Below are positions 1 to 38,889 of a DNA stretch of 38,889 nucleotides, one piece after another. Numbering within the stretch: position 1 is the first letter of the stretch; each line of letters begins with the position of its first letter. The notes under the pieces were generated by a model. It worked only from the letters and a program-made list of their open reading frames with translations. It had not been told where the DNA came from and searched no databases. The DNA lies in assembly GCA_030613025.1 (NCBI GenBank), contig JAUWMT010000026.1:1-38889 (forward strand). The letters run 5' to 3'. Made by a program: the position numbers and the translations under genes. Source of the DNA: Candidatus Cloacimonadota bacterium (GTDB lineage Bacteria > Cloacimonadota > Cloacimonadia > JGIOTU-2).

Positions 1-530
1 ATATTTCGAATAATTACCAATAAAATTCTATATATTACACTCCAAAATCCAAAATCTAGATATTTATGCTTTGTTGAAATATGAAGTATATGAAATTTAT
101 CACTCACTCAAAACTGGGGTTTTTATAGTGAACTCATTAATATTTTCAATCATATATTTTCCTTTGACCGCATTATAACATCCAGTAAGAAATGTTTTGT
201 TGTGTACTAAATTAATGTTCTTTCGATGTTGTCAATTTTTTTATTTCAGAAAACCTTGCGAACGGTTGACGGAGGAGATCTTCGTAAAGGTTAGAAATTG
301 TACCTCAACATTCCAATGTTGAGTATGCGCAAGATTGGAATCTTGCGTTACTTTATTCCCCTCCTCTTTACCAATTCCTAAATTGGTAAACGAATAGAGC
401 AAGAAGCCCCCGCTTCTGAAAAGGTTGGCTTTACCAAGCAGAGGGCTTGGTAAAGAGAGAGTATCTTTGCTAAAAAGTGGGCTTGAAAAGGAATTAAGAT
501 AATTGTATGTTTTTCTGCAAAGAAGTGCTC
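1..530. other. Gene-free left edge
   Basis: I see no coding region with a credible start or family match here. The stretch lies downstream of the last gene of the division operon. Its left 300 bases are plain AT-rich sequence. Its right half holds a run of hairpins, annotated separately. Confidence 0.6.
304..455. repeat. Cluster of five successive perfect inverted repeats
   Basis: Five hairpins follow one another: 304-323 (9-bp arms, loop CC), 328-347 (9-bp arms, loop GG), 367-390 (10-bp arms, loop CCTA), 402-417 (6-bp arms, loop CCCC) and 429-455 (11-bp arms, 5-nt loop). The centres of the first two, ATTCCAAT and ATTGGAAT, are reverse complements of each other. The cluster lies just past the end of the division operon, so it could help end or stabilise that transcript. 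It lacks a clear T-tract, so I do not call it an intrinsic terminator. Confidence 0.75.
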
Positions 531-890
531 CTAAAAGGTGATCTGGATCTGACCGGGAAAGAGGATCATCTCAAAAAGGAATACTACGATCGCAATAAGC
601 ACACTGGCTATTGCAGATGAGAGGCAGCCCTTTGTTTGAACATTTTTGAAGAATGCTGCTGCAATAATGATCATGAGCCCGTTCACAAAGATGAGAAATA
701 TTCCAAAGGTCAACGCAATAAGAGGAAGCGAGATAAATAAGAAGATCGGTCTTATAAGCACATTGACAATGCCAAGCACAAAAGCAAACAAAAGTGCAGT
801 ACCAAAATTTTTGATCTCTATCAATTTTGTGAGCCGACTCACGATTAGTATCGCAAGCGAATAAATTATTAATCTTAGTATATAATCCAT
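531..890 (-). CDS. YvlD / phage holin family 4-like membrane protein
   Basis: A 119-residue protein that is almost entirely hydrophobic, with about four predicted membrane segments (roughly residues 5-20, 29-50, 55-80 and 90-112). The pattern with NVLIRPIF and GIFLIFVNGLM is typical of the YvlD / phage_holin_4 family, small inner-membrane proteins of poorly known function, sometimes linked to envelope stress. The start ATG lies one base past the ftsZ stop, so it is probably translated from the end of the division operon transcript. No cytoplasmic domain or catalytic motif is visible. Family assignment is good; the role is unknown. Confidence 0.8.
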   Translation of the reverse strand: MDYILRLIIYSLAILIVSRLTKLIEIKNFGTALLFAFVLGIVNVLIRPIFLFISLPLIALTFGIFLIFVNGLMIIIAAAFFKNVQTKGCLSSAIASVLIAIVVFLFEMILFPGQIQITF

Positions 891-891
891 T

Positions 892-2022
892 TTATTCTGA
901 TGTATCCTTTATGTATTGTTTGCGTATTTCATCCATGGAGTATTCATTATTTTGAGGTGCGAGAAGCTCTGATTGCTTTATCCTTGCCATTATTTCTTCA
1001 AGTTCTTTTTGTCTATCCTCTTGTGATTGTTCTTCTTCTAAAGGAATAATATCAATTTCCCTCCTATCGGTTGTGAGCATTCCTGTTGCAATTATTGCGA
1101 TTGAAATGACATCCTTCAGGTCTTTATCAAAAACCAGTCCATGGATAATATTTGTGTTCTCGTGCGTTTTTTCATAGATGATCTTCGTCACTTCCTCATA
1201 CTCTTTTGTTACAAAATCAAAACCAACTGTGATATTTACAAGAATTGCTTTTGTTTCCTCCAGTGAAATATCCTGTATGAGAGGATTTTCAAGCGCCTGA
1301 TGGGTCGCTTTCGAAGCTCTATCTTCTCCGCTGGCAGAACCAAATCCGATAAGTGCATATCCCATTTCTGAAAGTACGGTCTTCACATCTGCAAGATCAA
1401 CATTCATATAGCCCTCTTTATTGATGATCTCGGTAAATGTCTTTGCGGCATTGTAGAGGACGAAATTGGACTTTTCAAATGCTTGGTACAATTCAATATC
1501 ATCATATGTTTGAAGGACTTTATCGTTATCGATAATAATAAGAGAGTTCACACATTGCTTTAGTTCTGCGATACCTTTTTCTGCATTTTCTTTGCGGTAT
1601 TTCCCTTCAAAGCTGAAAGGATATGTAACAATCGCTATCGTAAGAATATCCATCTCTTTTGCAATCTTCGCAAAAATCGGAGCTGCGCCTGTTCCGGTTC
1701 CTCCACCCATTCCGGCAGTAAGAAAAACAACATCAGTATGAGCCAGTGCCTTTTTTATTTCATCCTTACTTTCTTCTGCACACATTGCTCCAACTTCAGG
1801 TTTGCCACCTGCGCCGAAACCTTTTACCAGGTTCTTCCCTATCTGCAATTTATCTTCTGCAGCAGAAACGTTGAGAACCTGCAGATCGGTGTTCACAGCT
1901 ACATAATCGACACCGCCAAGATTATTTGTGATCATAGTATTGACCGCATTGTTTCCTGCTCCGCCGATGCCTATGATCTTGATCTTAGAAATTTTGTTCG
2001 CTGAATGATTAAATTTTAGCAT
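892..2022 (-). CDS. ftsZ: Cell division GTPase FtsZ
   Basis: A tubulin-like GTPase that polymerises at mid-cell to form the Z ring. The 376-residue product has the Rossmann start GIGGAGNNAVN (residues 18-28), the tubulin signature GGGTGTG (106-112) and the NTD nucleotide segment. A shorter-than-usual linker follows the C-terminal domain. The last residues, YSMDEIRKQYIKDTSE, do not resemble the usual acidic-proline-hydrophobic tail peptide that binds FtsA. The start is preceded by GGGAGCATAT, a usable Shine-Dalgarno sequence. It follows ftsA by 37 bases, the usual order. Identity is certain; the divergent tail is the odd feature. Confidence 0.97.
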   Translation of the reverse strand: MLKFNHSANKISKIKIIGIGGAGNNAVNTMITNNLGGVDYVAVNTDLQVLNVSAAEDKLQIGKNLVKGFGAGGKPEVGAMCAEESKDEIKKALAHTDVVFLTAGMGGGTGTGAAPIFAKIAKEMDILTIAIVTYPFSFEGKYRKENAEKGIAELKQCVNSLIIIDNDKVLQTYDDIELYQAFEKSNFVLYNAAKTFTEIINKEGYMNVDLADVKTVLSEMGYALIGFGSASGEDRASKATHQALENPLIQDISLEETKAILVNITVGFDFVTKEYEEVTKIIYEKTHENTNIIHGLVFDKDLKDVISIAIIATGMLTTDRREIDIIPLEEEQSQEDRQKELEEIMARIKQSELLAPQNNEYSMDEIRKQYIKDTSE

Positions 2023-2059
2023 ATATGCTCCCTATTTGACCTTGGTCAGGGATCAGGTT

Positions 2060-3334
2060 TTACGTAAAGCTTTGTATTTCGAACCATTTTTTGATACGTT
2101 TAAAAAGACGGTCCACGACAGAACCTTTACCCGGTGCGAGTGGTTCGTTCTTATAATTCTTCACACCCCAGTACAGCAGACCTACTGCAGTTGCATATTT
2201 TGGATTTGATAGAGTTTCTGTATCTCCGTATATTCCTTTAAATGAAGGATATCCGGTTTTTGTAGGAATTTCATGAAATACCTGTGAGAAAAGCTGATTC
2301 GTACTTCTCAGATTTGCAGTTCCCCCACAAATAGAAATACCCGCAGTTATCATTTCAAGATATTTGCTTTTTACTACATTATTATACACCAGCTTAGCAA
2401 TCTCTTCCATTCTGGGATTGATGATCTCTGCAATGAGTTTTTTTGTGCGGAAGGTAGAAGGATAACCCCCGATTCCCGGCACCTCGATCTTTGAGTCGTC
2501 ATCTACATTTCCCGGAATAGCATATCCAAAATCTATCTTTATTTTTTCTGCCTCTGCATTTGGCGTACGTAATCCTACAGACAGGTCAGTAGTGATGTTC
2601 TCTCCTCCAAATGGTACTATGCAAGTGAAGCGGAGACTATTCTTGTAGTAGATCGACACATCGGTCGTGCCACCGCCAATATCAACGAGAACAGCGCCGA
2701 GCTCTACTTCATCATCATTTAGAACTGCCATGGCAGATGCAATAGGTTGAAGGATCACATCTTTCACATTCAAACCCAAAAGCTGCACGCTGCGATAGAT
2801 ACTGTTCAGATAGCTCATGTCTGCGGTCACAAAATGCACATCTGCTTCAAGACGATGTCCGGTCATTCCGATTGGATCAATAATGCCTGTGATGCTGTCT
2901 ATCATAAAATACTGGGGCTCAACATGAATGAGCTTTTGATCGCTCGTCAAAGGGGCATTTTTGATAGCGTCATTTTTAACATTTTCTATCTCGGTTTCAG
3001 TTACCTCGTATTCGTTGATCTCTTCAGTATATTTGCTTTTGCTGATAATATTGGCCATACCATGACGCACAAAGCTGTGTATCATTTCTCCTGCCACGCC
3101 CACGATAATATTCTCAGCATCGATCCCTGCCATCTTCTCGGCAGCTCGAACTGCAGAGTCGATAGATTCTGATGCAGCACGAATGTTTCTGATCATTCCA
3201 CGTGTAAGTCCCTGGGATTTAGTCTCTCCGATGCCAGAGATCTTCAGTTGATTGTTCTTATCAATAACTGCAATGATACAACATATTTTAGTTGTACCGA
3301 TATCTAACGCCGTTATTACCTGTTGTTTTGCCAT
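2060..3334 (-). CDS. ftsA: Cell division protein FtsA
   Basis: An actin-like ATPase that tethers FtsZ to the membrane. The 424-residue protein opens with the phosphate-1 motif TALDIGTTKI and carries the phosphate-2 region VLVDIGGGTTDVSIY near residue 220 and an adenosine motif GGTANLR. The C-terminus, around VVDRLFKRIKKWFEI, is a basic amphipathic helix of the type that anchors FtsA in the membrane. The start overlaps the ftsQ stop as TAATG, so the two are translationally coupled. Length and motifs match the family well. Confidence 0.96.
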   Translation of the reverse strand: MAKQQVITALDIGTTKICCIIAVIDKNNQLKISGIGETKSQGLTRGMIRNIRAASESIDSAVRAAEKMAGIDAENIIVGVAGEMIHSFVRHGMANIISKSKYTEEINEYEVTETEIENVKNDAIKNAPLTSDQKLIHVEPQYFMIDSITGIIDPIGMTGHRLEADVHFVTADMSYLNSIYRSVQLLGLNVKDVILQPIASAMAVLNDDEVELGAVLVDIGGGTTDVSIYYKNSLRFTCIVPFGGENITTDLSVGLRTPNAEAEKIKIDFGYAIPGNVDDDSKIEVPGIGGYPSTFRTKKLIAEIINPRMEEIAKLVYNNVVKSKYLEMITAGISICGGTANLRSTNQLFSQVFHEIPTKTGYPSFKGIYGDTETLSNPKYATAVGLLYWGVKNYKNEPLAPGKGSVVDRLFKRIKKWFEIQSFT

Positions 3335-4098
3335 TATCTTAATATCACCAATTCATGTATTGGATCGGAAAATCGCACATCGATCTCTGAATAACTTGCC
3401 ACACCGAAATTCCTGTATGCAAAGACAAGCTTTTCCAATCGATCATCAAAATCACGATCACCGATAATGAATCTCACACCTCTCTCATTTTCTGAAATAA
3501 TAACATCTCCATCATCAATATATAGCTCCTTCACACATGCAAGAAAATCAGTATATTTCATTTTCAAAATTCTATACACATCAAGAAGGATATGAAAGTT
3601 TGTATCTGATACTTCCTGTCCCAGTGTCAAATTATTTATTCCGATTTCACAAAAGACAGGCAAATCTAACTCATTGGCAAGAGCAATTTTATCCAGCAAA
3701 ACTCCCCTATCATCAATAAGAAAATATTCGTTTTGATCAGTTTCAAGGTATGCTATTGGAAGCCGTTCTTCAATAACAACTTTCAATGTACTCGGGAATA
3801 TTCTCAGCACCCTAACATCCTTCACGTGTGGATTTTGCGTCAACCTACCTCGAATTGAATCATCCTCAAGAAGATAGAGATTTTCACCCTTGAATTCCGA
3901 AAGAGCAATATGAATGATGTCTGGATTAATGTGGATCGTACCAGCCACCTCACTCTCCTTCATTTGAAGATAATTCCATTTTGTCACACCGAATTTCAAC
4001 AAGAACGCACAAGCTCCAGTGATACTCACACACAGCACAAGCATAATGAGCGCTTTCTTAAAAACCGGTTCTTTCTTTCTCGTTTTATTTTCCTGCAT
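3334..4098 (-). CDS. ftsQ: Cell division protein FtsQ/DivIB
   Basis: A bitopic division protein of the FtsQLB complex. It has a short basic cytoplasmic tail, one membrane helix at about residues 15-35, a POTRA-type domain (about 40-110, with RIFPSTLKVVIEERLPIAYLE-like sequence) and a following beta domain. The POTRA segment HVKDVRVLRIFPSTLKVVI is characteristic. The start overlaps the murB end by 14 bases and the stop overlaps the ftsA start, placing it firmly in the operon. Sequence conservation in this family is low, so position and architecture carry much of the assignment. Confidence 0.92.
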   Translation of the reverse strand: MQENKTRKKEPVFKKALIMLVLCVSITGACAFLLKFGVTKWNYLQMKESEVAGTIHINPDIIHIALSEFKGENLYLLEDDSIRGRLTQNPHVKDVRVLRIFPSTLKVVIEERLPIAYLETDQNEYFLIDDRGVLLDKIALANELDLPVFCEIGINNLTLGQEVSDTNFHILLDVYRILKMKYTDFLACVKELYIDDGDVIISENERGVRFIIGDRDFDDRLEKLVFAYRNFGVASYSEIDVRFSDPIHELVILR

Positions 4099-5008
4099 AA
4101 GAAAAATCTCCCCACAGTTTGACTTCTAATTCGAGGTTTATTCCAAATTTTTTCTTCACTTCATCTTTCATTTTTTCGATGAGGAGATACACATCTTTGG
4201 ATGAAGCATTTCCATTATTTATGATGAAATTTGCATGAGTTTCTGAGATTTTAGCATCTCCAATGGAATATCCCTTTAACCCGCATTTCTCAATAAGCTC
4301 ACCAGCATAATAATCTGTGCCGTTTTTAAAGGTTGAACCAAAGGTCAATGTGTGCCAGAGGTTCGTAGATTTTCTCTGTGAAATATAGTTATCGCAAAGT
4401 GCTTTCACGTCATGCATGCTTTTTTTATGAACATTAAACGTGCCTTCTGTGATAATATAGTTTTCAAAAGGAAGTTTTATCTTTCTATAAGAAAAATGTA
4501 TATTCTCAGCTTGAACACTTACAAGTTTTCCTTCATGTGTTACTGCTTTTATCGAATCAAGGACACTATCCACTTCATGACCAAAAGCACCTGCATTCAT
4601 TGCAATAATTCCACCCACAGTTCCCGGAATGCCATTCAAGAATTCCAAACCGCTTAATCCTTCAAGAATACATTTTTTCTGAAGATGAGCACCCTCGATA
4701 TGAGCAGAAACTGTTAATTTTTTGTCATGTAGTTCAATTGAGTATGGCAAATTTTTCAGAGATATTACGATCCCATGGAATCCGTTATCAGACACTAAAA
4801 TATTCGAGCCGTTCCCAAGAATTTTGTATGGAATATTATTTTCACAGATAAATTTGAATATTTTTGAAAGCTCATCATAACTATCAGGTTGTGCAAGATA
4901 ATCAGCTTCTCCGCCGCATGTTATGGTTGTGAAGAATTTCAAAGAAACCTCTTTCTTTAAACATGACAAGTGATGTTTTTCAATGAATATTTCAAATTTT
5001 TCTATCAT
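4085..5008 (-). CDS. murB: UDP-N-acetylenolpyruvoylglucosamine reductase MurB
   Basis: A FAD-dependent reductase that makes UDP-MurNAc from the enolpyruvyl intermediate in the cytosol. The N-terminal FAD-binding domain shows TTITCGGEADYLAQP and LGNGSNILVSD. The GIPGTVGGIIAMNAGAFG segment and the C-terminal ISETHANFIIN segment are the usual family signatures. I choose the ATG at 5008, giving 307 residues. An in-frame ATG 24 bases upstream would add residues encoded by a repeat-like CACCAAGG sequence that is unlikely to be real protein. Neither start has a strong Shine-Dalgarno sequence. A repeat-filled gap separates it from murC. Confidence 0.95.
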   Translation of the reverse strand: MIEKFEIFIEKHHLSCLKKEVSLKFFTTITCGGEADYLAQPDSYDELSKIFKFICENNIPYKILGNGSNILVSDNGFHGIVISLKNLPYSIELHDKKLTVSAHIEGAHLQKKCILEGLSGLEFLNGIPGTVGGIIAMNAGAFGHEVDSVLDSIKAVTHEGKLVSVQAENIHFSYRKIKLPFENYIITEGTFNVHKKSMHDVKALCDNYISQRKSTNLWHTLTFGSTFKNGTDYYAGELIEKCGLKGYSIGDAKISETHANFIINNGNASSKDVYLLIEKMKDEVKKKFGINLELEVKLWGDFSYAGK

Positions 5009-5019
5009 TATTTTTATTT

Positions 5020-5100
5020 GCCACCAAGGCATAAAGTCACCAAGAAGGCAACTTTAACTACTACATCAAGCAACTTTCTGTCTTCGAGTTTTTGTGGCAT
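5020..5100. repeat. Intergenic repeat-like insert between murC and murB
   Basis: This gap in an otherwise tight operon is filled with word-like sequence: CCACCAAGGC, GTCACCAAGAAGGC and CTTCGAGTTTTTGTGGC. The ends form GCCAC/GTGGC terminal complements (5020-5024 and 5094-5098). Sequences of this CACCAAG/CACGAAG type are scattered between genes in many environmental genomes. No gene is visible in it. Confidence 0.5.
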
Positions 5101-5127
5101 CTTAAATCTTTTCTTTCATTATTTTTT

Positions 5128-6519
5128 CTATGATTGAGCTTCATTTTGCATCTCTAATAGGTGAACAAATTTTTCCGATACTTCAAAAATATTTCCAGCG
5201 CCCATAGTGATCACGAAATCTCCACTCTTGGTCATTTTCAAAAGCTCGTTCGGAATATCCTCTTTATTTTTTATGAAATATACTTTTTCATGTCCAAGTT
5301 CACATGCTACATCGGAAATAAGTTTACCGGTCACACCTTCGATCGGTTCTTCACGGGCTGGATAAATATCATTGATAATTAGCACATCAGATAACATAAG
5401 AGCTTCTGCAAATTTTTTATAAAACATCTTTGTCCGGGTAAATAAATGGGGTTGAAACACAGCAATTAGTCTTCGAACAGAACCTTCCTTAATTCCCTGA
5501 AGTGTTTTTCTAACCTCTGTGGGATGGTGAGCATAATCATCATAAACGAGAATGTCATTCACAAAACCTTTGCGTTCAAATCTGCGGTACACACCAGTGA
5601 ATTTTTGTAATCCGTTCCTGATGTCTATGAAAGGAATCTCAAGCTCAAGAGCGATGGAAGCAGCAAGGAGCGAGTTCTGAACATTATACTCGCCTGGCAA
5701 AGCAAGGTTTATTGTACCGAGTTTTTTATTTGCATATATAAGATCGTACTCTGATTCAAAATTGGAATATTCGATACTTTCTGCACGAACTATCGCATTC
5801 TTATCAAGACCGAAAGTACATAAACGTTTTTCGAATCTTGGAATTAGTCGCTTCACGGCAGGATCATCAATGCACGCTGCGATCAGACCGAAGAAAGGTA
5901 CTGAGTTAGCAAACTGAAGGAAGGCATTTTCCAGTTCTTCTACAGTCGGATAGCAGTCAACATGCTCTTCTTCAATATTGCAAATCCCCGCTATTATGGG
6001 AGTTAATGATAAAAAGGAGCGGTCGTATTCATCAGCTTCGACAACAATATATTTAGATTTTCCAAGAACTGCATTACTGTCAAAATTCTTTACCACTCCT
6101 CCGATCACGAGTGTGGGTAGCAGTCCGGCTTCCGTGAGTATCATGCCTGTCATGGAGGTTGTGGTGGTCTTGCCGTGAGTGCCTGCAATGCAAATTCCCA
6201 TTTTCATTCTCATAAGTTCGGAGAGCATTTCAGCACGTCTGATGACCGGAATATTCTTCTTTATAGCAGTTTTGATCTCAATATTTGAGCTTGTTACAGC
6301 AGAAGATTTCACAACAACGTCCACATCATTATGAACATTTGATGCTTTATGTGAATAGGTTATCTCTGCACCCATCTTTTCAAGACGTTCAGTCACGGGT
6401 GATTTTAATAGATCAGAGCCCGTAATCTTATACCCGTAATTGATGAGCAGTTCGGCAATTCCGCTCATGCCGATGCCGCCAATACCAACGAAATGCAACT
6501 TCTTAGTTTTTCCTAACAT
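5128..6519 (-). CDS. murC: UDP-N-acetylmuramate-L-alanine ligase MurC
   Basis: The first of the ATP-dependent Mur ligases; it adds L-alanine to UDP-MurNAc in the cytosol. The 463-residue protein opens with the Rossmann motif FVGIGGIGMSGIAELL, has the Mur ligase P-loop GTHGKTTTT at about residues 113-121, and the C-terminal segment VYDDYAHHPTEV, which distinguishes MurC. FQPHLFTRT is another MurC signature. The start at MLGKTKK fits the family. It sits between murG and murB as in many dcw clusters, but with gaps of about 190 and 120 bases on either side that carry repeats. Confidence 0.97.
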   Translation of the reverse strand: MLGKTKKLHFVGIGGIGMSGIAELLINYGYKITGSDLLKSPVTERLEKMGAEITYSHKASNVHNDVDVVVKSSAVTSSNIEIKTAIKKNIPVIRRAEMLSELMRMKMGICIAGTHGKTTTTSMTGMILTEAGLLPTLVIGGVVKNFDSNAVLGKSKYIVVEADEYDRSFLSLTPIIAGICNIEEEHVDCYPTVEELENAFLQFANSVPFFGLIAACIDDPAVKRLIPRFEKRLCTFGLDKNAIVRAESIEYSNFESEYDLIYANKKLGTINLALPGEYNVQNSLLAASIALELEIPFIDIRNGLQKFTGVYRRFERKGFVNDILVYDDYAHHPTEVRKTLQGIKEGSVRRLIAVFQPHLFTRTKMFYKKFAEALMLSDVLIINDIYPAREEPIEGVTGKLISDVACELGHEKVYFIKNKEDIPNELLKMTKSGDFVITMGAGNIFEVSEKFVHLLEMQNEAQS

Positions 6520-6539
6520 TCTATTCCTAACTCAGATAA

Positions 6540-6704
6540 ACCGGAATAATTGTAACCATCCGTCTTCGCTGCGCTACGCCGTGACAAGCGAATTAACGCT
6601 AATATACACGAATTTAAAAAGAATGACATAAAAATTTTCTTCATCTTACCTTTGCGTCTCTGCATTCTTTCTCTCTGTGTCCTCTGCGTGATTCTTTGTT
6701 TCAT
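6540..6704. repeat. Intergenic repeat-like insert between murG and murC
   Basis: The gap holds three recognisable words: CTTCGCTGCGCTACGCC (echoed by CCGTTGCACTACGCC near 19427), a GCGAATTAACGC word echoed near 18827 and 18997, and a tract rich in TTTGCGTCTCTGCATTC / CTCTGTGTCCTCTGCGTG. These look like members of dispersed intergenic repeat families. A 63-residue open frame crosses it but has low complexity and no family resemblance. Confidence 0.5.
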
Positions 6705-6710
6705 AATAAC

Positions 6711-7805
6711 TTATGATCCCACAGAGAATGTGTGAATAATATCGCTGACAATATCTTGTGTTGCCTGTGGTTTCGCAAGAGATTTCATCGCTTGTGCCAT
6801 ATTTTTGTACTTCTCCAGATCATTCAAGATATTAACGATCTTATTCAATAAAATTTCTGGTGATAAGTTCTTTTCCTCGATTACAACCGCTGCATTCCGG
6901 GCACCGAAACTCTCGGCATTTTTCACCTGATGGTTCCCTGCAGCCCATGGAAATGGAATGATAATAGCTGGGATTCCGAAGTATGCAACTTCAGAGAGCG
7001 AGATCGCTCCAGCCCTGCACACAACCAGATCACTTGCAGAATAGGCAATATCAATATCATCAAAAAATGGTTTTATAATTAGATTTCTATTTTCACCAAA
7101 GAGTTCAAATATTCTTGAAAAATCACGCTTCCCGGTCTGAAAGATCACCTGGAAATCATTGTGTAATAATTTCTCAAGAATTGAGAGCACTGCATTATTT
7201 ATTGGAGTGGAGCCCAAGCTTCCACCATAAATAAAAACTGTCTTTTTATTTCTCAAACCCAGTATTTCCAGTGCTTTTTCTCGTGAAGTCTTTTCTAATT
7301 TACGAATTGGATTCCCGGTGTAGCAGATTTGTTTTTTACAACATTTCAGATATTCAGTTGCTTTCTGATTTCCAAGATAAATCCTTCTGGCATAGGGTGC
7401 GATGAAACGCGTGCTCAGACCTGGGTAGCTATTTTGTTCCTGTAAAAATATTGGAATCCTTTGCAGTTTCGCTGCGTAACCCGCAGTACCGCTGACAAAT
7501 CCACCGCAACCTATAAAAATTGATATATTGAATTTTTTATAGATGTTCTGTGTCTCGGCAATACTTTTTAGCATATAACATGGAAATAATATATTTTTCA
7601 GTGTGAAAAATCTGTAGAGTTTCTGCACATTTGTCGGAATGCAATCATAACCATTCTCTTTCACTATCTTATTTTCAATGCCATCTTTTGAACCGATAAA
7701 TATAATTTCGCATTCATCCAGTTGCTTTTTCAGCTCACGAGCAATTGCAATTCCGGGAAAAATATGTCCGCCCGTTCCTCCTGCTGCGATAGCAATTCTA
7801 TGCAT
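6711..7805 (-). CDS. murG: Lipid II synthase MurG
   Basis: A GT-B glycosyltransferase that adds GlcNAc from UDP-GlcNAc to lipid I at the inner membrane face. The N-terminal motif is IAAGGTGGHIFPGIAIA, the donor-site segment is VVCRAGAISLSEVAYFGIPAIIIPFPWAA-like, and QEQNSYPG is also typical. I place the start at the ATG at 7805 (MHRIAIAAGG, 364 residues), because a longer reading only adds unrelated residues that overlap ftsW. The chosen start overlaps the ftsW end by 8 bases. It is followed by a repeat-filled gap before murC. Confidence 0.96.
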   Translation of the reverse strand: MHRIAIAAGGTGGHIFPGIAIARELKKQLDECEIIFIGSKDGIENKIVKENGYDCIPTNVQKLYRFFTLKNILFPCYMLKSIAETQNIYKKFNISIFIGCGGFVSGTAGYAAKLQRIPIFLQEQNSYPGLSTRFIAPYARRIYLGNQKATEYLKCCKKQICYTGNPIRKLEKTSREKALEILGLRNKKTVFIYGGSLGSTPINNAVLSILEKLLHNDFQVIFQTGKRDFSRIFELFGENRNLIIKPFFDDIDIAYSASDLVVCRAGAISLSEVAYFGIPAIIIPFPWAAGNHQVKNAESFGARNAAVVIEEKNLSPEILLNKIVNILNDLEKYKNMAQAMKSLAKPQATQDIVSDIIHTFSVGS

Positions 7806-8949
7806 ATTGAAATTCCTTTTCAACACGTTCATACCGGTCACGTTTGCTGGCATTGATTATCACCGCAATCGCTATAGAATCGATCAGAAGCGCGGAGCCG
7901 CCGTAACTTATGAAGGGTAATGTCACACCGGTCGAAGGGATCAAACTAACTGCAACAGCGACATTTACAATAATATTATAGGCAATTCCGAATCCTAAAC
8001 CTGCGATCAAAAATGAGTAAAAAGGATTATGAGCACGCTGCGCTAAAGTGAAGCAACTTAGCAACAGAAGCAGATAAAATAATAGAAGCACGATGCTTCC
8101 TACAAATCCATATTCTTCACCAAGTATAGAAAAAATATAATCAGAGTGAGCAAATGGCAGATAATATAATTTTGCCTTTCCCTCTTCTGATCCTCTGCCT
8201 GTTAACTTGCCATTAGACAGTGCGATAAGAGATTCCCTCGGTTGGAAAAAAGTGTCATTATGATCTTGAACCTTCACCTCTTTGCCGGCAAGAAATTTCA
8301 TAAAAGAGACATACCGTGCTCTTCGATATGAAGGACCAACCGATATGAGAACCACAAGCATAATAATGACACTAACAGATATCAATGTGATTGTGGACAG
8401 TTTCACTTTCGCTATAAAAAGCATGCTCAGAAAAATAAGAAAGAGAATACCTGCTGTGCTGAGATCGGGCTCAAAGTATATCAAGCCGATATAAAGACCA
8501 AGAGCAAAAATGACCGGGAAAAAATTGCGAAGGAAATATCTTGGTTCTGATCTATCGAGAATATCCTGGTTTTTAGCAAAGAAATGAGCCATATAAAAAA
8601 TAAGAATTACCTTTGCCAGATTGCTTGATTGAAAAGTGAATTTACCAAGATTGATCCATCGTGATGAACTATTTACTGTCTTCCCTATGCCTGGCACAAA
8701 CACTGCAGCAAGTACGATCAAGCCGAGAAGTAACAGAGGAAAAGACAGTATTCTCAAACGCTGAAGATGTATGTGTGAAAAGATAAAAAAGAATACAATA
8801 GACACAAAAATCCAGATAGTTTGCATTATAATATTCCGCGATTTGAACTGAAAGGAATCAATACTTCCGATGAGCAGCAAGCCAATCAGAATTAGAATAA
8901 GGCAGATGTAAATCAGCGAATCTTCCAGAAATTTTGTTGAAATCTTCAT
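7798..8949 (-). CDS. ftsW: Division glycosyltransferase FtsW (SEDS family)
   Basis: A polytopic SEDS-family peptidoglycan polymerase that works with the partner transpeptidase FtsI. The 383-residue sequence has about ten hydrophobic segments. Typical stretches are GKTVNSSSRWINLG, AHSDYIFSILGEEYGFVG and the C-terminal SYGGSALLIDSIAIAVIIN. Start and stop overlap murD (ATGA) and murG respectively. In a dcw context FtsW is more likely than RodA. Confidence 0.95.
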   Translation of the reverse strand: MKISTKFLEDSLIYICLILILIGLLLIGSIDSFQFKSRNIIMQTIWIFVSIVFFFIFSHIHLQRLRILSFPLLLLGLIVLAAVFVPGIGKTVNSSSRWINLGKFTFQSSNLAKVILIFYMAHFFAKNQDILDRSEPRYFLRNFFPVIFALGLYIGLIYFEPDLSTAGILFLIFLSMLFIAKVKLSTITLISVSVIIMLVVLISVGPSYRRARYVSFMKFLAGKEVKVQDHNDTFFQPRESLIALSNGKLTGRGSEEGKAKLYYLPFAHSDYIFSILGEEYGFVGSIVLLLFYLLLLLSCFTLAQRAHNPFYSFLIAGLGFGIAYNIIVNVAVAVSLIPSTGVTLPFISYGGSALLIDSIAIAVIINASKRDRYERVEKEFQYA

Positions 8950-10292
8950 TTTATTATCGTATTTACAAGCTGTTTGAAGTGCTTTCCACGCTCTTCAAAA
9001 TTATCATACATATCATAACTTGCGCACCCGGGTGAAAGCAATATATATTCACCTGGTTTTGAAATTTTGTATGCGGTCTGAACTGCTTCTTGCAAATCAG
9101 AAACCTCGATTGTGTTCACAAATTTTTTAAACATTTTAACAATTTGGGTTTTTGTTTCACCAAGTACGATCAGGTTTCTTATATTTTTTTGTATGAGTGG
9201 TATCAATGGTGAGAAATCTTCATCTTTATTCGAACCACCCATAATAAGATTTATCGGTTTATCAAATGATGTGAGTGCGCTCTCGACAGAAACACAATTT
9301 GTTGCTTTTGAATCATTAATAAAAATTCTTTTTTCAATTTCAGCAACCCATTCAAGCCGATGTTCCAAACCCTTATAATTTTTCAAAGCTGCGATTATTT
9401 GCCCAGGTTTCAATCCGCATAACACACAAACGAGGGAAGAAGCAACAGCATTACTAATATTATGTAATCCCCTTATTGGAAGCTCGTTAGAGTATAAATG
9501 GGAAGTTATATCTCCAGATTTTATCCAGATTTTATCATCTTGGAAACATACATTTCCATTCACTTTTTCTTTCACGCTGTAGAATATTTTTTTTGCTAAA
9601 CCAGCTTTGTTTAATTGCTTGCACTCATCATCAAAATTTAAAATTGCGAAATCATTTTCTGTCTGATTTTCAAAAACTCTTAATTTCGAGCTTCTGTATG
9701 CATCTAAGGTATGATACCGATTCAAGTGATCGGGAGTGATATTCAACAAAACAGCAATATCAGGTCTGAACTGCTCAATTGCATCGAGTTGAAAGCTGCT
9801 TACCTCTAATACAATGTACTCATATTCTCCCTTTTCAATCGGAAATGATGTGAATGGCAATCCGATATTACCTGCAATGAGCGCATTTTTGCCACTCTCT
9901 TTTAGGATATGATAAATCAGGGAAGTGGTTGTGCTCTTTCCATTTGAGCCGGTTATTGCAATGATCTTTGATGGAGCGTCTTTAGCAAGCTGAAATCCGA
10001 ATTCCAGTTCGCTCCATATTGGGATTTCCTTCTCACGTGCTTTCTCTAAAATAGGAATATTAAGCGGAACCCCGGGACTTACAATGATTAGCTCGTTTTG
10101 AAGAATTTTTTCAGAATGCTCCCCTACTTCATATTCAAAATCAGATATGATGGGCATTATATCTTTCAATTCTTCTTTTGAACGAATGTCGGATAAAAAA
10201 GGTTCAGCGCCTATCTCTTTGAGTTTTCGTGCAGCAGCCAAACCACTTCTCGCAAGACCGATAACAGCAACTCTCTTATCTTTCCAATCCAT
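8946..10292 (-). CDS. murD: UDP-MurNAc-L-Ala-D-glutamate ligase MurD
   Basis: The second Mur ligase, adding D-glutamate. The 448 residues include an N-terminal Rossmann-like region (VAVIGLARSGLAAARKL), the P-loop GSNGKSTTT at about 115-123, the LDAIEQFRPDIAVLLNITPDHLNRY-type central segment and NDSKATN, diagnostic for MurD. The C-terminal LLSPGCASYDMYDNFEERG stretch is also typical. It begins one base after the mraY stop and ends in an ATGA overlap with ftsW. Confidence 0.97.
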   Translation of the reverse strand: MDWKDKRVAVIGLARSGLAAARKLKEIGAEPFLSDIRSKEELKDIMPIISDFEYEVGEHSEKILQNELIIVSPGVPLNIPILEKAREKEIPIWSELEFGFQLAKDAPSKIIAITGSNGKSTTTSLIYHILKESGKNALIAGNIGLPFTSFPIEKGEYEYIVLEVSSFQLDAIEQFRPDIAVLLNITPDHLNRYHTLDAYRSSKLRVFENQTENDFAILNFDDECKQLNKAGLAKKIFYSVKEKVNGNVCFQDDKIWIKSGDITSHLYSNELPIRGLHNISNAVASSLVCVLCGLKPGQIIAALKNYKGLEHRLEWVAEIEKRIFINDSKATNCVSVESALTSFDKPINLIMGGSNKDEDFSPLIPLIQKNIRNLIVLGETKTQIVKMFKKFVNTIEVSDLQEAVQTAYKISKPGEYILLSPGCASYDMYDNFEERGKHFKQLVNTIIK

Positions 10293-10293
10293 G

Positions 10294-11397
10294 CTATCTC
10301 AGCTTAAGTGTAGCCAGTCCTATAGCGGTTAAAAGCATTGTTATGATCCAAAAACGTATCACGATCTGACTTTCTGACCAGCCCTTTAATTCGTAATGAT
10401 GATGAAGCGGAGCACAGAGTAGAACCCGTTTGCCCTCACCATATTTTATGCGTGTATGCTTATAATAGTATCTCTGTACTAAGGATGAAACTGCCTCAAT
10501 AACGAACACAAGACTGATCATGACGAAGAAAATCTCTTCCTTTATAAGAATAGCCATCACAGCAAGAACTCCCCCCATGGAAAGCGCTCCGGTATCTCCC
10601 ATGAATACCTGCGCCGGCTTTATATTAAACCAGAGAAATCCAAGGATCGCACCGATAATTGCAGTCGTGAAAACCGTCAACTCCCCCGCCTCGCTGATAA
10701 ATTCAAGCTTAAGATAATCTGCGATCACAATATGTCCTTTCACGTATGCCATTACTCCCAAACCGAAAGCAACAAGAGCGATCGTACCCGCTGCCAGTCC
10801 ATCCAATCCATCTGTAAGATTTACTGCATTCGAATAAAAAGTGATAAAAAGTGCAACAAATGGAATGAAAAATACACCAAGTGAAATATAAGTATCCTTT
10901 AAGAATGGGATATTAATATAGGTGATCGAGTGGCTTTGCTGATAGCCAAAATAGAGAGCAACTGCAATGAGAATTCCTAACACAAGCTGTCCCGAAATCT
11001 TGTACTTCTCAACTAATCCCTGCTCTATATGCCGTACATTTTTCAGGTAATCATCAAGAAAACCCAATCCGCCGAGCCACAACGTAACAAGCAGTGCTAT
11101 AAGCACATAGGGATTTGTAAGATTGTTCCAGAGCAAGCTTGAGATGATCAAGCCAAGTCCAATAATAATTCCTCCCATCGTGGGAGTACCCTTCTTTTTC
11201 ATATGTGCAGCCGGGAGGAGATCATTAATATTTTCTGTAACCTGATGCTTACTTAAAGATTTGATGATCTTTGGACCAAATATAAAACATAAAATAAGCG
11301 CAGTAACAAAAGCGCCAATTGCACGGAATGTAATGTACTGAAAAACATTAAAAACAATATGTACCTTAACGAGAGGATACAAAATATGATAAAACAT
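10294..11397 (-). CDS. mraY: Phospho-MurNAc-pentapeptide translocase MraY
   Basis: An integral membrane enzyme that links phospho-MurNAc-pentapeptide to undecaprenyl phosphate, giving lipid I. The 367 residues have about ten membrane segments and the family signatures KKKGTPTMGG, the metal-binding NAVNLTDGLDGLA segment, and APLHHHYELKGWSE near the C-terminus with its conserved histidines. It overlaps the murF stop as TAATG and lies one base before murD. Confidence 0.97.
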   Translation of the reverse strand: MFYHILYPLVKVHIVFNVFQYITFRAIGAFVTALILCFIFGPKIIKSLSKHQVTENINDLLPAAHMKKKGTPTMGGIIIGLGLIISSLLWNNLTNPYVLIALLVTLWLGGLGFLDDYLKNVRHIEQGLVEKYKISGQLVLGILIAVALYFGYQQSHSITYINIPFLKDTYISLGVFFIPFVALFITFYSNAVNLTDGLDGLAAGTIALVAFGLGVMAYVKGHIVIADYLKLEFISEAGELTVFTTAIIGAILGFLWFNIKPAQVFMGDTGALSMGGVLAVMAILIKEEIFFVMISLVFVIEAVSSLVQRYYYKHTRIKYGEGKRVLLCAPLHHHYELKGWSESQIVIRFWIITMLLTAIGLATLKLR

Positions 11398-12734
11398 TAA
11401 TTTGCCAGCCTTTCTACGATTTTTTCTAACGCAATACCCCGGGATGCTTTTACCAGTATGGCAGCATCCTCAGGAAACATCTCATCCGAGAAGCGATCTA
11501 TAAAATCTTCAGCAGATGAGTAATGTGTGATAAATTTATAAAACTTTGCAAGATCTCCAATTGAGATCGATCTCCTCACACCCATTTCCCTTACCAATAT
11601 GCCAATATCTTCATGAAATTTTTGACTATCCACTCCCAGTTCGAGCATATTTCCAAGGACCACTATCTTATTTTTATGAGGAAGAGCTTGCAAATACTCC
11701 AGCGCAGATGTCATTGATACTGGATTTGCATTATAGCAGTCAGCGATTATTGTCCATTTTTTTGATGCATTCTCCCTTATCTCCATTCTCAAACCAACTT
11801 CAGGTGTAATCGCTAAGCCCTTCTGTATCTGGTCGTGGGAAAGCTCAAATTGCCTTCCGATAATTATTGCAGGGATCGCATTCAGCACATTATGATACAC
11901 ATCATTAAAAATGAAATATTGCTCATCATTTACGTAAAATGAATACTTGTGATCTACACGAGCTATCTCACTTACTACAAGGTCATTATCATCATCAAAT
12001 CCGTATGAATAGTAATGCATTTCACCTTTGTGATTCTGAAGAAATGTTATAGTACCATTAAATATTTTGAATGTTTCCTTTGCTGAATACTCAAAAATGT
12101 CATTCTTCTCTCTGAAAACTCCCTCAAGATTTTCTAAGAATTCCAAATGCGATTCGCCGATATTTGTAATGACCGCAATATCGGGCTCAACCATTTCAGT
12201 GAGAGCTTTTATCTCTCCAAAATGATTTGTTCCAAGCTCAAGAACTGCTATTTCATGTGTGTCATCGAGGTCAAAAATCGTTATAGGAAGCCCGATAATC
12301 GTATTGAGATTGCCCTCGCTTCTATGAACTTTATATTTTTGAGATAACACATTAGCAACGAATTCTTTTGTGATAGTCTTCCCTACAGAGCCGGTGATCG
12401 CAATTTTTGGGATATCAAACTGTTTGAGATAATATTTTCCTAATGCATCCAAAGCTTTAATTGTATCCTCAACAAATATAAGTTTCTGCGTATCAACTTC
12501 ACCTTGTGGCTCATGATCCACCACTGCAAATGATGCTCCTTTTGAGAGCACATTCTGGACAAAATCATGTCCGTCAACCTGTTCGCCATAAATTGCAAAG
12601 TATAGGATATTTTTGTCAGAATGTAGCTCACACTCGCGGGAATCATGTATAACGCAGTCGATCTCTGCACTTTCAGGTGCATTAGTAGTTGCGTTCATCG
12701 CTGTAATTATCTGCTTGACATTCAACTTTTTCAT
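11397..12734 (-). CDS. murF: UDP-MurNAc-tripeptide-D-Ala-D-Ala ligase MurF
   Basis: The last cytosolic Mur ligase. The 445 residues carry an N-terminal uridine-binding domain (HDSRECELHSDKNILYFAI), the MurF-type P-loop GSVGKTITK at about 115-123, the NLNTIIGLPITI segment, ELGTNHFGEI, and the ADCYNANPVSM stretch that marks MurF rather than MurE. murE, which usually precedes it after ftsI, is missing here: ftsI is the direct upstream neighbour at a distance of 26 bases. AAGGTTTTCT before the ATG is a plausible ribosome binding site. Confidence 0.96.
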   Translation of the reverse strand: MKKLNVKQIITAMNATTNAPESAEIDCVIHDSRECELHSDKNILYFAIYGEQVDGHDFVQNVLSKGASFAVVDHEPQGEVDTQKLIFVEDTIKALDALGKYYLKQFDIPKIAITGSVGKTITKEFVANVLSQKYKVHRSEGNLNTIIGLPITIFDLDDTHEIAVLELGTNHFGEIKALTEMVEPDIAVITNIGESHLEFLENLEGVFREKNDIFEYSAKETFKIFNGTITFLQNHKGEMHYYSYGFDDDNDLVVSEIARVDHKYSFYVNDEQYFIFNDVYHNVLNAIPAIIIGRQFELSHDQIQKGLAITPEVGLRMEIRENASKKWTIIADCYNANPVSMTSALEYLQALPHKNKIVVLGNMLELGVDSQKFHEDIGILVREMGVRRSISIGDLAKFYKFITHYSSAEDFIDRFSDEMFPEDAAILVKASRGIALEKIVERLAN

Positions 12735-12760
12735 AGAAAACCTTAGACTTTAATTCTCAT

Positions 12761-14743
12761 TTATTGCGTCAAGTTTGCATCCTTATAATTTTGTGTGAGG
12801 ATTTGAAATCCTGCCTGAAGGATTATCGACGATCCTTCCAGCATCGTCACACCCGGTTTTGGGAACTGATCAACTACGAAATCTCCATCTCCAAAACTGG
12901 TGAAGTTGATATTGTGTTCGACCAGAAGCCTGCATGCTTCTTTCACAGATTTACCAATGCATTCCGGAACGAGTACATATTCTCTATTAGCTTCATTGGC
13001 AATATATAAAATATCATTATGAGGAAGTACGATCATTTCCTCAACAATTTTTCGGAAAGTCGGAACTGCAGAGATGCTTCCGTAGCGGTGATCATAATTC
13101 GGTTCATTATACATAATTGCCATCACAACCTGTGGATCTTCTACAGGGAAAAAGCCCACAAAACTCGTGATATAAGCATCTTCGAGATACCCACCTTCGG
13201 GATCAAGCTTTTCTCCGGTACCTGTTTTTCCAGCTACAGAAATATATCCAAGTTTGGTTCCGACCCCGTGTCCTTCATCAACGACTGCTTTCAGATATGT
13301 TCTCAAGGTATCGAGAGCCCATAAATTTGATACTTGCCTGACAACTGTAGTTTTTGGCTCAAATATGGTGTTTTGCTCATCATCTTCAATTTTATAGATT
13401 ATTTTCGGCTGCAGCATTCTTCCACCATTCGCAAACGCAGCATAAGCATAGGCAAGCTGAAGTACTGTCACGGTCATTTCCTGACCAAAGGCGAGCGAAT
13501 GCAAGGAATATTTTGACCATTTACTCGGATGCCGAATAACTCCAGCACTTTCACCATTTAAAATGATACCTGTTTTATGGCCAAATCCGAGTTCGGTTAA
13601 TGTTTTGTATAATTTATAGGGCTGTATATTATCAGCAATACGAGTGATACCGCAATTGCTGGACTTCGAAAGCACCTGTTTGAAGGTTAAATATTGAAGT
13701 GGCTTCACATCGGAGATTGTACGTCCGCCGATCTTTCTGGTTCTACAGTCGATTATATCATTCGCATGATATATATTATCTTCTATTGCTATGAGTGCTG
13801 TAACCGGTTTAAGTGTGGAACCCGGCTCGTATTGCCAGTTTATCGGATAGATTGGAAGCGTATGACCGGCTCGCACCGAACTCCCAATATAATCTCGATT
13901 TATCCCCCTCATCGCATAAATTTCGCCGGTACGGGGTGAAATTATTACACCGATCGCACCTTTGGCATCATATTCCTCAATTCCGTGGATGAGATTTTTT
14001 TCCAGGATTGCCTGAAGATGGGCGTCAATAGTGAGATAGACAGATTTGCCGGAAATCGGATTCTGCAAAGGCATATCATCAAAATGATAGTCATCACCAG
14101 TGCCATATTGAATTACTTCTGACCAACCATCCTGACCGGTCAGCTCGTTATTGGATACAAGTTCAATCCCGCACAATGCATGGTCATTATCATATTCATA
14201 AAATCCAATTAAAGGACCGGCGAGATTGCCCTTTGGATACACCCTTTCGGATTTCTGTTTATAATCGAGCACTCCGTGAATTCCCTGATCTTTTAGGGCT
14301 CTTAATATCCTATCCTTTTGAGCAGCGTCAATTTGAGTAACCAGCTCGAAGCCGTAAGGAAAATCTTCTTCAAAAGTAGAAATTCTCTCTGCAAGCTCTT
14401 CACGGGATTTATCCGTATTTTGAGCGATGGTATTAATTATTTCATCATAAACAATACCCCTATCAACTGTCGAAAGTGAGTCTATCTTTTCCCATTTGAT
14501 AAGTTTGGGGCAGAATTCCAGCTTATATAATTTTTTGTTCCCAGCCAATGCTGTACCGTGTCTGTCATATATAAAACCACGCTCTGCCGGTATGATATTC
14601 TTTTTATTTTTGTAACGCTGGTAATTGTTGTAAAATCCGTAAACGTCTAATAATTGTATGGAAAATAATCTGACGATAAAAACACAAAAAACAAGAATGA
14701 AGATAACTTTTATTGAAGAAATCCTACCATTATTTTCCTGCAT
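12761..14743 (-). CDS. ftsI: Penicillin-binding transpeptidase FtsI (class B PBP with PASTA domain)
   Basis: The septal DD-transpeptidase, anchored by one N-terminal helix (about residues 10-30). The class B dimerisation region opens with ERGFIYDRHGTALA. The catalytic motifs are all present: STLK at 309-312 (nucleophile Ser309), SSN at 361-363 and KTG at 506-508. A single PASTA domain follows at about 590-650 (VPECIGKSVKEACRLLVEHNI). Single C-terminal PASTA domains are seen in FtsI/Spo-type PBPs outside Proteobacteria. It lies 17 bases after ftsL. Confidence 0.96.
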   Translation of the reverse strand: MQENNGRISSIKVIFILVFCVFIVRLFSIQLLDVYGFYNNYQRYKNKKNIIPAERGFIYDRHGTALAGNKKLYKLEFCPKLIKWEKIDSLSTVDRGIVYDEIINTIAQNTDKSREELAERISTFEEDFPYGFELVTQIDAAQKDRILRALKDQGIHGVLDYKQKSERVYPKGNLAGPLIGFYEYDNDHALCGIELVSNNELTGQDGWSEVIQYGTGDDYHFDDMPLQNPISGKSVYLTIDAHLQAILEKNLIHGIEEYDAKGAIGVIISPRTGEIYAMRGINRDYIGSSVRAGHTLPIYPINWQYEPGSTLKPVTALIAIEDNIYHANDIIDCRTRKIGGRTISDVKPLQYLTFKQVLSKSSNCGITRIADNIQPYKLYKTLTELGFGHKTGIILNGESAGVIRHPSKWSKYSLHSLAFGQEMTVTVLQLAYAYAAFANGGRMLQPKIIYKIEDDEQNTIFEPKTTVVRQVSNLWALDTLRTYLKAVVDEGHGVGTKLGYISVAGKTGTGEKLDPEGGYLEDAYITSFVGFFPVEDPQVVMAIMYNEPNYDHRYGSISAVPTFRKIVEEMIVLPHNDILYIANEANREYVLVPECIGKSVKEACRLLVEHNINFTSFGDGDFVVDQFPKPGVTMLEGSSIILQAGFQILTQNYKDANLTQ

Positions 14744-14760
14744 TGGACAGTTATATTTTG

Positions 14761-15105
14761 CTATTTATCCGCAGCAATAGCTTCCGGAGAAATAAAGTTC
14801 AATAAAGAGTAATTAACCTTATCTGATGAAACTTGATTTTTCTTTACACTGATGATACTGGTTGGTTTAGGAAAATCCATGTGAAGCATGCTGCCGGCAA
14901 TTTCTATGATGCGCGTGTCAAGAGACAACTCGCTGATCTCATTTTTCAGATCAGTTATAATATCCTGATGGTCCTGGATTTCTTGTTCGAGAGCTAATAA
15001 TCCTCTTTGCTGTTCAAGAAAAATGGAGCGGAGCAGACTGGAGATCACAATGAAGCAAAAAATCGAAATAAAAATAATAAAAAGTAAGGATGGTTTTTTA
15101 TTCAT
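14761..15105 (-). CDS. ftsL: FtsL-like septum protein
   Basis: A short bitopic protein of 114 residues: a basic start MNKKPS, one membrane helix at about 6-26, a coiled coil (about 30-62, with QQRGLLALEQEIQDHQDIITDLKNEI-like heptads) and a short tail. This architecture and the position between rsmH and ftsI identify FtsL, whose sequence is poorly conserved. I choose the ATG at 15105, overlapping the rsmH stop as TGATG; a longer in-frame reading only repeats the rsmH region. Confidence 0.85.
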   Translation of the reverse strand: MNKKPSLLFIIFISIFCFIVISSLLRSIFLEQQRGLLALEQEIQDHQDIITDLKNEISELSLDTRIIEIAGSMLHMDFPKPTSIISVKKNQVSSDKVNYSLLNFISPEAIAADK

Positions 15106-16028
15106 CAGCACCTCTCTGCGACTCGTAATTTTGCACTTCGGGCACGCGAATTTTCCTTGATCTCTTCTTCGGTCGGAATGATGGGTTTTTTTGTGATGAT
15201 GTTCAATCTTCTCTCTTTTCCGCACACACATCGAGGCAAATATGCCGGACATACACATTCAAGATTCTCATATTTGAAAAATTGTTTTACGATCCGGTCC
15301 TCAAGAGAGTGATAAGAAATAACTGCAATCCTTCCGCCTTTTTTTAAGACTTCAACCGAAGATTTTAATCCCTTTTCCAGCGCTTCCAACTCCTTGTTTA
15401 CTTCAATTCGAAGTGCCTGAAAAATTCTTGATAATGTTTTGAATGCTCTATCTTTAGGAATCATATTCTCGATAATTTCTCTAAGTTGTTTTGTTGTTTC
15501 GATCTTTTTATTTTTTCTGGACTTCAATATTGCATTGCTGATGCGTTTCCAAAATCTGTCTTCGCTGTAATCATGTAGAACCTGTTCGAGTTTCTCTTTC
15601 GGATAAAAATTCACGATCTCAAATGCTGTGAGCTTGCCGTTGCTGCGGTTCATTCTCATATCGAGCACATCATCCTGAGTATAGCTGAATCCGCGTTGCT
15701 GGTCGATCTGATGAGACGAGAAACCAAGATCGAAGAGAATTCCATCAATTTTGTTAATCCTGTTAAGTGCCAGTGCAGATGAAAGATAAGAGAAATTTTT
15801 ATTCACAAATATAATTCGATCCGAATATTTTGATAAGCGTTTCTGAGCGAAATCGATCGCATCTTTATCATGGTCAAAAGCAATGACATGAATGTCATTT
15901 TCCTGTTCGAACATTGCCTCAGTGTGACCTCCACCTCCAAGAGTGGCATCAACGTATATTCCTCCTTTTTTTATTTGAAGGAATTCAATTGATCGGTCTT
16001 TAAGAACAGGAATATGAAAGGTTTTCAT
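15105..16028 (-). CDS. rsmH: 16S rRNA (cytosine-N4) methyltransferase RsmH (MraW)
   Basis: A SAM-dependent methyltransferase for C1402 of 16S rRNA. The 307 residues have the SAM motif YVDATLGGGGHTEAMF (about 27-42), DGILFDLGFSSHQIDQ and RGFSYTQDDVLDMRMN, all strong family signatures, plus SYHSLEDRIVKQFF in the C-terminal part. Its ATG overlaps the preceding mraZ-like stop as ATGA. This is the conserved third position of dcw clusters. Confidence 0.97.
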   Translation of the reverse strand: MKTFHIPVLKDRSIEFLQIKKGGIYVDATLGGGGHTEAMFEQENDIHVIAFDHDKDAIDFAQKRLSKYSDRIIFVNKNFSYLSSALALNRINKIDGILFDLGFSSHQIDQQRGFSYTQDDVLDMRMNRSNGKLTAFEIVNFYPKEKLEQVLHDYSEDRFWKRISNAILKSRKNKKIETTKQLREIIENMIPKDRAFKTLSRIFQALRIEVNKELEALEKGLKSSVEVLKKGGRIAVISYHSLEDRIVKQFFKYENLECVCPAYLPRCVCGKERRLNIITKKPIIPTEEEIKENSRARSAKLRVAERC

Positions 16029-16450
16029 TGTAAATACTGAGGAGTTTGATCCTGATGCAGGTTATAACTGAGATATTTCTCGAAATGTTTGAAATTATCT
16101 CCATCCCAGATCGAGAAGTAGCGATTTCCACAATGCAGTAAAATATGATCATTCACTTCTTCGATATCAATAATATCTTTGGGATGCATAAGGTGAGGAA
16201 GTGCTTCTACAGAAAGCAGAGATGAATACATTTTAAATTTTTCCAGCAGCTCTTGTTCTTCTTCGGAACCGTTTTTGAGCTTCTCAACATCAATATAGTG
16301 AGCAACATTCCCGTTGATCTCGTATGCAAAGAGACCGAATTCCATATCCTGTGGCACGTCATCAAAATTATCGACCTTGTAAGGTCCTTCCGGAAGCTTC
16401 ACTCCTTTGATCCTCTTGAATTGCATGATCTGTCCGATGGATACTTTCAT
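16025..16450 (-). CDS. Diverged MraZ-like protein (second copy)
   Basis: A 141-residue protein directly downstream of mraZ that looks like a diverged paralogue. Its C-terminal NRYFSIWDGDNFKHFEKYL parallels GKFFSIWNPDNFQKYEEEI of the neighbour, and KFKMYSSLLSVEALPHLMHPKDI parallels KMFRVYATVLKIEGPGRILLPKKL. The glycine and arginine residues of the AbrB-like DNA-contact segments are mostly replaced, so it may not bind the same operator. I choose the ATG at 16450 because AGGAGGAACA precedes it and the longer reading overlaps mraZ. It could dimerise with or antagonise MraZ; that is inference. Confidence 0.75.
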   Translation of the reverse strand: MKVSIGQIMQFKRIKGVKLPEGPYKVDNFDDVPQDMEFGLFAYEINGNVAHYIDVEKLKNGSEEEQELLEKFKMYSSLLSVEALPHLMHPKDIIDIEEVNDHILLHCGNRYFSIWDGDNFKHFEKYLSYNLHQDQTPQYLQ

Positions 16451-16466
16451 TGTTCCTCCTACGGAT

Positions 16467-16904
16467 TTAAAAGAGAAGTCCATTCTCTTGCAGTTTTTCA
16501 TCATATTGCTGAGCGATTTCTTCTTCGTATTTTTGGAAATTATCAGGATTCCAGATTGAAAAGAATTTACCTTCGCCCAAGAAAACGATCTTATTTTCTA
16601 TCTCAGCGATTTCTAATAATTTTTTTGGTAATAGGATTCGTCCCGGTCCCTCGATTTTTAGCACAGTAGCGTAAACCCGAAACATTTTCAGGAGTTGTTT
16701 TTCTTTATCCGTTCCCTGCTCGAGATCTTGCTCCAGCTTTTTCCAGAAATCCATTGGAAAAATATAGATAGTATTGCTTCTGCCGCGAACTGCAACGACC
16801 AGCATCCTAGCTGAGAGAGCGATCAGACTTCTAAATGATTGAGGAATACTTACACGTCTATTGGTTATCGAACCTTCGACCGAACCCAAAAATGTGCCTG
16901 ACAC
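16467..16904 (-). CDS. mraZ: Transcriptional regulator MraZ
   Basis: A DNA-binding protein with two SpoVT/AbrB-like half-domains that usually represses the dcw promoter. With the GTG start at 16904 it is 145 residues and begins MSGTFLGSVEGSITNRRVSIP, a normal MraZ opening. The second half shows KIEGPGRILLPKKLLEIAEI. A longer in-frame reading starts at TTG 16964 but adds 20 residues not seen in the family, and the GTG has a strong ribosome binding site. It is the first gene of the cluster. Confidence 0.88.
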   Translation of the reverse strand: MSGTFLGSVEGSITNRRVSIPQSFRSLIALSARMLVVAVRGRSNTIYIFPMDFWKKLEQDLEQGTDKEKQLLKMFRVYATVLKIEGPGRILLPKKLLEIAEIENKIVFLGEGKFFSIWNPDNFQKYEEEIAQQYDEKLQENGLLF

Positions 16905-16913
16905 GGAACCTCC
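16902..16913 (-). promoter_or_regulatory. Ribosome binding site deciding the GTG start of mraZ
   Basis: On the minus strand the sequence reads GGAGGTTCCGTG: a full GGAGG four bases before a GTG codon. It favours the short mraZ reading, whose N-terminus then matches the family, over the TTG 60 bases upstream. Confidence 0.7.
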
Positions 16914-17090
16914 ACGAATGCCAAGTTTTGAATTATTTTGAATATCTATGACATTTGATGCCAATATGGGATACTTTCAGAAGGTTTGTCAAATATTTTT
17001 ATATATTTATTTATTATGAGTTTATTCTAAAAAGTGTATGATCAGAAATATGTTTGAAAATGCATTCAATATTTGGAGCTTGATATTCTT

Positions 17091-18680
17091 CTACAAATTA
17101 TTAAATTTAATCTCCCCATCCACAATCGTCATATAAGGTTTTGCTTCTAACCAGAATTCGTTTGGCTCGTTCTCAAAATCATCGATCACGATGAGATCAG
17201 CGCGTTTGCCGGGTGTAATTGAGCCAATTAGATCATCACTTCGCATTCCTTTTGCTGCATCTATTGTATAAGCCCGAATTGCTTCCTGTGCAGTTATTTT
17301 CTGCTCGGGGATCCAGCTCTTCTCATTTGGATCGCAATGATATTTTCTTTCTAATGCTGAGTAAATCCCAAGGAATGGATTGTGCGTTTCGACAGGAACA
17401 TCCGAGCCGAATCCAATGATCGCTCCCTTATCGAACAATGATCTGAATGGATAGGAATTTTTTCCATATTTCCCACACAATCGCTTTGTAGTTTTCACAT
17501 CTGTACTTATATGGATCGGCTGCATCGAGCAATATATTCCCTCTTTTGCAACCCGCTGCTGGTCTTCCGGCAGGCAGCACTGAAGATGTTCAATACGATA
17601 TAACAGATCCTTCGATTTTATTTCAGGAAAATTCTTCACTTTGATAAGCGTATTGATAACATAATTATTTGCTTTATCCCCTATCGAATGAATGGTCGGT
17701 GAAATATCGTGTTTCGCTGCAAAGTAAACCATTTCAAATAATTCCTTTTCGCTACGAAAAAGAGTGCCGCAATTATCCGGATCACCAATGTACGGATGGA
17801 ACATATATGCAGTGTGAGAGCCGATCGAGCCATCCATAAAAAGTTTCAGTCCGCCATATTTGAACCACTCATCCCCAGTATAAGATCGCACTCCCTTTTC
17901 GATCATTTCATCAAGTAAATCTAATCGGAAATGCCAGCATGTTCGTAAGTTAAGTTGATGTTCATCTCTCAAATATGCAAACAATTTCAAAGCTTCTTTG
18001 CCTTCCATACTATTAATGCCTGTCAACCCGAGATGATGAGCTTCATCAATTGCATCTTTGACAAGAGAGACCTGTTCTTCGAATGGAGAATTTGGTCGAG
18101 CTTCATCAATGAATTTCCATGCTTTTTCATAAAGAAAACCATTCAATGAGCCATCCGGATTTCGACCGATACTGCCCTCTTTGGGATTAGGTGTATTTTT
18201 ATTGATACCCATTTTTTCAAGTGCTTTTGAATTACACAAAAATGAGTGAAGGTCTTTGCTGGAGAGTGAGACTGGTATATCAGGAAAAATTTTATCTACA
18301 AATTCTTTGTTGAAAAAAGCAGGATCATCCCACAAATTTTTATCCCAGCCGAAACCGTGTATCCATTCTTTTATTTCAGGATGATTCTTCCGGAAATTTA
18401 CTAAACATGTTTTTAAATCCTGAATAGATTTTGAACCGGTAAGATCGACTGATCTTTTTGAGAATGCATAATTCACAAAATGAGTATGGCAGTCTATAAA
18501 TCCCGGGAGCAGCACTTTTTTCTTCAAATCTATCTTTATCACATCATCGAATATGGTCTCATTAAAATCACTTTCTCTTCCAACAAATGCAATCGATTTA
18601 TCTTTGATAAAGACAGTATCTGCAATGGGATTATTTGGATCTTGAGTAAGTACTTTTCCGTTGTAGAGCAAAATCTTCAT
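17091..18680 (-). CDS. YtcJ-like metal-dependent amidohydrolase
   Basis: A 529-residue member of the amidohydrolase superfamily, YtcJ-like branch, whose substrates are mostly unknown. A small beta domain (1-55) leads into the TIM barrel. Metal ligands are suggested by GFIDCHTHF (His65, His67), HSIGDKANN, RIEHLQC and the late aspartate in GFGSDVPVETHNPFLGIYSAL. DGSIGSHTAYM is a typical YtcJ stretch. No signal peptide is visible, so it is probably cytosolic. It is a stand-alone gene, unlinked by overlap to mraZ, from which it is separated by a 186-base gap. Confidence 0.9.
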   Translation of the reverse strand: MKILLYNGKVLTQDPNNPIADTVFIKDKSIAFVGRESDFNETIFDDVIKIDLKKKVLLPGFIDCHTHFVNYAFSKRSVDLTGSKSIQDLKTCLVNFRKNHPEIKEWIHGFGWDKNLWDDPAFFNKEFVDKIFPDIPVSLSSKDLHSFLCNSKALEKMGINKNTPNPKEGSIGRNPDGSLNGFLYEKAWKFIDEARPNSPFEEQVSLVKDAIDEAHHLGLTGINSMEGKEALKLFAYLRDEHQLNLRTCWHFRLDLLDEMIEKGVRSYTGDEWFKYGGLKLFMDGSIGSHTAYMFHPYIGDPDNCGTLFRSEKELFEMVYFAAKHDISPTIHSIGDKANNYVINTLIKVKNFPEIKSKDLLYRIEHLQCCLPEDQQRVAKEGIYCSMQPIHISTDVKTTKRLCGKYGKNSYPFRSLFDKGAIIGFGSDVPVETHNPFLGIYSALERKYHCDPNEKSWIPEQKITAQEAIRAYTIDAAKGMRSDDLIGSITPGKRADLIVIDDFENEPNEFWLEAKPYMTIVDGEIKFNNL

Positions 18681-18854
18681 AGATGGAATGTGATGTGTTG
18701 GAATTAATCGTCAAATTTTTGATTTATCTAAAGCATATCTTTTTTTTATAAGAATTTTAATTTTCTATCAAATAGCTTTCTAATTATCCATTTAATATCT
18801 TTTCTTTAAATAATTTTAGTGATAATTCGCGTTAATTCGTGGTTAGTAGACACA

Positions 18855-18868
18855 AAAATGGAGCGGGT
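18855..18868 (-). repeat. Duplicated tRNA-Gly 3' end
   Basis: AAAATGGAGCGGGT occurs here and again at 19024-19037, where it is the 3' end of tRNA-Gly with its CCA. Both copies are preceded by a related CGCGTTAAT word about 20-30 bases to the left, so the duplication extends beyond the tRNA. This is what an old att-like or repeat-mediated duplication would leave. Confidence 0.6.
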
Positions 18869-18913
18869 TCTATCTCAATACTAAAACCCATTCTAACTCG
18901 GCTTAAATTAATG

Positions 18914-18948
18914 GAGACTGGATTCCCGATGGGGCTCGGGAATGACAT
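18914..18948. repeat. REP-like palindrome
   Basis: An extragenic palindrome with arms ATTCCCGA (18922-18929) and TCGGGAAT (18936-18943) inside the longer word GAGACTGGATTCCCGATGGG...GAATGACAT. The same element recurs at 28876-28910 and 29396-29430, and with a longer centre at 19410-19465. Confidence 0.8.
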
Positions 18949-19027
18949 CTTTATAATTTTGGGTAAAGATTTCTTATCTGCGAAAATCAGTATAATCCGC
19001 GTTAATCTGTGTTCTATTATTTTAAAA

Positions 19028-19102
19028 TGGAGCGGGTAACGAGACTCGAACTCGCGACTATTAGCTTGGGAAGCTAGCACTCTACCACTGAGTTATACCC
19101 GC
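19028..19102 (-). tRNA. tRNA-Gly (anticodon CCC)
   Basis: The minus strand folds as a full cloverleaf: acceptor GCGGGTA/TACCCGC, D stem ACTC/GAGT, anticodon stem CTAGC/GCTAA with the first pair mismatched, loop TTCCCAA giving anticodon CCC, T stem GCGAG/CTCGT around TTCGAGT, discriminator T and an encoded CCA. It decodes GGG. The body is 72 nt without CCA. Its 3' end is duplicated at 18855-18868. Confidence 0.95.
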
Positions 19103-19201
19103 TTATTACACCTCATGCACCACAGAAATAAATCCAAAATAATACAACATATAACAAAAAAAAAAACAACGAGTGCTGTAACTTACCCAGAACGATAATC
19201 A

Positions 19202-19231
19202 TTTAGAAATTTGAAATTTGAAATTTGAAAT
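19202..19231. repeat. Short tandem 7-mer (AAATTTG)
   Basis: About four tandem copies of AAATTTG lie at the left of the degenerate CRISPR flank. A related GAAATTGGAAATTTGG word lies just left of the orphan CRISPR at about 19585. Confidence 0.6.
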
Positions 19232-19368
19232 TAGGATTTTGATATTTCCCCTGAGAATCTCCTTACAAAGTAGTGGTCATTTTAAGAATGAGTAGCGAAT
19301 AGAGAAAATAGAGGAGTGATCCATGTACTCGAGATAATTCTCAAGACTATTCATCAATTCCATAAAAC

Positions 19369-19410
19369 AGAAAGGGAAAAGGGAAAAAGGAGAAGGGAAA
19401 AGGAAAAAGA
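19369..19410 (+). repeat. 42-nt pure purine tract
   Basis: An uninterrupted run of A and G built from GGGAAAA-type units. It abuts the REP-like element starting at 19410. It could form a triplex or other non-B structure; I see no coding sense in it. Confidence 0.7.
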
Positions 19411-19465
19411 TTCCCGATCCAGTCTCCGTTGCACTACGCCCCGGCAGGGGGCTCGGGAATGACAT
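19410..19465. repeat. REP-like palindrome, long-centre variant
   Basis: Arms ATTCCCGA (19410-19417) and TCGGGAAT (19453-19460) are those of the 18914 element, but the centre is about 35 bases and contains CCAGTCTCCGTTGCACTACG. A second palindrome, CTTCGTTTGCGAAG, follows near 19510, the same order as right of 29430. Confidence 0.65.
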
Positions 19466-19615
19466 TCTGCTTTTGTTTTTAGTGCTGCTTCAAAAATGCA
19501 ACGCCTTGCTTCGTTTGCGAAGCATCACGATCCAGTCTACGCTACGCTACACTTTGGCAGGCAAGCTTGCAGGACAACTTTTTAGAAATTGGAAATTTGG
19601 ATTTTGACATTTCCT

Positions 19616-19724
19616 CAGATAATCCCCCCGCAACGCAGGGATCATTACAAGAAGCTGGACGAGAAGTTGATTTTGCCAACCGTATTATGTCTCAATCCCC
19701 CTGCAACGCAGGGGTCATTACAAG
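19616..19724 (-). CRISPR. Orphan two-repeat CRISPR (array 1 repeat family)
   Basis: Two 36-nt repeats of the array 1 family flank one 37-nt spacer (19652-19688). The left repeat (19616-19651) is degenerate at its outer end and the right one (19689-19724) is intact, starting GTCTCAATCCCCCTGC and ending TCATTACAAG. The reverse complement ends in ATTGAGAC, the usual type III 5' handle, so it would be read leftward from the leader copy on its right. It sits beyond the 3' end of the cmr operon, 9 kb from the main array. Confidence 0.85.
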
Positions 19725-20060
19725 ACCATCATTTTTAACCCCCACCACTAAAGCATTTGCGGGGAGGTTTTGGCGAACCTCTGAAATTTTATATCAATTT
19801 TGATCAATTTTAAGGGGGTTCGCCAAATTTTCTGTAACTCCTTGATATGGCGTAAGTTACAGGAACTTGCAAAAATCCTGCGTAACTCATTGATATAAAG
19901 GAAGTTAAGTGCACTTTTTCAAATTTCTCTACTTGTTTAAAAACACCAAAAAGAGGTTCGCCACGATTTTCTCGAAACTACATGAGATATTATAAGCTAT
20001 TTGGCTAAATGGATGTAAATTACAGCACTCTATGTGTTTACGAAAAGAACAATATTCTTT
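19725..20060 (-). promoter_or_regulatory. CRISPR leader copy of the orphan array
   Basis: Closely similar over about 250 bases to the leader at 29929: CACTAAAGCATTTGCGGGG, an inverted pair GGCGAACC (19772-19779) and GGTTCGCC (19817-19824), two copies of a GTAACTCnTTGATATnnnG motif, AAACACCAAAAA and a third GGTTCGCC (19955-19962). It ends with a CAGCACTCTATG word. The position to the right of the repeats matches a leader for leftward transcription. Whether it is still active is unknown. Confidence 0.75.
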
Positions 20061-20150
20061 ATTAATGTTTTATTAATCTAAAATGAACTACCCCGCCGCA
20101 AGCAGCGAGGTATCTTATCGGTAATATTTCATATGAGACACCAAGGTTTC

Positions 20151-21029
20151 TCAATCTCTTCCTTCTATAAGGTAACCCCGGGGCAAGCCCCGAGGAATTC
20201 TTTCGATTAAAGCTCCATAACCGACATTTGTTTTGGCACCGAGCCCCAGATCGAGTATAATTTTCTTAAAAAGTTCTTCCTTAACATCTGCTGTAATTAT
20301 TTTATTAAATTCGTTTAGCCTAAATTGAAATCTGAATTTCACATCAGGTAGGATTTTCAGTAATTTTATAGGCTTTGGGTTTTTTAAAGGATCTTTATGA
20401 GGTGTAATATAATCCTCTGCAAGAAAGATTTCTTTCTCTTTCTTTGATTTTATAGGGAAAGCTTCAAAGAAAATATCACGCTGATAAACCGGAATTCGTT
20501 TTCCATTCTTATCGATTCCATCAAAGATATTTCGTTCCAGGTCTTCAATATTCGGAATACAATCTATCTGTAATTTAGAAAGAATACTCTCGAGATATTC
20601 AACTTTGCTTTTTTTAATCTCTGTTCGATTTTCTTTTAGCGGAAAAACACTACGCAGCATTCCCTTGATGGATGAACCGGGAATTACAGGGATTCCTGTA
20701 GTATAATCGAAATGAAATCCAATCTTAAATTCGTTCTCAAATCCTGCTTCATGAATATAACCACTTCCAATCAGTAATCCGGGATAAATCGTAGTAAGCT
20801 CAAAGGATTGGTTATGAACCTTGCATGACAATAAGTGATCATAATCCGGAAGTTTGGCATTAATCAGTTCTTCATTAATCTCAGAATTCATTTTGCAATC
20901 TTTTCTACCACTCATAATACTTTGTAAAGATCGAATATCAATTTCAATTTCCGGCAAAGGTTGATTTTTCGTTTTATTGTCTTTCCAATAGTATTGCTTA
21001 TAGAATAAATATCCTAAATTTTCACTCAT
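20151..21029 (-). CDS. cmr6: Type III-B RAMP protein Cmr6 (Cas7 family)
   Basis: The terminal Cas7-like subunit of the Cmr effector. The 292 residues contain the RAMP signature PVIPGSSIKGMLRSVFP (about 133-149) and the glycine-rich loop LGLGAKTNVGYGAL (about 265-278). It is the last gene of the operon and overlaps cmr5 by 8 bases. The last 14 residues, RGLPRGYLIEGRD, are encoded across a palindrome (20176-20195), so the C-terminus seems to have been rewritten by a REP-like sequence. Confidence 0.9.
   Translation of the reverse strand: MSENLGYLFYKQYYWKDNKTKNQPLPEIEIDIRSLQSIMSGRKDCKMNSEINEELINAKLPDYDHLLSCKVHNQSFELTTIYPGLLIGSGYIHEAGFENEFKIGFHFDYTTGIPVIPGSSIKGMLRSVFPLKENRTEIKKSKVEYLESILSKLQIDCIPNIEDLERNIFDGIDKNGKRIPVYQRDIFFEAFPIKSKKEKEIFLAEDYITPHKDPLKNPKPIKLLKILPDVKFRFQFRLNEFNKIITADVKEELFKKIILDLGLGAKTNVGYGALIERIPRGLPRGYLIEGRD
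20176..20195. repeat. REP-like palindrome inside the cmr6 end
   Basis: CCCCGGGGC and GCCCCGAGG arms with an AA loop and one mismatch. Its GC content is far above the surrounding sequence and it lies in the reading frame of cmr6. Confidence 0.6.
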
Positions 21030-21420
21030 CAGAATCCCCCGATTTAACTAATTCGAAAGTCCTGATTGCTAGTTTTAAGGCAGTAGCAGCAATAATTATT
21101 CTGCTTTTCAATATTCTGATTGCTGTTTTATCAGTATAGTGATTTGTGTTATTGATGACGTATTGAAAGAGAGTTTCTTTAGTTATTGTTTCATCTTTCG
21201 TGATAATATCCAAAATTGATTTCATTACTTGTTTTCTTTCATTCTTTGATTTTTCTCTTTCATTGGAAACGATTGCCGGCAATAGACCTGATTGTATAAT
21301 TGCGGCACCGAAAGAAGATATGTAACCGTTACATTCTTTTGTTATTTTTCCATCCTTTGTTGCCAGATTCACCTTTGCTGCTTCTAAAGCTAATGGTATG
21401 AACTCATCTATTTTTTTCAT
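21022..21420 (-). CDS. cmr5: Type III-B small subunit Cmr5 (Cas11 family)
   Basis: A 132-residue, mostly helical protein located between cmr4 and cmr6, the standard place of Cmr5, which forms the inner small-subunit filament along the crRNA-target duplex. SSFGAAIIQSGLLPAIVSNE is close to the usual Cmr5 segment around the conserved serine-phenylalanine and glycine-leucine residues. The start lies 10 bases after cmr4. Confidence 0.88.
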   Translation of the reverse strand: MKKIDEFIPLALEAAKVNLATKDGKITKECNGYISSFGAAIIQSGLLPAIVSNEREKSKNERKQVMKSILDIITKDETITKETLFQYVINNTNHYTDKTAIRILKSRIIIAATALKLAIRTFELVKSGDSDE

Positions 21421-21430
21421 GATTTCCTCA

Positions 21431-22267
21431 CTATATTAACTTTGTAAATTGAGTGTAACCATATCCTATCGTGGCATTAGCTCCGATCTGAACCAGGTTA
21501 TCTTTCCAAACTTCATCAAACTCTGCACTATGCTTTTCACCCAATCCAATAATGCAATAAAATACTGATTCCCGTGGAACTATTTGCTCATACCATAAAT
21601 TTTTACTTTCTCCGTTTTCCAGTTGATTACGGGCAATAACAGGGAGTTCCTCCGATACATTCTTGAAATCTTCTTCATTGAATACAACCAGACCACTTCC
21701 GAATACGCTTTTAATTCTTTTTCTTTGTGCATTAGTTAGTTCAGCATCTTCCAGGTATTCGGCAATATGTTCTTCAATAAATACGGAACCTAAATTATCA
21801 AGAGTACGTGGTTTGAAATTAGTTTCATGTTCAGAGATTTTATTTATGCTTTCAATTAGCATTTCTAAAGCTGATTTGTCATCAGGTTTCAGTTGCAGAT
21901 TAAAGTCTACAAGCCTGTCTGACATTTGCTTAATTAAAGAAACCGTAGTAGCTCTGAAAAATGGTTTACTATTACTACGCACCGGCAGTACCAATAGGTT
22001 TGCATCAAAAAAGCGATATAATCCCTGTTTAAGTTTTGCTTTATCCCGCTCTTTGGGCTCGGATCCAAAAACGTCAGGTACAATTGCTGGATTTTTATGT
22101 TTGAAAAACTCTCGCAAAGCTCCTTTTAAACTTGAAGAATGGACTTGCGGATAGTTAGTAACAACATCTCTTTGAACTAAATTATCAATTACTCCAAAAG
22201 TTGTGTCACCGCTTCCCACGTGCATGTTGGTCTTTGTTCTAATTTCATAAAGCGAATAAATCATCAA
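21431..22267 (-). CDS. cmr4: Type III-B backbone RAMP Cmr4 (Cas7, target RNA nuclease)
   Basis: The backbone Cas7 subunit, which cuts target RNA every six bases in characterised complexes. The 278 residues show MHVGSGDTTFGVIDNLVQRD near the N-terminus, where Asp28 matches the position of the catalytic aspartate in Cmr4, the RAMP motif PQVHSSSLKGALREFF and the C-terminal glycine loop IGANATIGYGYTQF. The cleavage residue seems intact, so RNA cutting is expected. Confidence 0.92.
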   Translation of the reverse strand: MMIYSLYEIRTKTNMHVGSGDTTFGVIDNLVQRDVVTNYPQVHSSSLKGALREFFKHKNPAIVPDVFGSEPKERDKAKLKQGLYRFFDANLLVLPVRSNSKPFFRATTVSLIKQMSDRLVDFNLQLKPDDKSALEMLIESINKISEHETNFKPRTLDNLGSVFIEEHIAEYLEDAELTNAQRKRIKSVFGSGLVVFNEEDFKNVSEELPVIARNQLENGESKNLWYEQIVPRESVFYCIIGLGEKHSAEFDEVWKDNLVQIGANATIGYGYTQFTKLI

Positions 22268-22272
22268 TCCTC

Positions 22273-23268
22273 CTATAGATAATAATTATATCCAATTTTT
22301 TTTAAGCTTTTATCTGAATCTAACATTTCTATCACTTTGCTTTTATCACTGGGATAGAATACTGAACCACGTGAAATAAATGTATGTTTACTGCTCTTAC
22401 TTTTTCTTTCGAATCTATATTTTTTTGAACTTAATCTGATATTTCTAAAAGTGATAGTATCCGTCAGTGCAAAATTACAAAAATCGTATATTGTATTTTT
22501 TACATAAGCATCACTTAAAAGAATTATCTTATTATCTTCGTGCAAATCACTGAATTGATTATTCAAATTTCCATCAAATTTATTAACCTTCATAAAGAAA
22601 GAAGAATTATTTGCTCCCATATATATGGTGTTGTTATCCAGTTCGAACTCAATCTCGATAATCAGTCCAAAGGCGAAATCACTCTGTAAATTATAGTAGC
22701 TCTGTTTGAAGAAACTCTCTTTATCATCTCCATCTCTTTCTTTAGTAATGCCAATCTTAATATGTTCTGTAAAAATATCTTTGAAACTTTTATCTTCTCC
22801 TTTATTTGAAACAAAACCTGAGTCACAACCATTCTTTGAATTATAGTTTGAAAAAAACGGTATCGTGTCTTTCTTATTATTTACAAAAGCTCTACCCGGT
22901 TCCGGACTATAAATGAGATTTCTATCCTTTGGTGCAGAGATATAAAATGATTTATTATTCTGCACAAGAAAAATCGGTGATAATGATTTGATAACTTTAA
23001 AATCCACCGGCTCCCCAACTCGGAAGCTTTGTTCACCAATCAAACCATTAATTTTTTCTACATCGATGTCTGTATATTCATTGAAGTTTTCTTTATAAAC
23101 ACCGTCTCGAATTAATACTTCTTTTCTTAGTGTACCCAGAATTGTGGTTTGTTGGGGAAAGGGATTTGATTTGGCAAAATAATTTGCTTCTTCCCCTTCT
23201 CCGAAAGTTTGCTCACCTCCGAAAAAATAAGAAGCAACCGGTTTGAAAGTAATTAAAAATGTGGACAT
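22273..23268 (-). CDS. cmr3: Type III-B protein Cmr3 (Cas5 family)
   Basis: The Cas5-like subunit that caps the crRNA 5' handle. The 331 residues open with TFLITFKPVASYFFGGEQTFG, the usual Cmr3 start, followed by NPFPQQTTILGTLRKEVL, and end with a ISRGSVFYPSD segment also seen in the family. Its ATG overlaps the cas10 stop as TAATG. The identification rests on motif and position. Confidence 0.88.
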   Translation of the reverse strand: MSTFLITFKPVASYFFGGEQTFGEGEEANYFAKSNPFPQQTTILGTLRKEVLIRDGVYKENFNEYTDIDVEKINGLIGEQSFRVGEPVDFKVIKSLSPIFLVQNNKSFYISAPKDRNLIYSPEPGRAFVNNKKDTIPFFSNYNSKNGCDSGFVSNKGEDKSFKDIFTEHIKIGITKERDGDDKESFFKQSYYNLQSDFAFGLIIEIEFELDNNTIYMGANNSSFFMKVNKFDGNLNNQFSDLHEDNKIILLSDAYVKNTIYDFCNFALTDTITFRNIRLSSKKYRFERKSKSSKHTFISRGSVFYPSDKSKVIEMLDSDKSLKKIGYNYYL

Positions 23269-24842
23269 TAGTTTCCTCCCTGTAAGAAATTCAACAATCG
23301 CAAAACACTACAAATGTATTCAATTCGCAGATTGTTTTCCTTATTGTTCTTGTCATAATATTTGCTTACTATCATTTCATAAGTGAAATCGCTAATCTTA
23401 TATATATATTGCTCAGTATCTGTATGAATTTCTTCATTAAAATTATTTTTGAAAAAATTCTCTAATCTCGTTTTGTCAGAGCCAATATTCATAAGCATAG
23501 TTTTATGCTGTGATAATTTATATATTAAGGAATTAATCGTTTTCTCTGGTAAGTTAACTGCATTAGTTCCACACAATATATTTTTAATATCCGAATATTC
23601 CCTACTATCGAAGCAGAAACAACCTTCATAGGATTTTCCGCTATGTTTCAGAACTCTGAATGCGAAGGAATTTTTCTTCTTTTTGTCAGGCTCTGAATCC
23701 TTTCGCTCTTTCATACTTTTGGCTAAATGCAAAAGATCGTTTGATATATCCAATGCTTCATTCATCGGATATTTATAGTAGCTGATGGAAAGCCCAAATG
23801 AAAGAGTTGGTTTTACTTTTCTTTTCCCCAGTTTTTCCTTTATTAATTCTTTGAAAATCTCCTTCAAATCATAAATAATCTGAATTACATTTTTGTTTTT
23901 ACTGACTATCGGTGCAAAGAAAAAAAGATCATCACCTCCAGCATAAATGGTGACACCTCCATTTTCTTTAATCTTCTCATTTGCTTTAATCGCAAATTCA
24001 TAAAGCACACTTGAAAGATTAAGGAAGTCTTTATTTTCGTTCAAATCCTCTATCGTTTTCCCCATACTATCTGCATCTGCACAAATAATGGCTATGTATT
24101 TATGATATTGTTTGAAATTTTTAAATTCTCTCTCAACATCATCATAAATTTTCGTGTCATCGTCGAATTTAAAAAAACTTTTCGGCAGATTCAATTCATG
24201 CATTGCTATTTCCGGAATCGAAGGAAAGGATAGCTTTTTATCAAAAGCATCTTTCATAATAAAAGAGTGATTTACATAATAAAAAAAATCAGCCAAAAAG
24301 TCACAGGTCTCTTTGGGAACGAATTTTTCTTGAAGTTCTAAAGAATCGAGATAGCTATTTACAATTTCGTTAATATCTTTATAGTCTTTTTTATTTTCAA
24401 TTTCACAAAAATATATTTTAAAATAATTTGATAGATAATTTGAAATTTCTTTTACATCAAGAGCATTGTAGGTAGTGCGTTTATCTTCAATATTGACTGT
24501 ATGGATTTGCAAATGTTCTTTTAACCTTCTTCGCATATGAAGAAGAATTTCGGAAGATATATCTTGCAGAATGTTTTCGATAACCTCTTGTAAATGGTCG
24601 AAATCTCCTTCTGAAGCCTCGAAGATCATTCTATCCGGGAAAATGCCGATTTCATACTTTTTAGTCTCAATCCCATCACTGTCGAAATGCGGAAGAATGA
24701 ATTCTCTTTTTTTAAATTCGATGATAATCTTCTTCATTATATAAGAGAAAATATAACTCGCAGCAAAGAGTTCTCTGGTCTTTCTGGCTTTCATTATGGT
24801 TTTGATAATTGGACCGATTGTTACTCCGATGTATTTAGGCAT
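23268..24842 (-). CDS. cas10: Cas10 (Cmr2), GGDD cyclase without HD domain
   Basis: The large subunit of the type III complex. The 524 residues begin directly with the first palm, GVTIGPIIKTIMKARKTREL (6-25), with no N-terminal HD nuclease region. A second palm carries CADADSMGKTIEDL (254-267) and the cyclase motif YAGGDDLFFF (300-309, GGDD at 302-305). So DNA cutting is not expected, while messenger synthesis is. In studied CorA-linked III-B systems the messenger is SAM-AMP. The gene follows cmr1 by one base. Confidence 0.95.
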   Translation of the reverse strand: MPKYIGVTIGPIIKTIMKARKTRELFAASYIFSYIMKKIIIEFKKREFILPHFDSDGIETKKYEIGIFPDRMIFEASEGDFDHLQEVIENILQDISSEILLHMRRRLKEHLQIHTVNIEDKRTTYNALDVKEISNYLSNYFKIYFCEIENKKDYKDINEIVNSYLDSLELQEKFVPKETCDFLADFFYYVNHSFIMKDAFDKKLSFPSIPEIAMHELNLPKSFFKFDDDTKIYDDVEREFKNFKQYHKYIAIICADADSMGKTIEDLNENKDFLNLSSVLYEFAIKANEKIKENGGVTIYAGGDDLFFFAPIVSKNKNVIQIIYDLKEIFKELIKEKLGKRKVKPTLSFGLSISYYKYPMNEALDISNDLLHLAKSMKERKDSEPDKKKKNSFAFRVLKHSGKSYEGCFCFDSREYSDIKNILCGTNAVNLPEKTINSLIYKLSQHKTMLMNIGSDKTRLENFFKNNFNEEIHTDTEQYIYKISDFTYEMIVSKYYDKNNKENNLRIEYICSVLRLLNFLQGGN

Positions 24843-24843
24843 T

Positions 24844-26010
24844 TTAGACTCCTATGTTATTTCTAATTTGTGTATAGACATTTTTCAATATTTTAAATTG
24901 TTGAGTAGTTCTAAAAGAACTATCAACGTGATTATCAAGGTTTACTCTTACAAAAGCAAAATCCAAGAAATCGTTTAAATCAAAATTATCGGGAAATGAA
25001 AGCTTTAAATCTCCATGATTATTATTCATAATATGAAATGTTTTACCGTAGATATTTTCAAGCTCATTATTTGTAATATTGATTTCATAACCATTAGTAT
25101 ATTTAATTGGCTTAATAAATACCGGTGATTTTATTCTATCAATATCTTCATTTTGTTTTGTGATATTTGATCTGTAAGAATGCCAGCTCTCATTAGACGA
25201 TAATCCCAATATGTCTTTCATGAGCTTTTTTTCCTCTGAAGAATAATTTAATATATCACTTCTTTGATAATTATTTTGTTGTTTTGTTAAATCATTACTG
25301 AAATATTCTTCTTTTATACTTTTTTTATCCCATTGAATACCCATATGCTTTGAATATAAAAACATTAAAGACTTAAAATAGAAAACCGTTCCCTGCCTAC
25401 CCCTAACTTCATTTAGTCCGGATCGAAGTGACTTATAAAGTAATTTAATAACATAAAATAATTGTTTATATTCTTCTATAGTATTTATTTGTTGATTCCG
25501 GATTTCTTCGACAAACCAATATTTCAGTCTTTTCTTAACGTATAATTCATCATTTTCATCAATATAAAATGATCCGAAACCTTTCGACTGCCTTGTTCCA
25601 AAATTTGTGTTCATAAAGAAATCACAGATGTTTTGTTTTATCATTTCTAATATCGAAGTATTGAATGAAGCAAAAAACAATTCGATGCCCTCAGACATTA
25701 TGAACTTTTTGGGATTCTCTTCATTTTCTGCTCCCATATTACCAAAAAAAAGAGGAAAGTTTCTTCTCTTTTTTTGCCCATTCCTATAATATGTTTCTTC
25801 AATATCAAAAACGATATTACTTGAAGATCTTACTGAAATTTTGTAATCAAGACTGTTCTTACTGGTAGTATGTAAACTTGGATTAATATTAATTAGATAT
25901 TTATCCAATTTCGGTTTCAGTTCCGAAGCACGCAATGTTGCTCCCTTTTGGTCATGCTGAAAATGAATGATTGGTGTATGTTGTTTTAGTTTAATTTTGA
26001 GCTTTGGCAT
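24844..26010 (-). CDS. cmr1: Type III-B RAMP protein Cmr1 (Cas7 family)
   Basis: A Cas7-family subunit that binds the 3' part of the crRNA. The 388 residues start with LKIKLKQHTPIIHFQ and include RASELKPKLDKYLI, both typical of this Cmr1 branch, and the glycine-rich loop NFGTRQSKGFGSFYI (about 136-150). The start has AGGAG overlapping the corA stop, so it is coupled to that gene. The first-subunit place in the cmr part of the operon fits. Confidence 0.9.
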   Translation of the reverse strand: MPKLKIKLKQHTPIIHFQHDQKGATLRASELKPKLDKYLININPSLHTTSKNSLDYKISVRSSSNIVFDIEETYYRNGQKKRRNFPLFFGNMGAENEENPKKFIMSEGIELFFASFNTSILEMIKQNICDFFMNTNFGTRQSKGFGSFYIDENDELYVKKRLKYWFVEEIRNQQINTIEEYKQLFYVIKLLYKSLRSGLNEVRGRQGTVFYFKSLMFLYSKHMGIQWDKKSIKEEYFSNDLTKQQNNYQRSDILNYSSEEKKLMKDILGLSSNESWHSYRSNITKQNEDIDRIKSPVFIKPIKYTNGYEINITNNELENIYGKTFHIMNNNHGDLKLSFPDNFDLNDFLDFAFVRVNLDNHVDSSFRTTQQFKILKNVYTQIRNNIGV

Positions 26011-26018
26011 AAGATCTC

Positions 26019-27623
26019 CTAAACATTAAATAAATTAAAAATTGCATTAATTATTGATTTGATAATATCAAATGTAGGTGTAAATTTTATTAAAAAGATA
26101 AGAAAAATAAAGATAAATGGAGTTATTAACCATTTCCACCATTTTGATTTTTTTATTATCAATAGTGTAGTAAGTGACATAAGAGAAATAGTTGGAATTA
26201 ATAATAAAAACAATGCTTTATTATTTGAAAGTGCAGGTTTTAAAAAATAGCTAATATTCATACCTAATAAACCTGCCATTAAAGTTGCAGGTAAAAATAA
26301 TGCTCCGAGATAAAAAAGTCTATTCATTGCTCTTGTTTCACTTTTCTCATTTTCAGCTTCTACATATTCAAAAAGCTCTTCGATATCTTTTCGTAGATCA
26401 TTTTTTTGCTTTTCAAGATCCATTTGTTCAAGACCTATTTTATACATTTCTATACCTTGTTCTTGTGGTGTGATCTCTGTAAACCAGATATCATTAATAA
26501 ACTTAATGTATTTTACTCTAAGTTCTTTAATTTCATTTCTTTGATTCGTATTATTCAATTTCTTTGCTATCTCAGAAGAATCACCGGCAAACTTGATAAG
26601 AATAGCTCGAATGATCAACAATATTTGAGCCATATCGCAATAATGTCTATTTACATGCTCAAGCAAATAATCAGGGACTTTAGAATTAAAAAGAGCTACT
26701 AAACTATAGCGAGTAATACCCCAAATAGTTCCCTCATTTATCCAGCGATGATATGTGCATTTCTTCAATAATTCAAGTTTTTGAATTTCTGACTGACAGG
26801 TTAAGCTCTTTCCATCCATAAAGCAGTATTGATACCATTTATTGATTGAATCCATTTCGATTTCAGATTCATAAATTATAGATTCCCTGCTTTTTGATAA
26901 GTATTTTGGTAAAGTATTTTGAAGCGGTTTGCATACGATATCATTTATAAAATAAGAAACAACAAACATTCTGTCATCTAAAATGTGCTCGATTTTAATT
27001 CCTTTAAGTAGTTTTGAAATGTAAGAAGCATAAGTTATTTTTTGTAGAGTATGAAAATTTGAGAGATCCTGATATTTGTTGAAATTTTCTTTAGCAAATT
27101 CTTCTCCATTAAAATTAATAGTAATATTATCTGGTACAAACGATCCTTTAGAAGCAATAATAGGTAAAAATTGCGGATAGATACGACGAGCAAAATCATT
27201 AATTATCAGGATATCCTCAATATCTTTTTTATCATGATTTTCAAGATGAAATGTTAATATTCCGATAGAGAATTCTTCAAGAATTAATAATTCAATTCCA
27301 TTATTAGGAATAATTAATTCAAATTTATCATTCCCTTTTTTTTCTTTATTTTTTACTTCTAAGTAAAATTTTCCTGTTTGAAATTTTCTATGATATTTTG
27401 AGATTATAGGATTCTTTTGTTCAGTATCAGGGAATAATAATTTTTGAACGTAAGGATAGAAATAATTGTATTCATTGTAATCCATATCACTTTTTATTGA
27501 AAATCCGTTTTTTAACCATTCTTCATCTTTACTAATTTTTTTCACGCATTGTTCAATATTTTTTATAATAAACGGAAACATAAAAATATGCTTTGATATT
27601 GGATACTTTTTCTCTTGTCCCAT
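26019..27623 (-). CDS. CorA-like membrane effector of the type III-B system
   Basis: A 534-residue protein with a large soluble N-terminal part (1-430) and a C-terminal CorA pore region: a long helix ending in RAMNRLFYLGALFLPATLMA, the GMN selectivity motif (GMNISYF, 454-460), and helices at about 470-490 and 497-515. Ordinary CorA has two membrane helices; a third is suggested here. CorA genes linked to cmr operons act as membrane effectors gated by SAM-AMP in the studied Bacteroides case. The start lies 10 bases after the lipoprotein, with the AGG of its ribosome binding site fused to the lipoprotein stop. A degrading partner (NrN or SAM-AMP lyase) is not encoded nearby. Confidence 0.88.
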   Translation of the reverse strand: MGQEKKYPISKHIFMFPFIIKNIEQCVKKISKDEEWLKNGFSIKSDMDYNEYNYFYPYVQKLLFPDTEQKNPIISKYHRKFQTGKFYLEVKNKEKKGNDKFELIIPNNGIELLILEEFSIGILTFHLENHDKKDIEDILIINDFARRIYPQFLPIIASKGSFVPDNITINFNGEEFAKENFNKYQDLSNFHTLQKITYASYISKLLKGIKIEHILDDRMFVVSYFINDIVCKPLQNTLPKYLSKSRESIIYESEIEMDSINKWYQYCFMDGKSLTCQSEIQKLELLKKCTYHRWINEGTIWGITRYSLVALFNSKVPDYLLEHVNRHYCDMAQILLIIRAILIKFAGDSSEIAKKLNNTNQRNEIKELRVKYIKFINDIWFTEITPQEQGIEMYKIGLEQMDLEKQKNDLRKDIEELFEYVEAENEKSETRAMNRLFYLGALFLPATLMAGLLGMNISYFLKPALSNNKALFLLLIPTISLMSLTTLLIIKKSKWWKWLITPFIFIFLIFLIKFTPTFDIIKSIINAIFNLFNV

Positions 27624-27633
27624 TTTATATTAC

Positions 27634-28179
27634 CTAAAATAAATTAGTATGAGTCACTTCTTCCCACTGATTCCAGATAACTCGTTTCCCTTCAGGTCCC
27701 TCTTCCAAAAACACTTCTATCTCATAAACCGCATCTACCATGTAATCCTCTAACTGCTCAAAGAAATCTAAACCAAGATACTGCAAGAAAGATACCACCC
27801 AACCGGCTAAGCCGGATTTATAGAGCACTAACCGTACTTTTATCCATCGATTTAATGGAAGCAATGTGCCGGATTGCAATGCACTTCCACCTGCTGCAAC
27901 ATAACTATCTCCAAAATAAATAATAGATGGTTCATCCAAATCCCTTATGTCATAACCAATGGAGCTACCTGGTCCATTAAGTATTACTATTGCGGATCCT
28001 TGTAGGGTTTCAGGTATTAAAAATAAGCTGACATTACCAAGCAAGCCCGATTGGGGAGTTATTGTATAAATTTTATCCTGATTGGTATCCTGCACTGTCA
28101 CTTCTGTTATATTTTTCTCTGTGCATGAAACGATGAATAAAATAAAAAATATTGTGAATAAAACTTTGTGTAATTTCAT
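27634..28179 (-). CDS. Predicted lipoprotein heading the cmr operon, unknown function
   Basis: I recognise no family. The 181 residues open with a clear lipoprotein signal: MKLHK, a hydrophobic stretch, and lipobox IVSC with the modified cysteine at residue 19. The mature 163 residues look mainly beta-stranded up to about 115, followed by a more helical, acidic part (FLQYLGLDFFEQLEDYMVDAVYEIEVFLEE). There is no cysteine after residue 19. TGGAGGA lies about ten bases before the ATG. The stop codon overlaps the corA ribosome binding site, so both are translated from one mRNA, and the lipoprotein is the first gene of the effector operon. A role at the envelope together with CorA is an inference. 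Confidence 0.8.
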   Translation of the reverse strand: MKLHKVLFTIFFILFIVSCTEKNITEVTVQDTNQDKIYTITPQSGLLGNVSLFLIPETLQGSAIVILNGPGSSIGYDIRDLDEPSIIYFGDSYVAAGGSALQSGTLLPLNRWIKVRLVLYKSGLAGWVVSFLQYLGLDFFEQLEDYMVDAVYEIEVFLEEGPEGKRVIWNQWEEVTHTNLF

Positions 28180-28724
28180 CTGATCATATCCTCCAATATG
28201 TATAAAATATAATTGTATTGTTAAATCTTATCTTTACTAAACCATTCTCATAATCTATCATTCCCAAAAATACTCCTCAATTGATAAAATATTGCTCGTG
28301 GATGTTTACTTTTTATTCGTAAATGATCCCATTCATAAAATATTAACTGCATTTGCTTCATAAAATCCTATATACAAAGTTTTTCATCACACTTCTTGGT
28401 TACGAGAACCCACAAATTATCAAGGGGCACGAAAACAATCTCTAGAAATTTCCCAATTCAAATCAATTTCAATATTGGTGCTATCTTCAACTCACAAATA
28501 AAAATTAGTCCAGAAAATTATGGATTTATTATAATTTATGATTTTATATCCTATTGCTCCCTATTGAATCCACCATTTATTTCTCCTTCAATATAGAGCG
28601 CATAGCTATCTCTTTCTTAATATTAAATTATGTTAATGATCACCTCTTTGTAATTATTTTCTTTGAAAAATAAAAGTGCTGTAACTTTCTCAGGGTGACA
28701 ATTTTTAGGATTTAGATATTTCTG
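28180..28724. other. Gene-free region upstream of the cmr operon
   Basis: AT-rich. A plus-strand open frame of 66 residues shows no features of a real protein. The promoter of the leftward effector operon should lie near 28190-28250; TTAACA and TATACA words are present but at poor spacing, so I do not name a promoter. A GTGCTGTAACTT word at about 28676 also occurs near 19171, left of the decayed orphan flank. Confidence 0.5.
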
Positions 28725-28760
28725 CAGCTAATCCCCCTGCAACGCAGGGGTCATTTCTAC
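28725..28760 (-). CRISPR. Single degenerate repeat, block A of array 1
   Basis: One 36-nt repeat with an altered outer end (GCAGCTAAT in place of GTCTCAAT) and an intact core and TCATTTCTAC end. It is followed on the right by a shortened leader copy. It is probably the oldest remnant of the region. Confidence 0.75.
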
Positions 28761-29019
28761 TGTTACATTTTTAACCCGCACCAGCAAATGGTTTGTGGGG
28801 AGGTTTTGGCGAATTGCGATAAAGCGTTCCTTCGTTGGAGGTTACAGCACTCTATACATACAAAAAGAACTGTGTGAGACTGGATTCCCGATGGGGCTCG
28901 GGAATGACATTCTGTTTTTGTTTTAGTGCTATTTCAAATATGCATGCCTTGCACCAGCTCGCTGGGGCATCCCGATAAAGCAATGTCAAAATCTTTGATT
29001 TTGCAACGGTGCTTACTTC
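28761..29019. repeat. Shortened leader copy plus REP-like element (block A)
   Basis: It starts like the leader (ACCCGCACCAGCAAATGG, GGGGAGGTTTTGGCGA), then skips about 200 bases of leader and resumes at GGTTACAGCACTCTAT and AAAAAGAAC. A REP-like palindrome (28876-28910), a second hairpin CCAGCTCGCTGG, and ATGTCAAAATC...TTACTTCGGGG follow. The whole is repeated at 29281-29530 with minor differences. Confidence 0.75.
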
Positions 29020-29280
29020 GGGGCAATACCCCCGCAACGCAGGGGTCATTACAAGTTATCTTAGGATTGAAACGCCTGGGGCAACTGGAATAGAGTCTCA
29101 ATCCCCCTGCAACGCAGGGGTCATTACAAGTTTGAGATGCTCTCAAATGTATGTGAAGCAGAAGAGATAATTGTGTCTCAATCCCCCTGCAACGCAGGGG
29201 TCATTTCTACTATAGCATTTTCGGAATTTATCTTTCTTATTAATGTCTCAATACCCCCGCAACGCAGGGGTCATTTCTAC
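29020..29280 (-). CRISPR. CRISPR array 1, block B (4 repeats, 3 spacers)
   Basis: Repeats at 29020, 29095, 29175 and 29245 (36 nt each) with spacers of 39, 44 and 34 nt. The first repeat begins GGGGCAAT instead of GTCTCAAT, so its outer five bases belong to the preceding REP-like element. The left two end TCATTACAAG like the orphan array; the right two end TCATTTCTAC like block C. In two of them the core reads CCCCTGC..GCAGGGG, a perfect 7-bp stem. Orientation is leftward by the ATTGAGAC handle. Confidence 0.93.
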
Positions 29281-29530
29281 CGTAAGCATTTTAGCCCGCA
29301 CCACTAAAGCATTTGCGGGGAGGTTTTGGCGAATTGCGAGAAAGCGTTCCTTCGTTGGAGGTTACAGCACTCTATACATACAAAAAGAACTGTGTGAGAC
29401 TGGATTCCCGATGGGGCTCGGGAATGACATGCTTTTCATACTATTACTAACATGCAATGCCTTGCTTCGCTTGCGAAGCATCCCGATCAAGCAATGTCAA
29501 AATCTGTGATTTTGTAACAGTGCTTACTTC
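29281..29530. repeat. Shortened leader copy plus REP-like element (block B)
   Basis: Same layout as block A: leader start CGTAAGCATTTTAGCCCGCA, jump to AGCGTTCCTTCGTTGGAGG, GTTACAGCACTCTAT, REP-like palindrome (29396-29430), a different second hairpin GCTTCGCTTGCGAAGC and TTACTTCGGGG joined to the first repeat of block C. The leader start is identical to that of the complete leader at 29929 for about 20 bases. Confidence 0.78.
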
Positions 29531-29928
29531 GGGGCAATACCCCCGCAACGCAGGGGTCATTTCTACACAATAAATAAACAGATACAAGGAGGTATCATGA
29601 AAGTCTCAATACCCCCGCAACGCAGGGGTCATTTCTACATCTTTACTATCAAATATTAAGGAGGTACCATAATGAGTCTCAATACCCCCGCAACGCAGGG
29701 GTCATTTCTACATTTATCGTTATGTGAAAAACGGTAGAGGAAATTAATTTGTCTCAATACCCCCGCAACGCAGGGGTCATTTCTACAGTGCGGTGAGGTA
29801 AAATGGCAACTGGTTTGCAATTGTCTCAATACCCCCGCAACGCAGGGGTCATTTCTACACATCAATGTCTCGTCCGCTCGGAAGTTCTGAACGTCTCAAT
29901 ACCCCCGCAACGCAGGGGTCATTTCTAC
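29531..29928 (-). CRISPR. CRISPR array 1, block C (6 repeats, 5 spacers, leader-proximal)
   Basis: Repeats of 36 nt at 29531, 29603, 29676, 29751, 29823 and 29893; spacers of 36, 37, 39, 36 and 34 nt. The repeat on the transcribed strand begins GTAGAAATGACCCC and ends GGGGTATTGAGAC, with an internal stem (ACCCCTGC/GCGGGGGT containing a U-G pair) and the 8-nt ATTGAGAC handle typical of type III. It lies next to the complete leader and the adaptation genes, so it holds the newest spacers. Spacers 29567-29602, 29639-29675 and 29787-29822 carry Shine-Dalgarno plus ATG on the plus strand. Confidence 0.97.
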
Positions 29929-30300
29929 CGTAAGCATTTTAGCCCGCACCAGTAAAGCATTTGCGGGGAGGTTTTCACGAACCTCTAAAAATTTGGGTCA
30001 AAATGGGTCATTTTTAAGGGGGTTCGTAAAATTTTCTGTAACTCCTTGATATAACGTAAGTTACAGGAGATTTAAAAAATCTATCGTAACTCGTTGATAT
30101 AAAGGAAGTTAAGCCCACTTTTTCTAGTTTTTCCATTTCTCTAAAAACACCAAAAATAGGTTCGTTGGAAAATTGTGATTTTTACTTTAGGTTTTTCAGC
30201 TTATTCACCAACTGAGTGGAAGTTACGACACTCTATGTTGCAGAAAAAGAACGATCCCCCCGCTCTTTTTGTTAAGCAAGGGTCATTATTAGGTTCTTAT
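29929..30300 (-). promoter_or_regulatory. Complete CRISPR leader of array 1
   Basis: It lies between the newest repeat and cas2. Visible elements from the array outward: CCCGCA...TGCGGG stem, an inverted pair ACGAACC (29977-29983) and GGTTCGT (30021-30027), two GTAACTCnTTGATAT motifs (about 30038 and 30085; the first has inverted ends CTGTAACT/AGTTACAG), a third GGTTCGT (30159-30165) and a CGACACTCTATG word. It should hold the array promoter and the integration signals. The copy at 19725 has matching changes in all three GGTTCG elements. Confidence 0.8.
30254..30292 (-). repeat. Degenerate repeat-like sequence at the outer leader end
   Basis: ATCCCCCCGC and GCAAGGGTCATTATTAG match the two halves of the array 1 repeat, separated by about 12 extra T-rich bases. 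It may be a decayed repeat from an older array beyond the present leader. Confidence 0.4.
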
Positions 30301-30364
30301 AATGATAATACACTTTCTTTCTTTTGATTTTGCTTTATGCTTCATTCAAATCCTGTATTATCCT

Positions 30365-30625
30365 TTAATAAATCCATACTTCTGGTTTTATCTCTCCAAT
30401 GAATAGTGCCCTACGCGAGCAGTTTTTACATATGGAAAAACAATGTATGGTACCATCCTTGTTATTTATCTTTGAAAGAACCTTTAGTATCTTTTGTAAT
30501 TTTATTTTATTTGTGTCAACAAAAAATACAGATTTTTGAATGCGAATGGCATTCTTTTCCAGATACTTTGCAATTTTTCTTCTTTTTGTGTCACTCTTAA
30601 TGTCGTACGCAATGATATATTTCAT
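30365..30625 (-). CDS. cas2: CRISPR adaptation protein Cas2
   Basis: An 86-residue ferredoxin-like protein that bridges Cas1 dimers in the spacer integrase. It opens with KYIIAYDIKSDTKRRKIAKYL, the usual first strand with the aspartate, followed by IQKSVFFVDTNKIKL and the end EVWIY. The start overlaps the upstream Cas6-RT-Cas1 stop as ATGA. It is followed by the leader. Confidence 0.96.
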   Translation of the reverse strand: MKYIIAYDIKSDTKRRKIAKYLEKNAIRIQKSVFFVDTNKIKLQKILKVLSKINNKDGTIHCFSICKNCSRRALFIGEIKPEVWIY

Positions 30626-33282
30626 CTAGCTATAGTAAATGGAGTATAAGGTATCCCGAGATAAAGACAAACTTTGAATCTATGCACCATGAAGTCCATA
30701 AGTTCACCATAAGTGAATTTTTTCGATTCGAAAGTCATAGTAGTGTTCATTGTTCTCTCAAACCTGTGGATAATTGCTCGCATCACATTTTGTTTTATTA
30801 CTGTTTTTGTAAATTTATTATTGTATGATCTTTCCTCAAAATCGTTAATTTTAACCTGTTTCAATCTAATCAATGCAATAACATTTCTTTCTGCAAGAAA
30901 ACGAAAACTTTCCATAATATCGGATGCGAGTGCGCGATGATTTCCTCGCTCGGCATGGAAAATACCCACATAAGCATTTATTCCAGAGCTTAAGAAGATT
31001 TCAACGAATCTTCGGTATATCAGTGTATAAAACACTGAAAGCATCGCATTGATCGGTCCTTCCGGGGGATGATACACTCTTTTTTTAAATGGGAATGGAT
31101 GAACAATTTTCCTGAAATGTTTATAATATTCTTTTGTAGCTACCCCTTCATAGCCACGAACCGAATCGGCATTATCTGCATTTTCAATTTCTGCAATATA
31201 ATCCTTTAATACCTTTGAATTAATACCATTGCGCTTTAGTATGTATATCTGGTTATTTAGCTTTGATTTTGCTAATTCCTTAATATATTTCTCAGACCAT
31301 ATTTCCCAATCTATATATGCATCATTGAATAATTCATAAACAGTTTTAGTTTTCCCGAAATTATTAAATCCCCCAATGAGTTTTCCAAGGGCAGTAAGAA
31401 ACACTACCCCCTTCTTTAAATATAAGGCCCTTGTAATAATTCCTGCACTAATTCGTGCTTTTCCAAGAATCACTATACGATTTACCTCATTCCAGTTAAG
31501 CTTTGAAACTGTTCCATCATGTTTTTGTATGACTATAAAATTTCCCTGGGTTCGTGCATACTGAATACCAAAAGTAATATATAATGGTTTTTGTTCCAAG
31601 GATTTATAAAGAAATACAGGTAACCAATCTTGCATATCAGCAATCTTAGATGTTCTGGTCTTTTCCTGAAAAAAACCTCTCTTAGATATTTTAGATCCCA
31701 ACCAGGAAATCTCATCATCAGGAGTGAATATGCTTATTTTATCTTCATTTAAATCCAGCTCTGTTGATTTTAATCTTTCTTCCAATAAGATTTTCAGATC
31801 GATGTTGGGATCTTTCGCAAATAATATTATATCATCAGCATATCTGATCATCCTTACCTTGGGTGCCATTTTTTGCATTGCTGTGTCAAAAGAAGCGAGG
31901 AAGAAGTTGGAAAGAATTGGTGAAATTGTATTACCCTGATATAAGTAATTTTTCGTGAAATAGGAAGTTATTATTTGAACAAGTCTACTTCCAGAAAAGA
32001 AAGACATGAGTAAAAGTTCTAAGTTTTGAATGATGATAGAATCGAAAAATCTCCGAATATCTGCCAAAAGACCTTGAGTAAAACCTTTTTTAAATTGAAA
32101 ATATACTGCTCTAATTGCTTTATGATAATCATATCCCTTTCTATAAGAATAGCAGTTATCAGCTAGTTGGTTATTAAGTGTTTCATGTAAATGGTCGTGT
32201 AAAACTTTTTGAACTATTTTATCAACTAGTGTGTTCATTATTATTTCACGATAAGAACCATCACTCTTTCTTTTCCTGAAAGACTTTATATCACCTATTT
32301 TATATAAACCTCCTATTATGGAATCCGATAACTTACTAACATAATTTTTATCAAGATACAGATCATTGGGAATTACTCCAAATGCTCCTCTTGTGTCATT
32401 AGGCATTCTCTTTATTACATTATGGATGTTCTCTTCTGAAAACAGGTAAGATATTACGCCTTTCCGTTCTGATATAACATTATTAAGGGAGTCTGATTGA
32501 ACAATTCTGTAAAATCCAAATCCAAAACTATTACTTTTTCCCAAACCACAATATTGTCCTGCTGCAAGCGTCTTCTTGATTGAATCAGGAAATGAACCAT
32601 CAAGTTCAAGACCACCCAGTATGCCACCAAGTGTTTTTTTATACGGAACATCAATCCAGAGGAAATTTTTCCGAATAATTCGTATCCCCTCAATATCTGC
32701 ATCCTTTATAACAATATCACTATTCTGTGCAATGGTCTTCAAAAAGTGTTTAATATCAAAGAAATATGGATCGTAATACACATGACTTGCCTCTTTATAT
32801 CCTTCGGGTCTTTTCAGACGCAGCGGACTGAGAAGAACAATCTTTATTGTTTGTGCATTCTTGAGAGACTGAACCTCTTTTTCTATTACTTCCTCGTTAA
32901 TAATCTCATATTCTGGATATTTCTTTGTGATGAGATTCTCAGCAGCGACAAGCTCTATTGTCTTGCCCGGGATCAAATGCTTATCGTGTAACTTCCATTC
33001 CTCTTTCAGTTTAAGGTCTTCAATACCTTTTTCTATTGCTCGCAGATTATGCTGATCAAAGCCCAAACATACATTTACAATTTCGTTTTGATAATACGTA
33101 TGACGCCCATTTTCAGCGGGGAGAACACAAATATGTTCATCAGCGAACTCGCCTTTTATGTGTTGACGAAAAATATTATTGAAAAGTGCATACCATTCCA
33201 CACCCGAATACAAATTCAGTCCGCGTATATTCCTCAGGACTTTGAATGAAAAGAGATACCAAACATTATACCTTATTTTCAA
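30622..33282 (-). CDS. cas1: Cas6-reverse transcriptase-Cas1 fusion
   Basis: One 886-residue protein with three parts. Cas6-like domain, about 1-265, ending in the RAMP glycine loop AGQYCGLGKSNSFGFGFYRI (241-260): crRNA maturation. Reverse transcriptase, about 290-570, with ADIRRFFD (catalytic Asp408), QGNTISPILSNFF (449-461) and the YADD box at 481-484: DNA synthesis on RNA. Cas1, about 580-886, with RGYEGVATKEYY (Glu712), GIFHAERGNH (His776) and ASDIMESFR (Glu791), the three metal ligands of the integrase. All three active sites look intact. Fusions of this type are known from RNA-acquiring type III systems. It is the only cas6 and cas1 seen here and may serve both CRISPR arrays. Confidence 0.96.
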   Translation of the reverse strand: MKIRYNVWYLFSFKVLRNIRGLNLYSGVEWYALFNNIFRQHIKGEFADEHICVLPAENGRHTYYQNEIVNVCLGFDQHNLRAIEKGIEDLKLKEEWKLHDKHLIPGKTIELVAAENLITKKYPEYEIINEEVIEKEVQSLKNAQTIKIVLLSPLRLKRPEGYKEASHVYYDPYFFDIKHFLKTIAQNSDIVIKDADIEGIRIIRKNFLWIDVPYKKTLGGILGGLELDGSFPDSIKKTLAAGQYCGLGKSNSFGFGFYRIVQSDSLNNVISERKGVISYLFSEENIHNVIKRMPNDTRGAFGVIPNDLYLDKNYVSKLSDSIIGGLYKIGDIKSFRKRKSDGSYREIIMNTLVDKIVQKVLHDHLHETLNNQLADNCYSYRKGYDYHKAIRAVYFQFKKGFTQGLLADIRRFFDSIIIQNLELLLMSFFSGSRLVQIITSYFTKNYLYQGNTISPILSNFFLASFDTAMQKMAPKVRMIRYADDIILFAKDPNIDLKILLEERLKSTELDLNEDKISIFTPDDEISWLGSKISKRGFFQEKTRTSKIADMQDWLPVFLYKSLEQKPLYITFGIQYARTQGNFIVIQKHDGTVSKLNWNEVNRIVILGKARISAGIITRALYLKKGVVFLTALGKLIGGFNNFGKTKTVYELFNDAYIDWEIWSEKYIKELAKSKLNNQIYILKRNGINSKVLKDYIAEIENADNADSVRGYEGVATKEYYKHFRKIVHPFPFKKRVYHPPEGPINAMLSVFYTLIYRRFVEIFLSSGINAYVGIFHAERGNHRALASDIMESFRFLAERNVIALIRLKQVKINDFEERSYNNKFTKTVIKQNVMRAIIHRFERTMNTTMTFESKKFTYGELMDFMVHRFKVCLYLGIPYTPFTIAR

Positions 33283-33448
33283 AATTCTCCTTACATACCA
33301 TTTAAATAGAATCTATATTTCCCATGACCATTAAGTGTGGAAGTACTGATTTTATATTTCTGTCAAATTTTTCTTCAAATAATAGGATTTAGTTCTTTGA
33401 AAAGCATTCAAATAATATACAGTCATCCATCTATCGAATATTAACCTG

Positions 33449-35764
33449 TCACACCTCATACACCACAGCAACAAATCCAACAACCCGGTCATGCTCATCC
33501 TTCTTATAATTCCATTCGAGGGAAATACGTATTTCTCCCCCATCCTTCTTTTTTAGCAAGCCCTTCCATGAAGAGGGTTTGGATTGTTTATGTAAAATAT
33601 CTGCAAAATAATTGTTTATGCTGACCGAATCATTTTTTTCAGAATTATACAATTTCACAATATTTTTATCAAGCAGCTCTTCTTTTGAATATCCAAATAA
33701 TAAAGATGCCTGATCGTTCACAAAAGTTATGGCTCCGGCTTTATCAAACTCCTGAATTGCAACCGGAAGATTGTCAAAAGTTCCTTTATCTAGTTCACCT
33801 TTCTTTTGAAGATTTGCCTCATTTTGAACTCTCTGGGATATATCGGTTATCGTATCCATGATCTGTATTGGATTTCCCTCATCATCATGTATGATCGATG
33901 CTCGAAAATATGCCGGAAATATAGAACCGTCTTTTCTCAATAAATTCAACTCGATATGGACAATATCAGTATCCGATTCTAGCAAATTTCGCATCTTTCT
34001 TGATGCCCCATCTCTATCATCAGGTGCTACAAGCTCAATAATCGGTTTGCCTACGAGTTCTTTCGGATCTTCATAATCGAAGATCTCGGCTTTATATTTG
34101 TTGCAAAAAATAATATTTCCTTCGAGATCAAGAATTGAAAATCCATTTTGAGAAGTTTCTACAAGTGTTCTGTAAAGTTCTTCTTTGAGTTTCAGTTCCT
34201 TTTCTTTTTTCTGTGATTCGGTAATATCAATTGAATTACCCACACTTCCAATCTGGTTGCCCTGTGCATCCTTCATCAACGCTGAAGAGAGATAACTGAT
34301 AAATTCTTCTCCACTCTTCCTTTTGTTTCTTACAATACCATAAAATGTTCCGTTTTTCTGAATTAATTTTCCAATTCGAGCACATTCGTCAGCATCTGCA
34401 TAGAGCAACTTTACATGCTCTCCAATAACATCTTTCTTCTTATATCCAAAATTTTTCTCTGCCGCACTGTTGAACTCTATGATCTTCCGATCATTATCTA
34501 CTGAGATGAACATAGTGAGTGAACTTTCAATGAGATTTCTTACATATTCGTGCATTTCCTGCAACTTTGCTTCATTCTGTTTTCTCGTAGTGATATCTGC
34601 GATCGAGCCGAGTATTCTTATCACTTCTCCATCAGAATTAATAAGGCATACACCATTCACTTCAGCATACATGTAATCCTTGTCTTTTTTTTGCAATCTG
34701 CATTCAAGCTTAAACCGTTTGCTGGTTTTAATTGCCTTTCCGACAGCATTGAGCACATCGTCCTTATCATTAGGATGAATGAACAAAACTGCATCATTGA
34801 AGGATAGAAAACAAGTTATATCTTCTGATGAATATCCGAAAAGTTCTTCAACTGCACCAACTATTTCCATTGTTTGATTCGAATAATCTGCATCGAACAC
34901 GACCTGACCTGTTTGTTCTACAGTTAGTCTGTAACGCTCTTCGCTTTCTTCAAGAGCATGTTGAACGCGCTGCCTGTCCGTAATATCTCTGCATATTATC
35001 CTGATTTCAGAGGGAATTCCCTTGTCGCCAAAAATGAGCTGTGTGCGCTCGTGCACCTGCAAAATTGAGCCATCTTTTCTTACTTTTTGAAATTCGAGCT
35101 CACTGAATTCTTCTTTCTTCTTGAATATATCTGAAAACAGCTTTTTCACTTCTTGAAGATCATCCTCATGAACAACCTTCCAAACTGATTTCCCAATAAT
35201 TTCCTCTTTGGTATATCCAAGATAAACAGCCCCGAATTCATTCACATCCTTCACGGTGCCATCAGGAGACACGGAAAAATACATATCCGGTGCATTATCA
35301 TATAGGTCCTGATATTTCTGTTCACTTTTTTCGAGTTCCAGTTCAACCATTTGACGAGCTGACTTCTCTTTTTCCACTCTTCTCTCAAGTATCTTTTCGG
35401 AATGCAGTTCATTAATGATTTTGAGCAAATTGTCATAGTTCAGGGGTTTTGGCAAAAAGCGGTCAACACCAATACTTATTGCTTCAAAAAGGTTTTCTTT
35501 CTTATCAAATGCAGAGAGAACTATAATGATCGTAGAGGGGTCAATTGCTTTGATCTTTCGAGCCATCACCAATCCATCCATTTTGGGCATGATGATATCT
35601 ACAATGACCACATCCGGACGGAATTTTTCAAAGAGTTGCAGACCCTCTTCACCATCCTGAGCTGTATATACTTTCTTTACTCTCTTTTCCAGGATCATGC
35701 TCACTGAATTGAGAATGAGCACTTCATCCTCAGCATATAAAATCGTAATATCTAATGTTTCCAT
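33449..35764 (-). CDS. REC domain protein with five PAS domains, no output domain
   Basis: A 771-residue cytosolic signalling protein. The receiver domain (1-120) has Glu12/Asp13, phosphoacceptor Asp56 in VVIVDIIMPKMDG, Ser84 and Lys106. A helical linker (120-150) is followed by PAS domains at about 151-265, 278-396, 404-517, 531-645 and 660-771, several with PAC ends such as DITDRQ and DITESQ. The protein stops inside the last PAS/PAC, with no kinase, GGDEF, EAL or HTH. Only about 165 bases separate it from the next gene, so a lost kinase domain is not hiding downstream. It may pass signals through partners. Confidence 0.9.
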   Translation of the reverse strand: METLDITILYAEDEVLILNSVSMILEKRVKKVYTAQDGEEGLQLFEKFRPDVVIVDIIMPKMDGLVMARKIKAIDPSTIIIVLSAFDKKENLFEAISIGVDRFLPKPLNYDNLLKIINELHSEKILERRVEKEKSARQMVELELEKSEQKYQDLYDNAPDMYFSVSPDGTVKDVNEFGAVYLGYTKEEIIGKSVWKVVHEDDLQEVKKLFSDIFKKKEEFSELEFQKVRKDGSILQVHERTQLIFGDKGIPSEIRIICRDITDRQRVQHALEESEERYRLTVEQTGQVVFDADYSNQTMEIVGAVEELFGYSSEDITCFLSFNDAVLFIHPNDKDDVLNAVGKAIKTSKRFKLECRLQKKDKDYMYAEVNGVCLINSDGEVIRILGSIADITTRKQNEAKLQEMHEYVRNLIESSLTMFISVDNDRKIIEFNSAAEKNFGYKKKDVIGEHVKLLYADADECARIGKLIQKNGTFYGIVRNKRKSGEEFISYLSSALMKDAQGNQIGSVGNSIDITESQKKEKELKLKEELYRTLVETSQNGFSILDLEGNIIFCNKYKAEIFDYEDPKELVGKPIIELVAPDDRDGASRKMRNLLESDTDIVHIELNLLRKDGSIFPAYFRASIIHDDEGNPIQIMDTITDISQRVQNEANLQKKGELDKGTFDNLPVAIQEFDKAGAITFVNDQASLLFGYSKEELLDKNIVKLYNSEKNDSVSINNYFADILHKQSKPSSWKGLLKKKDGGEIRISLEWNYKKDEHDRVVGFVAVVYEV

Positions 35765-35938
35765 AAAACAACCTATAGAAAATTTTGTTTGCTAATATTT
35801 TTATCTGTAAGATATTTTTTTTTCATATTATTTGAATACCATAGCTCAAACTTAAATCCGAAGTTCAATATCATGTTAATTGATTGTTGTCAATATTCTT
35901 GAAAGAGAACTCAACAATATGTCCTGTAAATTTTCCAT

Positions 35939-37195
35939 CTATTTCTTATACTTCGGTTTCCATTCAAGTTCGGGTTTCTCGTAATTGAGGTTCCATATAT
36001 ACTTCTCTATCTTATCACGAAGGGAATCGTCTATCTCTTTTTTCACAGGATAGATATCTGCATTTAAAATATGTTTCAGAAGAACGATCGCAGTATTGAT
36101 CGTATTTTTATAACCCTGAGCAGAAACATTCTTTGCATTGTCACCAGGTGTATGTATATGAAATGATGCTTTCCCTCCAAATCGGGCAATGTTCACAGAA
36201 GGTATTTCATACACGGAGAATGGCATGCTATCGCTGCTGTAAATATCCAGTTTTGCATTATACAGGATGCCCACTTCTTTCATAAGACCCTCACAATAGC
36301 CGAGGAGTTCATTTGTGCCGACAACTCTCATACCGTCCGAGCCAACAGGATCACCGGACACATCAAGATTTAGCACCAAACCGACCCTGTCTTTGATCTC
36401 ATCGAGATGGGTTTTCACATAATTTTGACTGCCAAGGAGTCCCAGTTCTTCACCTGAGAAAAATATTATACGAAGATCACGGGCTGGCTTATGCTTGGAA
36501 AAGTACTCAATAGTTTTGATCAGAGATATGGTTCCACCTGCATTATCAGAGGCGCCGGGGCTGCGGGATACTGTGTCATAATGACCAACGGCAAGAGTGA
36601 GATTATCATCTTTTTTATCTTTCGCAGTGATATCTACAATAATATTATGAGCTTTCTTCTTGTGTACTTTCTGGGTAATGGAAAGCGAAATATGTGCGCC
36701 GGACTTTTTGGCAAGCTTCATTCCATCTTCATAGGACACTGTAACCATCGGCACATATCCTTCTTTATGAAGCTTTTGCCTGTGGGATAAACTGAGAGCT
36801 TTTCTTTCCGGTCCGCCAATCACAATGTAAGCCCTGATACCGCTCTTTTTCAAATCAGGTCCAAGTTTTCTTGTATAACCCATTGAGAGAATGATCTTAT
36901 CTTTATAAGCATTTTTGTTGTATGCGATCACGTCCTTATTCTCAAGAAAGACCAATTCACCTTCAAGTTCTGCGCTTTCATTGAGCCCGAAAGGAACTGC
37001 CTTAAAGGTTTTCCTATCAATCTTTATTGTTGCAATGCCGGGTTCAAAAGTCGTGATATCAAATGGTTCTGTTTTTGGTTCAAAACCAAGGTCTTTACAA
37101 TAGGATGATATTATTTCTCTTGCCCGTTTCTCCCCTTCGCTGCCGGCAAGACGTACAAAATCCAGCTCTTTTAATATTTTAAAATGATTTATCAT
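35939..37195 (-). CDS. M28 family zinc metallopeptidase
   Basis: A 418-residue aminopeptidase-like protein. The zinc ligands of M28 are visible: GHYDTV (His205), SDNAGG (Asp217), SGEELGLLGS (Glu249 catalytic, Glu250), NLDVSGDP (Asp278) and FHIHTPGD (His348). A PA-like insert occupies about 55-190. There is no signal peptide, so it is probably cytosolic. AAAGGAG lies well placed before the ATG. The exact substrate is not known. Confidence 0.92.
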   Translation of the reverse strand: MINHFKILKELDFVRLAGSEGEKRAREIISSYCKDLGFEPKTEPFDITTFEPGIATIKIDRKTFKAVPFGLNESAELEGELVFLENKDVIAYNKNAYKDKIILSMGYTRKLGPDLKKSGIRAYIVIGGPERKALSLSHRQKLHKEGYVPMVTVSYEDGMKLAKKSGAHISLSITQKVHKKKAHNIIVDITAKDKKDDNLTLAVGHYDTVSRSPGASDNAGGTISLIKTIEYFSKHKPARDLRIIFFSGEELGLLGSQNYVKTHLDEIKDRVGLVLNLDVSGDPVGSDGMRVVGTNELLGYCEGLMKEVGILYNAKLDIYSSDSMPFSVYEIPSVNIARFGGKASFHIHTPGDNAKNVSAQGYKNTINTAIVLLKHILNADIYPVKKEIDDSLRDKIEKYIWNLNYEKPELEWKPKYKK

Positions 37196-37283
37196 GAAAT
37201 CTCCTTTGTTGATGCTTTACTTAATCTTGTATCTTAATGTATTTCAATTCTATGTGCTAATTCTATTATACAATTCTGTTTTG

Positions 37284-37315
37284 ATAAGATAAAGGGCTCC
37301 ATATTTCAGGAACCC
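37284..37315 (-). terminator. Likely intrinsic terminator after the DUF4342 gene
   Basis: On the minus strand GGGTTCC (37315-37309) pairs with GGAGCCC (37300-37294) over an 8-nt loop, with one G-U pair, followed by TTTATCTTATC. It lies about 25 bases after the stop codon at 37338. Confidence 0.55.
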
Positions 37316-37337
37316 TTTTCTCGCATTTCAAAGCTGA

Positions 37338-37631
37338 TTATTTTTTCTTTGCGGGAACATCTTCTTTATCTTCAGGTTCTTCTTTTTCCCCTTTTTTGAT
37401 CACCTGAATATTGAAACTGGATGCAAGCGCTGCCAGTGCGCCGATCGCTGCCCATACAGGTGCCAGAACCAGACCGACCACACCGATAGTTACCGGTACC
37501 TCAAGATAGGTTTTACCGCTATCATTCTTGATGATAATCTTGCGAATATTACCTTGATGAATGATCTCTTTCACCTTTGAAAGAAGTTCTTCGCCCTTAA
37601 CTTTGAATTCATCCATTTTTTTCTTATCCAT
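37338..37631 (-). CDS. DUF4342 domain small protein
   Basis: A 97-residue protein matching the DUF4342 pattern: an amphipathic N-terminal helix (EELLSKVKEIIHQGNIRKI), a short beta segment IIIKNDSGKTYLEVPVTIGVVG, a hydrophobic stretch LVLAPVWAAIGALAALASSF that may be a membrane segment, and a charged lysine- and glutamate-rich tail. AAGGAGC precedes the ATG. No function is established for the family. Confidence 0.85.
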   Translation of the reverse strand: MDKKKMDEFKVKGEELLSKVKEIIHQGNIRKIIIKNDSGKTYLEVPVTIGVVGLVLAPVWAAIGALAALASSFNIQVIKKGEKEEPEDKEDVPAKKK

Positions 37632-37981
37632 GTTTGCTCCTTATAAAGGATTAATTTACTTTTTCTTACTTTTTCACCTTCTTGTGTCAATAAAGAATGG
37701 AATATTTGTGAATTTATGTGATAGGAAGAAGGGGAGATGGAAGACAGGAGACGGGATAATATCTACACAGTCAAAATATTTGTTGTATCTTTCTCCTCCC
37801 AAAGTATGGGATACGACGCGACACAGATGGAATTAGCTTAACAAATATAACTTATTACCGCAATATGAACAATTATGTTTTCCCGAGAAATCTCGGGATC
37901 CCTTCATTATCTGAAACTAAACAGACATTTTATGTATGCATGTTTTGATGGCGAGTGTACTCGACAGCATCCCGACCTGTC
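37632..37981. other. Gene-free region at the trailer end of array 2
   Basis: No gene is visible. It has a purine-rich GGAAGAAGGGGAGATGG tract (about 37726), a decayed repeat (37827-37846), a perfect palindrome TCCCGAGA-AA-TCTCGGGA (37881-37898) and a second TCCCGAC/GTCGGGA palindrome that runs into the first array 2 repeat. Confidence 0.6.
37827..37846 (-). repeat. Decayed half repeat of array 2
   Basis: ATGGAATTAGCTTAACAAAT differs from the array 2 repeat end (ATGGAATCAGCTTAACAAAC) at two of twenty positions. It lies 136 bases left of the first recognisable repeat, so the array once reached further left. Confidence 0.7.
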
Positions 37982-38889
37982 GGGACAATCCTTGATTTAA
38001 TGGAATCAGCTTAACAAACGAATTTTGATTAAGCAATTACCGTTGCCTCTGAATAGTTTCAATCCTTGATTTAATGGAATCAGCTTAACAAACTAAATCG
38101 AGCGATAGTAAAGGTGTTAGCGCATAAGAGTTTCAATCCTTGATTTAATGGAATCAGCTTAACAAACGATGTGAAACCTGATACTGAAATGATATTATGT
38201 TCGTAGTTTCAATCCTTGATTTAATGGAATCAGCTTAACAAACGCAGCAGAAACTTGAGAATGCTACGACACTCCTGCTGTTTCAATCCTTGATTTAATG
38301 GAATCAGCTTAACAAACTGAAATGACTGACATAGAGTGGCAATTAGCAAATTGGTTTCAATCCTTGATTTAATGGAATCAGCTTAACAAACAAATTGTAA
38401 CTAATATTAGAACCGAAGATGGAGAGTAGTTTCAATCCTTGATTTAATGGAATCAGCTTAACAAACACAAGAAAATTTTGTTGATATTTGATTGGCATTA
38501 AAGTTTCAATCCTTGATTTAATGGAATCAGCTTAACAAACTATGATGGCAGAGATCAGCAGGATATACAGGCAATGGTTTCAATCCTTGATTTAATGGAA
38601 TCAGCTAAACAAACAAATCTGTAGGATAATGATACGTTGAGCAATCCAGAAGTTTCAATCCTTGATTTAATGGAATCAGCTAAACAAACACGTGTAAATA
38701 AAGGTATTCCGAGAGAACAAGAACTGTTTCAATCCTTGATTTAATGGAATCAGCTAAACAAACTTACAAAACATGAATTGGTCTGCTGATCCTGAAGTAG
38801 GTTTCAATCCTTGATTTAATGGAATCAGCTAAACAAACTATTTAAACTTTGCTTTATTGAGTTCTTGTATCTTTGCGTTTCAATCCTTG
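37982..38889 (-). CRISPR. CRISPR array 2 (12 full repeats plus a cut one, runs off the window)
   Basis: Repeats of 38 nt at 37982 (degenerate outer end GGGAC), 38056, 38130, 38206, 38280, 38354, 38429, 38503, 38577, 38652, 38726 and 38801, and a truncated one at 38877; spacers are 36-38 nt. The repeat begins GTTTCAATCCTTGATTTAAT. The reverse complement ends GGATTGAAAC, so transcription should run leftward from a leader right of the window; the degenerate left repeat agrees with a trailer. The repeat has only a weak TGATT/AATCA stem. Repeats up to 38503 end CTTAACAAAC, and those at 38577, 38652, 38726 and 38801 end CTAAACAAAC. Confidence 0.97.

Follow-up and report, generated by a model that had tools for sequence, protein, structure and literature searches.

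Three of the five spacers in CRISPR array 1A, on the 38,889-nt contig of a "Candidatus Cloacimonadota" bacterium analysed here (the window), contain an SD sequence followed by a start codon on the strand with which the crRNA pairs. These three, and possibly all five, would be pieces of translation initiation regions, their crRNAs antisense to the mRNA. Such a spacer pattern is firm in a distantly related locus, the Cas6-RT-Cas1 array of a Pirellulaceae MAG, and suggestive in the window, and start-site sampling does not extend to RT-Cas1 systems in general. Sampling of mRNA start regions by a subset of Cas6-RT-Cas1 systems, including that of array 1A, is the best explanation for the observations as a whole, but is held tentatively, at a little below an even chance.

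Where natural RT-Cas1 spacers come from is an open question, since hardly any of them match a known sequence (PMC5513706). The signature within a spacer (SD and start codon, orientation, and motifs cut at the edges) identifies mRNA start regions without a protospacer match. No earlier report of natural spacers centred on start sites was found in the literature consulted, which includes several key papers in part only. A preference of an RT-Cas1 enzyme for start regions, if true, would matter for transcriptional recording tools based on RT-Cas1.

The type III-B locus and its arrays

Judged from its sequence, the locus encodes a complete type III-B system with an intact-looking Cas6-RT-Cas1 and Cas2. 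Genes for Cmr6, Cmr5, Cmr4, Cmr3, Cas10/Cmr2 and Cmr1 (20151 to 26010, minus strand) were identified by profile matches, with E values of 2e-36 for Cmr6, 5e-27 for Cmr5, 1e-42 for Cmr4, 2e-41 for Cmr2 and 2e-74 for Cmr1; the match to Cmr3 (9e-13) is under its NCBIfam cut-off and over that of Pfam. The adaptation module combines Cas6 (residues 150 to 257), RT (338 to 531) and Cas1 (567 to 840) domains in one protein of 886 aa (30622 to 33282, minus strand), accompanied by an 86-aa Cas2 (30365 to 30625, minus strand; PF09827, E = 2e-17), and the RT domain has the catalytic motif YADD (RYADDIILF). Between the arrays and cmr1 is a gene (26019 to 27623, minus strand; PADLOC CorA, E = 3e-107) for a CorA-like membrane protein of the kind found in type III loci, a probable second-messenger effector. 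CorA acts as such an effector in other type III-B loci.

Array 1A (29531 to 29928; six repeats and five spacers) is downstream of the Cas6-RT-Cas1 gene and co-directional with it. Its repeats (29531-29566, 29603-29638, 29676-29711, 29751-29786, 29823-29858 and 29893-29928) read GTAGAAATGACCCCTGCGTTGCGGGGGTATTGAGAC on the minus strand and terminate in ATTGAGAC, a type III 5' tag with the 8 nt ending in GAC/AAC that are expected of type III-B repeats. The tag and the co-direction with RT-Cas1 therefore place the crRNA on the minus strand, pairing with the plus strand, which upholds the original prediction that the array is read on the minus strand and that its crRNAs would be antisense to mRNA start regions.

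The spacers had also been described as leader proximal, and this holds insofar as 1A adjoins the full-length leader at 29929 to 30164 (minus strand), which is 84% identical to the leader of array 1C over 228 nt. Four leader copies are present (28725-29018, 29281-29530, 29929-30164 and 19725-19960), two full and two truncated after ~60 nt. Full length is limited to 1A and 1C; the leaders of array 1B and of an orphan repeat (28725) share approximately the first 60 nt only, and both then continue into one different sequence common to the pair. Array 1B (29020 to 29280, minus strand), with the truncated leader, has four repeats and three spacers (29056-29094, 29131-29174 and 29211-29244), and array 1C (19616 to 19724, minus strand) has two repeats, one spacer and a full leader reaching 19960. 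The window contains two repeat variants, starting in the crRNA sense with GTAGAAATGA or CTTGTAATGA. Array 2 (37982 to 38838, minus strand) has a different repeat and served as an internal control, with 11 complete spacers tested. The strand opposite its crRNA (38020 to 38800) is purine rich in 10 of the 11, and array 2 may therefore also serve an RNA-targeting effector.

Start-site spacers in array 1A and in a Pirellulaceae array

On the plus strand, spacer 29567-29602 contains AAGGAGG, 4 nt and ATG-AAA, the start codon lying close to the 3' end of the target strand (anti-SD duplex energy of −12.0 kcal/mol, compared with 0 for the opposite strand). Spacer 29639-29675 contains AAGGAGG, 7 nt and ATG (−13.4 and −1.3 kcal/mol, respectively), and spacer 29787-29822 contains GAGG, 4 nt and ATG GCA ACT GGT, encoding M A T G (−7.1 and 0 kcal/mol). 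All three start sites of the original prediction were thus confirmed, on the plus strand only, and we infer an origin in mRNA. The SD-like stretch and the ATG with an open frame that it noted in the other two spacers are likewise present, but their standing as start sites is a matter of compatibility. Spacer 29712-29750 has the SD-like AGAGGAAA near its 3' end with no ATG thereafter, as a cut-off start site might, and spacer 29859-29892, the newest and adjacent to the leader, has an ATG at position 7 followed by an open frame, with no internal SD. An SD-only and an ATG-only spacer are compatible with the partial start sites that start-centred sampling would give, which is a weak indication taken alone.

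A strict motif was defined as AGGAG, GGAGG, GAGGT or AAGGA followed by 3 to 10 nt and ATG, and its expected frequency was taken from 36-mers of the non-array DNA of each locus, multiplied by 2 to allow for sampling of the sense strand only. The motif is present in three of the five 1A spacers on the target strand and in none on the opposite strand. The probability is ~1e-4 for 1A under this sense-only expectation, 6e-4 for all nine RT-array spacers with the 1A repeat and 1.1e-4 for at least three of five at the strict rate elsewhere in RT-Cas1 arrays (30/1348, 2.2%), but all of these values overstate the surprise because the pattern was picked after the array had been viewed. Comparison with arrays 1B and 2 had been proposed as a check, and neither contains spacers with the strict motif (0/3 and 0/11), nor does array 1C (0/1); the excess of 1A over uniform sampling of sense mRNA was found.

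The strongest alternative is that 1A belongs to an ordinary type III spacer set, in which mRNA-antisense spacers include some gene starts, and is a chance cluster within it. With just five spacers and a pattern chosen post hoc such a cluster is conceivable, but the low probability persists against sense-only sampling and none of 1109 consecutive five-spacer runs in other RT-Cas1 arrays (the Pirellulaceae array excluded) contains three strict motifs. Furthermore, the Pirellulaceae array (L043) cannot be due to chance, and a chance cluster in 1A is on balance unlikely. Start-site sampling in the window itself, as judged from five spacers of one array, is nevertheless unproven.

The Pirellulaceae array belongs to a Cas6-RT-Cas1 fusion locus and has 47 spacers, of which 11 contain strict start sites on the target strand and three on the opposite strand (25 and 8, respectively, under a loose definition). 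The expected number is 0.3 (P = 6e-15; P = 6e-9 at the rate of other RT arrays), and the anti-SD energy score is 38% compared with an expected 6.1%. Approximately 36 of the 47 spacers, as judged by eye, fit centring on a start site. Partial motifs occupy the edges where start-centred sampling would place them, with four SD-only spacers at the 3' edge and five ATG-only spacers at the 5' edge; one start is GTG, and one start site is covered by two overlapping spacers. The spacers are far more A+T rich than the locus (47% versus 64% GC). Start sites are also in excess on the opposite strand, with the three strict motifs and an energy score of 10.6% against a background of 3.1%, pointing to acquisition rather than selection.

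For one spacer of this array (15412-15442), 31 of 31 positions match a site elsewhere in the same genome (L334, 8010-8040). The protospacer spans −26 to +5 of a chromosomal gene of 107 aa, with AAGGA 8 nt before the ATG; the gene product has a signal-peptide-like N terminus, and the neighbouring genes encode a trypsin/PDZ-like protease and an ABC-F ATPase. The crRNA would have the sequence of the mRNA itself and so be unable to target it. Selection for defence does not account for a spacer from a host start site in an orientation of no use, which indicates that acquisition itself visits start sites. The harmless orientation also suggests that self-targeting orientations are lost.

Two more specific sources were considered for the Pirellulaceae spacers and rejected. 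A sharp ribosome footprint is not apparent, as ATG positions are roughly uniform across the ~20-nt allowed range, and this spread argues against one fixed footprint. Transcript 5' ends were also rejected: inspection by eye showed neither a clear purine preference at the first base of the start-site spacers nor a clear −10 box ahead of the self protospacer.

Comparison with other arrays

RT-Cas1 loci were drawn from the phylum, GTDB contigs, plasmids, Planctomycetes, cyanobacteria and Chromatiales. RT and Cas1 profiles confirmed the fusion or adjacency for the phylum, GTDB-contig and plasmid loci, and loci added later rest on their protein match. Arrays were oriented by their 3' tag or by co-direction with RT-Cas1; 165 spacers from cyanobacterial arrays, the repeats of which have GTTT...AAAC at both ends, were left out because they could not be oriented. 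The purine skew of these arrays (L112, L267, L268 and L272) is 63:94, suggesting that the true reading direction of their repeats is the reverse of the one chosen by tag score.

Among 1183 spacers of the other oriented RT-Cas1 arrays (window and L043 excluded), 26 have the strict motif on the target strand and nine on the opposite strand, with ~18.5 expected on the target strand. Energy scores show no excess over expectation for sense sampling in either Cas6-RT-Cas1 (6.9% versus 7.2%) or RT-Cas1 (4.4% versus 7.0%) arrays, and no start-site enrichment was seen in cyanobacterial RT-Cas1 arrays. These values contradict the capture of transcript 5' ends as a general rule for RT-Cas1. The enrichment in related arrays on which the original prediction depended is strong in L043 alone, as the pooled arrays are close to uniform sense sampling, which also favors an ordinary spacer set with a chance cluster in 1A. 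A general bias was rejected once the oriented RT spacers had grown from 344 to 1183, the early pooled ratio of 27:6 being largely due to L043, and a rule specific to Cas6 fusions was rejected because 132 Chromatiales Cas6-RT-Cas1 spacers give 3:3. Capture of RNA with a start bias, as originally proposed, therefore fails in its general form and is restored in part by the extreme excess and the host-derived start-site spacer of L043.

Type III arrays lacking RT have 16 strict motifs on the target strand and two on the opposite strand among 258 spacers, with 4.5 expected, and an energy score hardly above expectation (9.7% versus 7.3%). As other RT arrays show no excess and these arrays do, the feature does not accompany RT in every case and also occurs without it. 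Strict target-strand motifs were seen in 3/70 (L194), 5/27 (L196) and 4/62 (L118) spacers of individual RT-less arrays, with few or none on the opposite strand; the sole RT in the L194 genome is located far from the array. Type I-like arrays of the same phylum have 10 on the target and four on the opposite strand among 460 spacers (9.0 expected), and type II arrays have none on either strand among 75. In a Chromatiales RT-Cas1 array (L309, 11689 to 12864), one start site (AACCGTTAAGGAGAGTAAAGATG) is covered by two spacers, one of which has a tandem duplication of AAGGAGAGTAAA, possibly through copying slippage or as a phage variant.

Orientation was also assessed by the purine richness characteristic of mRNA. 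In type III arrays, whether or not RT is present, the purine-rich strand is significantly more often the target strand (target:opposite of 142:76 for Cas6-RT-Cas1, 534:374 for RT-Cas1 and 147:101 for RT-less type III), and this excess is absent in type I-like (222:214) and type II arrays. The orientation effect, a preference for the mRNA strand, therefore belongs to type III generally. The same phenomenon, a coding-strand preference of type III spacers, has already been published by Vink et al. (2021; PMC8482600), who counted strands alone, and the term "start codon" does not occur there. A strand preference that is general with and without RT again accords with an ordinary spacer set.

Possible routes of spacer acquisition

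Spacer acquisition from RNA is reported for the type III-B Cas6-RT-Cas1 of Marinomonas mediterranea, the mechanism of which is described in PMC11014452, and that locus shares with the window the fusion, Cas2, the adjoining type III-B effector and the RT active-site motif. By analogy, the Cas6-RT-Cas1 and Cas2 of the window may integrate fragments of RNA, and we infer RNA as the spacer source in the window and in L043 alike. In the subset of Cas6-RT-Cas1 systems that clearly includes L043 and probably the window, the regions surrounding start codons would be the main source of these fragments, probably because mRNA there is A/U rich, has little structure and is released or shielded near the initiating ribosome. 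Integration would occur in both orientations, with a bias; fragments antisense to host mRNAs would be lost as self-harmful, as the host-derived spacer in harmless orientation supports, and those antisense to foreign mRNAs would be kept and used by Cmr. A bolder version, in which some Cas6-RT-Cas1 integrases sample host and foreign translation initiation regions as their main spacer source, with arrays 1A and L043 as natural examples that record genes being translated, is doubtful.

The known RT-Cas1 systems differ from the window in part. Acquisition in M. mediterranea is reported to be free of strand bias at ordinary genes (PMC9048733), and a bias to start sites was not found in PMC11014452, whereas array 1A is sense biased and rich in start sites. 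For the RT-Cas1 type III-B system of Arthrospira platensis, the spacer source was likewise not identified, and the paper has no gene-start or strand analysis (PMC5513706).

Capture at gene 5' ends might alternatively be independent of RT and act on DNA, e.g., displaced coding-strand DNA near promoters, with selection of the mRNA-targeting orientation thereafter. The 16:2 excess in RT-less type III arrays and the remote RT of L194 are in its favor, as is the RT-less type III-A system of Streptococcus thermophilus, for which a review of its naive acquisition (PMC9048733, describing Zhang 2021) gives a similar bias to gene beginnings, with coding-strand spacers taken from 10 to 50 bp past the start codon. 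However, a bias downstream of the start would give coding-strand spacers rather than spacers centred on SD and ATG, both of which are contained in those of 1A, and the type I arrays of the same phylum show no excess. DNA-level capture is accordingly improbable. Retention bias, in which start regions are ribosome-accessible antisense targets and the best-protecting crRNAs are kept, would suit the target-strand excess in RT-less type III arrays but is very unlikely, as L043 retains start-site spacers, including one derived from its own chromosome, in an orientation that provides no protection.

Sampling of mRNA start regions by some Cas6-RT-Cas1 systems would predict protospacers at gene starts. 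No significant protospacer was found for any window spacer by blastn against phages and plasmids or in IMG/VR, the genome itself or relatives in the phylum; blastn of the L043 spacers against phages returned nothing significant, and exact-pattern scans of IMG/VR with window, L043 and L309 spacers gave zero matches. Mapping of spacers to their own chromosome covered the window and L043. Spacer 29787-29822 matches the start of the tail sheath gene of Clostridioides difficile phages phiCD27 and phiCD418 at 22 of 23 nt, which is not significant alone (E = 6). The match spans −11 to +12 of the gene, in the same register (M A T G), and hints at a tail sheath gene start as the possible source of this spacer.
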